A stretch of DNA of 64,000 nt. Source: Paraburkholderia sp. D15. GTDB taxonomy: Bacteria; Pseudomonadota; Gammaproteobacteria; Burkholderiales; Burkholderiaceae. This document shows, piece by piece, positions 1-64,000 of this stretch. The first letter of the stretch is position 1. Every line of letters starts with the position of its first letter. The translations under genes and the position numbers were made by a program. The stretch covers positions 2,170,001 to 2,234,000 of the forward strand of contig NZ_CP110395.1 in the NCBI RefSeq assembly GCF_029910215.1. Reading direction: 5' to 3'. The notes under the pieces were generated by a model. It was not told where the DNA came from. It worked only from the letters and a program-made list of their open reading frames with translations, and ran no database searches.

Positions 1-842
1 TCCAGCTCATTCTGATCTTCTTCTGCGCGGTGGCCAGTTCCATCTACACGTACTTCAACGAGAAAGGGCGCTTCCAGCTGTTCCGGCTCAAGGACGAAGT
101 GGCGCACAAGAACGACCAGCTCGCCCGCACCAACGCAAACCTCGCGCAGATCAAAGGCCAGTTGTTGCAGCAGGAGAAGATGGCGGCGATCGGCACCTTG
201 TCCGCGGGGCTGCTTCACGAAGTCAACAACCCGGTGAACTTCTGTCTGATGGCCATTGAACTGGCGATGGAAGAGCCGCAGGCGAAGGAAAGCCCGTCGC
301 TGCAGGAATGCCTGACGGATGCGAAGCAGGGCATGCACCGCATCCAGCACATCGTGTCGGACCTGAAGACTTTCGCCTATCGCAAGGAGGACGTGCCGTT
401 CCTGTTCGAGAAGGCGCTCGATTCGTCGATCCGCCTGAGCGCGCACGAGTTGCGCGGCGTGAAGATCACGCGCGACATCCCGGCCGACACCCTCGTGCTG
501 GGCGACGAAGCCGCCATCATCGGCGTGCTCATCAATCTGTTCTCGAATGCCGCGCTGGCCATGCAACAGGCCGGCACGACCGCGCCGAACGTCCATGTCG
601 AGGCGCATTGGAACGAGGACCGCTTGCACGTCAATGTGCGCGACAACGGCCCGGGGATCGCCGCCGAGAATCTGGCGCGGGTGTTCGAGCCATTTTTCAC
701 GACCCGCGAGATCGGTCAGGGCCTGGGGCTGGGCCTGTCCATCAGTTATGCGGTGATCGAGCGGCACGGCAGCACGCTGTATGCGGAGAGCCAGTTGGGC
801 GAATGGACCGCGTTCAACTTCGACCTGCCGCGCGTCGATTGA
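1..842 (+). CDS. Membrane sensor histidine kinase, 5' end outside the window
   Basis: Sensor kinase expected to phosphorylate the receiver proteins encoded directly downstream. The reading frame is open from base 3; its first codons (Q-L-I-L-I-F-F-C-A-V) form the end of a transmembrane helix, so the protein is anchored in the membrane and its sensory part lies before the window. A GTG at 30 is in frame but is probably internal. A short coiled coil follows, then the dimerisation/phosphoacceptor helix with LLHEVNNPVNF (His codon 216-218), and the HATPase domain with N box (NLFSNAALAM), G1 (DNGPGI), F box (FEPFF) and G2 (GQGLGLGLS). All key kinase residues are intact. The stop lies 37 bases before the first receiver gene, suggesting one operon. 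The input signal cannot be told from the visible part. Confidence 0.9.
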   Translation, partial: QLILIFFCAVASSIYTYFNEKGRFQLFRLKDEVAHKNDQLARTNANLAQIKGQLLQQEKMAAIGTLSAGLLHEVNNPVNFCLMAIELAMEEPQAKESPSLQECLTDAKQGMHRIQHIVSDLKTFAYRKEDVPFLFEKALDSSIRLSAHELRGVKITRDIPADTLVLGDEAAIIGVLINLFSNAALAMQQAGTTAPNVHVEAHWNEDRLHVNVRDNGPGIAAENLARVFEPFFTTREIGQGLGLGLSISYAVIERHGSTLYAESQLGEWTAFNFDLPRVD

Positions 843-879
843 CGCCGGGTGATGTCAGGCAATACCGGGTAATACCGAA

Positions 880-1284
880 ATGAGCGAGACCCAACCAGTA
901 CGACCGACCGTCGTTTATGTCGACGACGAGGAGATGGCCCGCAAGTACTTTGCGCGCGCGGCCAGCGGCGACTACGAAGTGCTGCTCGCCGGCGGCGCGG
1001 ATGAGGCGTGGTCGATCCTGCGCCAGGAGGGCGCACGGGTGGCGGTTCTCGTGACCGACTTCCGCATGCCGGGGCGCCATGGCGGCGACCTGTTGCGGCA
1101 GGTTGCCCAGCACTATCCGCATATCGTGCGGATTCTGGTGACGGCCTATGCGGACAAGGACGCGCTACGGGAAGCGGGCAATGCCGGCGACGTGTTTCGA
1201 ATCCTGGAGAAGCCGCTTGGCGTGGGCACGGTCCGCGAGGTGCTGGCTTCGGCGACAAAGGCCCCCGGATTGCGACCGGAGTGA
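880..1284 (+). CDS. Stand-alone response regulator receiver protein
   Basis: A 134-residue protein that is essentially one CheY-like receiver domain with no output domain. The acidic pair (VDDEE) is near residues 14-18, the phosphoacceptor is Asp60 in VTDFRMPG, the switch Thr lies in LVTAYAD and the conserved Lys in ILEKPL. It follows the kinase by 37 bases and precedes a second receiver gene whose receiver is clearly related (both contain YPHIVRIL followed by TAY). It may act as a phosphate sink, a shuttle or a protein-binding switch; no DNA-binding part is present. Confidence 0.88.
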   Translation: MSETQPVRPTVVYVDDEEMARKYFARAASGDYEVLLAGGADEAWSILRQEGARVAVLVTDFRMPGRHGGDLLRQVAQHYPHIVRILVTAYADKDALREAGNAGDVFRILEKPLGVGTVREVLASATKAPGLRPE

Positions 1285-1348
1285 TGCCCGAACGGGCGCA
1301 GCGTTGGGGTTAAAGAATTTCTAAGGATCGAATGCACAGGAGTTACCC

Positions 1349-2359
1349 ATGAGCACCACGATTGCCAATCAGACACCGCCCCCGGCGATTCTGTTCGTTG
1401 ATGACGAAGCCACCTCCGTCAAATACTTCGAGCGCGCCATCGGTGCGATCGCGCCGGTGGTGACGGGCGCCTCCGTCGAGGAAGGCAAGCGCATGCTGGA
1501 TGCCCACGCCGAGAGTCTCGCCGTCCTGGTGTCCGACCAGCGGATGCCGGGCGAGTACGGCAACGAACTGCTGCGCTATGCGCGCGAGCGCTATCCCCAC
1601 ATCGTGCGGATTCTGACGACCGCGTATTCGGAACTGGAGCAGACCGTCGAAGCGGTCAATCAAGGCCAGATCCATCGGTACATCAAGAAGCCGTGGGATA
1701 TCGCGGCGTTGCGCATGGAGATGAAGCAGGCGCTGGAGCTCTCGGGGCTGCGCAGGGAGCGCGACCAGCTCGTGCGGGAGAAGCTGGGCGTGTTGCAGAC
1801 GCAGACGCTGGCGAGCCGCATCGGTACGGTTCATACGTTGTGCGTGAGCTTGATCGGCCCGGGGCGGTTTCAGCCGATGGAGACGTATCTCGCCGGGACG
1901 GAGCTGGCCGGAACGCGCAATGCGGAGCCGGACTGGCAGCGGATGGACTACGCCGATCTGATGCGCGCGGAGAGCGAGTGCAGCGGCAGCTTCGGGCATG
2001 CGCTGGGAACGCGGTTGGCGGAATTGCGCACGCGCTATGCGGGTCGTGGCGCGGCGGAGGCGGTGCAGGTTTTCGCGGAGGTGCTGGGCGGCTCGGTGCG
2101 GGGCGATGGCGATGCGCTGGTGTGGAATACGCCGGACACGCTGAGCGAGTTCTTGACGCGGCCGGTGGGGCAGGCGGTGTCGGACGAGCACGCTGCATGG
2201 CTGGCGGGATTGCTGTGGCTCGAAGAGACGGGCGGCGCTTTGCGGTTCGGGCGGGAAGGGGAGGCGATCGTTTGCCGCGCGGGAGCGCGGGCGGATGGGT
2301 TTGCGAAGGATCGGCTGGCGGTGTGGATCGAGCGGTTTTCGGAGGTGGTGGGGGGATAA
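1349..2359 (+). CDS. Response regulator with N-terminal receiver and uncharacterised C-terminal domain
   Basis: 336 residues. The first ~125 are a receiver domain with acidic pair FVDDEA, phosphoacceptor Asp63 in VSDQRMPG, and Lys in IKKPW. After a helical linker (residues ~120-150) the remaining ~185 residues do not match a DNA-binding, GGDEF, HD-GYP or kinase motif that I recognise, so the output is unknown. The start follows a good AGGAG ribosome site. Its receiver is a paralogue of the one just upstream, and with the kinase the three genes form one phosphorelay unit. The final ~60 codons are unusually G-rich, but the frame is intact. Confidence 0.85.
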   Translation: MSTTIANQTPPPAILFVDDEATSVKYFERAIGAIAPVVTGASVEEGKRMLDAHAESLAVLVSDQRMPGEYGNELLRYARERYPHIVRILTTAYSELEQTVEAVNQGQIHRYIKKPWDIAALRMEMKQALELSGLRRERDQLVREKLGVLQTQTLASRIGTVHTLCVSLIGPGRFQPMETYLAGTELAGTRNAEPDWQRMDYADLMRAESECSGSFGHALGTRLAELRTRYAGRGAAEAVQVFAEVLGGSVRGDGDALVWNTPDTLSEFLTRPVGQAVSDEHAAWLAGLLWLEETGGALRFGREGEAIVCRAGARADGFAKDRLAVWIERFSEVVGG

Positions 2360-2407
2360 GCGGTGGCGCGGGTGTCAATCTGAGACGGAAGGAAGTTATT
2401 CAATCGT

Positions 2408-3211
2408 ATGGACACTCAGCTTTTGGTCATATGTGGGCTGACCTTCGTCATTCACGTGATCGCGACACTGGCTTACGCCGTGCGGATTGCAGGTGTTCGA
2501 ACGCGGCGTATCGCCGTGTCATTTTCGCTGTTCGGGATCATCGCCCTGGTTTCCCGAACGGCTAACTCCTTCCAGGGGCCGTTCATCGCGAAGCGGGTCG
2601 AGATGGATATCGCACATCACGCGGGGCGTGGTTTGCTGGGTGACTTCCGGCTTTTTCTGCTGACCGCCACGGCGGCAAGCATTGCCGGCGCGTTTCTGAT
2701 TCCCACCTTCCAGCGTTATTTCAGTCGCGCCGTCGATCACTTTCACGCCAATCGCTCCATTCCGCGTCTGTTACTCCATATATTCAGTCGTGGGGGCATC
2801 AACTACCTCCGGATTGGAGCACGGCTTCCGTCCCGGCATAACGTGACGCAACTCGCGTCCGGCGCAGGCGTTTCCCGGAAAGTCATCGGACTTAATGTCA
2901 TTGCGATGGCGATCTGGACGGTGGGCGTGTTCGCGTCGCTGTACGCCGGTTATCTGAAGCCGGAATTGCGAGTTACGTGCGCGAATCTGTCGTCGGTGAT
3001 CAACGGATTCGCGACCGTGGTGCTGGCGGTGGTCATCGACCCGCAGGTTTCGGTCATGACGGACGATGTCATCGAAGGGCGCGTTGCGGAGAATGGCTTT
3101 CGGCGCGCTATTACGACGCTTGTGGGGGCTCGTGTTGTTGGGACGTTGCTGGCGCAGGTGCTGCTTGTGCCGGCGGCATTGGTTATTGTGCGGGTGGCTG
3201 AGATTATCTAG
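2408..3211 (+). CDS. amj: Amj-family lipid II flippase (DUF2837)
   Basis: A 267-residue integral membrane protein with about six hydrophobic segments and the characteristic family start: a short N terminus, a first helix, then a stretch around VRTRRIAVSFSLF and SRTANSFQGPF near residues 30-60. This resembles the Amj (alternate to MurJ; Bacillus YdaH) family, which flips the peptidoglycan precursor lipid II across the inner membrane. The family call is from memory of its conserved motifs, not a search. It lies 48 bases after the second receiver gene on the same strand, so it could be read from the same transcript, which would link the kinase to cell-wall stress. That regulatory link is inference. 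Confidence 0.75.
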   Translation: MDTQLLVICGLTFVIHVIATLAYAVRIAGVRTRRIAVSFSLFGIIALVSRTANSFQGPFIAKRVEMDIAHHAGRGLLGDFRLFLLTATAASIAGAFLIPTFQRYFSRAVDHFHANRSIPRLLLHIFSRGGINYLRIGARLPSRHNVTQLASGAGVSRKVIGLNVIAMAIWTVGVFASLYAGYLKPELRVTCANLSSVINGFATVVLAVVIDPQVSVMTDDVIEGRVAENGFRRAITTLVGARVVGTLLAQVLLVPAALVIVRVAEII

Positions 3212-3428
3212 GTAGTGGTTTTTTACGGCGATCGGTAAGCAGCTATTGTCGCGAGTATCGCGCCGACGGATACAGGCAAGGTTCCAAAACATCCCACGTG
3301 AATTGAGCTGGATACGTACGTGTCATAGATTCCCATGAGATTGGGGCGAGCACGAGAACAAGCCAAATCGATCTTTCATGTGAATAGGCGTGTGTGCGTA
3401 GGGGGCGCAACCAAGGCGATCTCGCCTG

Positions 3429-4004
3429 TCAGGCAGAAACACGCCATGCATCGAATTGCTCGAATATCCGAAACCCAACATAGTCGGTTTTTCGCTTGTA
3501 AAGCCAGCGATAGTAGCAATCCCAATAACTCACCATCCGATCATGCGTTCGCTTCAAGAACGTCGGGTTTTCCTGAAAGAACACCCCGTAAACGTGTTGA
3601 TCCATTGACGGCAAGCTCGCTTCGATCACGGCGAGAATTTCGACGACATACTCACCGCAGAGGTGTACGACGAACGGTGCAACCCAAGGTTCGGGCGAAG
3701 TGACCAGCCGCTCGACATGGCGTTGGCGTACATGTCCGTCGTGGTGCCTCGTCAGTGCACACGCATAGATCGCCGCCTGAACCTCGTTCAGTCCAAGGAA
3801 TAGCGTGTCGTCGCAATCGTGGTGAATTCGATATGGAATATTGAGTGATTCACCTCGAACAACGACCGACGAACCGGGATGGGTCGCTGCACTGGGTCGA
3901 ATCAAATCCGTGACGATGGTCACTTCGGAGCGAAGTTCGGCGGGGAAGGACGCTGTCAACGGATTGGTTTGAGCGGCGGTGCCTGCAGTTTGGGTGGTTG
4001 TCAT
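3429..4004 (-). CDS. Hypothetical protein
   Basis: 191 residues with no signal peptide or membrane segment, rich in aromatic and His residues toward the C terminus (for example YWDCYYRWLYKR). I do not recognise the family. It reads on the opposite strand to its neighbours and its base composition is less GC-biased than the flanking genes. That, and the cluster of small unrelated proteins beside it, suggests an accessory patch. The frame is well conserved in amino-acid character, so I think it is a real gene. Confidence 0.6.
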   Translation of the reverse strand: MTTTQTAGTAAQTNPLTASFPAELRSEVTIVTDLIRPSAATHPGSSVVVRGESLNIPYRIHHDCDDTLFLGLNEVQAAIYACALTRHHDGHVRQRHVERLVTSPEPWVAPFVVHLCGEYVVEILAVIEASLPSMDQHVYGVFFQENPTFLKRTHDRMVSYWDCYYRWLYKRKTDYVGFRIFEQFDAWRVSA

Positions 4005-4542
4005 GCGATGGTGCCGTCAGTACAAATAATTCGATTGTGTCATACAGCCATTAGCGGTCGCGGGCTTCACGAGTGTATGCATTGGGTTTCCGCGATCGCA
4101 ACTTCTAGTAGCCCGTCAGTCGGTGAACGGCTCATGAAAAGACGTTCGACTAACTCGTCAAGATTGGCGACAGTCGACGCTGTAGCTATATCGTGCTGTG
4201 ATCTGTCGGCTGACATTATTATGGGGGCACGTTAGGATGCGTGGCTCGTGGTTCCTTGCGAAAGTTGGCTGATAGTCGATGTCATCTCAACGCGGAATTA
4301 GCAATTCCGATCACCATTGTCGGGAACATTTGAAACTTCTTCAGTCACGGCACTGAGCGCTTTGGTTGCACTAACTGCATTACTAACGCTTACCTTACAA
4401 ATCCGTGGATGAGTTCCGCCACGGATCACTTGCCGGGCGAGGAAACTCGCGACAGCACCGGCTTCGCCCGTGATTAGCCGTTCGACACAGGCTCCTTAAT
4501 CCGTAACAATCTCGGCAAGTCAAACCTATTCCACGAACGAAC
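4005..4542. other. Intergenic stretch, no gene recognised
   Basis: About 540 bases between divergently oriented genes. Short frames on either strand lack plausible composition or ribosome sites. The composition is lower in GC than most of the window, consistent with promoters for both flanking genes or decayed accessory DNA. No repeat, RNA gene or terminator is evident. Confidence 0.5.
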
Positions 4543-4998
4543 ATGAACGTGCTTGGACATCGCAGACTGCATCGACCCGCAATCGTGGCGGGGGGCGCCT
4601 CCCGCACAGAACGAACGTCTGCGGACTTTTTGATAGACGGACAGTCGTTGCTGGAAATGCTGGTTGAAAGTACCGGGGGACACGCCGATTTCATGGGATG
4701 CTTCGTGACTGGTTACGCGAAGGAATGCGAGCGCACGTCTTCGATGCTCATTGACGTTTCGGCGGAAAGTGAAAAGCGCGTACTAATCTACATCTGTCCG
4801 GAGTGCGGCGACATCGCTTGCGGCGCATATTCGGTCGTTGTGCGGCGCGATCACGAAGCCTACGTATGGGAAAGTTTCGCCTACCAGACAGGTGAATCTG
4901 ACTTGAAGAGACTTGACGCGTTTGGACCGTTTTTCTTCGACGCGAGTGTGTACAAAGATTCTGTGCTCGCCGCGTCAGCGGTTGACGGAACCGAGTAG
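4543..4998 (+). CDS. Small cytoplasmic protein, immunity-like, with doubtful 5' end
   Basis: 151 residues. From about residue 27 it looks like a compact globular domain: FLIDGQSLLEML near the start, then YICPECGDIACGAYS (two close Cys pairs) and an aromatic-rich stretch with VWESFAYQ. I recall this pattern from small bacterial proteins often found near toxin systems, but assign no function. The first ~26 residues (Arg/His-rich, RRLHRP) look unlike a natural N terminus and there is no strong ribosome site at 4543. The true start may be an internal alternative codon, or the 5' end may have been replaced by recombination. Confidence 0.55.
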   Translation: MNVLGHRRLHRPAIVAGGASRTERTSADFLIDGQSLLEMLVESTGGHADFMGCFVTGYAKECERTSSMLIDVSAESEKRVLIYICPECGDIACGAYSVVVRRDHEAYVWESFAYQTGESDLKRLDAFGPFFFDASVYKDSVLAASAVDGTE

Positions 4999-5090
4999 AT
5001 TTTCGGCTGCTGGCGGACAGGAAGGGACGTTCGACATCCACACCATGAACGGTGACAATCAACGCTCCGCTCCGTACATCTTAAACGCAA

Positions 5091-5468
5091 ATGGATAAGA
5101 GCTGCAATCGAACAAGCCGCCAACGTATGAGACGTGTTTCGCTGATTCCAATTGTCGTGTCTCTCTCGCTTTCCCTTTCTACGACTCGAAGCTGGGCGGA
5201 CAATGTCGTCAAGGGGAGCCAGGTTGAAATTGTCGTGAACTACGGCAACCGCGACTTGACGCGACTGCATGATCTTGAGGACGAACTGGATGCCGCCGCG
5301 AAGGCTGCGGAGGCGGGTCAACTTGACGGAGACGAGGTGGCGTTGGACGGTAGCCGGGCGTCGATTTACATGACCGCACGGCATGTCGCCCTGCTGGTCA
5401 AAACGGTTGGGCCGATTCTGAAGGCGCACGAATTCTCTCATGATGCGCACATTATCCAGAGCGACTAA
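5091..5468 (+). CDS. Small exported protein, immunity-like
   Basis: 125 residues with a probable signal peptide: basic start (MDKSCNRTSRQRMRR), hydrophobic LIPIVVSLSLSLS, and a likely cut after SWA near residue 36. The mature part is acidic and helical, with HDLEDELDAAAKAAEAG and DGDEVALDGSRASIYM. I recognise this as a small bacterial family usually seen without the signal peptide, with no established function. The signal region could therefore be a recent fusion, or translation may start later. It ends 15 bases before the next gene, consistent with co-transcription. Confidence 0.55.
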   Translation: MDKSCNRTSRQRMRRVSLIPIVVSLSLSLSTTRSWADNVVKGSQVEIVVNYGNRDLTRLHDLEDELDAAAKAAEAGQLDGDEVALDGSRASIYMTARHVALLVKTVGPILKAHEFSHDAHIIQSD

Positions 5469-5482
5469 ACGTACAGTTACTT

Positions 5483-5881
5483 ATGATTAGCAAACGCGAT
5501 CTCGCAGAGATTATCGGAAGTGAGATTACGGGGGTCGGCATTAATCCAGCGTCAGTTTCGATGGAGTTTGGCCGCGGATGCCGTGATAGTGGAAGCGGAT
5601 GGATTTTGATCCAATGCGGCTTTTCTTTACAACACTCGGAAGACGAAATCATCGGCGACGCGAGTTCCCCGCAGTCCAGTGGCAGTCTGCAGCGCTGCTT
5701 GAATCAACTTGTCGTCGACGCCAATTTCGACGAACAGAAAGTGCTGACGCTGACCTTGGAGAGTGACTTGATCGTTCGAATCGTTCCCGACGTGGATGGC
5801 CTTGAATCGTATGTCCTCCATACCTCACAAGGAATTGTGCCGGTTATTGCCGTTGATTTATACCCGACGAAGGTCAGTTGA
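5483..5881 (+). CDS. Hypothetical cytoplasmic protein, immunity-like
   Basis: 132 residues, soluble and acidic (beta-rich segments such as GWILIQCGFSL and VLTLTLESDLIVRIV). The layout resembles small immunity-type proteins in which a strand-rich core ends in an acidic, solvent-exposed region, but no named family can be claimed. It follows the exported small protein by 15 bases on the same strand, so the two likely share a message. Confidence 0.55.
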   Translation: MISKRDLAEIIGSEITGVGINPASVSMEFGRGCRDSGSGWILIQCGFSLQHSEDEIIGDASSPQSSGSLQRCLNQLVVDANFDEQKVLTLTLESDLIVRIVPDVDGLESYVLHTSQGIVPVIAVDLYPTKVS

Positions 5882-6053
5882 GCGTCCGCTCCGGAGAGTT
5901 GCGACAGACTGCTTCGGGTCGATCAGAGCCGGTCGTCGTAGGGCTCAGTTCGACCACATTAAGACGTTCGACGTTGCGACGCACATCGGTGACAATTCCT
6001 CGCATGCACCCGCGTCCACTAGTCCTATTCCAGAGCCATAAAGTGATCCTCAA

Positions 6054-6584
6054 ATGACTGCAATATCCATCAGATCGGCAAACATTGGTGATGCGCAAAT
6101 GATTGCCGATTTCCATGTCAAGGTCTGGCGGCATACTTACCGCGATCTCGCGCCCACGGAAGCATACGCCGCGCTAGACGAACAACATCGCGGCAAGATG
6201 TGGACGGAGAAGCTATCTTCAAACGACAACAGTCAGATGGTGCTTATTGCCGAAGTCGACGGAACAATAGTCGGCATAGGGGCCGCTGCCCGGTCTTCGG
6301 ATGCGATATTCAAGGGGCGTGGAGAGATCAAGTCCCTCTATGTCGACCCCGACTTCAAGCGCAGGGGCATTGGCCGCGCGTTGCTGGCACGACTTGCGAC
6401 CCACTTGAGGAGCATACATTGTCAGGGAGTCGCTTTAAGCGTCGTCAAGGGAAATGCACCCGCAATCGCGTTTTACGGAAAGTTAAACGGCCAGCAAGTA
6501 GGTGAATACACCGATCCGGGACCGATCTGGCGATCACAAAACATCGTATTTGCGTGGGACGACGTTGCAATTCTGATCGGTTGA
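6054..6584 (+). CDS. GNAT-family N-acetyltransferase
   Basis: 176 residues. It carries the full GNAT fold signature: N-terminal DAQMIADFHVKVWRHTYRD, the beta4 strand IKSLYVDPDFKRRGIGRALL containing the acetyl-CoA pyrophosphate loop (R-x-x-G-I-G-R-A), and a late NAPAIAFYGKLNG motif. It would transfer an acetyl group from acetyl-CoA to an amine; the substrate cannot be inferred. It closes the patch of small orphan genes and is followed by a long gap, so it is probably transcribed alone or with the genes just upstream. Confidence 0.85.
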   Translation: MTAISIRSANIGDAQMIADFHVKVWRHTYRDLAPTEAYAALDEQHRGKMWTEKLSSNDNSQMVLIAEVDGTIVGIGAAARSSDAIFKGRGEIKSLYVDPDFKRRGIGRALLARLATHLRSIHCQGVALSVVKGNAPAIAFYGKLNGQQVGEYTDPGPIWRSQNIVFAWDDVAILIG

Positions 6585-6908
6585 TCAATGTGCCATGGCG
6601 CGTCGCGTTGGTCTTTAGCCAGCACGCAAAAAATCGAGCGTGTGGCGATCAACCCATGTTTATTAAAACGCACATCCACCTTGGGGTAGACACCACGCCA
6701 CCTTCAATTCGCATGGAATGGCTTACGATACTGTCGACGTATGACCTGCCTCGGCTCGAACATGCACCTGCTCCAATGTACCGACAATCTGCAACGTGTT
6801 CGAACCGTCCACGCGAAAGGGCCCCAGTCAGCAGGGCGTAGAATCCACCGAGCCCCCTGAAGAATGACCTCTCTGGAGCGCGTACCCAAGACAACGCGCC
6901 GTCGATGA
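6585..6908. other. Intergenic stretch, no gene recognised
   Basis: About 320 bases between the GNAT gene and the AraC-type regulator. No convincing reading frame, RNA gene, hairpin terminator or repeat is visible; it presumably holds the regulator promoter. Confidence 0.5.
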
Positions 6909-7943
6909 ATGGATACCGTTCCCACTTTCAAGTCGTCAACGCTCGACTTACCCGAGGCAGACCGGTTTCACCTCTGGATGGAGGGAAGTCACTGCGACAG
7001 CCGGTTGAAGGATGGAAATTCCGCCGCGTTTGCGATGGAGTCATCAGCGGCGACGCTCGGCCCGCTGATTCTTTCGGGGCGACGCTGGTTGCATCAGGAA
7101 GACTCGCTGGTGTACGAGATGCATCGAACCGAACGGCGTATCCGGACCGATGGACAGGACTTCTTCTATCTGATGCTGCTGACGGGCGGCAGAAATCTGT
7201 TTCGCTCGGAGAACGTTCAATCGCGCCGAGGCGCGGGCGATCTGTGCTTGTCGGATGCCGCGCAGCCCCACGAGTACGAGATCAAACCGGGCGGCGGCAT
7301 TTCGCTGGTGGTCCCGCGGGATTTCATGCCGCGTGGTGCCGGCAATCTGCATGGGCAGACGCTCTCCAGCGGCATAGGCCGGCTGCTGGGCGATCATCTG
7401 TTGTCGCTGTTCCGCAATCTGCCGGATTTGCGGCCGCAGGACGTTCAGCATGTCGTTCAGTCCACGCTGCAACTGGTGACGGCCGCCGTGTCGCCTACGG
7501 ATGACACGGTGCGCGAAGCGGAGAGTCCGATCCGCAATGCGTTGAGAGCCAGCGTGCTGCGTTACATCGACGTTCATCTGCTCGATCCCGATCTCACGCC
7601 TGAGCGGATCTGTCGAAGTATCGGCCTGTCGCGCGCCAGGCTGTATCAGTTATTCGAAGGCGCCGGCGGTGTCATGCGACAGATCCAGCGCAAGCGCTTG
7701 CGACGGGCTTATCGTGTGCTTGCCGATTTCAGCCTGCCGCGGCGACGCATCGCGGAGATTGCGTGGAGTCACGGATTTCCCGACGAAAAACATTTTTACA
7801 GGTCGTTCAAGGCGGAGTTTGGACACACTCCGAGCGAAACCCTGGAGCGCGCCCGGCATTCATCGGATCCCTCGCTTGGCGGGCGCCGCGATGGCGCGGA
7901 TCGTCCCGCCGGGTGGAACGTGCCTTGGGGCGTACCCCGTTAA
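6909..7943 (+). CDS. AraC-family transcriptional regulator
   Basis: 344 residues. The N-terminal ~210 residues form an AraC-binding-domain-like (cupin-type) sensory region. The C-terminal ~100 carry the double helix-turn-helix: first unit LTPERICRSIGLSRARLYQLFE, second unit RRIAEIAWSHGFPDEKHFYRSFKAEFG, followed by the usual HTPSE. The start overlaps an out-of-frame ATG four bases upstream; the frame chosen carries the conserved domain. Its target is unknown; the nearest candidate is the lipoprotein gene downstream. Confidence 0.88.
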   Translation: MDTVPTFKSSTLDLPEADRFHLWMEGSHCDSRLKDGNSAAFAMESSAATLGPLILSGRRWLHQEDSLVYEMHRTERRIRTDGQDFFYLMLLTGGRNLFRSENVQSRRGAGDLCLSDAAQPHEYEIKPGGGISLVVPRDFMPRGAGNLHGQTLSSGIGRLLGDHLLSLFRNLPDLRPQDVQHVVQSTLQLVTAAVSPTDDTVREAESPIRNALRASVLRYIDVHLLDPDLTPERICRSIGLSRARLYQLFEGAGGVMRQIQRKRLRRAYRVLADFSLPRRRIAEIAWSHGFPDEKHFYRSFKAEFGHTPSETLERARHSSDPSLGGRRDGADRPAGWNVPWGVPR

Positions 7944-8195
7944 TCGATGTGCGTTCGAAGTTCTGGTTTTTACCATCTTCACACTGTCACCCGAGACACA
8001 AGTCCACCTATTTAGGAACGGATCGACACCCTTGTTGCCGGGGTGCCACTCTACAATTTCATCACCATCATTTCTCATCCGGGACTGCGGGAGTCCGCAG
8101 GAAACGGCGCATGTCCGGACCGATGAGATTCGACCTGATCAATGACAGGGGCGACGTCGCGCGGTATGGCGACGCCGCATCTTCGGAAAAGAACG

Positions 8196-8750
8196 ATGAA
8201 AGCCATAGCGATCCAATCCCTCTCGGCCGTTCTCATCGCGAGCGCGCTGGCCGGCTGTATGGTTCCCGCGCAAAACCGGGCCACCGCCTCTTCCAATACA
8301 TCGCTGACTACGGCCGATTGGGACAAGGTGACGGATAGCGACCGCGCGTCGGTGAGAGCCGGTCGAATGCCGAAAGAAGTCATTTCCTACGATCTCCAGA
8401 TTGGAAAAATGATTCCGGAAGGTCAGCAACTCATTGCGGCTCACGATCAGGTAAAAGGCCCTATCTGGGCGAAGAAAATGAATGCGTTGATCGAAGCGAG
8501 AAACAAGGCGATGGAAAAATTCAACGCAAGCGCGATGGCCCGCAACAATGCGATTGCCAATGCCACTGGCAGCGCGTTGGGCAACAGCAAGCCCGATCCC
8601 TGCCTGTCGCCCATGGGGAAAAACATCTGCGGAGGGTCGACGGCACAGCAAGGCGATCGTGCGAACTACACCGTCGGACCCGGCGGCATCGGCGCGACGA
8701 TTGGGCATTACACGGTGGTACCTGGCGGCATCGGGATGGGTGGGTTTTGA
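8196..8750 (+). CDS. Small outer-membrane-type lipoprotein, unknown function
   Basis: 184 residues from the ATG at 8196, chosen because it is preceded by GGAAAAG and opens directly onto a lipoprotein signal peptide (MKAIAIQSLSAVLIASALAGC) with lipobox ALAGC, Cys near residue 21. An in-frame ATG at 8142 would bury the signal. The mature protein is helical in the middle (repeated Asn/Ala-rich MARNNAIANATGSALGNS) and ends in a Gly-rich tail with two copies of a VGPGGIGATIGHYT / VVPGGIGMGG-type element. No domain of known function is recognised. Confidence 0.75.
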   Translation: MKAIAIQSLSAVLIASALAGCMVPAQNRATASSNTSLTTADWDKVTDSDRASVRAGRMPKEVISYDLQIGKMIPEGQQLIAAHDQVKGPIWAKKMNALIEARNKAMEKFNASAMARNNAIANATGSALGNSKPDPCLSPMGKNICGGSTAQQGDRANYTVGPGGIGATIGHYTVVPGGIGMGGF

Positions 8751-8791
8751 TTCGGTTCGGTACGCGATTCGTTTCGCGTTAGAGCCGAGGT

Positions 8792-8819
8792 ACGCCCGGC
8801 CACCGGGCGAGCCGGGCGT
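8792..8819. repeat. Inverted repeat downstream of the lipoprotein gene
   Basis: Perfect 8-base arms ACGCCCGG and CCGGGCGT separated by 12 bases, about 40 bases after the lipoprotein stop. The hairpin would be GC-rich but is not followed by a T run, so it is only a weak candidate for a terminator. Confidence 0.4.
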
Positions 8820-8995
8820 CGCGTCGACGAACTTCGTCGGACCGCGCCGATATTCGACCGATTCGGCGATCGAGGTTATTGCCGCGCTGCTCTTCGGATT
8901 GGTTTGAGTGGACACCGCCACGCGCAAACGCTCCCATCACCATTCGTCACCGACACTCGGGTACCATCGCCAGTATCAGCTCGTCGGGGGATACC

Positions 8996-9430
8996 TTGGA
9001 CAAATGGAACCATGCGAAGAGTAAGGCGGCAGTCTGGTGGACACAAACGCCAGCATCGATAAAAGCCGCGATTTTTCTTGTTTCAGCGGTATGGGGTGCT
9101 TATGCGATGTTTTTAGCGAGCCTTCAGAAAACAATTCCGTCTCCGACCTGGAGACAACCCATCATCACAAGCATCCTCATAGAAGCGGTCCTGCTGGCAC
9201 AACTCGGTTTCGGCCTATACATCATGGCACTCATCGGGCAAAAACGTGCCCTCGGCCGTCTTGCGATACTCGTAGCGTTCGGTGGTCTATCTGTCCTTCG
9301 CTTCATGCACTCAGTCAAACTGCATGCCGATACGGGCACGGCAGTCTTCCTGATGCTTGGCGCTGCCTCTGCGCTTCTCTTTACACGTGAAAGCAGGGTT
9401 TGGTTTCGCTCTCGCCGGACGAGGCGGTGA
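8996..9430 (+). CDS. Small integral membrane protein
   Basis: 144 residues from a TTG start at 8996, chosen because a GGGGG ribosome-type site lies five bases upstream and the preceding in-frame residues look non-coding. There are four hydrophobic segments: IKAAIFLVSAVWGAYAMF, IITSILIEAVLLAQLGFGLY, LAILVAFGGLSVL and TAVFLMLGAASALLF, with a basic C terminus (RVWFRSRRTRR). I recognise no family. It stands alone between a lipoprotein and a barstar-like gene. Confidence 0.6.
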   Translation: MDKWNHAKSKAAVWWTQTPASIKAAIFLVSAVWGAYAMFLASLQKTIPSPTWRQPIITSILIEAVLLAQLGFGLYIMALIGQKRALGRLAILVAFGGLSVLRFMHSVKLHADTGTAVFLMLGAASALLFTRESRVWFRSRRTRR

Positions 9431-9563
9431 CCGGACGGGTGTCGGGCCAAGATCGACTATGAAGAGATGTCAGACGGATCGACACACGCCGTCGACAATC
9501 GAACTGAGCAAGTCAGTGCGAGAGGAGGCGGATGGTGAGCGGCTTCTACCAAGCGAATGCCGA

Positions 9564-9890
9564 CTATGCGACGTACTCGACACATGGTGCGAGGTTTGGA
9601 TACTTTTGCGCGATGTTTTCTAGACAGCCTGACATCAATTCCGCGTCGAAGGGAAATCGGCTCTCGAAGTCCGACCAGTTCTTCAACCGGAGAACAAGCG
9701 GCATTTCCACAAGCGCGGTGATAGCGTCCCAGAACGCGTTCCAGTTCCTTCCGTACCAGTCGGGAAAATTCAACTGCGTCATCAATCTTTCGTGCAGTTG
9801 CTTCATAGATGTGATGTCACCAAGTTCTATTTCTACGAGAGCGTCACGTTCCATCACTTTGTCGACAAGCAAAGTGGCAAGTATAGGCAC
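9564..9890 (-). CDS. Barstar-family protein (RNase inhibitor)
   Basis: About 96-108 residues depending on the start (GTG at 9890 or ATG at 9854; neither has a strong ribosome site). The barstar signature is clear: LNFPDWYGRNWNAFWDAIT near the middle, followed by a strand LVLRLKNW. Family members bind and block barnase-type ribonucleases and often serve as immunity proteins for secreted toxins. No barnase-like toxin is encoded next to it, so it is an orphan immunity gene or a housekeeping homologue. It reads against its neighbours. Confidence 0.8.
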   Translation of the reverse strand: MPILATLLVDKVMERDALVEIELGDITSMKQLHERLMTQLNFPDWYGRNWNAFWDAITALVEMPLVLRLKNWSDFESRFPFDAELMSGCLENIAQKYPNLAPCVEYVA

Positions 9891-10063
9891 ATTGCGCTAT
9901 GCATTAGCAACGATTGGCAGGGCTTCGCGGTTGGAGAGACCACGCTATTCACTGTTCGACGGTTATCGAATCAATACGGATAGTTGACTTGCCGTAACTG
10001 CATGCTGCCCGCCGCAACCCTGCAAAATTCAAATTCTCGACTGACCAACAAAAGGTTCACCCC

Positions 10064-11236
10064 ATGCGACACCACGCCGCCTGCATCGCCATGCTGCTAT
10101 GCGCCTCCCACGCTTTCGGCGCGTCATTCGATTGCGCGAAAGCCGCGTCCAACGTCGAGAAGACGATCTGTGCCGACAAGTCGCTCAACGCACTCGACGA
10201 ACAACTCGGCCAGCAATATCAGGAGACACTAACCAACCTGACCGCGGACGAAGCAACGAACACACGCACTGCTCAACGCAACTGGCTGACCGAACGCAAT
10301 ACATGTGAATCCCAGGCAGCCAACGAACGCGATTGCCTGAAAAGCAGCATGTCGGGTCGCCTGAAAGCGCTGCAGACACTCAGCGACAACGGCGCTAAAG
10401 CACTGGATAGCGCGATTGCCGACATCCCTTCAAAACCCGCCGATGCCGCTACGCGTCTACGTGCATATCGCGGCGGTCTCGCATCCGCGTGGCTCGTCTA
10501 TCTGCATCAATTCGAGCCCACGGCGGCAGTCACCGGCTCGGAAGCACAGGCGCGCCACAAAATCGCCGTCAACGCGCTGTCGGACGACACGTTCGCGCAA
10601 TCGGTGCTTCAGGACGTCGAGAACGACCCGAAGTTAAGCCGTGACCAGAAGGTATTGACGCTGCTGCGAATGCAGATCGAACGCGCGGACTATGGCGGCG
10701 CACGTCCTTATGTGCATTGCTTCGTGTTCGCGCGCCAGGGCGATGCGGCTTACGACGCGATGGGCGGGCTATACGGATCGAGTCGCGACGGCAGCGCGCC
10801 GGTCTGCCAACCGGCCGGGAATCTTTTCGAACAACCGGCGTGGAAGCGTCTGAACGACGCGTTCCAGCCGCTGATGGAAGCGATCGGCAGCCAGGGCGGC
10901 ACGATCCGTTTCGCGTCGTATGCGAGCTTCTCCGTGCTGGAGCTGCGCGCCACGCTGTCGCCGCGAGACTTTCTGAAACCCGCCATGCGCAAGAACGCGC
11001 AAGATTCCACCGGCGATCTTCGCGCCTGGCGCGATAGCAAGGACTGGCCGGATGCCCAGCGTCAGGCCGCGCTTAAAGTACTGCCCGACGTGCAGACGAC
11101 GACGGCGAAGTGGCTGCGCGAGCAGCGCGGTCTATCGGAGCAGGACGCGCAACAGGCGGCGAGGGCGATCGTTTTCAGTTGGATCAATGAACGGATGGCG
11201 CTCGCGAACGATTCGCTCGAGGCGGCGAGCAATTGA
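10064..11236 (+). CDS. Exported protein with N-terminal LprI/DUF1311 domain
   Basis: 390 residues with a signal peptide (MRHHAACIAMLLCASHAFGA). The mature start is the Cys-rich LprI-type domain: FDCAKAASNVEKTICADKSLNALDEQL, then RNWLTERNTC and an ERDCLK segment (residues ~20-105), a family that includes a mycobacterial lysozyme inhibitor. The C-terminal ~280 residues are helical and not recognised; they contain a YVHCFVFARQ segment and repeated Gln/Ala-rich helices. It probably acts in the periplasm, but inhibitor activity is an inference from the domain name only. Confidence 0.75.
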   Translation: MRHHAACIAMLLCASHAFGASFDCAKAASNVEKTICADKSLNALDEQLGQQYQETLTNLTADEATNTRTAQRNWLTERNTCESQAANERDCLKSSMSGRLKALQTLSDNGAKALDSAIADIPSKPADAATRLRAYRGGLASAWLVYLHQFEPTAAVTGSEAQARHKIAVNALSDDTFAQSVLQDVENDPKLSRDQKVLTLLRMQIERADYGGARPYVHCFVFARQGDAAYDAMGGLYGSSRDGSAPVCQPAGNLFEQPAWKRLNDAFQPLMEAIGSQGGTIRFASYASFSVLELRATLSPRDFLKPAMRKNAQDSTGDLRAWRDSKDWPDAQRQAALKVLPDVQTTTAKWLREQRGLSEQDAQQAARAIVFSWINERMALANDSLEAASN

Positions 11237-11249
11237 CCTGCACTGCGTG

Positions 11250-11297
11250 ACGCATCACCCAACGCATCACCCAACGCCTCACCCAACGCATCACCGG
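11250..11297 (+). repeat. Four 12-base tandem repeats
   Basis: Four head-to-tail copies of ACGCATCACCCA, the third with one change (ACGCCTCACCCA) and the fourth with a changed end (ACGCATCACCGG). They begin 14 bases after the stop of the LprI-domain gene. They look like a small variable-number repeat; no function is evident. Confidence 0.85.
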
Positions 11298-11311
11298 CCA
11301 GCAACGCAGGA

Positions 11312-11536
11312 TCATTGATCCTGCTGCATGATATTCGCGGGCGGGTCCGGCATGAAATGGATTGCCGTCATGCCCGCGAGCACCAGCGCGCACAGAAAAG
11401 CCAGGAGATAGCAGATCCGCTCCGTGATGGTCATCCGGCGTTTCTTGCGGCTGGGCGCGTTGACATTCCTGCTGAACGAGCGCAACCCCTGTTCTTCGAA
11501 CGCTTCCTGCTGCAATTGCTTTCTAAGGTCCTTCAC
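11312..11536 (-). CDS. Small single-pass membrane protein
   Basis: 74 residues: a charged N terminus (MKDLRKQLQQEAFEEQG), a basic segment (SRKKRRMTITERI), one hydrophobic helix (CYLLAFLCALVLAGMTAIHF) and a short tail. The composition is natural and the orientation inside-positive. It reads opposite to both neighbours. I do not recognise a family and the gene call rests only on composition. Confidence 0.45.
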   Translation of the reverse strand: MKDLRKQLQQEAFEEQGLRSFSRNVNAPSRKKRRMTITERICYLLAFLCALVLAGMTAIHFMPDPPANIMQQDQ

Positions 11537-12055
11537 CCGTTGGCCTTTCGTTCTTATCGTGGTTTTTATCGCGCGTCGTTTTTTATCGACGCTTTTACCT
11601 GCGCTTCCCAGTAACCTTCTTCAACGGCGTGTTTTACCGTGCCATTAGCCCGATGTAAAGTTGCTTCGACTCGCGCCGGCGAGTTGCATACCTGAACTCA
11701 ACCTATCCCGCAAGCCTTTCCCGCAATCTGGCGCACCCGAACGTCGCGCAACCCCCGCTTATCGCCGGAATTCGCCGATCCCATTTGACCGGCGCGCGGG
11801 GTCGTGGTGGAATCCGTCCCTTCGCCAGCAACGCAGTATTCAAGGTCCTTCGGAGCGTCAGCGTTAAACGGCGCGCAAGGCAGCCGCCATTGTGCGCGGT
11901 CGCGCGCCGCACCGATCGACCGACATCGACAAGGTTCCGCCGCAACGTCACGTCTCCCGTTAGCGTCGCGTAAGGTTCGCTCAAGGCGCGTCAGGCGTCC
12001 GGGCGGTTCAAGCCGTTAAACAGCGCGGCCAGACGGCGGAACCGATAACAACACT
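11537..12055. other. Upstream region of the TonB receptor gene
   Basis: About 520 bases with no credible gene. I looked for a TPP (thi-box), cobalamin or Fur element because the downstream operon imports a nutrient; none of their conserved cores is present. The stretch is GC-rich with several possible short stems and presumably contains the receptor promoter. Confidence 0.5.
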
Positions 12056-14332
12056 ATGACAAGCACACGATCCACCCGTCCCACGGGCCGCGCCGGTTTG
12101 CCCGCGACGTTCCCTTTGAAGCGCTCCACGCTCGGCGTGGCGATGGCCACCACGTTGTTGACCAGCCAGCCTGCGTGGTCGCAAGCCGCCCATGGCGCGG
12201 CAACCGCTACCGCTGCAACCGCCGACCAGACGTCCGACGCAAGCGCCAGCACCCAACTCCCGACCGTCACCGTCGACGGCGCGCGCAGCACGACCTTCCG
12301 CACGTCCACCGCATCGGTCACGGGCATCGACGACGCGCCGTTGCGCGACACGCCCGCCTCGGTCAGTGTCGTGAACCGCGCGATGCTCGACGACCAGCAG
12401 GCCCGGCTCCTGAGCGACGTGGTGCGCAACGATGCATCCGTGGGCAACGCTTACGCGCCGGTCGGCTACTACCAGGGCTTCGAGATTCGCGGCTTTCCGA
12501 TCGATCTCGCCAGCGCGATCCGCATCGACGGCCTGACCATCTCCGGCGAGCAGAACGTCGCGCTGGAAAACAAGGAACAGGTCGAGATCCTGAAAGGCCT
12601 TGCCGGCATCGACGCCGGCGTGATCGCCCCGGGCGGCGTCATCAACTTCGTCACCAAGCGGCCGATCGACGTCGCGAGCGTCACGACCAGCGTCGATAGC
12701 CGCGGCTCGACCTCGGCAGCGGTGGACCTCGGCCACCGCTTCGGTGTCGACGACCAGTTCGGCATTCGCATCAACGCCGCGAAGGAGAATATCCACTCGT
12801 ACGTGGACGGCGCGAACGGCCGGCGCACCTTCGGTTCGATCGCGGCGGACTGGAACATCAACCCGCGCGCGTCGCTGCAATTCGACGCGGAATTTCAGCA
12901 GTTGATTCAACGCTCGGTGTCCGGATACCAGTTGCTGGGCGGCACGGTGGTGCCGCCGGCCGCATCGGCATCGACGCTGCTCGGCGGACAAAGCTGGACC
13001 AAGCCGCTCACCACCGACGCGCTCAACCTGAACGCGCGTTTCGATTACCAGTTCAACGACGCGTGGCAGGGCTATATCGCAGCCGGCCGCAGCCACACGA
13101 TGATCGACGACAACGTCGCCTTCGCGTACGGCTGCTATTACGTGTCGAGTTGCGGCGCGGGCGGCACGTCGCCGTATTTTTTTAGCTCGACCGGCGACTA
13201 CGACGTCTACGATTTCCGCAGCCCCGGCGAATACCGCCGCAACGACGAACTGAAAGCGGTGCTCACCGGCAAGTTCTCGACCGGCGCGATCCGCCACGAA
13301 CTGACATTCGGCGCGAGCGTGCAGCGTCGCGTGGTCGATCTGTCCAACGCGGTGTACGACTACATCGGCTCGGAAAACATCGATGGCCCGGCGCAGGCGT
13401 TCCCGCCGTCGCCGAATTCGACCAGCGCGTCGTTCCCGCAACTGGACGCGCATCAGTACGCGGTCTTCGGCGTGGATCGCATCACGCTGAACGATCAGTG
13501 GCAGATTCTGGCGGGCGGCCGCGAGTTGATGCTCCGGCAGAAGAGCTGGACCAGCATGGGCGGTCCGGAAACCGGAACCGACAAAACCGTATTTCTCCCG
13601 CAGGCGGCACTCGTCTACAAACCGGTTCAGCCGTTGTCGTTGTACGTGTCGTACAGCAAGGCGCTGTCGCTCGGCGACCAGGCGCCGGTGCGGGCCAGCA
13701 ATGCGTACGCGTTCCTGCCGCCGATCGAGTCGCACCAGGTCGAGGCGGGCGCGAAGTACGACTGGCAGAATCGGCTGAGTCTCACGGCCTCGGTGTTTTC
13801 CATCGACAAACCGTTCGAGTTCGCGCAGCCCGATTCGTCGGATGCGGGTTACACGTTCGTGCAGCACGGCACCGAGCGGCATCAGGGCATCGAGCTCGGC
13901 GCGTCCGGTCGCGCGACCGAGCGTCTGACGCTGAGCGCAAGTCTCGCCGCGATTCGCGCGCGGGCTTACGACTCCGGTTCGCCTGCGTACGAAGGGCACC
14001 AGGTGATCAACGTGCCGCGTCTGAGCGCGACGATGTACGCGGACTACGCGATGCCGGGCGTCGCCGGGCTGCATCTGCTGGGCGGCGTGAATTACGTGGG
14101 CAGCAAGAACGCGAACGAGGAGGGCAGCGCGAGCGTGCCCGCGTATTTCGTGTTCAACCTCGGCGCGAGCTATACGACGAAACTCGGCGGCCATAAAACC
14201 GTCGTACGTCTGGCCGTGGATAACCTGTTCAACAAGTACTACTGGCAGGACGCCGGCGAGCAGCAGGGCGACGCGTATCTGTTCCTCGGCGCGCCACGCA
14301 CCGCGCGTCTGTCGCTGACTTACGACTTCTAG
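12056..14332 (+). CDS. TonB-dependent outer-membrane receptor (siderophore-receptor subfamily)
   Basis: 758 residues. A signal-type segment (residues ~25-43, ending AWSQA) is followed by a TonB-box-like LPTVTVDG, a plug domain (residues ~75-200 with RDTPASVSVVNRAMLDDQ, FEIRGFPID and GVINFVTKRP) and a 22-strand barrel that ends in the typical ARLSLTYDF aromatic terminus. It would import a scarce ligand using TonB energy. The subfamily is usually annotated for siderophores, but the two genes that follow on the same strand are a PnuC-family transporter and an APH-fold kinase. This argues for a vitamin-like ligand instead. The gap to the next gene is 10 bases, so it heads an operon. Confidence 0.88.
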   Translation: MTSTRSTRPTGRAGLPATFPLKRSTLGVAMATTLLTSQPAWSQAAHGAATATAATADQTSDASASTQLPTVTVDGARSTTFRTSTASVTGIDDAPLRDTPASVSVVNRAMLDDQQARLLSDVVRNDASVGNAYAPVGYYQGFEIRGFPIDLASAIRIDGLTISGEQNVALENKEQVEILKGLAGIDAGVIAPGGVINFVTKRPIDVASVTTSVDSRGSTSAAVDLGHRFGVDDQFGIRINAAKENIHSYVDGANGRRTFGSIAADWNINPRASLQFDAEFQQLIQRSVSGYQLLGGTVVPPAASASTLLGGQSWTKPLTTDALNLNARFDYQFNDAWQGYIAAGRSHTMIDDNVAFAYGCYYVSSCGAGGTSPYFFSSTGDYDVYDFRSPGEYRRNDELKAVLTGKFSTGAIRHELTFGASVQRRVVDLSNAVYDYIGSENIDGPAQAFPPSPNSTSASFPQLDAHQYAVFGVDRITLNDQWQILAGGRELMLRQKSWTSMGGPETGTDKTVFLPQAALVYKPVQPLSLYVSYSKALSLGDQAPVRASNAYAFLPPIESHQVEAGAKYDWQNRLSLTASVFSIDKPFEFAQPDSSDAGYTFVQHGTERHQGIELGASGRATERLTLSASLAAIRARAYDSGSPAYEGHQVINVPRLSATMYADYAMPGVAGLHLLGGVNYVGSKNANEEGSASVPAYFVFNLGASYTTKLGGHKTVVRLAVDNLFNKYYWQDAGEQQGDAYLFLGAPRTARLSLTYDF

Positions 14333-14342
14333 AGGTTGCTTC

Positions 14343-15062
14343 ATGTCCGCACTCGAAATCACCGGCGTGATCGTCAGCGCACTCGCGATCTGGCTGACGG
14401 CACGACGTTACATGTCGTGCTGGCCGGTGGGCCTCGCGTCGGTCGCGTTGTACGGCTGGATTTTCTACGACGCGAAACTGTATTCCGACATGCTGCTGCA
14501 AGGCGCGTTCGCGCTGTTGCAGGTGTATGGCTGGTGGCGCTGGATCGCGCAACGCAGTCAGGCGGACGGAAAGGCGCGGCGGGTTGATGCGCAGCGGCCG
14601 GGCAGCGAGCATGGCGGTCAGGCACACCCTGCCGAGGACGAAGGCGCCTTCGCCAGCGTGAGCGTGAGTGCGACCGATACCGACACCGGCGCCGTGAAAG
14701 TGCGCGTGGTACCGTTACGCGCATTGCTGCCGGGTTTCGCGTTCGCACTGGTATGCAGCGCCGCGCTCGGCTCGCTGATGGCGCATTTCACCGACGCCGC
14801 GTTGCCCTACGTCGATGCCACGCTGACTTCGTTCAGCCTCGTCGCGCAGTACTGGACCGCACGTCGTTATATCGCGTCGTGGTGGGTCTGGTCGGTGGTC
14901 AACGTGGTGTATGTGGGCATGTTTCTGTTCAAGGGTCTTTACCCGACGGCTGGTTTGTACGCGTTGTTCATCGGCCTCGCGGTGATCGGCTGGCGCGACT
15001 GGAGCCGCGCGATCGGCCGCGACGACGCGCAAGCCGCGCGCGGCGAAGCGGCGGCGCTGTGA
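14343..15062 (+). CDS. PnuC-family vitamin transporter
   Basis: 239 residues. Two copies of the PnuC half-repeat are visible, each with LTARRYMSCWPVG / WTARRYIASWWVW-type motifs followed by hydrophobic helices; the C terminus carries the family hallmark FKGLYPTAGLYALF ... GWRDW. A ~60-residue hydrophilic, low-complexity loop (residues ~78-122, His/Asp/Thr-rich) sits between the halves and is longer than usual. The family moves nicotinamide riboside (PnuC), thiamine (PnuT) or riboflavin (PnuX) by facilitated diffusion with metabolic trapping. The neighbouring kinase would provide the trap. Substrate is not decided by the sequence. Confidence 0.85.
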   Translation: MSALEITGVIVSALAIWLTARRYMSCWPVGLASVALYGWIFYDAKLYSDMLLQGAFALLQVYGWWRWIAQRSQADGKARRVDAQRPGSEHGGQAHPAEDEGAFASVSVSATDTDTGAVKVRVVPLRALLPGFAFALVCSAALGSLMAHFTDAALPYVDATLTSFSLVAQYWTARRYIASWWVWSVVNVVYVGMFLFKGLYPTAGLYALFIGLAVIGWRDWSRAIGRDDAQAARGEAAAL

Positions 15063-15105
15063 TGAACGGGTGGTTACGCGCCGCTTTCTTTCGCGGATTG
15101 TTTCG

Positions 15106-16416
15106 ATGAACACGGAAAAACGCACGACGTCGATCGACGGACAAGGCATTGACGAAGCGTCCGCTGTGGCGCGTGAGCCGGTCGCGCCGAAACAGTTCGG
15201 CGTCGGCGGCGTGGAAGAAGAACGCGACTGGCCGCTGATGACGCACGAGGAAGTCGGCGCGGTGCTCGCCGGGTTCCGTCATCGTGGACGTGCCGACTAT
15301 CCAGCTCGCCGCGATCCGCCAGACCACGGCGCTGAAAACGGCACGCCGCTGGGCCCCATTGCATCGCTTTGCTGGCATAGTCCGCGGCAGTTCGCATCGG
15401 GCGCGCTCGTCGATACCGCGAACGGCGACACGCTGTTCGTCAAACGTCATCACGTATCGATTCGCGACGTCGAAGGTCTGCACGAAGAGCATCGCTTCAT
15501 CGCGCATCTGCAGTCGCGCGGCGTGCCGGTCACGGACGTGCTGTGCACGCTCACCGGCGCCACCGCATTGCGCGTCGACGACTGGACCTACGAAGTGCAT
15601 GCCCTCGCGGCCGGCGTCGATCTGTATCGCGACTCGCATTCGTGGAGTCCGTTCTCGCACGCTTCGCACGCGTATGCGGCGGGCCGCGCGTTGGCGCGGT
15701 TGCATCGCGCGTCGGCGGATTACATGGCGCCTGAACGCACCATCCGGCCATTGATGCAGAGTTTTCGCGTCATCGGCGCCGCGCGCCTGGACGACGCGCT
15801 CGATGCGTGGATCGGCGCGCAACCGTTGCTCGCGCAAGCGCTGGCCACCCGCCCGTGGCGCGCCGATATCGCCGCCTGCATCGCGCCGTTTCACGCGGCG
15901 CTGGCGCCGTTGCTGCCCGCGCTCGAACCGTTGTGGACGCACGGCGACTGGCACGCGTCGAACCTGCTATGGAGCGCCGACGCGCCGGATGCGCAGGTGC
16001 GCACAGTGCTCGACTTCGGCCTGTCGGATCGCACCTGCGCGGTGTACGACCTCGCGTTGGCAATCGAGCGCAATACGATCGAGTGGCTGTCGTTCGGTGA
16101 AGGCGGCACGCATCCCGTGTACACCGATCAGATCGATGCACTGCTCAACGGCTACGAATCGCTGAGTCCGCTGAGCGATGTTGCGTATGCCGCGCTGTGC
16201 GCGTTGCTGCCGATCGTCCATACCGAGTTCGCGCTGTCCGAGCTCGCGTACTTCGATGGCATTCTGCACGCACCCGCTGACGGCGAAGTCGCCTACACGA
16301 CCTATCTGCTCGATCACGCGCGCTGGTTCGCGGCCGGGCAGGGGCGGACCTTGCTCGCGTGGATGCGTACGCGGCGCCGTGTCGATCCGCATACGGCTGG
16401 GTCAGCCGAGGTTTGA
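15106..16416 (+). CDS. APH-fold small-molecule kinase
   Basis: 436 residues from the ATG at 15106. The C-terminal two thirds are an aminoglycoside-phosphotransferase/choline-kinase fold: nucleotide-binding strands around GALVDTANGDTLFVKRHH, catalytic loop WTHGDWHASNLLW (Asp acting as base, Asn binding Mg) and the metal Asp in VLDFGLSD. The first ~90 residues are charged and not part of the fold. The family includes thiamine, choline and antibiotic kinases. Its place directly after a receptor and a PnuC-type transporter suggests it phosphorylates the imported vitamin to trap it. Antibiotic resistance is less likely in this context. Confidence 0.82.
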   Translation: MNTEKRTTSIDGQGIDEASAVAREPVAPKQFGVGGVEEERDWPLMTHEEVGAVLAGFRHRGRADYPARRDPPDHGAENGTPLGPIASLCWHSPRQFASGALVDTANGDTLFVKRHHVSIRDVEGLHEEHRFIAHLQSRGVPVTDVLCTLTGATALRVDDWTYEVHALAAGVDLYRDSHSWSPFSHASHAYAAGRALARLHRASADYMAPERTIRPLMQSFRVIGAARLDDALDAWIGAQPLLAQALATRPWRADIAACIAPFHAALAPLLPALEPLWTHGDWHASNLLWSADAPDAQVRTVLDFGLSDRTCAVYDLALAIERNTIEWLSFGEGGTHPVYTDQIDALLNGYESLSPLSDVAYAALCALLPIVHTEFALSELAYFDGILHAPADGEVAYTTYLLDHARWFAAGQGRTLLAWMRTRRRVDPHTAGSAEV

Positions 16417-16570
16417 CGCCGCGACGGGAATGCAAATCAGCAATGCCTGGTTCACGCTGACACGGGAAACGGGGTAACGTAGTCCTCTTTCGATCGCGCG
16501 TTTCCGTCTTGCCCGAACCGGACCCGCGATGATCCCGCGATGAACCTGCGACCACCGCGCCGAGGCCCCC

Positions 16571-17563
16571 ATGACTCTCCTGCACAGCGAAATCGATCTG
16601 GACGCCGACGGACGCCACGTCGGCTATCTGCGCTTGCCGCATTCGGTGCATCGCTCCGCGTACGGCTGGATTCCGGTTCCGATCGCCTCGATCCGCAACG
16701 GCGACGGCCCCGTCGTGCTGCTGATGGGCGGCAATCACGGCGACGAATACGAAGGTCAGGTACTGGTGTCCAGCCTGATCCGCGAGATCGACCCGCAATG
16801 GGTGCGCGGACAACTGATTTTCCTGCCGATGGCGAATTTCCCCGCCGCCGCGGCCGGCCTGCGGACCTCGCCGCTCGACGGCGGTAACCTGAACCGCAGT
16901 TTTCCTGGTGATCCACAAGGCACGCCGACCCAGGCGATTGCCGACTACATCGAAACCCGGCTCCTGACCCGCGCGCAGTATCTGATCGATCTGCATTCGG
17001 GCGGCAGTTCGCTGCTCTACGACGGCGCGAATCTGCTCGCGATCGAGCCACGCGATCCCGTCGAAGAGGAACGGCTCAAGGCGCTGCTCGCCGCGTTCGG
17101 CTTGCCGCGCGCGTTTCTGCATCGGGAGAATCCGCTGCATGCGGCGAGCGCGGCGCGCCGTCAAGGCGCGGTGTCGATCCTCGCGGAACTCGGCGGGGGC
17201 GGCACGGTGCAGCCAAAGCTGCTGCGCGACGCACGGCAAGGGCTGCTGCATCTGCTCGGTTTCATCGGCGTGCTCGACGGGCCGCTCGTCCCGCACGAGC
17301 CGCCTGCCGTCACGCGTTTTTTCAGCGTCACGGGCTCGCGCGACTACGTGTACGCGTACGAGCGCGGCGTGTACGAACCGCTCGTCGAACCTAGCGACTG
17401 GGTCGAAGCCGGGCAGCCCGCCGCGCGTATTCACTTCCCCGATACGCCGTTGCGTGAGCCGGTCGTCGCGCACTTTGCGGCGAGCGGCCAGGTGGTCTGC
17501 AAGCGGGTGCCGGCCGCCGTGGAGCGCGGCGACTGTCTGTTTCATCTCGCCGAACCGGTTTGA
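16571..17563 (+). CDS. M14-family deacylase (succinylglutamate desuccinylase/aspartoacylase family)
   Basis: 330 residues. Zinc-ligand motif GGNHGDEYEGQ (His and Glu, residues ~53-63), substrate-binding NLNRSFPG (~107-114), third zinc ligand DLHSGG (~139-144) and a catalytic Glu in ILAELGGGG. The C-terminal ~100 residues form the beta domain typical of the AstE/aspartoacylase and DoeB-like group. These enzymes hydrolyse N-acyl amino acids. It leads a run of same-strand genes (GNAT, two flavin monooxygenases, amino-acid ABC transporter) and is a good candidate for the final deacetylation step of that pathway. Confidence 0.85.
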   Translation: MTLLHSEIDLDADGRHVGYLRLPHSVHRSAYGWIPVPIASIRNGDGPVVLLMGGNHGDEYEGQVLVSSLIREIDPQWVRGQLIFLPMANFPAAAAGLRTSPLDGGNLNRSFPGDPQGTPTQAIADYIETRLLTRAQYLIDLHSGGSSLLYDGANLLAIEPRDPVEEERLKALLAAFGLPRAFLHRENPLHAASAARRQGAVSILAELGGGGTVQPKLLRDARQGLLHLLGFIGVLDGPLVPHEPPAVTRFFSVTGSRDYVYAYERGVYEPLVEPSDWVEAGQPAARIHFPDTPLREPVVAHFAASGQVVCKRVPAAVERGDCLFHLAEPV

Positions 17564-17633
17564 TGAAGCGGCGTGACAAGTCGCCTTACAAGGCGCATTA
17601 CGCGGCTATAGCGCCGATAACGCTGCTTGTTTA

Positions 17634-17665
17634 AATAACCTTTGATCGTGGAATAACCATTCATC
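17634..17665 (+). promoter_or_regulatory. 14-base imperfect direct repeat upstream of the GNAT gene
   Basis: AATAACCTTTGATC at 17634-17647 and AATAACCATTCATC at 17652-17665 match in 12 of 14 positions with an 18-base period. They sit 80-112 bases before the GNAT start in the only AT-richer part of this intergenic region. This looks like a tandem operator for a LysR-type activator such as a sulfur-starvation regulator, but no regulator gene is nearby and the protein is not identified. Confidence 0.5.
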
Positions 17666-17745
17666 AAATGTTTGGTTCGCGCCGCGCGACCGGGCTGATA
17701 TCTTCTTTAAAAGAGCCTACGGTACGCACGTTTCGCGCATTCGCC

Positions 17746-18297
17746 ATGACCTACGAGATTATCGACACGACGCCGCTCGATCCCATCGCCCAGCCGTTGC
17801 TGGATGCGTTGAGCCTCGAATACGCCACGCGTTATCGCGAGTTCCGCAAGGACAGCGCGGCGTCGGCGACCGAGGAAATGCTGCGTTATCCGCCCGCGCT
17901 ATTCGCGCCACCCGAGGGGGCATTCATCGTGGTGGTGCGCGAGGGGCGGACCGTCGGCGGTGGCGCGTTCAAGCGCTATGACGCGGTGACCGCCGAGCTC
18001 AAGCGGATCTGGACGCATGCAAGCGAACGCCGTCAGGGACTCGCTCGACGCGTGGTGGAAGAGCTCGAGGCGCGCGCGTTGCGCCAGGGTTACCAGCGCG
18101 TCTATCTGACCACGGGTTTCAGGCAGCCGGAAGCGGCCGGTCTCTATGCAAGCAGCGGTTACGAGGAACTGTTCGACCGGGCCATTGCGCCGGAGATTCA
18201 TTTTCGCCTGCCGTTCGGTAAGGACCTGCTGACGCCGGGCGCGATCGACTCGCTGAACGATCTGCGCCGTGCCGAACCGCTCGGGCAGAAGCCTTAG
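17746..18297 (+). CDS. GNAT-family N-acetyltransferase in the S-substituted amino-acid cluster
   Basis: 183 residues from the ATG at 17746. An in-frame ATG at 17668 would give a 26-residue extension but abuts the presumed operator repeat, so the shorter form is preferred. The acetyl-CoA loop is present (ASERRQGLARRVVEELE, the R-x-x-G-x-A variant) with FIVVVREGRTVGGGAF before it and a late PEAAGLYASSGYEE. Its place between a deacylase and two luciferase-like monooxygenases mirrors Bacillus SnaA/SnaB, which N-acetylate S-substituted cysteines before oxidation. That role is inference from context. Confidence 0.8.
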   Translation: MTYEIIDTTPLDPIAQPLLDALSLEYATRYREFRKDSAASATEEMLRYPPALFAPPEGAFIVVVREGRTVGGGAFKRYDAVTAELKRIWTHASERRQGLARRVVEELEARALRQGYQRVYLTTGFRQPEAAGLYASSGYEELFDRAIAPEIHFRLPFGKDLLTPGAIDSLNDLRRAEPLGQKP

Positions 18298-18368
18298 CGC
18301 CGCAAACCTTCCACGCATGTTCACCGGTTTTTCTTCATGTACCTGGCGGTGCACCAGGAGGCCTCGCT

Positions 18369-19376
18369 ATGTCCTATTCACTTTCGATTCTCGACAAAAG
18401 TCCCATCGCCGATGGCAAGACGGCGCATGACGCGTTGCGCTTCACGGTGCATCTCGCGCAACGCGCGGAAGCGCTCGGTTACCGGCGTTACTGGATCGCC
18501 GAGCATCACGGCTCGCCGAAGCTCGCGAGTTCGGCGCCCGAGATCGTGATCTCGCATCTGCTCGCGCATACGTCGCGGATTCGGGTCGGTTCGGGCGGGG
18601 TGATGCTGCAACACTACAGCCCGTTCAAGGTTGCGGAGTCGTTTCGTGTGCTCGCTTCGCTGGCGCCGGATCGCGTCGATCTCGGCATCGGCAAGGCGCC
18701 GGGCGGATTGCCGCTCACCACGCGCGCGCTGCAATGGTTTCACGACAAAACGAAGAAGCCCGATTTCGCGCATCAGCTCGCCGAACTCGACGCGTTCCTG
18801 AAATGGGGTGTGGACGAGGATCATCCGCTGGCGGGCGCCGTCGCGTTGCCGCTGCCGCCCGAGCCGCCGCAGCGCATTCTGCTCGGCGGCAGTCCGGAGA
18901 GCGCGGCGCTTGCCGCGTGGCACGACTGGCAGTTCTGCTACGCCGGGCATCTGAACGGCGACGAGGCGAACATCGAACGCTCGCTCGACACGTATCGCAA
19001 CGCGACGGGCCGCGCGCCGCTACTGGCTGTGTATGCGTTCGCCGCGCAGTCGAAGGAAGCGGCCCAGCATCACGTCGGCGCGCTGCGCGTGTTCAAGGTG
19101 CGGCTCGCGACCGGCCAGAGCGTGAATCTGTCGAGCGTCGAGCTGGCCGCGGAATTCGCGCGGCAGATGGGCGTGACCGACTACCGGCTCGACGAACTCC
19201 GGCCCCACGTGATCACCGGCACCGCCGACGACGTGCACGCGGAATTCGAAACCTTGCACGAACGCTACGGCATCGAGGAGTTCGTGATCGACATTCCGGT
19301 CGTGGATTACGCGCTGCGGCTTGCGTCGGTGGAGGCGTTGGCGCTGGCGGGCGCGCGGCAGACGGCGCGCGTTTGA
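18369..19376 (+). CDS. Luciferase-like flavin monooxygenase, MsnO8/YtmO type
   Basis: 335 residues, a bacterial luciferase-like (LLM) barrel. Diagnostic pieces are LSILDKSPIADG at the start, YWIAEHHGSP (~residues 39-48), VGSGGVMLQHYSPFKVAE (~75-92) and DLGIGKAPGG, all typical of the MsnO8 group to which Bacillus YtmO (CmoO) belongs. The enzyme would use reduced FMN supplied by a separate reductase, and none is encoded nearby. It starts 71 bases after the GNAT gene in the same direction. Likely substrate class: N-acetylated S-alkyl cysteine or a related sulfur compound, by analogy. Confidence 0.85.
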   Translation: MSYSLSILDKSPIADGKTAHDALRFTVHLAQRAEALGYRRYWIAEHHGSPKLASSAPEIVISHLLAHTSRIRVGSGGVMLQHYSPFKVAESFRVLASLAPDRVDLGIGKAPGGLPLTTRALQWFHDKTKKPDFAHQLAELDAFLKWGVDEDHPLAGAVALPLPPEPPQRILLGGSPESAALAAWHDWQFCYAGHLNGDEANIERSLDTYRNATGRAPLLAVYAFAAQSKEAAQHHVGALRVFKVRLATGQSVNLSSVELAAEFARQMGVTDYRLDELRPHVITGTADDVHAEFETLHERYGIEEFVIDIPVVDYALRLASVEALALAGARQTARV

Positions 19377-19426
19377 TTTCACGCGCACTGCGCCGCTGAT
19401 CTGTGCGCATCCCGCTAGCCGACATT

Positions 19427-19461
19427 TCGATTCCCCGATTCCCCGATTTCGCGATTCCTCG
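19427..19461 (+). repeat. Short CGATT-type low-complexity repeat between monooxygenase genes
   Basis: Quasi-tandem units of CGATTCCC / CGATTTCG / CGATTCCTCGA in the 119-base space between the two luciferase-like genes. It is a local simple repeat with no evident regulatory or coding function. Confidence 0.6.
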
Positions 19462-19495
19462 ACTTTCCGACACCGACACTTCGACGGACCCCACC

Positions 19496-20818
19496 ATGAC
19501 CCAGCGACACCTCTCTTTCGGCCTCATGCTGCAAGGCGCGGGCGGCCACATGAATTCGTGGCGCCATCCTGCCGGCCCCGCGGATGCCAGCGTCAACCTC
19601 GATTTCGTCACCGGCATCGTGCAGAAGGCGGAAGCGAACGGCATCGCGTTCGCGTTCGTCGCCGACGGTCTGTACATCAACGCGAAATCGATTCCCCATT
19701 TTCTGAATCGTTTCGAGCCGATCTCGATCCTCTCGGCGCTCGCGGCCTCGACCACGAAGATCGGTCTGGCCGGCACGCTGTCGACCTCGTACAGCCATCC
19801 GTTCACGGTGGCGCGGCAGTTCGCGTCGCTGGATCTGATCAGCGGCGGGCGGGCAGGGTGGAACGTGGTGACATCGCCGCTCGAAGGCTCCGCGAAGAAC
19901 TACGGCGGCGAGCATCCCGATCACGAACTACGTTACGAAATCGCCGACGAATACCTCGATGTCGTGCAGGGTCTGTGGGATAGCTGGGACGACGACGCGT
20001 TCGTGCGCGAGCGCGCTAGCGGCCGTTTCTTCGACCGCGACAAGCTGCACACGCTCGATCACAAAGGCCGTTTCTTCGAAGTGGCCGGACCGCTGAACAT
20101 TCAGCGCTCGCCGCAGGGGCAGCCGGTGATCTTCCAGGCTGGCTCGTCGGACTCGGGCATTGCACTGGCCGGCAAATACGCGGACGCGGTGTTCACGCAT
20201 TCGCCGTCGCTCGACGAAACGAAAGCGTTCGCGCAGAAGGTCCGGCAGAGCGCGCTCGATCATGGCCGCGCGGCCACCGACGTGAAGATTTTTCCCGGCA
20301 TCGGCCCGATCGTCGGCGCGACGCTTGAAGAAGCGGAGGCGAAGTACCGGGCGATCCGTGATCTGCTGACCGTCGAGGACGCGCTTGCCTATCTCGGCCG
20401 TTACTTCGAGCACCACGACTTCACGCAATACCCGCTCGATGCGCCGTTCCCCGAACTCGGCGAGCTTGGCGCGAACAGTTTCCGTTCGACCACCGAGCGC
20501 ATCAAGCGCGAAGCGAAGCGCAAGGGATCGACGCTGCGCGAGGTCGCGCTCGAAGTCGCGACGCCGAAGACGCAGTTCATCGGCACGGGCGACACGATCG
20601 CCGACGAACTGATCCGCTGGTTCGACGCGGGCGCGGCGGACGGTTTCATTCTTGGCTTCCCGGTGCAGGCCGAAGGGCTCGACGATTTCGTGCGTCACGT
20701 GGTGCCGGCGCTCGAAGCACGCGGCCGTTATAGCCGCACGCTGACCGGCGCGACGCTGCGCGATCACCTTGGTTTACCGCGACGGGAAAGCCGCTACGCG
20801 GCCGCGGAAACGGCATGA
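19496..20818 (+). CDS. NtaA/SnaA/DszA-family flavin monooxygenase (CmoJ/YtnJ-like)
   Basis: 440 residues from the ATG at 19496. LLM-fold enzyme of the nitrilotriacetate monooxygenase/DszA group: GLMLQGAGGHMNSWRHP at the N terminus, a YSHPFTVARQFASLD segment, SGGRAGWNVVTS and a late PVIFQAGSSDSGIALA. It needs external FMNH2. In Bacillus the equivalent YtnJ (CmoJ) oxidises N-acetyl-S-substituted cysteine and releases the S-substituent. Here it lies with a GNAT, a YtmO-like partner, a deacylase and an amino-acid ABC system, the same set of functions. The exact substrate is not determined. Confidence 0.85.
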   Translation: MTQRHLSFGLMLQGAGGHMNSWRHPAGPADASVNLDFVTGIVQKAEANGIAFAFVADGLYINAKSIPHFLNRFEPISILSALAASTTKIGLAGTLSTSYSHPFTVARQFASLDLISGGRAGWNVVTSPLEGSAKNYGGEHPDHELRYEIADEYLDVVQGLWDSWDDDAFVRERASGRFFDRDKLHTLDHKGRFFEVAGPLNIQRSPQGQPVIFQAGSSDSGIALAGKYADAVFTHSPSLDETKAFAQKVRQSALDHGRAATDVKIFPGIGPIVGATLEEAEAKYRAIRDLLTVEDALAYLGRYFEHHDFTQYPLDAPFPELGELGANSFRSTTERIKREAKRKGSTLREVALEVATPKTQFIGTGDTIADELIRWFDAGAADGFILGFPVQAEGLDDFVRHVVPALEARGRYSRTLTGATLRDHLGLPRRESRYAAAETA

Positions 20819-20852
20819 ACCACCACGGCGCGCGACGCAGGAGGACAGCATC

Positions 20853-22742
20853 ATGAGCGATACCACCACGCAGTTTCCCACCGGCGTCCACGCAGCACAT
20901 GCGCCACATGTTCCGCATGCAAGCCCGGCCGGTCACGCGGGTCACGCCAGTCACGCCAGTCACGCCAGTCACGCCAGTCACGCACGCGACGAGAACGGCA
21001 GCCACGACTACGCGCATTACCGGATCGTGCCGGCGCGGCACCATGCGCGAACGGCGGGTACGGTGCTGGCGATCGTGCTGATCGGCCTCGTGCTGAATTC
21101 CGTGCTCGGCAATCCGCGCTGGGGCTGGGGCGTCTTCGTGCAGTGGTTTTTCGCCGAACCGGTGCTGTCGGGACTGTTGCGCACGCTGGCATTGACCACG
21201 CTCGGTTCGCTGTTCGGCTTCGCACTCGCGACACCGCTCGCGCTCGCGCGCGTGTCCGGTTCGCCATTGCTTGCTGGTTGCGCGTGGACGTTCATCTGGC
21301 TGTTCCGTTCGATTCCGCTGATCGTGTTGCTGCTGTTGTTGAACAACCTCGGCTACCTGTACGAAACGATCTGGATCGGCGTACCGTTCACGCACCTCGT
21401 GCTGCTGAATCAATCGACCACGGATCTGATCAGCCCGTTTTTCGCCGCGGTGTTGGGGCTCACGCTGAATCACGCGGCGTTCTCGGCCGAAGCGATTCGC
21501 GGCGGGCTGCTCTCGGTCGATCAGGGGCAGCGCGAGGCCGCCGCCGCGCTCGGCTTGCCGGGCGGACGGCAGGTGCGCCGCATCGTGTTGCCGCAGGCGA
21601 TGCGCGCGATTCTGCCGGCCGCGTTCAACGACGTGATCGGCCTCGCGAAGGGCACGTCGGTGGTGTATATCCTCGCGATGCCCGATCTGTTCTACACGGT
21701 GCAGATCATCTATCACCGCAACCTGGAAGTGATTCCGCTGCTGATGGTCGCGACTGTCTGGTATCTGGTGATTCTCACCGTGCTGTCGGCGTTGCAGGTG
21801 CATATCGAACGATATTTCGCGCGCGGCGCGACGCGCGAGCAGGTGAGGGCGTCGCCGTTGAGCGCGCTGGTCGGGCGGTGGAGGGCGGGGCGCCGGGAGC
21901 GTCGGGCGATGCAAACGCTTGAAGCGCTTCAAGCACGCAATGAAGCCAATACGCAAGCGACCGGTTGGGCGCAGCGGCGAGTCGGCGGACGGGTCGGCAT
22001 TCACAATCTGTCGAAGAGTTTTGGCTCGCTGAAGGTGCTCGACAATCTGTCGCTGTCGTTCCCGTCGGGCAGTGTCACGGTGATTCTCGGGCAATCCGGC
22101 TCCGGCAAATCGACGCTGCTGCGCACGATCAACCATCTCGAACGCGTGGACGACGGTTTCATCGATATCGACGGTGAGCTGGTGGGTTACCGCCGCGATG
22201 GCCGCACGCTGTACGAGCTGAAGGAGAGGGACATTCTGCGGCGGCGTCGCGCGGATGTCGGCATGGTGTTCCAGAGCTTCAACCTGTTCGCGCATCTGAG
22301 CGTGCTCGACAACGTGATCGAAGCGCCGCTCGCGGCCGGCGTGCCGCGAGCGCAGGCCGAAGCGGAAGCGCGCGTGCTGCTCGCGCGTGTCGGGCTTGCC
22401 GATAAGGCCGAGGCATGGCCGCGTCAACTGTCCGGCGGGCAGCAGCAACGCGTGGCGATTGCCCGCGCGCTCGCACTGAAGCCGAAGGTGCTGCTGTTCG
22501 ACGAACCGACTTCGGCGCTCGATCCCGAACTTGTCAACGAAGTGCTCGACGTGATCCGACAGCTTGCGCAATCCGGCACGACACTGATCATCGTCACGCA
22601 CGAGATCGGCTTCGCGCGGGAAGTGGCCGACACGATCGTGTTCATGGACGGCGGACGCGTCGTCGAATCCGGGCCGCCCGCGAATGTGCTGGGTAAGCCA
22701 ACGCATCCGCGCACGCGCGAGTTTCTGTCGAAGGTGCTGTGA
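20853..22742 (+). CDS. Amino-acid ABC transporter, fused permease and ATPase, with His-rich N-terminal tail
   Basis: 629 residues from the ATG at 20853, which has a strong AGGAGG ribosome site. The first ~60 residues are a hydrophilic tail with about 15 His, including four HAS units encoded by a 9-base tandem repeat. Residues ~70-350 are a HisM/GltK-type permease with an LALARVSGSPLLAG start and the EAA-type loop QREAAAALGLPGGRQ. Residues ~385-629 are the ATPase: Walker A GQSGSGKST, Q loop VFQSFNLF, signature LSGGQQQRVAI, Walker B VLLFDEPTSALD, H loop VTHEIGFA. It works with the binding protein just downstream. Single-chain permease/ATPase fusions occur in this family but are a minority. Confidence 0.88.
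   Translation: MSDTTTQFPTGVHAAHAPHVPHASPAGHAGHASHASHASHASHARDENGSHDYAHYRIVPARHHARTAGTVLAIVLIGLVLNSVLGNPRWGWGVFVQWFFAEPVLSGLLRTLALTTLGSLFGFALATPLALARVSGSPLLAGCAWTFIWLFRSIPLIVLLLLLNNLGYLYETIWIGVPFTHLVLLNQSTTDLISPFFAAVLGLTLNHAAFSAEAIRGGLLSVDQGQREAAAALGLPGGRQVRRIVLPQAMRAILPAAFNDVIGLAKGTSVVYILAMPDLFYTVQIIYHRNLEVIPLLMVATVWYLVILTVLSALQVHIERYFARGATREQVRASPLSALVGRWRAGRRERRAMQTLEALQARNEANTQATGWAQRRVGGRVGIHNLSKSFGSLKVLDNLSLSFPSGSVTVILGQSGSGKSTLLRTINHLERVDDGFIDIDGELVGYRRDGRTLYELKERDILRRRRADVGMVFQSFNLFAHLSVLDNVIEAPLAAGVPRAQAEAEARVLLARVGLADKAEAWPRQLSGGQQQRVAIARALALKPKVLLFDEPTSALDPELVNEVLDVIRQLAQSGTTLIIVTHEIGFAREVADTIVFMDGGRVVESGPPANVLGKPTHPRTREFLSKVL
20932..20985 (+). repeat. 9-base coding tandem repeat (GTCACGCCA)
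   Basis: Four perfect copies of GTCACGCCA at 20941-20976, flanked by one degenerate copy on each side. In frame it encodes HAS-type tripeptides in the His-rich tail of the transporter. Copy number could vary by slippage without frameshift because the unit is three codons. Confidence 0.9.
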
Positions 22743-22758
22743 GAGGTGCTTTGAAGCG

Positions 22759-23754
22759 ATGACACGTACGACACGTATGACCCCAACCAAACGACGACAT
22801 GCCGCCAGCGCGTTGCCTGATTCCCGTCGCGCTTTTCTGTTCGAGGCTGCCGCGCTCGCCGCGTTACCGCTTCTCTGGACCGCCGGCAGTGCGCGGGCCG
22901 CGACGCAAACGTTCGACTTCAGTCCGCAGCAGAAGGGACGCGTTCGCGCGCCGAAGGATGCCGATGCGCTGCATGCGCTCGGCGACTACCGCTTCGTCAC
23001 GCCCGGCGCGTTGACGGTGGCGATCGCGCCGTTTGCGCCGCCGATCGCCACCTATGCGACCGATGCATCGAGCGTGGTCGGCTCGGATCCGGACTACGCG
23101 CAACTGGTCGCGGATGCGCTTGGTCTGCGTTTGCAACTGGTGCCGATCGCGTGGCCGGACTGGCCGCTCGGATTGACGTCAGGCCGCTACGACGCGGTGA
23201 TCTCGAACGTCGGCGTGACCGAGCAGCGCAAGCGCAAGTTCGACTTCACGACTTATCGGCTTGGTCTGCATGGGTTCTACGTGAGCGCCGGCAGTGCGAT
23301 CAAGTCGATCCGCGAGCCACGCGATATCGCGGGACTGCGCATCATCACCGGGTCGGGGGCGATCCAGGAGCGCATCCTGCTCGAATGGAACCGGCGCAAC
23401 GCGGCTCAAGGCGTGAAGGCCGCCACGTTGCTGTATTTCGACGATGCGGCGTCGGCGCGGCTTGCGTTGCTGTCGGGGCGCGCGGATGCGATTTTTAATC
23501 CGCATGCGCCGCTCGCGTATGAAGCGCAAACGCAGGGGCAGATGCGTGAGGTCGGCACGGTCAACGCGGGTTGGCCGTTCAAGGCCGATGTCGCGATCGC
23601 GACGCGTAAAGGGGTGGGGCTTGCGCCGGTGTTGACCGCGGCGACGAATGCGTTGATTCGTGGCGGGCAGTATCGGGCGGCGTTGGGTAGGTGGGGGCTG
23701 GAGGGGGAGGGGATTGAGCGGTCGGAGACGAATCCGGCGGGGTTTCCGGATTAA
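22759..23754 (+). CDS. Tat-exported amino-acid ABC substrate-binding protein (SBP_bac_3)
   Basis: 331 residues. The start at 22759 follows the transporter stop by 16 bases. The signal has a twin-arginine motif SRRAFLF followed by a hydrophobic EAAALAALPLLW and a cut after ARA, implying Tat export of a folded protein. The mature part is an SBP_bac_3 domain: LTVAIAPFAPP, a PDYAQLVADALG segment, YDAVISNVGVTEQRKRKFDFT and FKADVAIATRKG near the end. It supplies the upstream permease/ATPase, presumably with an S-substituted or N-acyl amino acid. The last ~25 codons are strikingly G-rich but in frame. Confidence 0.85.
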   Translation: MTRTTRMTPTKRRHAASALPDSRRAFLFEAAALAALPLLWTAGSARAATQTFDFSPQQKGRVRAPKDADALHALGDYRFVTPGALTVAIAPFAPPIATYATDASSVVGSDPDYAQLVADALGLRLQLVPIAWPDWPLGLTSGRYDAVISNVGVTEQRKRKFDFTTYRLGLHGFYVSAGSAIKSIREPRDIAGLRIITGSGAIQERILLEWNRRNAAQGVKAATLLYFDDAASARLALLSGRADAIFNPHAPLAYEAQTQGQMREVGTVNAGWPFKADVAIATRKGVGLAPVLTAATNALIRGGQYRAALGRWGLEGEGIERSETNPAGFPD

Positions 23755-23867
23755 CAAAGGTGTTAAAGCCGAAAAAGATCGAACGCTGGGTGGCTTGCGG
23801 GGGCTGGGGTGCGGCTGCACCCGTTTAAAAATGGCAAGATGCGGGAAACGGTACAACTGAGACGCAA

Positions 23868-24317
23868 ATGAAAAAATTAACGACGCTTGCGGTCGCAGTT
23901 TTGTTGATCGCTAGTGCTGTGGTTTTCTCCCGGTCGGCGCTTGCGGACGCATCGACGCCAGCAGAAACCACGAAAGCGTTTTATTCCTGGTATTTCAAGG
24001 TGCAGTCAGAGGCCCGGTTTCCGCTGCTCGACAAGAACATCTACACCTACGTGGCGAAAAGCACAGTAGACAAACTGCGCGATGACTATCGCCACAACCG
24101 GCTTCCAGGTGACAGCGATTACTTCACCAAAGTTCAGGACGACGATAAAGACTGGGCGAACAACATCGCGACGCATCCAACCGTGATGCTGGGTGACGTT
24201 GCTGTCGTCGCCGTTACGTTCGGCTCGACCGACAGAATCAGCGTCGTGGTCTTTCTAGGCAAGCGGGCGAACGCGTGGAGAATTACAAAGGTTGATGACA
24301 CGCTCGGCCTTCAATAG
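23868..24317 (+). CDS. Exported DUF3828-type protein
   Basis: 149 residues with a clean signal peptide (MKKLTTLAVAVLLIASAVVFSRSALA). The mature part has the short pattern typical of DUF3828: TTKAFYSWYF near its start, TVDKLRDDYR, and a strand-rich end (VAVVAVTFGS, ISVVVFLGK, WRITKVDDT). The domain has no firm function; several members sit beside type VI secretion genes, and the next gene here is vgrG, so a periplasmic immunity role is possible. A good terminator follows it, so it is not co-transcribed with vgrG. Confidence 0.7.
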   Translation: MKKLTTLAVAVLLIASAVVFSRSALADASTPAETTKAFYSWYFKVQSEARFPLLDKNIYTYVAKSTVDKLRDDYRHNRLPGDSDYFTKVQDDDKDWANNIATHPTVMLGDVAVVAVTFGSTDRISVVVFLGKRANAWRITKVDDTLGLQ

Positions 24318-24355
24318 GCCAGGCGACGCGAACAACGGTGATTTGAGGGTGTCGC

Positions 24356-24379
24356 AAGGGCGTTGAACGCCCTTTTTTT
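24356..24379 (+). terminator. Rho-independent terminator after the DUF3828 gene
   Basis: Eight-base stem AAGGGCGT / ACGCCCTT with a three-base loop (TGA), ending in a run of seven T. It lies 39 bases after the stop codon at 24317 and reads on the plus strand. Confidence 0.85.
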
Positions 24380-24737
24380 CGTCTGTCGTCCGCGGACGAT
24401 CATGCCGGCTTTTTCGTCACGGCAAGCTCACGACGATAGCGCAGGCGCTTATCGGAAACCGGACATCGCGCCCGACAGTCGCGGACATACGTCGGCATCC
24501 AGACTGCTTGCCGCCAAAAGCATCGGCAAAGCGGGGAACTGACGGAGAATAATTCAAAAAGCATTGCGCTTTATTCATTGGGGATAAATCGGCTATCAAT
24601 ATATTCGAAACCGCCATTTCGAGCAGTTCGTCTGTTCAATTCTCGATAGAATCACGGGCGCGATTTGCTCTCGCAATAGCCGACCGTCCATGGTGTCGTT
24701 TCCTGGGCAGTCGAACCTGACAGGCAAGGAAAAAGAA
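24380..24737. other. Upstream region of vgrG
   Basis: About 360 bases between the terminator and vgrG with no supported gene. It becomes AT-rich from about 24540 (for example near 24545-24610), which probably marks the vgrG promoter. Confidence 0.45.
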
Positions 24738-27641
24738 ATGGTGCTTCGACCATCCGTCGATCCCGCCACATTGAAGGCGACCACGCTCTACGAATCGATA
24801 CATCGGGGTTTGATGCAGCATGAGCGACTTCTCATGTTCCGGTCCCCGTTAGGCGCGCAGACGCTCATCCCGGTACGCGCAAAAGGATGGTCGAAGGTTG
24901 GAAGAGGCTACTGCTGGGTGGTCGACGTCGTATCGTTGCGTGACGATATCGATAACCTCGAGTTAGAACACCAGCCGGTCACGCTGTTCATCCAGCAGAT
25001 CTCAAAACCGTTTGCCGAATCGACCTATCGCCCGATTCATGGATTTGTTCACAAATTCCATACACTTGGGCAAGATGGAAATCTGACCGTCTATCAAATC
25101 GAATTTGAATCGGCACTTTTCTTTCTCGGCAAGGCGAGAAAGGACGATCACTGGTTTAATAAGAGCGCGCGTGAAATTCTCTTCGACCTGCTCGGCACCT
25201 ATCCGCAATTGGCCGGCCGTGTCCGCTTCGATTTGTCGGCCGAGCCGCGCGAGCGTTCGTACACGCGGCAAAGCGATACGGATCTGAACTTCTTCCACCG
25301 GATTCTGGAGGACGAAGGGTGGTACTTCTATTTCGAGCACGCGCCGGTACAGTACGAAGACGACCCGCGCGTGACAACGCTTGTCATTGTGGACCGGTTA
25401 TCGGCGCTGCCTGAAGCGAAACCGATCGAGTTTTCCCACCGGTCGACCGGCGACGAGGTAGACGGATTTTCGCAATGGGCTGTGACGCAGACAGCGCAGA
25501 GTCTCGCCTATGAAACGACTTCGTTTAATTACAAGAATCCGAAGCACGACTATTCTGTGCGCAGCGACCTGGGCGACAGCGCAAGCACGTACGTCGTGGA
25601 AAATCGACGGCAGCAGGTGAAGCGCGGCGTTCCGTATGCGCCCATGGTCGTGCGCGAAGCCCTGTCGTATGCCTACCCAACCAGCGACGACGGGTGCCGA
25701 CGCGCTTCCAGTCGCACCGAGGCGTGGACATCCGCCGCGCGCCGATACATCGGCGTCGGCGGGGTGCGGTGGCTCGATACTGGATCGCGCTTCACGCTCG
25801 AACATCACACGCGGCACATGACGAACGATCCGAAGCTTCGGGAATTCATGATCGTCGAGGCGGAGTGGTTCATAGAAAACAATGTGCCGCTATCCAGCCA
25901 CGCGGCAACCTATCCGCTGAGTCTGCAAGGCATGTTCTCCGATCTGCGCCGGGACCACGGCAGTCAGTTCGGCTCGCGAGCCAATCCCGTCGACGGTGTG
26001 GCCGGCGTCTATCTCGTCAAGGTGGAAGCACAGCGGACCAATGTCGAGTACCGCAGTCCATTCGAGCATCAGAAGCCGCTGATGCATGCCGAACACGCGC
26101 TCGTGAACGGACCGGACAACGAAGAGGCATGGGCCGACGAGCGTAATCGTATCTACGTGATCTATCCGTGGGACCAGCGTGGCGGCACCGATCTGACGCA
26201 GACGTCGCCGCCGTTGCTGGTGATGCAGGCGGATACGGGATACGGATACGGTGGCGTTCACGTGCCGCGCAAAGACGAATGGGTGCTGGTCGACTATTTC
26301 CAGGGAGATTGCGACCGACCGTATGTCCTCGGGCGCCTACCGTCCCAAACGACACCGCCGCAGTGGCATACCAACGTTCTACTGTCGGGGCTGATGTCGA
26401 GCGGATTCGGCAGGAGCGGTGCATACAATGCGTTCGTGCACGACGATTCGACGCACCAGGGCGCTACGCGGCTGACGACTTACACCGGCAAGGTCGGGAA
26501 TAGCTACAGCTTGTATCACCAGGGTGTTTTGATCGACCATGCAGGCAACAACAATTCTCGCGGTCGATACCTCGGTAAAGGGGCGTTGCTGCACACGGAT
26601 GAATACCTCGGCATCCGGGCGAATCGCGGCGCGTACATCGGGACGCACCCGAAGGCGCATAACGATGACCAGCTCGACATCAAGGAAGCACAAGGGCAAT
26701 TGATCGGAGCCGGGAGCGTCATTGAAACGCTCTCTGACGTGGGCGTTCAACACCGCGCAGATAGCCTGAAAGACAGCCACGATTCGCTCAAGCAATTTAC
26801 GGACGCCAGCCAGCAGTCGGAAACGCCTGACGCTAAAGGCGGGCGTACCGCAGGTGGTGGAACAGGCAGCGCGAATGCGTTCAAGAAGGCCGTCCTGTTA
26901 CTCGCCAGCCCGTTCGGCATCGGAACGTCGACGCAAGACTCGTTGCACATGACAGCGGACCGTCATATCAATCTGATCAGCGGCCTGAATACTCACATAG
27001 GGTCGGCGGGGGCGTTCATCGTCAATGCGGCCAAGGCGATCGGGATGTTCTCGCAGACGGCGATCAGGCTATTCAGCAAGGGACCCGTCCAGATTCAGTC
27101 TCACGATGCCAATGTCGAGGTGATCGCGAAAGCCGTCCTCAAGCTATTGGCACAGGGAGACATCGAGATTGCGGCGGGTGGAAAACTTGTGCTCACAGCG
27201 GGCGGCGCATCGATCACGCTTGAAGGTGGCAATATCCGCGGGCACGCTCCGGGGACCGTCGAGTTCAAGGGGGCGCAGCATTCGTTCAGTGGACCGGCGA
27301 GCATGCGCTACGCGATCCCGCCGCTCCCGGTCAGCACATTGCCGCAGAACCTGACCCATGACTATACGCAGACATTCGACGTGTCATCGGTCGTCGCAAA
27401 TCTGGGGGTAGGCGAAACGCTCGAGGCCCAGACGTATCGCATTTACCTGCCCGACGGAACGCTTCAGCAGCAAGGCGGCCTGCTGGATGGCGCAACGGCG
27501 ACCGTTCACACCCCTGCGTCAACGAAATTGAAGTGCGAAATCGGTGGCGGTGACTGGCATGCGATTGAGGATGCTTACGATCATGAAGAGCCGGACGACG
27601 AGGCGGAAGACGACCTTGACGACGAACGACAGGAAGCGTGA
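24738..27641 (+). CDS. vgrG: Type VI secretion spike protein VgrG
   Basis: 967 residues from the ATG at 24738, preferred because AAGGAAAAAG lies just upstream; an in-frame ATG at 24690 adds 16 residues. The gp27-like part spans residues ~25-400 (base-hub motifs LIPVRAKGWSKV, IHGFVHKFHTLGQDG, SDTDLNFFHRILEDEGWYFYFEH). The gp5-like OB-fold and needle follow, with IYVIYPWDQRG, VLVDYFQGDCDRPYVLGRL, then a DUF2345-type region and a repetitive beta-helix with HINLISGLNTHIGS and VLTAGGASITLEGG. The extended C terminus is acidic and probably docks the next protein. No core T6SS genes are in the window, so this is an orphan vgrG module. Confidence 0.93.
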   Translation: MVLRPSVDPATLKATTLYESIHRGLMQHERLLMFRSPLGAQTLIPVRAKGWSKVGRGYCWVVDVVSLRDDIDNLELEHQPVTLFIQQISKPFAESTYRPIHGFVHKFHTLGQDGNLTVYQIEFESALFFLGKARKDDHWFNKSAREILFDLLGTYPQLAGRVRFDLSAEPRERSYTRQSDTDLNFFHRILEDEGWYFYFEHAPVQYEDDPRVTTLVIVDRLSALPEAKPIEFSHRSTGDEVDGFSQWAVTQTAQSLAYETTSFNYKNPKHDYSVRSDLGDSASTYVVENRRQQVKRGVPYAPMVVREALSYAYPTSDDGCRRASSRTEAWTSAARRYIGVGGVRWLDTGSRFTLEHHTRHMTNDPKLREFMIVEAEWFIENNVPLSSHAATYPLSLQGMFSDLRRDHGSQFGSRANPVDGVAGVYLVKVEAQRTNVEYRSPFEHQKPLMHAEHALVNGPDNEEAWADERNRIYVIYPWDQRGGTDLTQTSPPLLVMQADTGYGYGGVHVPRKDEWVLVDYFQGDCDRPYVLGRLPSQTTPPQWHTNVLLSGLMSSGFGRSGAYNAFVHDDSTHQGATRLTTYTGKVGNSYSLYHQGVLIDHAGNNNSRGRYLGKGALLHTDEYLGIRANRGAYIGTHPKAHNDDQLDIKEAQGQLIGAGSVIETLSDVGVQHRADSLKDSHDSLKQFTDASQQSETPDAKGGRTAGGGTGSANAFKKAVLLLASPFGIGTSTQDSLHMTADRHINLISGLNTHIGSAGAFIVNAAKAIGMFSQTAIRLFSKGPVQIQSHDANVEVIAKAVLKLLAQGDIEIAAGGKLVLTAGGASITLEGGNIRGHAPGTVEFKGAQHSFSGPASMRYAIPPLPVSTLPQNLTHDYTQTFDVSSVVANLGVGETLEAQTYRIYLPDGTLQQQGGLLDGATATVHTPASTKLKCEIGGGDWHAIEDAYDHEEPDDEAEDDLDDERQEA

Positions 27642-27684
27642 TGGGTTTAACTTCCGACAGCAAAGAAAAGGATAAGGAAAATAC

Positions 27685-29277
27685 GTGGCAAACGCTCAAT
27701 CCAACGTAGCGCTGGCATCGAAGGCCAAGGCCCCACCTTTAGCGTCCGTGGAGGTGACCGTTCTCTTTCGAGACGTGCTGCGCAAACCTATCGAAGGTTT
27801 GTCCGTACAGTTGACGGCGGGGAAAAATACCCCACCGGCGCCGAAGTGGCAAACCGGTCCAGACCCGGCGGCCGTCCAGGAGACTCCCGCCGCGAGAAAC
27901 GACGCGACGACTGCGACACCCGCATCTGCGGCGTCGGCCGCTTCAGTGGCCCCAGCCTCTTCGACGACAGTATCGCCGTCTCAGCCTGCTTCGCCTGTCG
28001 CGGCATCCAGCCCGGCGGCATCGCCAGCACAAACGCCAGCGGATACCAAAGGCGCGTCGGCTGCTGCGGCTTTGCCTCCCGTTTCAGACAACAAGACCGA
28101 AGCCGTCACCGACAAGGACGGCTTCGCGGTGACGATCACCAATGCTGCTCGCAACCAGCCAATCGATGTGGCCGTTAGGAATCGTCGAGGGGAGTATGCC
28201 TGGAAAGCCCGGATTGTTCCCAGGAAAGACGTTAGCGCTTTCACCGTCGTCAGCCCTGAATATCATCTGGAGGCCACGACGCAGCTCACGCCCAAGGACG
28301 AGTTCGAGCAGGACCTCAATCTTCCGGTCGTGAAAGAAGGTGAAGTCATGACGATTGAGAGGCTGGTTCGTGAGTTTGGGCCATATATTGCATGGACCCA
28401 GAAAGTCACTGAGCAAGGTAGGGCGAATAAGGATTTCCCCAAGAAAAACAGGGAAGTCACTGTAAACCCCAAGACGCACAAGAAGAAAACCAAGATCACG
28501 ATCGAGCATCACTACAAAGTCGTTGATACTGGTAAACCCAATACCGTTGCATTTAATGTGTTGGGTTCGCGATTGAACTATCCCAAGCCGGAATTCTTTT
28601 CGGACGCACAGTATCAGCATATGGCATCCGAACTGAACGTTGAAGTTGCAGCCGTCAAGGCGATCGTGCAACAGGAGTCTCAGGGGCATCCTTTTTTAGA
28701 AAACGGGCTGCCCCAAATATTATACGAACGCCGGCATTTTTTTGAGCTTTCGGTTAAGAAGCGAGACAAGGAAGATGAAGAAAAAGAAGCAAAGGAAAAG
28801 GTAGCGGAGAAAAAAAACACAAACTCTGCTGCCTCAACCAAAAAGAAGGCCACTCCGAAAAAAAAGGGGCCGCCGGCAAACCCGTACCCCAAATTTCCAG
28901 ATATCTGCTTCCCAAATGGCGATGAATACGGGAGTGGGGGCCTACATCAGTATGAAAAACTGATTCGTGCGGCTGATCTTGATTTCGAAATTGCTATAAT
29001 GTCATGTTCTTGGGGTGGCTTTCAAATTTTAGGGGAATATTACAGGTCCTGTGGGTGTTCGACACCATTTGAATTTGCCAATAAGTTTATGTCAGGCTCC
29101 GATGGGCAAGCCGAAATATTCGTTGCCTTCATGAAAAACATGAAATCTGCCGGCGTGGTTGCGTTGAGAGAGCATAAATGGGCGGACGTTGCCGCATCAT
29201 ATAACGGAGACGGCTGGCGCAATAAAAACCCTGACTACGCGGACAATCTCAAGACATACTATGAACAATTCAAGTAA
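27685..29277 (+). CDS. Putative T6SS effector with C-terminal N-acetylmuramidase domain
   Basis: 530 residues from a GTG start with a GGATAAGGAAAA ribosome region, 43 bases after vgrG. The N-terminal ~220 residues contain an Ala/Pro/Ser-rich linker (~65-130) between small beta domains that probably bind VgrG. The C-terminal ~240 match the N-acetylmuramidase family (PF11860-type): EVAAVKAIVQQESQGHPFLENGLPQILYER with the likely catalytic Glu, then a Lys-rich insertion (~residues 352-393), YEKLIRAADLDFEIAIMSCSWGGFQIL, and WADVAASYNGDGW. It would cut peptidoglycan glycan strands in the target periplasm. The Lys-rich insertion inside the enzyme domain is unusual. Confidence 0.87.
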   Translation: MANAQSNVALASKAKAPPLASVEVTVLFRDVLRKPIEGLSVQLTAGKNTPPAPKWQTGPDPAAVQETPAARNDATTATPASAASAASVAPASSTTVSPSQPASPVAASSPAASPAQTPADTKGASAAAALPPVSDNKTEAVTDKDGFAVTITNAARNQPIDVAVRNRRGEYAWKARIVPRKDVSAFTVVSPEYHLEATTQLTPKDEFEQDLNLPVVKEGEVMTIERLVREFGPYIAWTQKVTEQGRANKDFPKKNREVTVNPKTHKKKTKITIEHHYKVVDTGKPNTVAFNVLGSRLNYPKPEFFSDAQYQHMASELNVEVAAVKAIVQQESQGHPFLENGLPQILYERRHFFELSVKKRDKEDEEKEAKEKVAEKKNTNSAASTKKKATPKKKGPPANPYPKFPDICFPNGDEYGSGGLHQYEKLIRAADLDFEIAIMSCSWGGFQILGEYYRSCGCSTPFEFANKFMSGSDGQAEIFVAFMKNMKSAGVVALREHKWADVAASYNGDGWRNKNPDYADNLKTYYEQFK

Positions 29278-29938
29278 GATTGCGTATATTTTTTTATTTT
29301 ATTTCACTTCAATTGGCTCGGCCTTTGCGGGCGAAGCCCTCATATTCAACGACTCCGGCTTAATCGGATTTCGCGAAGGAGGAGCAGTATCTGGTATTTA
29401 CGATTCGAGAAATGCCACGTTTTCCTGTCGATTTTTATTTATAGAGGACCAAGGCGCACCGAAAAAACCCAACGTCGAAAGCTATACGGACACCTCGCTA
29501 TTGACCTATGTCTTGGGTGAAAAATCCTTTGAATTTTCAAATAGAAATAAGCTTTTTGACATCAAAGCAGATTTGTATCGCCGGGACAATGAGTGGGTGA
29601 TACAAACAAAATCAGGCCAAGCTGGCTGTGAAAATGCCACTGGAACATTCACATTTGGCCTCAAAGATCTCCAGTCAGTAACTTACTACGTAACACAGAA
29701 AATGCCAGCCATTGGCATTCGCATTGTAAGTGGAAAAACACGTTTTTATGATATTCGTGGCGGAAACTTTGTGCCTGAAAAATCCTATCTGGTCGATGGT
29801 GACGCCGTAGTTGAGCTGAAAACCAAGGGCGATTATTCATATATTCGTTATGTGGGCATGAAGCCGACGGCTGAAGGGCATGTGACATTCGGCTGGTTGC
29901 GTACAAACGCTTTAGTTGATCCTTTTCCTTCAAAATAA
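29261..29938 (+). CDS. Putative periplasmic immunity protein 1
   Basis: 225 residues from the ATG at 29261, which lies inside the last codons of the effector gene (17-base overlap), implying translational coupling. Signal peptide: KIAYIFLFYFTSIGSAFAG. The mature part has FEFSNRNKLFDIKADLYR, AGCENATGTF and a C-terminal VTFGWLRTNALVDPF that resembles the end of a bacterial SH3-like domain. Strong coupling to a muramidase effector and export to the periplasm make immunity the best call. It is AT-rich relative to the window and has a paralogue immediately downstream. Confidence 0.78.
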   Translation: MNNSSKIAYIFLFYFTSIGSAFAGEALIFNDSGLIGFREGGAVSGIYDSRNATFSCRFLFIEDQGAPKKPNVESYTDTSLLTYVLGEKSFEFSNRNKLFDIKADLYRRDNEWVIQTKSGQAGCENATGTFTFGLKDLQSVTYYVTQKMPAIGIRIVSGKTRFYDIRGGNFVPEKSYLVDGDAVVELKTKGDYSYIRYVGMKPTAEGHVTFGWLRTNALVDPFPSK

Positions 29939-30236
29939 AAACCAATCGTCGCTGCTGAATCAATGCATAAGTACGCACCGTCCTGCCTCCAAACGCACGA
30001 TTTCCGCGCGGCGCTTGTCCCGGCAAACCGGTATCGCGGGGAGCGGCCGGTCGCACCCTCACTATAACTTCGCAGTTAAGCGAAGTCCGCTGGCGGGAGG
30101 GAAATGCCATCCGAAATAGATGACGATAGCATTTTGTGTCAGCGGCAGCGCGCCGCATCGCGGGCACGATATGCGGACCGCCGCTGGACGTATCGCCGGG
30201 CGTGCAGCAATATGCTCGAACCCTTTAGGAAATTTT
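29939..30236 (+). repeat. Spacer between the two immunity genes, with a diverged copy downstream
   Basis: The stretch 29961-30060 (beginning CAATGCATAAGTACGCACCG) resembles 30988-31084 downstream of the second immunity gene: CATTGCATC...CGCACCG, AAACGCAxGATTTCC and GCGGCCGG appear in the same order. Both copies follow the stop codon of an immunity gene, so gene plus 3' flank were duplicated together. The remaining ~170 bases before the second gene hold no supported gene. Confidence 0.6.
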
Positions 30237-30908
30237 ATGATTCGTTTAGGTAAAATTTTTCTGTTTTTTGGAATTCTGAGTGTAGCGACTTCGGTATTTT
30301 CAGGGAGTGCACTATTATTTCAGGATCCATATTTTTTGGCATACAAGGATTCGGATAAAATAACAGGTATTTATTCGTCGATTGGAAATGCACGTTCGTG
30401 CTATTTCTTGTTCTATGGATCGTTCAAAAAAGAACATTCTGATAATAACGGATACTCTGCCTCAGAAATCGAAACATTTCTTCCCGGTGAAAAAATCCTT
30501 GATTTCGAAAATAGAGACAGAGCTTTCGATATTAGCGGGAAGTTGTATAGGGATGACGACGGGTGGGTAATTAGAACAACGCATCCGCAGGCTGGATGCG
30601 CTAGCGCGCAAGGTGTCTTTGAATTTGACCCACCAGATTTCCGTGCAAAAAATTACGAAATTGAAAGCACCGTTCCCGCCATGGGAATCCGCATCGTAAA
30701 ATCAAAATCATTTTTTTATGATTTAAAAGATAAAAAATTTGTCCCCAGAAAAGGATATCTGACAAAGTGGAACGGCGTTGTGGTTCTGAAAATTAGCCGC
30801 GATTTTTCATACGTCCGTTACGTCGATACGGGACCAAAGTTTGATGGTCGCGTGACATTCGGTTGGTTACGCTCGAATGATTTGGTTGATCCGTTTCCCG
30901 TGAAATGA
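30237..30908 (+). CDS. Putative periplasmic immunity protein 2 (paralogue of immunity 1)
   Basis: 223 residues from the ATG at 30237, chosen for the AGGA site just upstream and because the signal peptide starts there (KIFLFFGILSVATSVFSG). It shares roughly half its residues with the previous protein over the full length: GIYSS, the FENRDRAFDISGKLYRDDD block, PQAGC, VPAMGIRIVKSK, FVPRKGYL and the final VTFGWLRSNDLVDPFP. The signal peptide and SH3-like end are conserved while the middle surface differs. It may protect against a variant effector. An IS element begins about 230 bases downstream. Confidence 0.78.
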   Translation: MIRLGKIFLFFGILSVATSVFSGSALLFQDPYFLAYKDSDKITGIYSSIGNARSCYFLFYGSFKKEHSDNNGYSASEIETFLPGEKILDFENRDRAFDISGKLYRDDDGWVIRTTHPQAGCASAQGVFEFDPPDFRAKNYEIESTVPAMGIRIVKSKSFFYDLKDKKFVPRKGYLTKWNGVVVLKISRDFSYVRYVDTGPKFDGRVTFGWLRSNDLVDPFPVK

Positions 30909-31141
30909 AATTTCATGGTGCTTAGTCGAAAGTGATCGCATCAAACCCATGGGAGGGCCGGAAATGCAAAACATTGGTTTTCCCAATCATTGCATCAAAT
31001 CGCACCGCTGCGCATCAAAACGCATGATTTCCACCCAGAGCCAATCTTCCGGGACCCATGCCGAAGAGGCGGCCGGCACGGTGCACTGAAACCAACTCAA
31101 GTGGTACCGTAATAATTTGACATAAGATAAATTATCAACAT

Positions 31142-31200
31142 ATTGAGTGTTAGTCCAAAGTTCAGATGTCGTGTTTCCGCTAAATTGAAATGTCGTGTTT
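31142..31200 (+). repeat. IS left end, first copy of a 59-base exact direct repeat
   Basis: The 59 bases from 31142 to 31200 recur without a mismatch at 32741-32799. They contain the inverted-repeat core of the IS (ATGTCGTG twice). The period of the two copies is 1599 bases, the length of one element. Confidence 0.92.
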
Positions 31201-31244
31201 GCGGGTTCAGGCTGGTGGCCAGCTTTGCTTGAGGGGCGCTGGCC

Positions 31245-32708
31245 ATGAACGCAACTGGGACGATCACCATGTCGATGACCGAGCTGGACCGGTTGAAGGT
31301 GGTACAGGCCGTTTGCGAGCGGCGTCTGAAGCCCGGCCAGGCGGCGGACCGGCTGGCGTTGAGCGTGCGTCAGGTCGAGCGGCTGGTGCAGCGCTACCAG
31401 GCCGCAGGTGTGGCCGGACTGGTGTCTGGCAGACGTGGGCGCCCGGGCAACCATCAGTTATCCGATGGCGTGGCGCGACGCGCGCTGGCCATCATTCGCG
31501 AGCGCTACGCGGATTTCGGGCCGACACTTGCGTGTGAGAAGCTGCGGGAATGTCACGGCATCGGTCTGTCGGTCGAGACGGTGCGCGCGCTGATGATTGC
31601 TGCTGGTCTGTGGATTCCCCGCAGGGACCGGCCGCCCAAGGTGTACCAGCCGCGCAACCGCCGCGCGTGCCAGGGTGAACTGATCCAGATCGATGGCAGC
31701 GACCACCGCTGGTTCGAGGACCGGGCGCCGGCCTGCACGCTGCTGGTGTTCATCGACGATGCAACGGGTCGGCTGATGACCCTGCACTTCACGGCGACCG
31801 AGTCGACCTTCAGCTATTTCGAGGCATTGCATAAGTATCTGGGTACACACGGCAAGCCGGTCGCGTTCTACAGCGACAAGGCCAGCGTCTTTTATGTGAA
31901 GGGTCGCTCGGAGACCGCGGGCAAAGGCGTCACGCAGTTCGGCCGCGCACTGTACGAGCTCAACATCGAGACTTTCTGTGCGAACACGAGCCAGGCCAAG
32001 GGGCGTGTCGAGCGGGCCAACCTGACGCTGCAGGACCGTCTGGTAAAAGAGTTGAGGCTGCGCGGCATCAGTTCGCGGGAGCTGGCCAATGCGTATGTGC
32101 CCTCCTTCATCGCGGACTTCAACCGGCGATTCGGCAAGCCCCCGAAGAGCGACCATAACGCGCATCGGCCGGTGCGTGATGACGAGGACCTGAGGCAGAT
32201 CCTCGCCTATCGCGTGGCGCGCAAGGTCACGCATTCGCTCACCGTGCAGTACGACCGCGTGATGTACCTGCTGGAGGACACGCTGGCCAATCGTCGCCTG
32301 ATCCATGAATACGTGGAAGTCGTCGAGTATCCGGATGGCAGCATCGAGGTGCAGGCCGATGGGCGTGTCCTGCCGTATCGCGAGTATGACCGGATCACAA
32401 ACATTGACCAGGGGGCGGAAGTCGATAACAAGCGGCTCGCGAGTGTGCTGGAGGTAGCCCGTTGCGTGCAGGCGATGCGTGACGATCGGCGTGCAGCCGG
32501 TTCACCCTCACGCACGCACATTGGTGAAGCGGTGCGGGCGAAGAAAGCGCTCATCGGGCTGAAGAAGCAGCGGGCCATTGAGCTTGCCGACATCAATGAA
32601 GCTGTCTGTCAGGTCGGTACAAAAACAAGGCGGCAACGGGGGGCGGCTGCGCCGCCCCACCCCAAAAACACAAGAATAGGTACAGCAAAACACGACATTT
32701 CAATTTAG
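31245..32708 (+). CDS. Transposase, ISNCY family, DDE type
   Basis: 487 residues. N-terminal helix-turn-helix (LKPGQAADRLALSVRQVERLVQRY), a second one around YADFGPTLACEKLRE, then an RNase H-like DDE catalytic core: first acidic residue in GELIQIDGSDHRWFED, second in PVAFYSDKASVF and the Glu in SQAKGRVERANLTLQDRLV. The C-terminal region is basic. The stop codon lies within the right terminal repeat. The frame is intact, so the element may still be active. A GC-rich hairpin (32640-32658) sits in the last codons. Confidence 0.92.
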   Translation: MNATGTITMSMTELDRLKVVQAVCERRLKPGQAADRLALSVRQVERLVQRYQAAGVAGLVSGRRGRPGNHQLSDGVARRALAIIRERYADFGPTLACEKLRECHGIGLSVETVRALMIAAGLWIPRRDRPPKVYQPRNRRACQGELIQIDGSDHRWFEDRAPACTLLVFIDDATGRLMTLHFTATESTFSYFEALHKYLGTHGKPVAFYSDKASVFYVKGRSETAGKGVTQFGRALYELNIETFCANTSQAKGRVERANLTLQDRLVKELRLRGISSRELANAYVPSFIADFNRRFGKPPKSDHNAHRPVRDDEDLRQILAYRVARKVTHSLTVQYDRVMYLLEDTLANRRLIHEYVEVVEYPDGSIEVQADGRVLPYREYDRITNIDQGAEVDNKRLASVLEVARCVQAMRDDRRAAGSPSRTHIGEAVRAKKALIGLKKQRAIELADINEAVCQVGTKTRRQRGAAAPPHPKNTRIGTAKHDISI

Positions 32709-32740
32709 CGCAGACCACGACATTTGAACTTGGCGGAGAC

Positions 32741-32799
32741 ATTGAGTGTTAGTCCAAAGTTCAGATGTCGTGTTTCCGCTAAATTGAAATGTCGTGTTT
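32741..32799 (+). repeat. Second exact copy of the IS left end, without a transposase
   Basis: A 59-base duplicate of 31142-31200 placed immediately after the right end and three bases before the uvrA stop codon. It reads as the remnant of a second, tandem IS copy whose body was lost. Confidence 0.9.
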
Positions 32800-32802
32800 T
32801 CC

Positions 32803-35484
32803 CTATCCGTGTTTCCTACGTCGATCCCGTCCACCAGCTTCACCGCGCGCCAATTCCCGCGCAAGAAAACCCGCCGTTCGGCCATGCGATACCGTAGCCA
32901 CTTGCGACGGAACGCCGTCAGCCACCACACGTCCACCGGCATCGCCCGCGCCTGGTCCCACATCGATCACCCAGTCGGCCTGTGCCACCGCGCGCATGTC
33001 ATGCTCGATCATCACGACCGTATTGCCCGCATCGACCAGCCGCTGCAACTGCACCATCAACCGGTCGACGTCCGACGCATGCAGGCCGGTCGTCGGCTCG
33101 TCGAGCACATAGAGATTGCGGCCGCGCTGGCTGCGTTGCAATTCGGTCGCCAGTTTGATGCGCTGCGCCTCGCCGCCGGACAGCTCAGTAGCCGGTTGCC
33201 CCAGGCGCAAATAACCCAGTCCGATCTCGCGCAGCACTTGAAGCGGGCGTACCACCGCGTCCTCTCTGGTAAAGAAGTCGCAAGCGTCGTCCACGGTCAT
33301 TGCCAGCACCTCGGCAATGTGCCGTCCGTTCCACCGCACCTTGAGCGTCGCTTCGTTGTAGCGTGCGCCGTGGCACGTCGGGCAAGATGCGTACACGCTG
33401 GGCATGAACAGCAACTCGACGCTGACGAAGCCTTCGCCCTCGCAGGTTTCGCAGCGTCCCTTGGGCACGTTGAAAGAAAACCGTCCTGCGTCGAAACGTC
33501 GGCGCCGCGCGTCGGGCGTCGCGGCGAAGAGCTTGCGCACATGATCGAACAGGCCGGTGTAAGTAGCGAGGTTGGATCGCGGTGTACGGCCGATCGGCTT
33601 CTGGTCGACCTGCACCAGGCGCTGCACGGCATCCACATCGCCGGCGAGGTGGCCTCTGGTTATTTCGACCACCGTCGGTCCCTCGCTGGCACCTTCGGCG
33701 GGCTCATCCTCGGGTTCATGGCCCAGATGCAGCAGCAACAGTTCGGGCAGTGCCTGCGCCATCAGGCTGGACTTGCCGGAGCCGGAAATGCCGGTGACCG
33801 CGGTCAATACGCCCAACGGCACACGCGCATCGACGCCGCGCAGATTGTGCCGATGAATCCCCTGCAACTCGAGCCAGCCGGAGGGCTCGCGCCGGCGGCT
33901 GGCGGGCGCGGGCATCTCGTCGAACAGGTAGCGTGCCGTGCGGGATTCGCCAACCTCCCGAAGACCCGCCGGCGCGCCGCTATAGAGCACGCGGCCGCCC
34001 CGTTCGCCGGCGTCGGGTCCGACGTCCACCAGCCATTGCGCGCGGCGCATCAACTCGAGATCGTGTTCGACCACGAAGACGGAATTGCCCGCGTCGCGCA
34101 GCGTGTCGAGTGCATCGTAAAGTGCCTGGCTGTCCGACGGATGCAGACCCGCCGACGGTTCGTCGAGCACGTACACGACGCCGAACAGCATCGAGCTCAG
34201 TTGTGTCGCCAGCCGAAGGCGTTGCAGTTCGCCTGCCGAAAGGGTTGGCGTAGCGCGGTCGAGTGTCAGGTAACCAAGGCCTAGCCCGCGCAACTGATGC
34301 AACCGCCCTACCACCCCAATCGCCAGGCGCTGCGCGGCGAGACGCTTTTCCTCCGACAGCGCCGAGGTGCGACGCACATCCGGCGCGATCGAATGGGTGG
34401 CGCGGCCCGACGCGGCGCGCTCGGTGCGGTCACGCCGCGTCGCGTCCCTGCCCGCGCCCGATCCCGCGGCGTGGGCGCGGAAATCGCCGTGGGCGATCGG
34501 TTCGAGCAAGGTCGCCAACTGGTCCAGCGACATGTGCATGAATTCGCCGATGTCCACGCCGGCGAAGGTCACGGCAAGCGCTTCCGGCTTGAGCCGCTTG
34601 CCGTGGCAGGCCGGGCACGGTTTGCCTTCCATGAAGCGGGACACGCGCTTTCTCATCAGCGCGCTCTGCGTATTCGCGAAGGTGTGCAGCACGTAGCGAC
34701 GTGCACCCGTGAAGGTGCCCATGTAGCTCGGCTCGAGTTTGCGCTTCACCGCGGCACGGGTTTCCGTGGGGGACAAGCCCGCATAGACGGGCGCCGTGGG
34801 GGTTTCCTCCGTGAACAGAATCCAGTCCCGGTCTTTCTTCGGCAGGTCTTTCCACGGCCGGTCGACGTCGTAGCCGAGCGTGACCAGAATATCGCGCAGG
34901 TTCTGGCCGTGCCAGGCCGGCGGCCAGGCTGCGATCGCCCGTTCGCGGATGCTCAGCGACGGGTCGGGCACCATGCTGGCTTCGGTGACCTCGTAGACGC
35001 GGCCGAGACCGTGGCACGTTGTGCAGGCGCCTTGCGGCGTGTTAGGCGAAAAATCCTCGGCATAAAGCATCGGCTGGTTAGCCGGATACGCGCCGGCCCG
35101 CGAATACATCATTCGCACCAGACTGGATAAGGTCGTCACGCTGCCCACGGAAGAACGCGCGTTGGTCGCCCCGCGCTGCTGCTGCAATGCCACGGCCGGC
35201 GGCAGGCCGCTGATCGCATCCACATCGGGCACGCCGACCTGGTCAATCAGACGCCGCGCGTACGGCGCCACCGACTCGAAATAGCGCCGCTGCGCCTCGG
35301 CATAGACGGTGCCGAAGGCGAGCGAGGACTTGCCGGAACCGGAGACCCCCGAGAACACAACCAGGGCATTGCGCGGGATATCGACGTCCACTTCCTTGAG
35401 GTTATGCTCACGCGCGCCGCGCACTTCCACGAAGCCGCGGGTCGTCGTTGGCTGGGAAGATCCGTCGAAAGAATGGTTTGGCAT
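32803..35484 (-). CDS. uvrA: UvrA-type excinuclease ABC ATPase, UvrA2-like
   Basis: 893 residues, shorter than canonical UvrA (~940). Two ABC modules are present: Walker A FSGVSGSGKSSLAFG and GISGSGKSSLMAQ; signatures LSAGELQRLRL (first, with Ala where Gly is usual) and LSGGEAQRIKL; Walker B VVYVLDEPSAGLHP and LYVLDEPTTGLHA. Zinc-type Cys motifs CTTCHGLG, CPACHGKRL, CETCEGEGF and CPTCHGARY are all present. The region that would bind UvrB looks short, which fits UvrA2-type proteins linked to DNA-damaging-drug tolerance more than to core repair; this is a judgement without alignment. An Arg-rich insertion lies at ~residues 345-390. The 3' end abuts the stray IS end but appears intact. Confidence 0.88.
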   Translation of the reverse strand: MPNHSFDGSSQPTTTRGFVEVRGAREHNLKEVDVDIPRNALVVFSGVSGSGKSSLAFGTVYAEAQRRYFESVAPYARRLIDQVGVPDVDAISGLPPAVALQQQRGATNARSSVGSVTTLSSLVRMMYSRAGAYPANQPMLYAEDFSPNTPQGACTTCHGLGRVYEVTEASMVPDPSLSIRERAIAAWPPAWHGQNLRDILVTLGYDVDRPWKDLPKKDRDWILFTEETPTAPVYAGLSPTETRAAVKRKLEPSYMGTFTGARRYVLHTFANTQSALMRKRVSRFMEGKPCPACHGKRLKPEALAVTFAGVDIGEFMHMSLDQLATLLEPIAHGDFRAHAAGSGAGRDATRRDRTERAASGRATHSIAPDVRRTSALSEEKRLAAQRLAIGVVGRLHQLRGLGLGYLTLDRATPTLSAGELQRLRLATQLSSMLFGVVYVLDEPSAGLHPSDSQALYDALDTLRDAGNSVFVVEHDLELMRRAQWLVDVGPDAGERGGRVLYSGAPAGLREVGESRTARYLFDEMPAPASRRREPSGWLELQGIHRHNLRGVDARVPLGVLTAVTGISGSGKSSLMAQALPELLLLHLGHEPEDEPAEGASEGPTVVEITRGHLAGDVDAVQRLVQVDQKPIGRTPRSNLATYTGLFDHVRKLFAATPDARRRRFDAGRFSFNVPKGRCETCEGEGFVSVELLFMPSVYASCPTCHGARYNEATLKVRWNGRHIAEVLAMTVDDACDFFTREDAVVRPLQVLREIGLGYLRLGQPATELSGGEAQRIKLATELQRSQRGRNLYVLDEPTTGLHASDVDRLMVQLQRLVDAGNTVVMIEHDMRAVAQADWVIDVGPGAGDAGGRVVADGVPSQVATVSHGRTAGFLARELARGEAGGRDRRRKHG

Positions 35485-35602
35485 GGTTTCCCCTGAAGGT
35501 CCGCGGCCCTGCGGCCCCGCGGCCCTATTCCGTCGGGGATCAAGGCCTGCCTGCCTTTGGGTGCGCGACAGGCCTGAAAGTTCGAAGGACCCGGGCGCGA
35601 TC

Positions 35603-36751
35603 CTAAAAGAAGTGCCGCAAACCGATCCCCATCACCGATTGAACATCGCCGGAGGCAGCCGACAGCGCATTGATCTGCGCATGGGCGAACGGCGAACCAT
35701 CACCGGTGACGCGTTGATACACCCCCTGCGCATAGACGGTAGTGCGATGCGACAGCGCATATTCGGCCACCAGCCCGACCTGATTCCAATGTGGCGCGCT
35801 ACCGTTCACCCTGGCCGCGGTGTACATATACGCCCCCTCGACGCTGAACGCGGGCGAAAAATGATAGACCGCATTGATCTCGACATTGTTGAAGCTCATC
35901 GAGGGCGCCCCGGTAAAGCTCGTGCTCTGATACTCGCTCGAAGGTTGCGACAAGGTCGTGCGTGTGAAGTTTGCATGCAGCTCCGCGTGCTGGAATGCAT
36001 ACGCGACGCCAATGCCGTAAATACGCTGCCCGTTCGCGGTGAAATTGGCATCGGCAACGTCGACCGCGCCCAGAGCGCCGGGTCCGTCGTCGCCCGGATG
36101 GCTGATCTGCTCATAGACGACCGCAGCGCTGAACGGGCCACCGTGATAGCGCGCGGCCGCTTCCCACACGCGGTTGTCGGCGAAACCCGAGCCGCTTCCC
36201 GAAGTCGATACGGCCTTGTTGCTGAATGCGTAGGTGGCGCCGAAGTCGAAGCCGGCCAGACTGATGCTCTCGTAACGCACCGCGTTGTTCAGCAGGAAGG
36301 AGTTCCACAAATTGTCGTTGTCGAACGGATGGGCGAAGAACGTTCCGCCCCAACTGCCCACCGCGGAAAATTCGCCGAGGTAAGGGACCATCGAATCGGA
36401 CTGGCGACCAAGTTTAAGTGTGCCGAACCGGTCATTGGACAGGCCGACCCACGCGGCGTCGCCGAAGATCCGGCCGCTTGGCCACGCCGTGCCGTTGTTG
36501 CCTGAGAAGGTGGTGGACAGCATGAACAGCGCCTTGTTGCCGCCACCGAGATCTTCGGTGCCATGCAGTCCCCATTTCGTTGGCGCGGTCGTGCCGCTGA
36601 CCATCTGGAAAGCGCGAGCGCCTGCCTGATTCGGGGTATAGACAATCCCCTGATCGATGATGCCGAATAACGTGATGCTATTGTCGCTGCCTGCGTGTGC
36701 GCCAAGCGCGACCGCGCTCAGCACGCAGCCGAACAGTGCGTGTTTTTTCAT
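35603..36751 (-). CDS. Outer-membrane general porin (Burkholderia type)
   Basis: 382 residues from the ATG at 36751, where the signal peptide begins (MKKHALFGCVLSAVALGAHAG); an in-frame ATG at 36784 is less likely. The mature part starts with the typical SITLFGIIDQGIVY strand, contains KWGLHGTEDLGGGNKALF, GTLKLGRQ (the constriction-loop region) and ends in the required terminal Phe (GIGLRHFF). It is a trimeric 16-strand porin of the Gram-negative porin family. It is last in a same-strand run with a binding protein and a hydrolase, so it may admit their substrate. Confidence 0.9.
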   Translation of the reverse strand: MKKHALFGCVLSAVALGAHAGSDNSITLFGIIDQGIVYTPNQAGARAFQMVSGTTAPTKWGLHGTEDLGGGNKALFMLSTTFSGNNGTAWPSGRIFGDAAWVGLSNDRFGTLKLGRQSDSMVPYLGEFSAVGSWGGTFFAHPFDNDNLWNSFLLNNAVRYESISLAGFDFGATYAFSNKAVSTSGSGSGFADNRVWEAAARYHGGPFSAAVVYEQISHPGDDGPGALGAVDVADANFTANGQRIYGIGVAYAFQHAELHANFTRTTLSQPSSEYQSTSFTGAPSMSFNNVEINAVYHFSPAFSVEGAYMYTAARVNGSAPHWNQVGLVAEYALSHRTTVYAQGVYQRVTGDGSPFAHAQINALSAASGDVQSVMGIGLRHFF

Positions 36752-36841
36752 GGTGTGGTTCAGCGAGTAGAGGTCGAACGACATGCCGCGCGCGAGGCGT
36801 GTCTCGCGTGCCGGCAGGGGCGCGTCTGTTGGGTGCGGCGC

Positions 36842-37630
36842 TTACTTCGCGGCGGGCTCCGCGTCCAGGTATTGATGCGTGAGCCGGTCGATCGTGCCGT
36901 TCTGCTTGAGCTGGACGATCGCTGCGTCGAGCATCTGCAGCGTGTGTGCGTCGCCCTTGCGCACGCCGATCGAACTCCCCTCGCCCAGAATGATCGGATC
37001 CTGGATGCGCGGGCCCGCGATCTCGAACCGCGCGCCTTGCGGCTTGCCTAAAAAGCCCAGCCGGGCCGCCGCTCCAAGTACGAGTGTCCCGTCGAGGCGA
37101 CCGTTGACAAGATCGGCGTACACGCTGTCCTGATCCGGATACACCAGAATGTTGACTTTGCGATTCGCCCAGTTCGCCTTGGCAAAGGCCTCCTCGACGG
37201 AACCTTGCAGCACGCCGATGCGCTTTCCGGCGAGCGTCGCAACGTTCGGCGCAAGATGACTTTCTTTGGCGGCGACGAGCCGGATGTCCGCGGGATAAAG
37301 CGGTTGCGTAAAGTCGACCACCGTGCGCCGCGACGCGGTAGGACCCATCGACGCATTGATTGCATCGAATTTTCGCGATTGCAGGCCTGCGATCAACCCA
37401 TCGAAACTTCCTTCCACCCACTTGCATTGAAGATGGCTCGCCGCGCAAAGCGCATTGCCAATTTCGATGTCGAGGCCGGCAAGCTGGCCGCTGGGGAGTT
37501 TGTATTCGTACGGCGGGTAAGTCGGATCGGTCCCGAAGCGCAGTGTCCCGGCGCTGGCCACATTGGCGGTCATGGCAATGGCTGCAAGCGTCGCGGCCAC
37601 GACGGGCGCGCGTAATGAACGAACTTTCAT
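36842..37630 (-). CDS. Amino-acid ABC transporter substrate-binding protein (SBP_bac_3)
   Basis: 262 residues with a signal peptide (VVAATLAAIAMTANVASAG). Family motifs: LRFGTDPTYPPYEYKLPSGQLAGLDIEIGNAL at the mature start, FDGLIAGLQSRKFDAINASMGPTASRRTVVDF in the middle, and the IGVRKGD segment near the end. It resembles the Lys/Arg/Orn or octopine-type binding proteins. No permease or ATPase gene follows, so it must pair with a transporter elsewhere or feed a general one. The gap to the M20 gene upstream is 39 bases, consistent with one transcript. Confidence 0.88.
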   Translation of the reverse strand: MKVRSLRAPVVAATLAAIAMTANVASAGTLRFGTDPTYPPYEYKLPSGQLAGLDIEIGNALCAASHLQCKWVEGSFDGLIAGLQSRKFDAINASMGPTASRRTVVDFTQPLYPADIRLVAAKESHLAPNVATLAGKRIGVLQGSVEEAFAKANWANRKVNILVYPDQDSVYADLVNGRLDGTLVLGAAARLGFLGKPQGARFEIAGPRIQDPIILGEGSSIGVRKGDAHTLQMLDAAIVQLKQNGTIDRLTHQYLDAEPAAK

Positions 37631-37669
37631 GGCGTTCTCCTCGATGTCGATGTGACTGGTTTTTTTTAT

Positions 37670-38878
37670 TCAGGCCGACAGGCGTTCAAGCGTCAGCGTG
37701 ACGAACAAACGGACGCCGAGCGGTAGCACGTCGTCGTTGAAATCGAATTCGGGGTGGTGGCAATTCACGCCGCCTTGTCCGAGCAACATGTAGGCGCCCG
37801 GACACCGCAGCAAGAATTCCGAGAAGTCTTCCGCGCCCGCCAACGGAGTGAACTCGCGATAGACCTGGCTTGCGCCGAACACCTCGACGGCCGCCGCCGC
37901 CGCTGCTTCAGCCTGCTCGCGGTGGTTCACCGTCGCCGGCGAGCTGCCGTAAAACTCCAGCGAGATGGAACACTCCGTGGCGAGCGCGACGCCGGCGCAG
38001 ATCGTTTCGATGCGTGACTTCGCGAGCGATCGCTGCTTCTCGTCGAAGGTTCGCAGCGTGCCGGTCAACTCGGCGTGGCCCGGAATCACATTCGATGTCG
38101 TCCCGGCCTGAACGCTGCCGATGCTCAGCACCACCATCGAACCCGGATCGCTCGAACGGCTGACGACTGTTTGCAGCGCGCAGACCAGGTGCGCCGCCGC
38201 GACGATCGGATCCCGGGTTTTCTCCGGCGCCGCGCCGTGTCCGCCGACGCCGGTGATCGTCATCCGCATCTCGTCGCACGAAGCGAGCATCGCGCCGTCG
38301 CGCACGCCGAATGTGCCGGGCGGGAATTGCGGCGCGTTATGTATCGCGTAGATTTCGTCGAACGGGAAGCGCGTTTCGATACCGTCGGCAAGCATGGCAT
38401 TGGCACCGTCGCCGGACTCTTCAGCGGGCTGAAACACCAGCACGATGGTGCCCGCGAAATCGCGGTGGGCGCTGAAGTGCCTGGCCGCGCCGAGCAGCAT
38501 CGCCGTGTGGCCGTCGTGTCCGCAGCCATGGAATACGCCCTGCCGCAACGAGCGGTGGAACGGGCGCCCCTCCTCTTCCATCGGCAGCGCGTCCATGTCG
38601 GCGCGCAAGGCAATCCTGCGGCCTGCCCCGCGCTGCCCGTGGATCACCCCGACGACACCCGTGCGGCCAATACCGGTATGCGTTTCGATGTCCCACGCCC
38701 TGAGCTTCGCCGCGACAAGCTCACTGGTGCGCGCTTCCTCGAAAGCGATCTCCGGGTTGGCGTGGATGTCGCGCCGTAGCGCGACGAGTTCGTCCATGTC
38801 GGCGGCAAAGCGGGCCGACAGCGCTGGCGTGGGATGCGCTGTGACAGCGCCTCCGGGCGCTGGAAAATGATCGTTCAC
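37670..38878 (-). CDS. M20-family amidohydrolase (hippurate hydrolase type)
   Basis: 402 residues from a GTG at 38878 with GGAG upstream; the ATG at 38908 lacks a site. Metal and catalytic motifs: ALRADMDALPMEE, GVFHGCGHDGHTAMLLGAA, VLVFQPAEESGDGANAM (catalytic Glu pair), and a late PLAGAEDFSEFLL. The family cleaves N-acyl amino acids such as N-acetyl or N-benzoyl derivatives. In this operon it would release an amino acid for the class V aminotransferase-like enzyme next to it. Confidence 0.88.
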   Translation of the reverse strand: MNDHFPAPGGAVTAHPTPALSARFAADMDELVALRRDIHANPEIAFEEARTSELVAAKLRAWDIETHTGIGRTGVVGVIHGQRGAGRRIALRADMDALPMEEEGRPFHRSLRQGVFHGCGHDGHTAMLLGAARHFSAHRDFAGTIVLVFQPAEESGDGANAMLADGIETRFPFDEIYAIHNAPQFPPGTFGVRDGAMLASCDEMRMTITGVGGHGAAPEKTRDPIVAAAHLVCALQTVVSRSSDPGSMVVLSIGSVQAGTTSNVIPGHAELTGTLRTFDEKQRSLAKSRIETICAGVALATECSISLEFYGSSPATVNHREQAEAAAAAAVEVFGASQVYREFTPLAGAEDFSEFLLRCPGAYMLLGQGGVNCHHPEFDFNDDVLPLGVRLFVTLTLERLSA

Positions 38879-39031
38879 GGGGTGTCTCCTGACTCCGGTG
38901 GTCGGCATTGGGCTGCCGAACTGGCGTCAGTATTGGTCCCACGAACGACGCGCGCCATGCGCCCAGAAATAACTCAGGATTAACCTGGCGTTATGGCGAC
39001 CGGGTGGCTGGGCGCAGGCACTCTCAAGTTT

Positions 39032-40312
39032 TCAAAGCTTCGTCAACGCCTCGGTAATCGCCAGAAACCGCCCGACGTCCCGCACGCTGTGGCAATGCAG
39101 CGGCGAAAGCCTCACCGCGCCCGTCAGCCCGAACGACTTCAGCATCCGGCCGGAATAAAGACTCGACGCGATCCGCTCATACACGATCACGCCGCGTTTC
39201 TCGTACTCGCGCACGGCATCGGTCGGATTCAGGTTGGCGAAGCCGATGCCGAGAATCAGATCGCGTTGCTCCATGTCGTCATGATCCCAGTAGACCTCGA
39301 CCCCATCCATGTTCCTGAGGCCGCGCGCTTCTCCGTTGCCCGGTCCGTCGAGCAACGCGGCAAGCAGTGCGCGTTCGTGCGATTCGATACGCTGCATGCC
39401 CCGCACGAACAACTCGCGCGGATCGTCGGCGTCGCTGACATGGTGGCCGATCCACGTCACGTAGTCGACAATCTCGCTCACTACCGCGAACTGCGCGGGC
39501 GCCGGACTACCGAGTTGCCACGCGCCCTCTTCCTTCGCGTCGAGTTTGTGATGCGGCAAATCGGCCAGGCGCGGCGACAGCCACGAGATGCCCGAGCCGC
39601 GGCAGCCGAAAAACTTGTAGGGCGCAAAGTTGATGCCGTCCACCGGCGTTGCGCCGAGATCGACGACGCCATGCGGTACGTGCTGAACCGCATCCACGAG
39701 AATGAACAGATCGGGCTTGATGTCGCGCGCTCGCGCAACGATCTCCGCCATGTCGAATTTGGCGCCGGAAATATTGGACGCATACATCACGTTGAGCAGC
39801 ACGGTGTCCGCGTCGATCAACGAGACGACCGCATCCACGTCCACGCCGCCCGTGCGCGGATTGCTGGGCGCGATGCGCAGCGCGCGGCCGGTGTGTTGCG
39901 CGTAGTACGTCATCGCGTCGAACGAAGACGGGTGCTCGAGAATCGACGTCACCGCGTTGGTGCCGGGAACGTTTTCCATGACGGCACGCACCATGTCGAA
40001 CATTGCGCCCGACGCGGTCAGCGACGTATAAATGCTGCCGCCGCGCGCATTCAGAATCGTCCGGATATCCGCTTCGCCGCGCGCCTGAATGTCCTGAAGC
40101 TGCCGCGCGCGTGCGTGAATGCGCTCCGGGCAGTCGGGCAACGCGTCGATGCGCGCGAACGCGTCGACGGCTGCCTTCAGGCGCAACGAACCGCCGGCGT
40201 TATCGAAGAAGAGACGCTCGCGATCGTCGATGTCGCGGTCGACGTGATGAAAGCGTGCCCGGATGTCCTGCATCAAGGAATCGGGGAAAAACTCGCCTTG
40301 GCTACTGCTCAT
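39032..40312 (-). CDS. PLP-dependent class V aminotransferase-like enzyme
   Basis: 426 residues from the ATG at 40312 (AGGAG upstream). Fold type I PLP enzyme of the cysteine desulfurase/kynureninase superfamily: ERLFFDNAGGSLRLK at the start, an aromatic/His site SILEHPSSFDAM, cofactor Asp in LFILVDAVQHVPHG and the Schiff-base Lys in FAPYKFFGCRGSG. The C-terminal domain ends with GAVRLSPLHCHSVRDVGRF. Cysteine desulfurase, selenocysteine lyase or another C-S or C-C lyase activity are all possible; I do not see the usual flexible Cys loop of IscS. It is 52 bases after the symporter gene. Confidence 0.83.
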   Translation of the reverse strand: MSSSQGEFFPDSLMQDIRARFHHVDRDIDDRERLFFDNAGGSLRLKAAVDAFARIDALPDCPERIHARARQLQDIQARGEADIRTILNARGGSIYTSLTASGAMFDMVRAVMENVPGTNAVTSILEHPSSFDAMTYYAQHTGRALRIAPSNPRTGGVDVDAVVSLIDADTVLLNVMYASNISGAKFDMAEIVARARDIKPDLFILVDAVQHVPHGVVDLGATPVDGINFAPYKFFGCRGSGISWLSPRLADLPHHKLDAKEEGAWQLGSPAPAQFAVVSEIVDYVTWIGHHVSDADDPRELFVRGMQRIESHERALLAALLDGPGNGEARGLRNMDGVEVYWDHDDMEQRDLILGIGFANLNPTDAVREYEKRGVIVYERIASSLYSGRMLKSFGLTGAVRLSPLHCHSVRDVGRFLAITEALTKL

Positions 40313-40364
40313 CGAAATGCTCCTGATCGTTCCACTGGAATGTATTGCTATCGGCGGCATGCGC

Positions 40365-41690
40365 TTATGCATCGAGCGACGCGAGGTAGGCCCGCGCCTT
40401 TTCCTCGTCGTATTGATGCTCCCACTTCGCGATGACGAGCGGCGCCAGCGCGTTGCCGACCACGTTCAATGCCGTGCGTCCCATGTCCATCACGCGATCC
40501 ACGCCGGCGATGAAAGCGAGCCCTTCGAGCGGCAGACCCGCGCTCGCCAGCGTCGCAAGCAGAATCACGAACATGAAGCCCGGCACGCCGGCCGCGCCCT
40601 TGGACGTCACCACCATCGTCAAGGTAAGAAGCAGTTGTTCCTGCCAGCCGAGGTGAATACCGTAGAGCTGCGCGACGAACAGCGTGCCGATGCCGAGGTA
40701 GATCGACGCGCCGTCGAGATTGAACGTATAGCCGGTCGGCACCACGAAGGTCGTGATGCTCCTGGGCACGCCGAAGTCTTCCATCTTGCGCATCAGTTGC
40801 GGCAGCACCGTCGCGGAACTGCTGGTGGAGAACGCGATGATGAGTTCGTCCTTGATGACCCGCAGCAACGTGAAGATGCGAAAGCCGAACAGACGCGCGG
40901 TCGCGCCGAGCACGACGACCACGAAGAGTCCGATTGCCAGATAGGTGACCGCGACCAGTTTGAGCAGCGGCAGCAGCGAACCGAAACCGAAGCTCGCGAC
41001 CGTCACCGCGATCAGCGCGCATACGCCGACCGGCGCATAGCGCATCACCATGTTGGTCACCTTGAACATCGCTTCGGCGACGCCCTTGAGCGTCGCGATC
41101 ACCGGCTTGCGGAACTCTTCCGGCACCGATTGCAGGCCGAGCCCGAACAGCACCGAGAAGAAGATCACCGGCAATAGATCGCCCTTGGCCATCGACGCGA
41201 AAATGTTGTCGGGAATGATGCCGAGCAGAATGTTCGTGAAGCCGTGATGCCCCTGCAATTGCTGCGTACCCTGCTGATAGCGGGAAATGTCGACATGACC
41301 GAGTTGCGCCATGTCGGTGCCCACGCCAGGCTGCAGCACATTGCCCAGCACGAGACCCAGCACGATCGCGATCGTCGTGATCACCTCGAAATAGATCAGC
41401 GTCTTCAGACCGATCCGCCCGAACGACTTGCCGTCGCCGACGCCGGCAATCCCGACCACCATGCTCGTGAAAACGATCGGCACGACGATCATCCTGATCA
41501 GCTTGATGAAGACATCGCCGGCGGGCTGCAGCAGCCCGGAGACGGTCGCATCGCGCAGCGACGGAAAGCGGTTCAGAACAAGTCCCGTCGCGATGCCGAC
41601 GACGAGGCCGATCAGTATCTGCCACGCGAGTCCGACGCGCGGCTTCGGCTGGCTGCGAGGTACGGCGGGGTGATCGACAGCGGTATCCAT
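40365..41690 (-). CDS. Dicarboxylate/amino acid:cation symporter (DAACS, GltP/DctA type)
   Basis: 441 residues from the ATG at 41690 (GGAGAAAG upstream). Eight helices plus two hairpins; the substrate-site motifs are present: serine-rich STSSSATVLPQLMRKME, VPTGYTFNLDGASIYLG and the late GVDRVMDMGRTALNVVGNALA. It imports an amino acid or C4-dicarboxylate with Na+ or H+. It is the first gene of a five-gene operon and is read divergently from a LysR-type regulator, with an inverted repeat in the shared promoter. Confidence 0.92.
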   Translation of the reverse strand: MDTAVDHPAVPRSQPKPRVGLAWQILIGLVVGIATGLVLNRFPSLRDATVSGLLQPAGDVFIKLIRMIVVPIVFTSMVVGIAGVGDGKSFGRIGLKTLIYFEVITTIAIVLGLVLGNVLQPGVGTDMAQLGHVDISRYQQGTQQLQGHHGFTNILLGIIPDNIFASMAKGDLLPVIFFSVLFGLGLQSVPEEFRKPVIATLKGVAEAMFKVTNMVMRYAPVGVCALIAVTVASFGFGSLLPLLKLVAVTYLAIGLFVVVVLGATARLFGFRIFTLLRVIKDELIIAFSTSSSATVLPQLMRKMEDFGVPRSITTFVVPTGYTFNLDGASIYLGIGTLFVAQLYGIHLGWQEQLLLTLTMVVTSKGAAGVPGFMFVILLATLASAGLPLEGLAFIAGVDRVMDMGRTALNVVGNALAPLVIAKWEHQYDEEKARAYLASLDA

Positions 41691-41762
41691 GCTTGCTTTC
41701 TCCTGTCCGGATGGGGGCGATCTAACCAACGAGCGAACGATAAGCAGCCGAAATAAGTAAAA

Positions 41763-41796
41763 AAAGCGATTTTTTGGTATGAGAAACTATCGCTTT
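41763..41796. promoter_or_regulatory. Inverted repeat in the LysR/symporter divergent promoter
   Basis: AAAGCGAT (41763-41770) and ATCGCTTT (41789-41796) are exact 8-base arms separated by 18 bases in an AT-rich stretch between the divergent genes. The size and place fit a LysR-type operator. It ends six bases before the annotated LysR start, so the regulator gene may really begin at the later in-frame ATG (41820). Confidence 0.6.
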
Positions 41797-41801
41797 ATTT
41801 C

Positions 41802-42752
41802 ATGTTGAAGGCCGCCGCGATGCTGGCGTTCAAACAGATGGAAGCGCTCTACTGGATCGTTCAGCTGGGTTCGTTCGACGCGGCGGCCAGCCGGCTCAAC
41901 ACGACCCAGTCGGCGGTATCGAAGCGGATTCAGGAACTCGAACGGGCCTTCGACCTGACGATATTCGACCGCGCCCACCGCAGCGCGCGGCTCACCGACA
42001 AGGGCGCCGATTTCTTCGGCTACGCGAAGGAACTGCTCGAACGGCGCGACCAGATCGTCGATCAGATCAGTTCGAAGGAAGCGTTGGTGCGGCAGGTGCG
42101 TATCGGCGTGACCGAACTCACCGCGCTGACGTGGCTGCCGAAACTCATCGCGGCGATCCAGGCCGAGTACCCGAAACTCGTGGTGGAACCGGAGGTCGAT
42201 CTCAACGCTTCACTACGTGAACGGCTCGCCGCCGACACGATCGATCTCATCATCGTGCCGCGCATCAACAGCGCCGAGCCGTTCACGACCACCAAGGTCG
42301 GCGAGGTTGAAAACGCGTGGATGTGCGCGCCGGATATGGCGCCGAAGAAGGCCGTGGTACCGCTTGCCGATATCGCGCAGTTCCCGCTGATCCTGCAAGG
42401 CATGCGCTCCGGAACGGGCTTTCTCTATACGCGCTTTCTGCAGGAGCATGGCATCGGCATGCCGAAGCTGCTCGCCAGCAATAGTCTGATTGCGCAGATC
42501 GGTTTGACGCTGTCGGGGCTTGGCATCAGCTATCTGCCGCGAGCGTGCCTGAACCATATGGTCGAACGGGGCTCGCTCGATATCGTGCGTACGCGGCCGG
42601 CGCTGCCGCCGGTTTCGTACGTTGCCTTGCATCGCACGGAACAGTCGCACTCGCTCCATGCGGCGATCGCCCGGCTTGCGGCGCAACACTGCGACTTCAG
42701 TACGAACCTGATGGACTCGGGCGGTGCGCATTCGGTGTCCGCACCGGCATAG
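41802..42752 (+). CDS. LysR-family regulator of the symporter operon
   Basis: 316 residues (310 if the ATG at 41820 is used). The N-terminal winged helix-turn-helix is typical: FKQMEALYWIVQLGSFDAAASRLNTTQSAVSKRIQELE. The effector domain follows with VRIGVTELTALTWLPKLI. It is read divergently from the DAACS symporter operon and probably controls it in response to the imported substrate; it may also repress itself. Confidence 0.9.
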   Translation: MLKAAAMLAFKQMEALYWIVQLGSFDAAASRLNTTQSAVSKRIQELERAFDLTIFDRAHRSARLTDKGADFFGYAKELLERRDQIVDQISSKEALVRQVRIGVTELTALTWLPKLIAAIQAEYPKLVVEPEVDLNASLRERLAADTIDLIIVPRINSAEPFTTTKVGEVENAWMCAPDMAPKKAVVPLADIAQFPLILQGMRSGTGFLYTRFLQEHGIGMPKLLASNSLIAQIGLTLSGLGISYLPRACLNHMVERGSLDIVRTRPALPPVSYVALHRTEQSHSLHAAIARLAAQHCDFSTNLMDSGGAHSVSAPA

Positions 42753-42789
42753 GCATTGCCGGTAACCGGCTTGACCCGCAGACGTCAAA

Positions 42790-42812
42790 TAACGTAGCAT
42801 TTTGATACGTTA
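42790..42812. repeat. Inverted repeat upstream of the DinB-like gene
   Basis: TAACGTA (42790-42796) and TACGTTA (42806-42812), exact 7-base arms with a 9-base AT-rich spacer, 24 bases before the start of the next gene. A possible operator; no T run follows, so it is not a terminator. Confidence 0.5.
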
Positions 42813-42836
42813 CTACGACGAGCGGTTCCCTCCCCC

Positions 42837-43637
42837 ATGCACTCGCGCTTCGACCGGTTCAGAACCACGTCATTAGGCCAGCAGCTTGAGGCGCTGATCG
42901 ATTCGCCTCACCGCTACATCGAATTCGCGGCGCTCTCCCGCGTCGGCGTGGCCGCGATCGCGGCGCTCGCGGACGAACTCGCGCACAAGTTTCCGGAGCT
43001 CGAACAGGACACGACGGCACGGCAATTTTGCGGCGCGATGGTCGCGGAGGTGATGCGATCGCATAGCCACGAGGTCGTGCAGGCGCGCGGGCGTGTAGGC
43101 GGGACGCTCTTCAGCTATGGCGCGGTATTCAGCCCGTATCCGCAGCGCCTGTCGTTTGACGAGGTGATCGACGCCCTCCTGCCGGCGCCTCGCACACTCT
43201 GCGCCATCGTCTCGCGTATTCCGGCGGCGGCGTGGCGCCGGCGGCCGCGGGGGACCGGCTTCGCGCTCGTGGAGCATGCGTGCCATCTGCGCGATCTCGA
43301 CGCCGTGTTTGCCGGGAGAATCAAGTCGGTTCGCACGGCCACGCTGCCGATCATCGATTCCGTGGACGGCACCGCGCTCGCCGGCACGCTGAACTACCTC
43401 GATCAGGACCCGCTGGCTGCCGTCGAAGCGTTCCGGCATTCGAGGTCGCGTCTGTGCGCGTCGCTCAGAAGATTGCGGCCGGAACAGCTTGCGCGTTGCG
43501 GCCTGCGCGACGGTGTGCGGCGAATGACGCTCGAAGAACTCGTGCGCGAGTTGCTCGATCACGACCGGACGCACTGGCTGGAACTCGACGAGCTGGAAGA
43601 CGAATTGAAAAACACCGAAACGCGTTCAACACCATGA
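42837..43637 (+). CDS. DinB-like metal-dependent hydrolase-fold protein
   Basis: 266 residues. The C-terminal ~170 carry the DinB/YfiT-type four-helix pattern, with FALVEHACHLRDLDAVFAGR near residues 143-162 (His and Asp as metal ligands) and LVRELLDHDRTHWLEL near 238-253 as the second His motif. The N-terminal ~90 residues (HSRFDRFRTTSLGQQL, FAALSRVGVAAIAALADELAHKFPE) are a separate helical region that I do not recognise. Members act on thiols or are of unknown function. It overlaps the next gene by four bases (ATGA), so the pair is translationally coupled. Confidence 0.7.
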   Translation: MHSRFDRFRTTSLGQQLEALIDSPHRYIEFAALSRVGVAAIAALADELAHKFPELEQDTTARQFCGAMVAEVMRSHSHEVVQARGRVGGTLFSYGAVFSPYPQRLSFDEVIDALLPAPRTLCAIVSRIPAAAWRRRPRGTGFALVEHACHLRDLDAVFAGRIKSVRTATLPIIDSVDGTALAGTLNYLDQDPLAAVEAFRHSRSRLCASLRRLRPEQLARCGLRDGVRRMTLEELVRELLDHDRTHWLELDELEDELKNTETRSTP

Positions 43638-44377
43638 CCCACAACATGCAGGGCACTCCCCCGGTTATTTTTATTCACGGCTTCATCGGCACGTTCGAGC
43701 CGGTGCGATTCGAATCCGGGTACGCGTCGCCCGATCTGCTCGGCTATGGCGAGCATCGGTCCGTGCCCTTCGAACGGATTGCGTTGCCGGCGCAAGTCGA
43801 GCACCTTCGCGCGTTTATTGACCATCGTTTTGGCGCGGGGCCTGTCGATGTCGTCGGTCATTCGGTGGGCGGTGCGATCGCGATGTTGTTCGCTCACGCT
43901 TATCCGGAATACGTGCGCCGGATCGTGAACGTCGAGGGCAATTTCACGCTGGACGATGCGTTCTGGTCGGCTTCAGTGGGACGCATGACGCCGGGTGAAG
44001 CGTCCGCCATGCTCGACGGATTTCGCGCGGATCCGCTGGCGTGGTTGAGCGGCGGCGTCGCGGCCCCCGCGCCCGAGCTGCGCGAAACCGCGGCCCGCTG
44101 GCTCGATCATCAGCCGGCTACGACATTGCGCGCGATGGGACGATCGGTCGTCGCGACGACGGGCGACGCGGGTTATCCCGCTGCGCTCGCGGCCGTGTTT
44201 CAGCGCCATCCCGTGCATCTGATTTCCGGCGCGCTGTCGCTGGACGGCTGGCATGTGCCGGATTGGGCACTGGAACAATGCGCGAGCCATCAGACACTCG
44301 AAGGCTGCGGTCATCTGATGATGCTGGACAATCCCGTGGCGTTTTCGGCGGCCATCCGGCGGTGCCTGGACTTTTAA
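43634..44377 (+). CDS. Alpha/beta hydrolase
   Basis: 247 residues from the ATG at 43634, inside the previous stop (ATGA). PVIFIHGFIGT (oxyanion His-Gly), nucleophile elbow GHSVGGAI (Ser) and a late TLEGCGHLMM with the catalytic His define the family. There is no signal peptide, so it is cytoplasmic. Substrate unknown; coupling to a DinB-like protein suggests a shared small-molecule function. Confidence 0.85.
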   Translation: MTHNMQGTPPVIFIHGFIGTFEPVRFESGYASPDLLGYGEHRSVPFERIALPAQVEHLRAFIDHRFGAGPVDVVGHSVGGAIAMLFAHAYPEYVRRIVNVEGNFTLDDAFWSASVGRMTPGEASAMLDGFRADPLAWLSGGVAAPAPELRETAARWLDHQPATTLRAMGRSVVATTGDAGYPAALAAVFQRHPVHLISGALSLDGWHVPDWALEQCASHQTLEGCGHLMMLDNPVAFSAAIRRCLDF

Positions 44378-44416
44378 AAAAACGTAAATCGCCGTCCGGC
44401 GCGGGAGAGAACCGGC

Positions 44417-44446
44417 AAAAAAATCGGGGAATATCGCTATTCCCCG
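44417..44446 (-). terminator. Rho-independent terminator for the Ser-rich lipoprotein gene
   Basis: Perfect 9-base stem CGGGGAATA (44425-44433) / TATTCCCCG (44438-44446) with loop TCGC. On the minus strand it is followed by a run of T (the A run at 44417-44423). It lies 54 bases beyond the minus-strand stop at 44501 and could also limit read-through from the convergent hydrolase gene. Confidence 0.88.
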
Positions 44447-44500
44447 ACCGATTCACCTGATCCTGATTGATTGACAGCGCGCTTCGCGCTGAATTCGAGC

Positions 44501-45514
44501 TTACTTCTCGAACGAGCAATCCACGTTGAGAATACCGCCATACGACTGGTCGGTGAAAATCGATCCGGTCGTGGTCAACGGGTTATCGACGATCATCGAT
44601 TTCGGACGGCCCTTGCCATTGAAGTTGACCACGCGGGCAATCACGGTGGCGTAATCGCCATTGCGCAAAGCACCGAATCGCGCGAATTGATTCGGCGCAG
44701 TACGGCACATAATCTGAACCCGGGTCTGCACCATCGGCCCAATACCCAACAGCCCCGCATGCACTTCCGTGATATACGGAATGCTGAAAGACTTGGTGGC
44801 GCTGGCAATCTGCATATCGCCAAACAGCGACATACCGTCCGTGGGTCGCGACACGCGTCCGTCGATTCGATAAACCTTGCCGGCGTATTTCATCGTCACG
44901 TCGGTGGCATCGTTTTTATCGTGCAGATCCTGCGTGACCTGCTTCACCAGATCCAGCGCCTTGATGTCGATAATCTGGCCGGTGCCCAGTTTGTTTTGCG
45001 TGGCCGCCGCGACGCTCGCGCCCGCCGCATCCATGGTCACCTTGGCGATGACGTTACACATGCGGTCGCGCATCACGGCGGGGTCGACGATCTGGTCGCG
45101 CATGAGTTGCGCGATCAGCGTCAGGCGGCCCGAGCCCTTCATCGCACCGGCGATCATCGGATAATCATGTCCACCAGCCGGATCTTTAACGATCAGGGTG
45201 ACTTTGCCGAAAGTATTATCGACCTGATCCGAGCCGACCTGCATGCCCTGATCCATGGCGATTTTCTCGACCTGGCCAATTGCGCTGCGGACATCCAGAT
45301 TCTGGAATTTAACGAAAGTCGTGACCGTTGCGCCATTACGCGGATCGCCAGTGGTCGTGAAGTTGCGTCCGCATTCCGTGGACGCATACGAGGGCGGCGG
45401 CGCAGACGATGCCGAAGATGAGGAAGACGCCGAAGATGACGGAGACATATCGGCGCAGGCGGACAGCAGGCTGACGAACGCCAGCGATGCAATCAAAAAG
45501 AGCTTGGTTTTCAT
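44501..45514 (-). CDS. Ser-rich lipoprotein, unknown function
   Basis: 337 residues from the ATG at 45514. Lipoprotein signal MKTKLFLIASLAFVSLLSAC with lipobox LLSAC (Cys at residue 20), followed by a low-complexity linker of Ser/Ala/Pro (~residues 21-45) that would tether the folded domain away from the membrane. The folded part contains repeated beta segments (ATVTTFVKFQNLDVRSAIGQ, VTLIVKDPAGGHDYP, IARVVNFNGKGRP) and three Cys. No family recognised. A perfect terminator follows, so it is probably monocistronic. Confidence 0.75.
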   Translation of the reverse strand: MKTKLFLIASLAFVSLLSACADMSPSSSASSSSSASSAPPPSYASTECGRNFTTTGDPRNGATVTTFVKFQNLDVRSAIGQVEKIAMDQGMQVGSDQVDNTFGKVTLIVKDPAGGHDYPMIAGAMKGSGRLTLIAQLMRDQIVDPAVMRDRMCNVIAKVTMDAAGASVAAATQNKLGTGQIIDIKALDLVKQVTQDLHDKNDATDVTMKYAGKVYRIDGRVSRPTDGMSLFGDMQIASATKSFSIPYITEVHAGLLGIGPMVQTRVQIMCRTAPNQFARFGALRNGDYATVIARVVNFNGKGRPKSMIVDNPLTTTGSIFTDQSYGGILNVDCSFEK

Positions 45515-45936
45515 GGGAGTCGAGTGACGAATTTTTATCAATGCGGCACACAACGATCCGCCGCGCATTGTTAAATCGTTTTATGACGATGGGTTTTTAA
45601 AACTAGCGCACGATACCACAAGACAATCGGCGTTTGTATCGGGAGACAGGCGTGCGCGGAATAGCTTTCGTCAAGCTTGCGAATGCCGGTTTTACGGGGC
45701 GGTAAAGATTGCGGAATGCAATCCGGGGAAATCGGCAATTGTTAAATGCGGACCATTCGTACTGGTTTTAAAGCGGCCCGCATGAATTGCGCGTTACGGT
45801 ATTTAAAGGCTTTTTCAACACGGCCTATTGATGGCCATGCAAAGACGTTGCGGACCGGCGTGCCTGTTCGTCGATCGACGGGTTCATGGATCGACGCTCG
45901 GCACGACGGGTTGAATGACGGAGCAAGGCGAAGCGC
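45515..45936. other. Intergenic stretch, no gene recognised
   Basis: About 420 bases between the lipoprotein start and the end of the monooxygenase gene. Both flanking genes are on the minus strand, so it holds the lipoprotein promoter. Short frames here have poor composition. No repeat or RNA gene seen. Confidence 0.5.
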
Positions 45937-47295
45937 TCACCGGCCTCGCCGGAACGCCTCCGCCGCATGCCGCTCCGGCAACTGATCTGCTTCGCCGAAC
46001 AGCTTGCGCCGCAGCGTCCCCTCCGCATACGCGGTCTTGTACAGTCCACGATTCTGCAATTCCGGCACCACCAGGTCGATGAAGTCCTCGTAACTTTCAG
46101 GCACCACGGTACGGCTCAGATTGAATCCATCGACACCTGTCTCCTCGACCCAGCCCTGCAGTTCATCCGCCACCTGCGCCGCGCTGCCGACGATCGCTGG
46201 ATAACGGCCGCCCATCTCGAACATGTCCAGCAGCTTGCGGCGGGTCCAGCCGTGCTGTTTCGCGGTGCGGGTGGCCGATTCGATCGCGTTGCCCGGCTGG
46301 TAGTCCACCGGCTCGTCGAGGTCGTACTGCGCGTAGTCGATACCCGTGCTCGCCGCGAAATGCGCCAGCCCCGCTTCGCGGCTCGTGTACCGCAGATAGT
46401 CCGCGTATTTCTCGCGGGCTTCCCGCTCGGTGGCGCCGACCACCACCGCCGCGCCGGTAAAGACCTTCACGTCGTCCGGCCGGCGGCCGGCCTGCACCAG
46501 TTGCTCGCGCAACGTTCGCACGGTCTCGCGCGCGGCCTGGCGGTTCGGCGGCGAGATGAACACGCACTCGGCATGGCGCGCGGCGAAGCGCTGGCCACGC
46601 CCGGAACTGCCGGCCTGAAACAGTACCGGCGTGCGTTGCGGCGACGGCTCCGCGAGGTGATAACCGTCGACGTTGTAATAACGCCCCGCATGCTGCACGC
46701 GATGCACCTTCGACGGGTCCGCGTACACGCGCGCGGCCTTGTCGCGCCGCACCGCGCCCTGCTCCCAGCTGCCTTCCCACAGCTTGTACAGCACCTCCAG
46801 ATATTCATCCGCGCGCTCGTAGCGCTCGTCGTGCGGCAATTGCTCGCTGAGGCCCATCGCGCGCGCCGCGCTGTCCAGATAACCGGTGACGATGTTCCAG
46901 CCCACCCGCCCCTGCGTCAGATGATCCAGCGTCGAAAAACGCCGCGCCAGCAGATACGGTTGCTCGTAGGTCAGATTGACGGTGACGCCGAAACCAAGAT
47001 GCTGGGTGACGGCGGCCATTGCCGGGACCAGCAGCGTGGGATCGTTGACCGGCAACTGGATCGATTCGCGCAGCGTGGTGTCCACGTTGCGCTGATAGAC
47101 GTCGTAGACGCCGACGATGTCCGCGAGAAACAGCCCGTCGAACAGCCCCCGTTCCAGCGTGCGAGCGAGGTCGGTCCAGTACGGCAACAGCCGGTAATCG
47201 CTCGACGTATCGCGCGGATGCGTCCATAGCCCATGATTGATGTGACCCACGCAATTCATGTTGAACGCGTTGAGCAGAATCTGTTTGCTGGCCAT
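45937..47295 (-). CDS. NtaA/SnaA/DszA-family flavin monooxygenase, first copy
   Basis: 452 residues from the ATG at 47295, whose first base is also the last base of the upstream stop (TGATG), so it is translationally coupled to the SfnB-like gene before it. LLM fold: LLNAFNMNCVGHINHGLW at the start, LFLADIVGVYDVY, QGRVGWNIVTGYLDSAARAMG, PVLFQAGSSGRGQRFA and GVDGFNLSR near the end. It uses FMNH2 from a separate reductase. The group includes DszA (sulfone monooxygenase), and pairing with SfnB/DszC-type enzymes supports organosulfur oxidation. A second copy of this type lies at the window end. Confidence 0.88.
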   Translation of the reverse strand: MASKQILLNAFNMNCVGHINHGLWTHPRDTSSDYRLLPYWTDLARTLERGLFDGLFLADIVGVYDVYQRNVDTTLRESIQLPVNDPTLLVPAMAAVTQHLGFGVTVNLTYEQPYLLARRFSTLDHLTQGRVGWNIVTGYLDSAARAMGLSEQLPHDERYERADEYLEVLYKLWEGSWEQGAVRRDKAARVYADPSKVHRVQHAGRYYNVDGYHLAEPSPQRTPVLFQAGSSGRGQRFAARHAECVFISPPNRQAARETVRTLREQLVQAGRRPDDVKVFTGAAVVVGATEREAREKYADYLRYTSREAGLAHFAASTGIDYAQYDLDEPVDYQPGNAIESATRTAKQHGWTRRKLLDMFEMGGRYPAIVGSAAQVADELQGWVEETGVDGFNLSRTVVPESYEDFIDLVVPELQNRGLYKTAYAEGTLRRKLFGEADQLPERHAAEAFRRGR

Positions 47296-48566
47296 CACAA
47301 GGCTCCGTGCCGCGGCGGCAGTGTGTCGTTGAGGGTGTAGTTGCCCACGGCGTGATACTTCCAGCGCACCGGGTCGTGCAGCGTATGCGTGCGCGCATTG
47401 CGCCAGAAGCGGTCGAGGCCGAGACCGTCGAGCGTCGCGGCGGTGCCGGCGAGTTCGAAGAGCCGCGAGCCGGCGTCGAGCGACACGGTGGTGGTCAACG
47501 CGCGCGCTTCGGCCACCGCGATCGATGCCTGCGCCACCGAGCGCTCGTCGGGCCGCGCCTGAGCGGCATCGACAAAGCGTCCCGCGCGGCGCAGCAGGGC
47601 CTCGGCCGCGCGCAGCCGCGCCGCAAGGTCGCCGAACTGAACGATGGTCAACGGATCGTCGGCGGCGCGCTCGACCTTCGCGTCGATCCAGGGTCGCGAG
47701 CGCTCGCGCACGAAGGTGAGCGCGGCGTCGAACGCGCCGCGCGCCTGGCCCAGGTCGATCGCCGCGTGGATGATCTGCGCGAGCGGGCCGATCGTCGTCG
47801 GCCGTTCGAACGACACCTGAAACGGCACCACCCATTCGGGCTCGACGCGCACGTGTTCGAACTGCACCGAGCCGCTGCCGGTCACGCGCTGGCCGAAGCC
47901 GTCCCAGTCGTCGGTGATCGTGACGCCGGGCGTGTCGCGCGGCACGAACGCGAGATAGGTGATCTCGCGACCGGCCTCTTCCGCGACGACGAGCGTCGGA
48001 ATCCAATGGGCGTACAGCGCGCCGGTGCAATAGAACTTGCGGCCATCGATATGCCAGCCCGCCGCCGCGCGCGTGAGCCGCGTGCGGCGCTTGAAATCCT
48101 TGTGGCCGATTTCCGCGAGCGCATTGCCGAAACGTTCGCCGGCCAGCACGCGGCCGTAGAAAAAGCGCTGCTGCTCGACGCTGCCGCCCACGCGCAGCAC
48201 TTCGAGCGCGTAGAAATGATTCTGCGGAATCTGGCCGAGCGAGCCGTCGGCGGCGGCGATGGTCGCGGTGACTTCGGCGAGCGTGCCGTTGCGCACGCCC
48301 GCGCCACCGAATTCGCGCGGCACGGTGATGCCCCATAGCCCGCTCGCGACGAATGCGTCCAGTTCGGCCCACGGCAGACGTCGTTCGCGATCGCGCAATG
48401 CGGCCTCGGTGGCGAACGCGTTGGCGAGACGACGGGCGGCGAGCAACGCGTGAGCGTCGTCGGCGATCAACTCGGGCACGGCGGTTGGCGATTCGTGGTG
48501 CGCAGCGGGACTCGCCGCGATCGAAGGCAGGCTGTCGAGCAGCGCGGAGGAAAGATCAATCGCCAT
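47295..48566 (-). CDS. SfnB/DszC-family flavin monooxygenase A
   Basis: 423 residues, acyl-CoA dehydrogenase fold. ERRLPWAELDAFVASGLWGITVPREFGGAG (helical N domain), GQIPQNHFYALEVLR, WHIDGRKFYCTGALYAHWI (flavin/substrate strand of the SfnB group) and the C-terminal FWRNARTHTLHDPVRWKYHAVGNY hallmark of SfnB. These proteins are FMNH2- and oxygen-dependent monooxygenases used under sulfur starvation, not acyl-CoA dehydrogenases. It starts three bases after the end of its paralogue and runs into the DszA-like gene, forming a three-gene operon. Confidence 0.87.
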   Translation of the reverse strand: MAIDLSSALLDSLPSIAASPAAHHESPTAVPELIADDAHALLAARRLANAFATEAALRDRERRLPWAELDAFVASGLWGITVPREFGGAGVRNGTLAEVTATIAAADGSLGQIPQNHFYALEVLRVGGSVEQQRFFYGRVLAGERFGNALAEIGHKDFKRRTRLTRAAAGWHIDGRKFYCTGALYAHWIPTLVVAEEAGREITYLAFVPRDTPGVTITDDWDGFGQRVTGSGSVQFEHVRVEPEWVVPFQVSFERPTTIGPLAQIIHAAIDLGQARGAFDAALTFVRERSRPWIDAKVERAADDPLTIVQFGDLAARLRAAEALLRRAGRFVDAAQARPDERSVAQASIAVAEARALTTTVSLDAGSRLFELAGTAATLDGLGLDRFWRNARTHTLHDPVRWKYHAVGNYTLNDTLPPRHGAL

Positions 48567-48569
48567 GGT

Positions 48570-49820
48570 TCAGTTCCACGAGTGACGCGCCGGAAGCACG
48601 TGATTCAGATGATAGTTGCCGAGCAGATGCAGTTTCCAGCGCACCGGGTCGTGCAGCGTGTGCGTGCGGGCGTTGCGCCAGTGACGATCGAGGTTGTGCG
48701 CGGCGCGCGTCGACGAGGAACCGGCCAGCTCGAACAGTTTTTCGCTGGCTTCGAGCGCGATGCGCGTGGTCAACACCTTCGCCTCGGCCACCGCGACCGA
48801 CGCGCGGGCGCTGGCCTCGGCATCGAGCGGCGCGGCCGCGAGTTCGTCGAGCGTGTGGCCGGTTTCGATCAGCACTTCATGCGCGGCGTGCAGATCGATC
48901 TGCAGACGGCCGACGTCGGCAATGATGTAGGGATCGTCGGTGGCGCGCTCCAGCCCGGAGTCCACCCACGGGCGCGCGCGTTCGCGCACGTAGGCAAGCG
49001 CATCGGCCACGGCGGCCTGCGCGATGCCTTGATCGATCGCCGCCTGAATCAGTTGCGACGTCGGGCCGTAGAGACCTGGGCGGTCGGCCAGTTGCCAGAT
49101 CGGCAAGACGTCGTCGGCATCGATGGGAACGTTGTCGAACACCACGCTGCCGCTCGCGGTGGTGCGCTGGCCGAACGAATGCCAGTCGTCGATCACGCTG
49201 AGGCCAGGCGCGTCGCGCGGCACCCAGACCTGCACGGCGCGGCCTTCGTCGTCGGTGGCGCGCGCCGGCACGCGGTGCGCGAACAAGGCGCCGGTCGAAT
49301 AGAAGCGTTGGCCGTCGAGACGCAGACCGTCGGGCGTCGAACGCAGCCGCGTGCTGCCTTGCAGGACCGTGGCCGCGGCGGCCGAGCGGCGTTCGGGGCC
49401 GGCATTGCCGAGACGCTGGCCCGCCAGCACTTCGCCGTAGAGCCGCGCTTTCTGCGCCGGCGTGCCGATCTCGCGCAGCACGCCGAGCACGCCGAAATGG
49501 TTTTGTGGAATCTGGCCGAGCGCGGGATCGGCCGCGCAAAGGTTCACGAACACGTCGGCGAGCGTCGCGAACGATACGTCGGCGCCGCCGTATTCGCGCG
49601 GCACGGTGATCGCGCCGAGGCCGCTGTTCGACCAGAGATCGAGTTCGGCCCAGGGCAGGCGCCGTTCGCGGTCGCGCACGGCGGCGTCTTCCGCGAAAAT
49701 CGCGGCGAGTTCAAGGGAGGCGGCGAGCGCGGCGGCATCGTCCGCGATTCTCGCCACGCGAGCGGGATCGGGACGTGCCGCGACGCGCGGCGCGGTAGTG
49801 TCGAGTTCGGGATTGGACAT
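48570..49820 (-). CDS. SfnB/DszC-family flavin monooxygenase B
   Basis: 416 residues from the ATG at 49820. It is a paralogue of the next gene: ERRLPWAELDLWSNSGLGAITVPREYGGA, GQIPQNHFGVLGVLRE, LRLDGQRFYSTGALFAH and the C-terminal HWRNARTHTLHDPVRWKLH are shared. It differs mainly in the middle (a PERRSAAAATVLQG segment replaces the usual IGHKD-type region, so the substrate pocket may have changed). First gene of the SfnB-SfnB-DszA-like operon; no flavin reductase is encoded beside it. Confidence 0.86.
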   Translation of the reverse strand: MSNPELDTTAPRVAARPDPARVARIADDAAALAASLELAAIFAEDAAVRDRERRLPWAELDLWSNSGLGAITVPREYGGADVSFATLADVFVNLCAADPALGQIPQNHFGVLGVLREIGTPAQKARLYGEVLAGQRLGNAGPERRSAAAATVLQGSTRLRSTPDGLRLDGQRFYSTGALFAHRVPARATDDEGRAVQVWVPRDAPGLSVIDDWHSFGQRTTASGSVVFDNVPIDADDVLPIWQLADRPGLYGPTSQLIQAAIDQGIAQAAVADALAYVRERARPWVDSGLERATDDPYIIADVGRLQIDLHAAHEVLIETGHTLDELAAAPLDAEASARASVAVAEAKVLTTRIALEASEKLFELAGSSSTRAAHNLDRHWRNARTHTLHDPVRWKLHLLGNYHLNHVLPARHSWN

Positions 49821-50132
49821 GATGGTTCTTGCGGATCGTGGAGACCTGGCCAGCGGCGCGCTTGCCGGCGTGTCGCCGACTCGCGACGGCGCAGCCGGCG
49901 CAGCGAACCAGCGAAGCGGCGCGCCACGCGAGACCACCTAAGGCCACATCAGGGCACACCAGGCCATGCGGCAGGCGCACCGCCGTGAACAGGTCAATCG
50001 GCTATTGAACCAGCAGGCGAAGTCCACGCCTACCATCGAATTGGAACTTGCTTATGACGCGCTTCGATTTGCGGCCCGCATCGCGTGGCGGACAGACGTC
50101 AACACGCGAGCGGGATGCGTCGAACTTCTACC
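49821..50132. other. Upstream region of the SfnB-like operon
   Basis: About 310 bases between the operon start and the small winged-helix gene, both on the minus strand. It presumably carries the operon promoter. No repeat, RNA gene or clear operator was recognised. Confidence 0.45.
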
Positions 50133-50468
50133 TCAACGACGCGCCAGCATCGCCAGCGACCGATGCACGTCGAGTTGCCGGTCGTAGCCCGCGAGCGTAC
50201 CGTCGATGCGGCGCGTAAGCGGCGGCGTGGCGACGGTGGTGATATCGGCGAGCACCTGGGTCGCCGGAATCGGCTTCGCGCCGGCGAGGCAATAGCCGGT
50301 ATCGCGCCGTGCATTGATGCACGAACGCACCTTGCCGCTCGCGATCAAGGTAGCGAGCGCGGCGTCGATCGCGGTTTCGGACACGCCGAACAGACGGGCA
50401 AACGTGCCCGCCGTGTAGACGCGGTTGTGGCGCATTTTCAGCATCAGGCTATCGATCAGTGGATCCAT
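50133..50468 (-). CDS. Small winged-helix-like protein
   Basis: 111 residues. The first ~65 look like a winged helix: LMLKMRHNRVYTAGTFARLFGVSETAIDAALATLIASGKVRSC, with a recognition-helix-like segment and a wing ending TGYCLAG. The remainder is a short helical tail. It could be a DNA-binding regulator, but there is no ligand domain. Its stop is ~310 bases before the SfnB-like operon start on the same strand. Confidence 0.65.
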   Translation of the reverse strand: MDPLIDSLMLKMRHNRVYTAGTFARLFGVSETAIDAALATLIASGKVRSCINARRDTGYCLAGAKPIPATQVLADITTVATPPLTRRIDGTLAGYDRQLDVHRSLAMLARR

Positions 50469-50578
50469 GCTCGCAGAACTCGAAGAGAAGTTCCCGCCAA
50501 GGTTAGCGGCTGCGGCGCGAAACGCGAACCAAGCAAATCAGGGTTAGATATGCGGCCATTCGCGATAACAAAGCCACG

Positions 50579-51115
50579 CTACAGCAGCCCCGCGTAATGC
50601 AACGCGACGAACAACGCGGCGCCGCCGGCGATCAGCAGGATCGCGTTGATCCGCGTGTACATCACCAGCGCGGTTGCGCCCGCCGCCGTGGCCCACGCGA
50701 ACCAGCCGCCGTCGAGTTCCTTGATCAGCACGTAGACGGCGGCGAGAATCAAGCCCGCGGCGACCGGCCGCAAACCGGCCTGCAAGGCATTCAGCGAACG
50801 CGCACCTTCGTGCCGCTTCCACAGATGCACCACGCCGACCATCAGGAACGCGGTGGGTCCGAACAGCGCGAGCGTCGCGATCAACGCGCCGGCGAAACCG
50901 CCCACCTGCCAGCCGATCAAGGTCGCGAGCAGCGAAGCCGGGCCCGGTGCGAGCCGCGCGATCGCGAAGTCGCTGAGGAACTGCGCGTGCGTCATCCAGT
51001 GATGCACGTCGACCACCTGCCGCTGCACTTCGGCGATGATGCCCTGCCCGCCGCCGACCGTGACGATCGAAAGCGGCGCGAAGACGGTGAAGAGTGCGAT
51101 GAGCGATCTGGACAC
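50579..51115 (-). CDS. chrA: ChrA-family chromate transporter, second half-protein
   Basis: 178 residues from a GTG at 51115. Single CHR domain: SIVTVGGGQGIIAEVQRQ (N-terminal motif with the family Gly-Gly-Gly), RLAPGPASLLATLIGWQVGG, and several hydrophobic helices. Two short CHR proteins encoded side by side form a heterodimer equivalent to one full-length ChrA. It lies 48 bases after the other half on the same strand. Members export chromate in exchange; sulfate-related anions are an alternative given the surrounding sulfur genes, but that is inference. Confidence 0.85.
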   Translation of the reverse strand: MSRSLIALFTVFAPLSIVTVGGGQGIIAEVQRQVVDVHHWMTHAQFLSDFAIARLAPGPASLLATLIGWQVGGFAGALIATLALFGPTAFLMVGVVHLWKRHEGARSLNALQAGLRPVAAGLILAAVYVLIKELDGGWFAWATAAGATALVMYTRINAILLIAGGAALFVALHYAGLL

Positions 51116-51162
51116 GAAAGAGTCTCGCCGGAATGGGTGAAGGGGCGAAGCCGGAAACCGCG

Positions 51163-51852
51163 TTAACGCGGAGGCGCCGTGCGAACATATTCGTAGCCGA
51201 CGCTGATGGCCCCCGCGATCAGCACGGTCCACACCAGCGACACACGAAACAGCGCAGCGGCCGCGAAGGTCGCGACGAACACGAGATACGGAAAAAACCG
51301 CCGCGGCAAACGCCGCGCGGCGGTGATCGCCATGCTGAGCGACAGACCGATCGCGGCGGCCGCCGCGCCCGCGAGCGCGACGCGCGTGAGCGGCAGATAG
51401 GCGATCGCCGCGAAGAACACGCCGAGCAGCACGATCGTCACGGCCGGCGGAAACACGATCCCGCAAAAGCCCGCGACCGCGCCGCGCCAGCCGAGCAGCC
51501 GGTAGCCGATCCAGATCGCGAGGTTCTTCACGTTGACGCCCGGCAACGCCTGCGACAACGCGAGACCGTCGAGAAAGTCTTCTTCGCTGATCCAGCGACG
51601 CTCCTGCACGAACTCGCGCATGAACCAGCCGCTCAGGCCGCCGCCGAAACTCGTCAAGCCGATGCGGGAAAAAATCAGGAACAGCCCGAGCGTGCTGACC
51701 TCGCCGGGCGCCGGCGCATAGCGCGATTCGGCTGCGGCCTGGGCATCCACGTCGGCATGCGCGCGTGGCGCGGCGGGTTCGTCCGCCGGCTGCCTGTCGG
51801 TCCCTTTGACCAAGGTCTTCTCCTCACGCGTTCTGGCAAACACGTTCTGCAA
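51163..51852 (-). CDS. chrA: ChrA-family chromate transporter, first half-protein
   Basis: 229 residues. A hydrophilic ~48-residue N-terminal extension is followed by one CHR domain: FLIFSRIGLTSFGGGLSGW, WISEEDFLDGLALSQALPGVN (both diagnostic) and VKNLAIWIGYRLLGW, then three further hydrophobic segments. It works with the neighbouring half as a split transporter. Confidence 0.85.
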   Translation of the reverse strand: MQNVFARTREEKTLVKGTDRQPADEPAAPRAHADVDAQAAAESRYAPAPGEVSTLGLFLIFSRIGLTSFGGGLSGWFMREFVQERRWISEEDFLDGLALSQALPGVNVKNLAIWIGYRLLGWRGAVAGFCGIVFPPAVTIVLLGVFFAAIAYLPLTRVALAGAAAAAIGLSLSMAITAARRLPRRFFPYLVFVATFAAAALFRVSLVWTVLIAGAISVGYEYVRTAPPR

Positions 51853-52071
51853 GGCGAGTGAAAGTTGTGCGCCCTTGCCTCCCGGCGGCGCCTGAAGAAT
51901 GATAGCCGTAACGACATGTGGATCGGCAAGCGGAAAGCGGATTTAGGCGCGGGGTTGGCCGGGCCGTTAAAATCGCGGGCATGGAGATTCATCGACGGAT
52001 CATCGCCGTTGAATCGCGCGAACGCGCTGCGTCGAGCGTCAATCCTGTTCATTCATCTGGAGATCGAAGTC

Positions 52072-52527
52072 TTGCGTGTAGGCCGCCCCGTCAAAGCCCT
52101 GCCCCAACCCGTCTGCGACTATTGCGGCGCGCGCGCCGTGCTGGTGCGCGGCGGCGACGAGCATTATCCGTATCGCGACGATCACGGGCCGCTGTGGCTC
52201 TGCACCGCGTGCGAGGCGTGGATCGGCATTCACGCGCGCAGCACGCGCAACGTGCCGGTGGGCCGGCTCGCCGACGCCGCGTTGCGTGACGCCAAGAGCC
52301 GTCTGCACGACGTGCTCGAACCGCTCGTCGCGGGCAAGGTCCGGCGCGACCGCGTGAATCCGTTCGAAGCGCGGGCGCGGGCGATCCGCTGGGTCGCCGA
52401 GGAACTCGGCTTCGATCCGTTACCCGCGTCGATTCATCATCTGTCGCTCGAACAGTGCGAGCAGTCGATCGCGCATGTCGAGGCGTTCATCGCGCAGCGC
52501 CGCCCGACGGCGCCGGATGAGCGGTGA
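52072..52527 (+). CDS. DUF3268-type zinc-finger protein
   Basis: 151 residues from a TTG at 52072 with GGAG eleven bases upstream; earlier in-frame starts add residues of poor composition. VCDYCGARAVLV and LWLCTACEAWIGIH provide two Cys pairs for a small zinc finger, followed by PVGRLADAALRDAKSRLHDVLEPL and a helical C terminus (LSLEQCEQSIAHVEAFI). The family is small and uncharacterised. The 3' end overlaps the convergent MHS transporter gene by 41 bases. Confidence 0.78.
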   Translation: MRVGRPVKALPQPVCDYCGARAVLVRGGDEHYPYRDDHGPLWLCTACEAWIGIHARSTRNVPVGRLADAALRDAKSRLHDVLEPLVAGKVRRDRVNPFEARARAIRWVAEELGFDPLPASIHHLSLEQCEQSIAHVEAFIAQRRPTAPDER

Positions 52528-53893
52528 GGCGTTCGCTCCGGTCTTCCCGCATGACCCGCCGCCCGGTCCGCGTGACGAGCACCAGCACGATCGCCAGTAG
52601 CCCGGTGCCGAACAGATAGCTCGGCGGAATGAAACGCGCGTCGGTAAACCGCGCGACCAGCGAAATATAAAACGGCGCGAGCCCGCCGAACAGCATCACC
52701 GACGTGTTGTACGAGACCGCCACGCCGGTCGAGCGTCCCTGCACGGTGAAGATTTTCACCAGCATCCCCGGATGCGCGGCGCCTTGCAGCGTGAGAAACA
52801 GAATCCCCACGATCCGCACGATCATCAGGCTTCGCTCGCTGGGCTCGGCGAGCAGATACGCAAACAGCGGGAACACGCAGATCAGCCAGCCCGCGATGAA
52901 AAAGAAGAACAGCCGGTACGCGCCGATCCGGTCCGCCAGCAGGCCGAACGGCGGCGACAGCACGCACATCAGGATGCTGGTGATGAACACCCCTTGCAGC
53001 GACGAACTCAACGACAGATGCAACTGGAGTTGCGCGTAAGTCGGCAGATACGCGTTCCACACGTAATTCAACGAGGTGCCCGCGATCATCACGCCCATCG
53101 CGCACACCACCGCGTCGCCGTTTTCGCGGATGAACGCGCGCAGCCGCTCGAACATCGGCGCACGCGCGGCCGGACGCGCCTGCATGCGGTGAAACTCGTC
53201 CGACTCGCCGATGTGGTGACGCAGGTAGAAACCGATCGGCCCGACCAGCGCGCCGATCAGGAACGGCACGCGCCAGCCCCACGCCATCAGGTCGCCGTGC
53301 GACAGATGTTTCGACAGCAGAAAGCTGCACCCCGACGACAGCATCGCCGCGACGCCGAGCGACAGCATGTTGAAGCTGCCGTAGAACATCTTGCGTCCGG
53401 GCGGCGCGACCTCGTAGATCGTCACCGACGACAGCGCGAACTGCGCGCCCACCGCGAAGCCCTGCACCAGCCGGCCGACCACCACCAGCAGCGGCGCCAG
53501 CACGCCGAGCGTCGCGAAGCCCGGCGTCAGCGCGAGGATCAGCGAGCCCACCGACATCAGCACCATGATCCACGACAGCACCTTCACGCGTCCGACGCGG
53601 TCGGCGGCGAGCCCCATCACCACGCCGCCGATCGGGCGAACCAGGAAGCCGACCGCGAAGGTCGCGAACGTCAGTAGCAAGGCCCCGCTGCGATCGACGG
53701 CGGGAAAGAACACCCGCGCGATCATGCTCGAAAAATACGAGTACACCATGAAGTCGAACCACTCGAACGTGCCGCCTATCACGGTCGTGACGATGGTCTT
53801 CCAGAGCTTCGACGGGTCGCCGGCTGTCAGATCGCCAGCCGCCGGAACGCCGGCCGCCGGGTCGCCGGCCGCCAGATCGCGTGGGGTGTGCAT
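52487..53893 (-). CDS. MFS transporter, metabolite:H+ symporter (MHS) type
   Basis: 468 residues from the ATG at 53893, which has a GGAGG site. A 20-residue repeat of AAGDP/AAGVP/AAGDL/TAGDP precedes the first helix. Then TTVIGGTFEWFDFMVYSYFSS, the MFS loop LAADRVGRVKVLSW and a GAQFALSSVTIYEVAPPGRKMFYGS segment identify the MHS family (citrate-, shikimate- or osmolyte-type uptake). Twelve helices are expected. The alpha/beta hydrolase gene ends five bases upstream, and a C45 hydrolase gene precedes that, so the transporter probably imports their substrate. Confidence 0.88.
   Translation of the reverse strand: MHTPRDLAAGDPAAGVPAAGDLTAGDPSKLWKTIVTTVIGGTFEWFDFMVYSYFSSMIARVFFPAVDRSGALLLTFATFAVGFLVRPIGGVVMGLAADRVGRVKVLSWIMVLMSVGSLILALTPGFATLGVLAPLLVVVGRLVQGFAVGAQFALSSVTIYEVAPPGRKMFYGSFNMLSLGVAAMLSSGCSFLLSKHLSHGDLMAWGWRVPFLIGALVGPIGFYLRHHIGESDEFHRMQARPAARAPMFERLRAFIRENGDAVVCAMGVMIAGTSLNYVWNAYLPTYAQLQLHLSLSSSLQGVFITSILMCVLSPPFGLLADRIGAYRLFFFFIAGWLICVFPLFAYLLAEPSERSLMIVRIVGILFLTLQGAAHPGMLVKIFTVQGRSTGVAVSYNTSVMLFGGLAPFYISLVARFTDARFIPPSYLFGTGLLAIVLVLVTRTGRRVMREDRSERLTAHPAPSGGAAR
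53816..53875 (-). repeat. Four 15-base coding repeats in the MHS transporter N terminus
   Basis: Units at 53816, 53831, 53846 and 53861 are 15 bases each and differ at a few positions (plus strand GTCGCCGGCTGTCAG, ATCGCCAGCCGCCGG, AACGCCGGCCGCCGG, GTCGCCGGCCGCCAG). They encode five-residue repeats of the AAGDP kind in the cytoplasmic tail. The repeat keeps the frame whatever its copy number. Confidence 0.88.
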
Positions 53894-53897
53894 GGGG

Positions 53898-54770
53898 TTA
53901 TCCTCCCGCGCGCAATGTGCGCCGCGTACGGAGCGCCTGTGCGAAGAAATCCTGAACCACGTCGACGACCTGCATGCCGTTGTGGGCGATGTTGGGCAAC
54001 TCGTCGAAGCGCACGCGGACACCGGCCGCTTCGAACGACGTCTTCAGCGTGCGTAGCCGTTCGGGACGCGTCCTGCCCGCGTCGTTGATACCGGGCAGGT
54101 ACATCGCGCTGTCTTCGGGCACGGTGATTTCCCAGGTCTCCAGATCCGCGCGGCCGACGATCATCTGCACCGGCACCTGCTGCAGCGCGGCCAGATCGAA
54201 CGGCTTGCCGAAGTGCCGCTCGAAACCGCCGAGCCCAAGCCACCAGCCCTTCGAATGATCGAGCACGGTGACATTGCCCGGCGCACCGATCGACGCCGCC
54301 CAGAGCCGCTCCGGATGCGCGTACGCGAAACGGTTCACGTATTGCCCGCCGCCCGAGTAGCCGAACAGCGCGAAGCGGTCGAAGCGCTTGCCGTAACGCT
54401 CGCCCACTTCCGCGACCATGTCGAGCAGCACCTTGTCGTAACGGATATCGCCGTCGATCAACCGCTTGAAGCCGTTGCGATCGCCGTCGCCGCGCACGCC
54501 CACCGGGAACAGCGGGCACAGCACGATGCAGCGGTTCCAGCGGCCGAACGGCGCGAAGGCATCGCGGTACTGCGTGAACTGGCGGCCGGTGCCGTGCATC
54601 ACGACGACCAGTTCCACGTCGTTGCCTGGCGTGAGCACTTCGGGCGGCACGTACAGCACATACGGAAAGCGCGGGTCGTGGCGGCTCGCGTAGACCGTGG
54701 TCGACCCCAGGTCGTAGAGCGCCTGGGCTTGTTGCTGACCGGTTGCGGGTGACGTTGGGGTGTCGAACAT
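53898..54770 (-). CDS. Alpha/beta hydrolase of the PHB-depolymerase-like group
   Basis: 290 residues from the ATG at 54770 (AGGA upstream); an in-frame ATG at 54800 adds ten. VVVMHGTGRQ (oxyanion region), LFPVGVRGDGDRNGFKR, nucleophile elbow GYSGGGQYVNRFAYAHPERL and a late NIAHNGMQVV with the catalytic His. No signal peptide. It lies between a C45-type acyltransferase-like gene and an MHS transporter on the same strand, so it may hydrolyse an ester or amide linked to that substrate. Confidence 0.83.
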   Translation of the reverse strand: MFDTPTSPATGQQQAQALYDLGSTTVYASRHDPRFPYVLYVPPEVLTPGNDVELVVVMHGTGRQFTQYRDAFAPFGRWNRCIVLCPLFPVGVRGDGDRNGFKRLIDGDIRYDKVLLDMVAEVGERYGKRFDRFALFGYSGGGQYVNRFAYAHPERLWAASIGAPGNVTVLDHSKGWWLGLGGFERHFGKPFDLAALQQVPVQMIVGRADLETWEITVPEDSAMYLPGINDAGRTRPERLRTLKTSFEAAGVRVRFDELPNIAHNGMQVVDVVQDFFAQALRTRRTLRAGG

Positions 54771-54810
54771 CGGCGGGTCCTGGGTGAGGGATTCGATCAT
54801 CGGTGACGGG

Positions 54811-55950
54811 TCATCGCGCCGCGTGGTCCACGTCCACGAGCGGCTCGTGATGCAGGCTGTAGCGCGTGAACACGCGGTTGAGCGCGGGCATCGGCGCGAC
54901 GTCCATTTCGCCGGCGGCCGGTTGCATGACGATCATCGCGACCGTGGCCGTCATCGTGTGACGCGTGCCCGGACGCGGCGGGCGGCAGACCGAGAACGGC
55001 GTGGCGAACGAGTCGAACAGCGCGGCCTTGACGGCGTCGCGGTCGAGCATCGGCGTGGCGTTCAGCAGCTGGCGCACGCGCCAGTCGCGGTAATAGCTGT
55101 CGGGCGAGTTCTCGGCGCCGGTGTCGAGCAGCTTGGTGCGCGCGACCGGGCTGACCCAGTGATTCGCGTGCACGATCAGCTGATCGTCGCCGGGATAGAT
55201 CGGAAACGCCTCGTTCGGCGCGCATTCGAAGTCGATGCCGAAGCCTTCGGCCATGCCGAGCATGATGTTGTTCGAGCAGGACTTCGGCGTGGTGGCGATC
55301 ACCCGCAGCGCGTTGGCGAACACCGCTTCCTCCAGCACGCGGCGGCGCAGCAGCGACAGCGGCACGCCCATCTGCATGTAGTCGCGCTCGCACTCCAGGT
55401 AGTTCGCGGTGATCGACACACCCGTCGCGTTCAGGCCGCTGCGCGCGAGACCGCCGGCTTCGACGAAGGTCAGATAGTCGGGACCGTCTTCGTTGCGAAC
55501 CCGCAGCACGATGCCGGTGTCCGCGCAATCCGCCTTCCAGTCCCAGTTCTGCGCATGGATCAGCTGGCCGTTCGACGAGCGCGACGGCAACACCAGCACG
55601 CCGGTGCAGCCGTCCTCGTCGTCGGCCTGCAGGGCCATCTCGGCGCGCGCCTTGGCCAGCACCTCGGTGCGGGCGTTGATCATCACGATGTCTTCGAACG
55701 GCACGTCCGCGCCTTCGGCGATGCCGCGCATCTCGTCCAGATAGGCCGCCTGGAAGTCGCCGATCACCTGTTCGAGCGAGCGGATCAGCGCCGTTTGCGA
55801 CGCCTCGCTGTAGCCGAGATTGCGCAGCGTCTGACCGTAGCGCGCCGCGCTCAGGCGCACCCGCGACGCGACCGCGCGGCCGTATTGCACACCGCGCTCG
55901 TACGGCTTGCCGGCGACGCTGACGAAAGGAAATTGCTGGATTTGCGACAT
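54811..55950 (-). CDS. C45-family Ntn hydrolase (isopenicillin N acyltransferase-like)
   Basis: 379 residues from the ATG at 55950, preceded by GGAGT. Pattern of the C45 peptidase/acyl-CoA:6-aminopenicillanate acyltransferase family: PYERGVQYGR at the start, MRGIAEGADVPFEDIVMINARTE, then the nucleophile region DEDGCTGVLV (Cys), HAQNWDWKADCAD and GVSITANYLE. Family members self-cleave just before the Cys and hydrolyse or transfer acyl groups on amino acids or peptides. It heads an operon with the alpha/beta hydrolase and the MHS transporter, read divergently from a LysR gene. Confidence 0.85.
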   Translation of the reverse strand: MSQIQQFPFVSVAGKPYERGVQYGRAVASRVRLSAARYGQTLRNLGYSEASQTALIRSLEQVIGDFQAAYLDEMRGIAEGADVPFEDIVMINARTEVLAKARAEMALQADDEDGCTGVLVLPSRSSNGQLIHAQNWDWKADCADTGIVLRVRNEDGPDYLTFVEAGGLARSGLNATGVSITANYLECERDYMQMGVPLSLLRRRVLEEAVFANALRVIATTPKSCSNNIMLGMAEGFGIDFECAPNEAFPIYPGDDQLIVHANHWVSPVARTKLLDTGAENSPDSYYRDWRVRQLLNATPMLDRDAVKAALFDSFATPFSVCRPPRPGTRHTMTATVAMIVMQPAAGEMDVAPMPALNRVFTRYSLHHEPLVDVDHAAR

Positions 55951-56280
55951 GGTGGGACTCCTCGCCCTGGCTGCCGCCGACGACGCCGGAACAGGCCTGT
56001 CCGGCCTCGGGATGTCATCGGCTCGATTTGTGACAGAACCATTTTCATGAGCCGAAAACAAAATAAAAAGCGTTATTTTTTTTATAGAATGGAAAGAAAA
56101 AGTTTCGTTTCGATCCAGGACATGAGCGGCGATCCATCCCGTCGCTCCCAACATGACTCAATGGAGATCGGCCTAAAAGCCGCTTATAAGATGCCCATAA
56201 GCCGAAAAACAATCCTAAATGCCTCTTTTAAGAGGCAACGTGACTAAACCGGAGCGTGCGATGAACAAGGAGACCCCCGC
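55951..56280. other. Divergent promoter region of C45 and LysR genes
   Basis: 330 bases, markedly AT-rich around 56058-56110, with the inverted repeats listed separately. No gene is supported here. Confidence 0.55.
56182..56236. promoter_or_regulatory. Two inverted repeats in the C45/LysR divergent promoter
   Basis: GCTTAT (56182-56187) with ATAAGC (56197-56202), spaced nine bases, a LysR-like dyad. Then GCCTCTT (56221-56227) with AAGAGGC (56230-56236), spaced two bases, just before the LysR gene. Both lie in an AT-rich part of the 330-base region between divergent genes, and are good candidates for the LysR binding site and an autoregulation site. Confidence 0.6.
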
Positions 56281-57159
56281 ATGAGCGAAATCCGTATGCT
56301 GCGGACGTTTCTCGCAATCGAGAAACACGGCACGATGGCCGCCGCCGCCGATCGCATGGCGCTTACGCACGCGGCGGTCGGCGCGCAGATGCGCACGCTG
56401 GAGCGCGTGTGCCGCCGGCAGTTGTTCGACCGCAGCGGACGCAGCATCCAGTTGAACGACGCGGGCCGCTCGATCATCGAACAGGCGCGCGCGGTGGTGG
56501 CCGCTTACGATTCGCTGCTGCGCGGCGTGGCCGACGAAACGCGCATCGAAGGCTCGATCACGATCGGCTCGACCGTTTCGTCGATGGGTTTTCTCGCGGC
56601 CAACGTGATCCGTCTGAAGGCGACCTATCCGGGGCTGAACGTGCGGCTCGCGCATGGCGACAGCGTCGAGCTGGAGCGCAAGGTGCGCGCGGGCGAGATC
56701 GACGCGGCGGTGATCGTCAGCGAACCGCGCGCGACCACGCTGCCCGAGTCGTGGGAGCGGCTTTACGACGAGCCGCTGGTGCTGCTCGTGAATCCGGCGG
56801 CCGCGCCCGTCGATGTGCCGCTGAACGCGCTGCTCAAGCGCAATCCGTTCATCGGTTTCGAGGCGGCGTCGCTGACCGGGCGGCACGTGGCGAGCGTGCT
56901 ACGGCGTCTGCGGGTCGAGGTCACGCCGATTCTGGAAATGAACTCGATCGCCGCGATCGCCGATCTGGTGCGGCAGAACGTGGGGCTGTCGATCGTGCCG
57001 CGTCTGCGGCACGCGGCATGGGACGACGATCCGTTGCTGTCGGTAAGGCCGATTCCGGGCGCCGCGTGGCGCCGGCATATCGGCTGGTACGAGTTCGGGC
57101 GGCAGCCGCTGGCTACCGCGATCGTCAAGAATCAGCTGCTGGCCGCGCTGGCCGATTGA
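56281..57159 (+). CDS. LysR-family regulator of the C45/MHS operon
   Basis: 292 residues. Winged helix: IRMLRTFLAIEKHGTMAAAADRMALTHAAVGAQMRTLERVC. Effector domain with SITIGSTVSSMGFLAANVIRLKATYPGLNVR, an RAGEIDAAVIVSEP segment, and NVGLSIVPRLRH near the end. It is divergent from the C45 hydrolase operon, which it most likely controls. It is convergent with the SsuA-like gene. Confidence 0.9.
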   Translation: MSEIRMLRTFLAIEKHGTMAAAADRMALTHAAVGAQMRTLERVCRRQLFDRSGRSIQLNDAGRSIIEQARAVVAAYDSLLRGVADETRIEGSITIGSTVSSMGFLAANVIRLKATYPGLNVRLAHGDSVELERKVRAGEIDAAVIVSEPRATTLPESWERLYDEPLVLLVNPAAAPVDVPLNALLKRNPFIGFEAASLTGRHVASVLRRLRVEVTPILEMNSIAAIADLVRQNVGLSIVPRLRHAAWDDDPLLSVRPIPGAAWRRHIGWYEFGRQPLATAIVKNQLLAALAD

Positions 57160-57192
57160 TGGCTGATGAACCACCAGCGCGGACGCCACGCT

Positions 57193-58212
57193 TCAAACCG
57201 TGCGCCACTTCGCGTCCGCCACCACCAGCTTTTTCGGAATCAGCTTCAACTCGCTGAACGTGTCGGCGATCTTCTGCTGATAGTCGAAGGTGGCGGCATC
57301 CACGGATTGCACGCCGTAGCTGGTGCGTTTCAACGCGACTTCGAGCGTCGGCGCGTCGAGCCCGACGAGCGGCGACAACTGACTCGCCACCTCGGGAATA
57401 TGATCGCGGCTCCAGCGGTCCACCTGATCGAGTTCGGCCAGCAATTCATGCAGCAATTGCGGCTGCGCGTCGGCGAACTTGCGCGCGGCGACGTAGTACT
57501 GCGTGTTGTTCACGAGCCCTTCGCCGTTGACGATCACCCGCGCGTTGGCCTGGCGCTCCACGGCCGCGAGGTACGGGTCCCAGATCACCCATGCGTCAAT
57601 GCTGTTCTGCACGAACGCGGCGCGCGCATCGGCGGGCGTCAGATACACCGGTTGAATGTCGGTGTACGACAGCCCCGCATGCTGCAAGGCCTTCACCAGC
57701 AGATAGTGCACGTTCGAGCCGCGATTCAGCGCGACCTTCTTGCCGCGCAGATCGGCGACCGAACGGATCGGCGAATTCTGCGGCACGACGATCGCCTCGC
57801 CCTTCGGCGCGGGCGGTTCGTTACCGATATAGACGAAATCGACGCCGGCCGCCTGCGCGAAAATCGGCGGCGTTTCGCCGACCGTGCCGACATCGACCGC
57901 GCCGGCGTTCAAGCCTTCGAGCAGTTGCGGGCCGGCCGGAAATTCGAGCCATTGCACGGTCGCGCCCTGCGCGGCGAGGCGCTTCTCCAGCGTGCCGCGC
58001 GCCTTGAGTACCACGAAATTGCCGTATTTCTGGAAGCCGATGCGCAGCGTCTTGCCCTTGGCCGGCGTCTGCGCCCAGGCGCCTGGCGATTGCAGCAGCG
58101 TGCCGGCGGCAAACGTCGTGACGCTGGCGGCGGCGATTTTCAGCAGGGTGCGTCGGCGCGGATCGGCCGGATCGATGAACGACGGGGTATCGGAAGAGTC
58201 GCGGGATGTCAT
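57193..58212 (-). CDS. ssuA: Aliphatic sulfonate-type ABC substrate-binding protein (SsuA-like)
   Basis: 339 residues. Signal region after RRRTLLKIAAASVTTFAAGTLLQ (an R-R-R-T-L-L Tat-like start), cut after AWA. SsuA/TauA-type pattern: LRIGFQKYGNFVVLKARGTLEKRL, PAGPQLLEGLNAGAVDVGTVGETPPIFAQAAG, GSNVHYLLVKALQHAGL and DAWVIWDPYLAAVE. It captures sulfonates in the periplasm. No SsuB or SsuC genes adjoin it, so it borrows a transporter. It follows cysE by 130 bases on the same strand. Confidence 0.88.
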   Translation of the reverse strand: MTSRDSSDTPSFIDPADPRRRTLLKIAAASVTTFAAGTLLQSPGAWAQTPAKGKTLRIGFQKYGNFVVLKARGTLEKRLAAQGATVQWLEFPAGPQLLEGLNAGAVDVGTVGETPPIFAQAAGVDFVYIGNEPPAPKGEAIVVPQNSPIRSVADLRGKKVALNRGSNVHYLLVKALQHAGLSYTDIQPVYLTPADARAAFVQNSIDAWVIWDPYLAAVERQANARVIVNGEGLVNNTQYYVAARKFADAQPQLLHELLAELDQVDRWSRDHIPEVASQLSPLVGLDAPTLEVALKRTSYGVQSVDAATFDYQQKIADTFSELKLIPKKLVVADAKWRTV

Positions 58213-58342
58213 ACGCGTGGCGGATAAAAAGGTTGAATGGCCAGAAGCCCGATTGTGAAAATCAGCGGGACCCCAGCGGGAAATCGGCGGAAAACTGAAG
58301 GGAAATCAGCGAGACGGGCGGCGCCCGGCAACCAGGCAAAGC

Positions 58343-59317
58343 TCATAGGGTGACGACCCTGGCCGGATGCGCGGCGCCCCGTGTCGACGCGGTGAATTCG
58401 CGCACCACGGCGGAGCCCGCGCCTTCGTTGCGCGACACGGCCTGCGTCACGTGCGAGCCGGGCGCCACATCCTGCGTGAGCCACACGTTGCCGCCGATCA
58501 CCGAGCCGCGTCCGAGCGTGACGCGGCCGAGGATCGTCGCGCCCGCATAGATGACCACGTCGTCCTCGACGATCGGATGGCGCGCGTGGCCCTTTTCCAG
58601 ATGCCCTTGCCCGTCGCGCGGAAAACGCTTCGCGCCGAGTGTGACGGCCTGGTAGACGCGCACGCGTTCGCCGATCACGGCGGTTTCGCCGATCACCACG
58701 CCCGTGCCGTGATCGATGAAAAAGCCCGCGCCGATTTTCGCGCCGGGATGGATGTCGATGCCGGTCTGCGCATGCGCGTGCTCGGCGACGATGCGCGCGA
58801 GCAGCGGCAGACCGAGCCCATATAGTTCATGCGCGAGACGATGGTGAATCATCGCCAGCACGCCGGGATAGCACAGCAGCACCTCGTCGACGCTGCCGGC
58901 GGCCGGATCGCCGTGATACGCGGCGAGCACGTCGCTGTCGAGCAGACTGCGGATGGCCGGCAGGCGCGCCGCGAAAGCGCGCACCGCGATACCGGCCTGC
59001 GCCTCGATCACCGCGGCCGGCGGCGGCTCATGACGATGGCGATAGTGCAACTCCAGGCGCGCCTGACTCAGCAGCCCGTGCAGCGCGGCGTCGAGCGCGT
59101 GCCCGACGTAGAAATTCTCGCTTTCCTGACGCAGGTCGGGCGGCCCGAGCCGCATCGGAAACAGCACGCCTTTCAGCGTGGCGATGATCTCCGCGAGCGC
59201 CTCGCGCCCCGGCAGATCGCGTCCGCCCGGTTCGAGCGAGCGTCGCTGCGTTTCGCGCCATTGCTGACGCACGGTCTGCAAGGCCAGCACGATTTCGTCG
59301 ACATCAAACACAGCCAC
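58343..59317 (-). CDS. cysE: Serine O-acetyltransferase
   Basis: 324 residues from a GTG at 59317 with AGGGAG upstream. A long N-terminal helical domain (residues ~1-180) is followed by the left-handed beta-helix with hexapeptide repeats: TGIDIHPGAKIGAGFFIDHGTGVVIGETAVIG and the active His/Asp region, then VIYAGATILGRVTLGRGSVIGGNVW. It makes O-acetylserine, the precursor for cysteine and the sulfur-starvation signal. Its place between an SsuA-like gene and a divergent sulfur monooxygenase fusion links sulfur uptake with cysteine assembly. The long N domain is typical of the EpsC-type group. Confidence 0.88.
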   Translation of the reverse strand: MAVFDVDEIVLALQTVRQQWRETQRRSLEPGGRDLPGREALAEIIATLKGVLFPMRLGPPDLRQESENFYVGHALDAALHGLLSQARLELHYRHRHEPPPAAVIEAQAGIAVRAFAARLPAIRSLLDSDVLAAYHGDPAAGSVDEVLLCYPGVLAMIHHRLAHELYGLGLPLLARIVAEHAHAQTGIDIHPGAKIGAGFFIDHGTGVVIGETAVIGERVRVYQAVTLGAKRFPRDGQGHLEKGHARHPIVEDDVVIYAGATILGRVTLGRGSVIGGNVWLTQDVAPGSHVTQAVSRNEGAGSAVVREFTASTRGAAHPARVVTL

Positions 59318-59632
59318 GGCGATGACTCCCTGTAGAGCGCAACGTGGATCGATGGGAATAGATCGATGAGTCGCGAGGCCGCCGCATCGAATCTTTTCAG
59401 CACTATGCGCGAGAGCCGGCCGCGCCCGAACCAATTTTTTGTGATTTCTAAAGAAGCATCGGTTTGTTCGCTGGTGCGAGTGAGCAACGGGTAGGCCGCG
59501 GCCAGGACAACGAACATCGATGCGGGGTGCGTACCTGGCCCGCGCCGAGATATTCATATGGCGTTTCGTTGTTTGTTGATCCGCATCGCCATGCTTATGT
59601 TTACGCGTTGCCACGACCCTTCTCCGACCAGC
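59318..59632. promoter_or_regulatory. Divergent promoter region of cysE and the monooxygenase-dioxygenase fusion
   Basis: About 315 bases between divergently read genes, AT-rich near 59430-59475 (a T run followed by GTGATTTCTAAAGAAG). The direct repeat GATCGATG occurs twice (59352 and 59365 area). It should carry both promoters; no specific operator is proposed. Confidence 0.45.
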
Positions 59633-61864
59633 ATGACGACACTGCCGCAACCGCACCTCGATGTGCATTTCAACGCGCATGCCACCTCGTCCGGCACACG
59701 CCTCGCCTCTGACGAAATCGCCGACGATGCCGTCGACGAAAAAACCGATGCCGCCCTGCTCGCCCGATTCGCCGATGTCTTCGACCGCATCGCGGCCGGC
59801 GCGGTAGCGCGCGAGCAGCAGCGCGAACTCGCGCACGACGCCGTGCAATGGCTGCGCGAAGCGGGCTTCCATGCGTTGCGCGTACCGCGACGTTACGGCG
59901 GCAGCGGCGTCACGCTGCCGCAATTCTTCAGGCTGCTGGTGCGCCTGGGCGAAGCGGATTCGAATCTGCCGCAGATTCTGCGGCTCAACTTCGGCTTCGT
60001 CGAAAACCGTTTGGAGAACGATGATGAAACGACGCGCGAGCGCTGGCTCACGCGCGTGGCGAACGGCGAGCTGGTCGGCGCGGCGCTGTCGGAACGCAGC
60101 GCATCGACGCACAACTCCGTCACGCTGACGCGCGCGCCGCACGACGCAAACCGCTGGCTGCTGAACGGCGAGAAGTACTACAGCACCGGTTCGCTGTACG
60201 CCGACTGGATCAACGTCAACGCGCACGACGGCGACTACGACGTCAACCTGATGGTGCGCGGCGACGCGCCGGGCGTCGAACGGATCGACGACTGGGACGG
60301 CTTCGGGCAGCGGCTGACCGCGAGCGGCACGACGCGCTTCACCGACGTCGAGGTCACGGCAGAGCAGATTCTGCTGCGGCATCGCCTGTCGGCGCCGCAA
60401 CGCGACACCTTCCAGATCGCGTTCTATCAGAACGTGCATCTCGCGACGCTGGCCGGCATCGCCCGCGCGGCGCTGCGTGATGCGACCGCGTTCGCGCGTG
60501 CGCATACCCGCACGTTCGGCGTGCCCGGCAAGTCGAGTCCGCGCGACAACCCGCTGGTGCAGCGCGTGATCGGGCGGATCGCGAGTCTCGCGTATTCGGC
60601 GCAGAGTCTCGTGGCAACGCTCGCCGAAAGTCTGGAGCGCGTGTCGCGATTGCGCGCGGCGAATGCATCGACGCAAGAGGATTACGTCGCGCTCGATATC
60701 GAGGCATACCAGGCGCAACAGACGGTGATCGCCCAGGTGCTCGAAGCGACCACCCTGCTGTTCGAAGTGGGCGGCGCATCGGCCACCAGCGAACGCTTGC
60801 GGCTCGACCGTCACTGGCGCAATGCACGCGTGATCTCGTCGCACAATCCGGCGATCCAGCGCGAGCAGGCAGTCGGCGCGTTCTATCTGAACGGTACCGC
60901 GCCCAGCGAGCGGTTCAGTCTTGCGCATCGGCGGGATGAGGTGTCGTCGAGCGCGCCATCGGCGGCTAGCTCGCGCGAGGTGTCGAGCGGCGAGCCGGGC
61001 ACGTGCGCCCCGTTCGCAGTCGAACGGCTGCAAGGCGCCGCGCTCGGCGCCGAGGTGCGCGGTCTCGACGCCACGCGCGAGCTGGCCGCGCATCAACTGC
61101 TCGCCCTCAGGCAAGGGCTGCTCGATCATCGCATCCTCGTGTTTCGCGGCCAGCAACTGGACGACCCGCAGTTCCGTCGCCTCGCCACGTATTTCGGCTC
61201 GGTCTACACGCCGCCGCGCAATGCGCCGGTGCTCGGCTCCGATGCGGCCGGCGTGGTGCCCGACATCGTCGTCGTATCGAACGTCGACGACGGTCTGCTC
61301 GGCAATCACGATCTGCCCGCGCATTCGGATCATCACTGGACGCCGGAACCGTCGTCGGGCTCGCTGCTGTACGCGCTCGAAGTGCCCGGCGACGGCGGCG
61401 ACACGAGCTGGACCGACCTGGTGGCCGCGTACGAAGCACTCGATGAAGCGACCCGCGAGCATATCGACACGCTCAAGCTGATCACCTACAACCCGTTCCT
61501 GCGCCGCAAGTTTCCGCTCGACGGCGGCGCGCCGCTGTACCGCACGCCGGACATCGCGCCGCTCGAACCGTGGGTCGCGCATCCGCTCGCGCGCACGCAT
61601 CCGCACAGCGGCAAGCGTCTGCTGTATCTCGGCGCGCGCACCGAGGTCGAGATCGTCGATTACGACCCCGTGGCCGGTGCGGCGCTGATCGAACGCCTGC
61701 GTGCGCATCTGGCGTCGCCGCGCTTCGTCTATACGCATCGCTGGCAGGCGGGCGATATCGTCTACTGGGACAATCAGGCCACCCTGCACGCGCGCACGGA
61801 ATTCGATCCTTCGCAGCGGCGCGTGCTCAAGCGCATCAGCCTGGCGGGGAGCCGGCCGTTTTGA
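59633..61864 (+). CDS. Fusion protein: DszC/SfnB-like flavin monooxygenase joined to TauD/TfdA dioxygenase
   Basis: 743 residues from the ATG at 59633 (an upstream in-frame ATG at 59558 is possible). Residues ~30-430 are a full acyl-CoA-dehydrogenase-fold monooxygenase of the DszC/SfnB group: FHALRVPRRYGGSGVTLPQF, GAALSERSAS, WLLNGEKYYSTGSLYADWI, DDWDGFGQRLTASGTTRF and the SfnB-like end RLRLDRHWRNARVISSHNP. A Ser-rich linker (~430-455) leads to a complete TauD/TfdA domain: GAEVRGLD, DHRILVFRGQQL, iron ligands His564-Ser-Asp566 (AHSDHHW), distal His719 (QATLHAR) and the 2-oxoglutarate Arg in VLKRISLAG. Both active sites look intact. It is divergent from cysE. Likely role: oxidative release of sulfur from an organosulfur compound. 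Confidence 0.88.
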   Translation: MTTLPQPHLDVHFNAHATSSGTRLASDEIADDAVDEKTDAALLARFADVFDRIAAGAVAREQQRELAHDAVQWLREAGFHALRVPRRYGGSGVTLPQFFRLLVRLGEADSNLPQILRLNFGFVENRLENDDETTRERWLTRVANGELVGAALSERSASTHNSVTLTRAPHDANRWLLNGEKYYSTGSLYADWINVNAHDGDYDVNLMVRGDAPGVERIDDWDGFGQRLTASGTTRFTDVEVTAEQILLRHRLSAPQRDTFQIAFYQNVHLATLAGIARAALRDATAFARAHTRTFGVPGKSSPRDNPLVQRVIGRIASLAYSAQSLVATLAESLERVSRLRAANASTQEDYVALDIEAYQAQQTVIAQVLEATTLLFEVGGASATSERLRLDRHWRNARVISSHNPAIQREQAVGAFYLNGTAPSERFSLAHRRDEVSSSAPSAASSREVSSGEPGTCAPFAVERLQGAALGAEVRGLDATRELAAHQLLALRQGLLDHRILVFRGQQLDDPQFRRLATYFGSVYTPPRNAPVLGSDAAGVVPDIVVVSNVDDGLLGNHDLPAHSDHHWTPEPSSGSLLYALEVPGDGGDTSWTDLVAAYEALDEATREHIDTLKLITYNPFLRRKFPLDGGAPLYRTPDIAPLEPWVAHPLARTHPHSGKRLLYLGARTEVEIVDYDPVAGAALIERLRAHLASPRFVYTHRWQAGDIVYWDNQATLHARTEFDPSQRRVLKRISLAGSRPF

Positions 61865-61924
61865 TGAAGCGGATCAGCCGCGCGTGCACACTGTGCATGC
61901 GCGGCCGGTCTGTCGGCTGGTCTG

Positions 61925-63019
61925 TCAATCAGCGGCCGGAATCCACGCTGCCGTCGCGGCATCGCTCGAACGGAACGCCGGAAATTTCTCGCCCAGTTCC
62001 GCAATCGTCTTGATGTTGTTCTTCACCAGATCGTCGCGCGTGATCAGCGTCGGCTTGACGACGATCCGGTGCGCCGGCGTTTGCCCCGCGAGCAGCAACG
62101 CGGCGGCACGCACCGAGACCGCGCCGACCACGGCGGGGTTGGTCGCCGCCGTCGCCACCCACGCGCTGTTCGGCGCGCGGATCGCCTCGATATCGGACGT
62201 CGATATATCCGCGCTGTAAATACGCAGCTTCGACGCGAGATTCGCCTCGTCGGCGGCGAGTTTCGCGCCGCGCGCGAATTCGTCGTATGGCGCGAACACC
62301 ACGCGAATCTCGGGATGCGCGCGATACGCGGCGGCCGCCTGATTCGCGACCGATTGCGCGATCGGATTGTCCACCGTGCCCCAGCGCGCCTTCTCCTGCA
62401 CCTGCGGATGGGCGGCCTTGAAGTCGCGCCACACCGCGTCGCGCCGGTCGAGCGGCGCGAAACCCGCGACATACACGTAACCGGCGGCGAAGCGATCGCC
62501 GTTGTCCTTCACCGCCTGGTCGAGCAGCAGCGACGCGAGATCGTGGTCGCTCTGCTCGATCTGCGGCACCTTCGGGTTGCCGAGATCGACGTCGAACGCG
62601 ACCACCTTGATGCCTTTGTCGAGCGCGCGCTGCACCACGTCCTTCAGCGATTCGGGCAAGCCGTGATTGACGATGATCGCCGACACGCCAAGGCTGATCG
62701 CCTGCTGGATCTGCTCGCGCTGTTCGGCCGCATCCTGACGGCCTTCGTAAATGCGCAGGTCGATGCCGAGCGCCTTCGCCTGCTTCTGCGCACCCGCTTC
62801 GTAAGCCTGGAAGAAGTCGCCGGTCGACAGATAGTTGACCAGCGCGACCTTCACGCCGCCCTTGTCGAACGGCGCGGGCGCGCCCTTCAGCGGCGCGGCT
62901 TGGGCCGTGGCGCTCACCGTGGCCATCAAGGCCGCGCCGGTCACCAAGGTAGCGGCGGCGACGGCGAGCGTCGCCGGTCTGAGCTTCAGGTCCAGCGTGC
63001 GACGAAGAAACGATTTCAT
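61925..63019 (-). CDS. Sugar-type periplasmic binding protein (Peripla_BP_4)
   Basis: 364 residues from the ATG at 63019 with GGAG upstream. Signal region LAVAAATLVTGAALMATVSATAQA. Ribose-binding-protein fold: KVALVNYLSTGDFFQAYEAGAQKQAKALGIDLRIY, EQREQIQQAISLGVSAIIVNHG, GIKVVAFDVDLGNPKVPQIEQSDHDLASLLLDQAVK. The ligand is more likely an unusual organosulfur or sulfated compound than a sugar, because it is flanked by two flavin monooxygenases of the sulfur type. No permease or ATPase lies in the window; they may lie just beyond its end. Confidence 0.85.
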   Translation of the reverse strand: MKSFLRRTLDLKLRPATLAVAAATLVTGAALMATVSATAQAAPLKGAPAPFDKGGVKVALVNYLSTGDFFQAYEAGAQKQAKALGIDLRIYEGRQDAAEQREQIQQAISLGVSAIIVNHGLPESLKDVVQRALDKGIKVVAFDVDLGNPKVPQIEQSDHDLASLLLDQAVKDNGDRFAAGYVYVAGFAPLDRRDAVWRDFKAAHPQVQEKARWGTVDNPIAQSVANQAAAAYRAHPEIRVVFAPYDEFARGAKLAADEANLASKLRIYSADISTSDIEAIRAPNSAWVATAATNPAVVGAVSVRAAALLLAGQTPAHRIVVKPTLITRDDLVKNNIKTIAELGEKFPAFRSSDAATAAWIPAAD

Positions 63020-63099
63020 CCGATGATCTCCAACCCGTTGAGCGATGTAGTGATGGTTCGACGATGGTTCGATGATGGTTCGATGCTCAGGCGAGGCAG

Positions 63100-64000
63100 T
63101 TAATCCGCCGCTACCGCCGCGCGCGTGTGCGGCGTGTGCTGCGTGCCGTGTGTACGATAGGCTGCGCCCGGATGCGGCTCGGCCAGCCGCGGCCCCTTGC
63201 CGTGCAGTTTTTCGCGCAGCGAGCCCTGCGCGTAATCGGTCTTGTAGACGCCGCGCCGTTGCAGTTCCGGCACGACCAGGTCGACGAAGTCCGTGAAGGT
63301 TTCGTGGGTCACCGCATAGGCGAGATTGAAGCCGTCCACGTCGGTCTCCTCGACCCACGACTGCAACTCGTCGGCGATCTCCTCGGGGCTGCCCACGGAC
63401 AACGGTCCCAGTCCGCCAATGCCGCCCCACTTCGCGATTTCGCGCACGGTCCACACGCGCGTTGGGTCCGCGCTCGACAGCGCCTCCACCGCGGATTGCA
63501 CCGCGTTGCTCTCGACATGGCGCAACGGCTCGTCGAGGTCGTACTTCGACAGATCGATGCCGGTCCAGCCGGACATCAGCGCGAGCGCGCCCTCGTCGCT
63601 GGCATCGCGGCGATAGTCGGCGTGTTTCGCGTGCGCTTCGGCGGAGGTCTTGCCGGTGATCACGGTGTGCAGATTGAAGATCAGCACGTCGTGCGGATCG
63701 CGGCCGAACGATTTCACGCGCGCCCGGATATCGGCGACGAAGTTTTTGAGGATCGTGCGCGACGGCGCGGCGATGAAGATGCACTCGGCGTGCTGGGCGG
63801 CGAAGTCCTTGCCGCGCTTCGATGCACCGGCCTGATACAGCACCGGCGTGCGCTGCGGCGACGGCTCGCACAGGTGAATGCCAGGCACGTCGAAATACGG
63901 CCCGCGATGGCGGATCGGATGCACCTTCGACGGTTCGGTGAACACGTGACGCGCGGTGTCGCGCACTACCGCGTCGTCTTCCCACGACGCTTCCCACAGC
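63100..64000 (-). CDS. NtaA/SnaA/DszA-family flavin monooxygenase, second copy, cut by the window end
   Basis: The C-terminal ~300 residues of an LLM monooxygenase whose N terminus lies outside the window. TEPSKVHPIRHRGPYFDVPGIHLCEPSPQRTPVLYQAG, GTGITGLDLSKYDLDEPLRH-type region (DLSKYDLDEPLRHVESNAVQ), and VDGFNLAYAVTHETFTDFVDLVVPELQ are shared with the copy at 45937-47295. It stops 81 bases before the periplasmic binding protein gene on the same strand, so the two are probably one transcript. Confidence 0.85.
   Translation of the reverse strand, partial: LWEASWEDDAVVRDTARHVFTEPSKVHPIRHRGPYFDVPGIHLCEPSPQRTPVLYQAGASKRGKDFAAQHAECIFIAAPSRTILKNFVADIRARVKSFGRDPHDVLIFNLHTVITGKTSAEAHAKHADYRRDASDEGALALMSGWTGIDLSKYDLDEPLRHVESNAVQSAVEALSSADPTRVWTVREIAKWGGIGGLGPLSVGSPEEIADELQSWVEETDVDGFNLAYAVTHETFTDFVDLVVPELQRRGVYKTDYAQGSLREKLHGKGPRLAEPHPGAAYRTHGTQHTPHTRAAVAAD

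Follow-up and report, generated by a model that had tools for sequence, protein, structure and literature searches.

An uninterrupted gene of the soil bacterium Paraburkholderia sp. D15 joins a flavin-dependent monooxygenase to an Fe(II)/2-oxoglutarate dioxygenase of the TauD superfamily, a fusion that is rare, natural and, as it appears, unstudied. We give roughly even odds (a probability of about 0.5) to the reading that its product is a bifunctional organosulfur-scavenging enzyme, one half of which would oxygenate sulfur while the other would cleave a C–S bond.

The fused gene and its reading frame

The window, i.e. the whole stretch of 64,000 nucleotides analysed here, corresponds to C1:2170001-2234000 of an 8.3 Mb genome in three contigs. 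Its positions 59633-61864(+) translate as one open frame of 743 residues with zero internal stops. Pfam places Acyl-CoA_dh_N/M/2 domains at residues 52-405 and a TauD domain at residues 464-735, all above their gathering scores, which bears out an earlier, sequence-only reading of the gene as a single 743-residue protein made of a flavin monooxygenase and a TauD-type dioxygenase. The N domain (residues 1-430; 59633..60922(+)), a group D monooxygenase of the acyl-CoA dehydrogenase fold, is followed by a Ser/Ala-rich linker (residues about 431-460; 60923..61012(+)) and by the C domain (residues 461-743; 61013..61861(+)), the Fe(II)/2-oxoglutarate dioxygenase. None of the 22 NCBIfam matches of the fused protein reaches its own cut-off.

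A longer start at ATG 59558, adding 25 codons (768 aa), is unlikely: the block before 59633 is kept as DNA, but the extended frame has a shift in G016 and a stop in G037, the two other genomes in which the fusion was found. In favour of the longer start, the frame from 59558 is open in G090, a genome with the N half alone, and in the protein P0124. An antisense open frame of 1148 codons (58343-61789(-)) spans the fused gene and was rejected as a gene, since it carries three stops in G016 and eight in G037. The protein collection holds the source gene only as P0122, a 269-residue piece (window:61055-61864) that starts within the dioxygenase, and this truncated entry is perhaps owed to the long antisense frame.

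Distribution of the fusion

A search of about 5.8 billion proteins in 90% identity clusters (7995 candidates scored; best 120 of 2885 matches) returned seven other full-length fusion clusters, P0002-P0008, which are 714-719 residues long and 76-82% identical, and one of which is named Paraburkholderia bryophila. When the TauD half was scored in a length-limited search (proteins of 0.55-1.75 x 743 residues; 7997 candidates scored), nine proteins emerged: the same seven fusions, the fusion P0242 of a glutathione transferase (GST) domain to a TauD domain, and one remote TauD. At the genome level, the fusion is present in 3 of 144 same-genus genomes (the source genome, G016 and G037), in 2 of 398 genomes of a family sample, both same-genus (E <= 1e-185), and in 1 of 399 genomes of an order sample, the source genome itself (E <= 1e-120). 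Only each genome's best candidates were scored in the family and order samples, and among these no fusion outside the genus was found. It also occupies two of 80 TauD-clade loci, a set from which the source genome was possibly left out, and each of 13 BFVD matches at E <= 0.001 covers one half only.

Both domains are under purifying selection, with a dN/dS of 0.12-0.17 between the three fusion genomes. The sequence-only reading knew of no characterised example, and search listings of open-licence PMC papers showed no description of such a fusion.

The flavin monooxygenase half

The N half belongs to the group D flavin monooxygenases: it has the acyl-CoA dehydrogenase fold, is closer to DszC, TdsC and MsuC than to dehydrogenases, and matches the structures of TdsC, DszC, MAB_4123 and MsuC. 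Judged by curated cut-offs, it is classed as neither SfnB nor DszC, scoring 260.6 bits against the SfnB model TIGR04022, its best NCBIfam match (cut-off 430.9), and 114 bits against the DszC model NF043015 (cut-off 850). In the alignment, His404 (60842..60844(+)) is the equivalent of DszC His391, a mapping which assumes that 4doy numbering equals native numbering plus 20 (437 vs 417 residues). This histidine and the other key residues are invariant in all 34 rows of a chosen N-type alignment, and a role for DszC His391 is mentioned in an excerpt of PMC11134501. The N domain is expected to use FMNH2.

The dioxygenase half

With 184.8 against PF02668 (gathering score 27) and a complete HxD...H...R set, the C half falls within the TauD superfamily. 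The sequence-only reading had seen the catalytic sets of both halves, and they are indeed in place: GEKYYSTGSLYADWI, HWRNAR and HSD occur in the translation, and H564, D566, H719, R730 and R734 are each kept in 58/58 rows of a chosen clade alignment, which comprises the window domain, 48 of the 120 listed proteins and 9 of 80 loci (the best 80 of 133). The HSD motif (61322..61330(+)) contributes the Fe ligands His564 and Asp566, while the distal ligand His719 lies together with Arg730 and Arg734, the counterparts of TauD Arg266 and Arg270, at 61787..61834(+). Arg730 presumably serves 2-oxoglutarate (2OG), as TauD Arg266 does.

The substrate pocket departs from that of taurine dioxygenase. TauD contacts taurine through His70 and Arg270, according to an excerpt of PMC9304159, and of this pair the C half keeps Arg270, as Arg734, while His70 is replaced by Pro527 (61211..61213(+)), which lies in an ungapped stretch of the alignment with E. 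coli TauD; across the clade, this site is Pro in 56/58 rows and Ala in 2/58. The same alignment puts His567 (61331..61333(+)) at the site of TauD Val102, and this residue is His in 58/58 rows. Against the TauD equivalog model NF007104, the C half scores 150.8, below the cut-off of 313. The solved structures that it matches best in sequence bear the name taurine dioxygenase, and structure comparison gives a tie between TauD and the aryloxyalkanoate dioxygenases AAD-1/RdpA. Taurine is probably not the substrate, and the clade constitutes a TauD subfamily that ranges from Paraburkholderia to Nostoc and has a pocket unlike that of taurine dioxygenase.

Linker and predicted structure

AlphaFold2 modelled the full protein from a 62-row alignment with a mean pLDDT of 80.9 and a pTM of 0.62, and the TauD half alone from 58 rows with a pLDDT of 91.5. 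In the full model, pLDDT is below 50 at residues 407-456, a stretch covering the linker and the last part of the first domain, which leaves the relative placement of the two domains undefined. The Ser-rich linker noted in the sequence-only reading is found again as the Ser/Ala-rich, low-pLDDT segment and is predicted to be disordered. Among the three fusion genomes, its dN is 0.74-0.90 (12-17 codons) vs 0.07-0.12 in the domains, and P0001 exceeds the seven other fusions in length by 24-29 residues, which lie partly in the linker and partly near the N terminus.

Gene neighbourhood in the source genome

The fused gene sits among genes of sulfur metabolism. Its divergent neighbour (58343..59335(-)), which had been read as cysE, is a serine O-acetyltransferase gene of the cysE/EpsC type, scoring 158.3 with the EpsC model NF041874 (cut-off 150) and 163.9 with the cysE model TIGR01172 (cut-off 210.65). 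Beside it lies the gene of an SsuA-type sulfonate-binding protein (57193..58212(-); NF008588 317.7 vs cut-off 299), and about 10-14 kb to the left of the fusion, a luciferase-type gene and two SfnB genes stand in a row (45937-49937(-); SfnB 612.7 and 580.9, cut-off 430.9). On the other side comes a convergent periplasmic binding protein gene (Peripla_BP_4; 61925..63010(-)), which also adjoins the N-only gene of G090 and, in G016, the fusion. Next to it, a luciferase-type FMN monooxygenase gene of the NtaA/DmoA family (63100..64000(-)) crosses the window end and scores 589.4 with TIGR03860 (cut-off 279.7), as measured on L015:4100-5509; another SfnB gene lies beyond the right window end. With three SfnB genes (581-646) and luciferase-type genes on both sides, the fusion is surrounded by sulfur monooxygenases, as the sequence-only reading had it. 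Monosaccharide-type ABC transporter genes also occur beside the fusion together with luciferase-type and SfnB genes (L015:2961-9713(-)). In the source genome, a paralogue and an O-acetylhomoserine sulfhydrylase gene lie two genes apart. Of the genes that were scanned around the fusion, none was recognised as encoding a flavin reductase.

The fused gene is preceded by a conserved block (59550..59616(+)), a probable promoter or regulatory element with the core TTGTTTG-N15-ATGCTTATG at 59569-59599. It is 90% identical over 116 bp in G090 and 77% over 100 bp in G037, both spans reaching the first codons, and in G121 it precedes a dioxygenase gene that stands alone (73% over 67 bp). The core has one exact site and four with two mismatches in the source genome, i.e. 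at most a small set, so the element was discarded as the mark of a wide regulon. One near copy with two mismatches (L129:4583-4613(-)) precedes a porin gene that has a luciferase-type neighbour, and therefore the element in G121 alone is no proof of descent from a fused gene; it may be the mark of a small sulfur regulon rather than of descent. One site of the element was also seen in L048, ahead of a gene, and an SBP56-family gene adjoins the stand-alone TauD gene of G121 (L032:10943-12379(-); methanethiol oxidase model 96 bits, cut-off 650).

Neighbourhoods of relatives

The surroundings of related genes were surveyed at the best 80 of 133 TauD-clade loci, with partners defined by matches to window proteins at E <= 1e-20; a rough yardstick is the source genome, whose 8.3 Mb contain 13 matches to the complete query. 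By raw count, 57 of the 80 have a group D, luciferase-type or SsuA-like gene within 5 kb (group D 28, two fused loci included; luciferase-type 24; SsuA-like 33). In Pseudomonas, any partner type is present at 3/19 loci and group D within 5 kb at 0/19, and 15/19 have a second TauD gene. A GST-like gene (156.6 bits, cut-off 198) follows a TauD pair at Pseudomonas L076:9025-11525, and the GST part of P0242 gave tblastn matches at three other loci only.

In each of G016, G037 and G090, the fused gene or its N-only counterpart has an SsuA-like gene divergent to it, and the fusion of G037 is divergent from SsuA-type, TauD-type and ABC transporter genes. Variovorax paradoxus has a TauD/TfdA gene followed by luciferase-type, SfnB, ABC transporter and NADPH-dependent oxidoreductase genes, and an annotated Komagataeibacter cluster combines an N-type relative with luciferase-type, ssuD, FAD oxidoreductase, MFS and flavin reductase genes. 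As far away as Nostoc (L087), a relative of the C half shares a cluster with SsuA-like, methyltransferase, permease, SsuD (622.6 vs cut-off 518.2) and acyl-CoA-dehydrogenase-fold genes. The last of these scores 125.1 with SfnB and 124.8 with 3-sulfinopropanoyl-CoA desulfinase, both below cut-off, and gave no match to the group D queries; it is not clearly a group D oxygenase.

Origin and loss of the fusion

Both domain trees are compatible with a single origin of the fusion. The tree of the N half has 41 rows, of which 8 are fused and 33 are chosen stand-alone proteins; in it, every fused row falls into one clade (100/100) with the stand-alone P0009, which lies inside it beside P0002, so that two changes are needed. 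In the TauD tree (26 rows: 8 fused and 18 chosen stand-alone), in which inner branches are mostly weak, the fused rows group with the stand-alone P0123, P0124 and P0125 (100/99) and four changes are needed, for which one gain followed by three losses would be the preferred history. Members of the fused clade are Paraburkholderia wherever named.

P0009 is the protein of G090 and consists of the N half alone, ending inside the linker. Its gene occupies the fusion locus, between cysE/SsuA-like genes and binding-protein, luciferase-type and SfnB genes. Given this shared locus and the end within the linker, the dioxygenase was most likely lost in G090; blastn and tblastx gave no convincing TauD remnant after the gene among the matches listed. 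P0124 shows the reverse pattern, as it lacks the first domain and retains both MSTLPKH, the start of the fused proteins, and RFSLA from the linker.

The fusion was probably born from two adjacent genes. A Pseudacidovorax MAG (L059) carries an N-type gene (48% identical) that ends 9 nt ahead of a TauD gene, in tandem and in the same frame, and Variovorax J22P271 (L060) has the two in this order in different frames. A 556-codon open extension in L060 was considered as a second, independent fusion and rejected, since a stop closes the N-type frame, which is not the one used by the TauD gene. In Burkholderia sp. H160 (L048) and P. unamae (L063), N-type and TauD genes are divergent neighbours. At the same time, an N-type match (E <= 1e-100) without any TauD-clade match (E <= 1e-70) was obtained in 58 of 144 same-genus genomes, from which it follows that the N half mostly operates without a partner of this clade.

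Possible functions of the fused protein

In our main reading, the N domain would receive FMNH2 from a separate reductase and place oxygen onto sulfur (sulfide, sulfoxide or sulfinate), and the C domain would hydroxylate the carbon beside the oxidised sulfur so that the C–S bond breaks, giving an aldehyde plus sulfite or sulfinate for cysteine synthesis under scarce sulfate. Fusion would probably fix the ratio and proximity of the two enzymes, for which a closed channel would not be needed. This order of events, already suggested in the sequence-only reading, stands as a best guess to which the clusters of Komagataeibacter (luciferase-type, ssuD) and Nostoc (SsuA-like, SsuD) lend support; that the C half, which lacks TauD His70, cleaves sulfonates is something we infer. 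The companion idea of a channelled intermediate fares worse, given the low-confidence linker, the pTM and the occurrence of each half alone in close relatives. Channelling is unlikely to be essential because the fusion came apart, leaving an N-only relative at the locus and stand-alone dioxygenases nested among fused ones. The two halves may plausibly act one after the other on a single molecule, and a sealed channel is unlikely.

A sharper version of the main reading, which we judge rather unlikely, is desulfurisation within one protein: the product of an FMNH2-dependent S-oxygenase would pass to the Fe(II)/2OG dioxygenase fused to it, which would have a new class of substrate, and a single organosulfur molecule would undergo, one after the other, two oxygen chemistries that rely on different cofactors. 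The features behind the new substrate class are the replacement of His70 by Pro and the clade-wide His adjoining the iron-binding Asp. The main reading itself is weakened by that same proline, by the tie of the C fold with aryloxyalkanoate dioxygenases and by the halves found alone in close relatives, and likewise by the 58 N-only genomes, the absence of group D genes at the 19 Pseudomonas loci, the ambiguous scores of the Nostoc neighbour and the lack of a recognised flavin reductase among the scanned genes around the fusion.

The rival that survives best, itself tentative, holds that two independent sulfur-scavenging enzymes are tied together for co-expression, each with its own substrate and with no intermediate passed. 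The N half alone at the same locus in G090, the TauD half alone in G121 and P0124, the many N-only genomes of the genus and the variable, low-confidence linker all favour it, whereas the tandem or divergent gene pairs of L059, L060, L048 and L063 suggest joint use of the two steps. Improbable, by comparison, is a C domain that acts on a carboxylate or ether in the manner of AAD/TfdA, or that hydroxylates an organosulfur side chain without C–S cleavage: the best solved-structure sequence matches, the retention of Arg734 throughout the clade alignment and the SsuA-like genes, SsuD and sulfur monooxygenases in the neighbourhoods speak against it. Finally, a frameshift or assembly join of two adjacent genes, which the sequence-only reading had named as its own possible undoing, can safely be discarded, as the truncated P0122 and the absence of the full frame from the listed matches are outweighed by seven independent full-length clusters from several sources, two further genomes with the fusion, a frame without stop, an antisense frame closed in relatives and low dN/dS in both domains.

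If the two halves do act in sequence, the fusion shows which S-oxygenase feeds which C–S-cleaving dioxygenase, a pairing that SfnB/DszC-like and TauD-like genes do not readily reveal when they are separate, and offers one protein for finding the substrate.

Comparison with known systems

The N half shares 22-26% identity with DszC, TdsC and MsuC and has Ile401 and Asn405 in place of DszC His388 and Asp392. It resembles the SfnB family, which provides its best NCBIfam match and shares its neighbourhood, but scores 260.6 where the three SfnB genes around the fusion score 581-646. Within group D, excerpts of PMC13352529 describe Dms1-3 of Acinetobacter baylyi ADP1 as oxidising DMS and DMSO; by this description, Dms1-Dms3 are alike in belonging to group D and in serving sulfur assimilation, and differ in being separate enzymes. 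A division of labour comparable to our main reading is given in an excerpt of PMC8234197, where MsuC makes methanesulfonate for MsuD; by analogy, a TauD-type enzyme in place of MsuD/SsuD would give the fusion's pathway. The C half shares with TauD and AtsK the fold, the HxD...H motif and both C-terminal arginines, and differs from TauD in the exchanges His70 to Pro and Val102 to His and in belonging to a larger protein. The same TauD clade also supplies the fusion P0242 (504 residues), whose C domain is 61% identical and whose partner is a glutathione transferase domain instead of a flavin monooxygenase.
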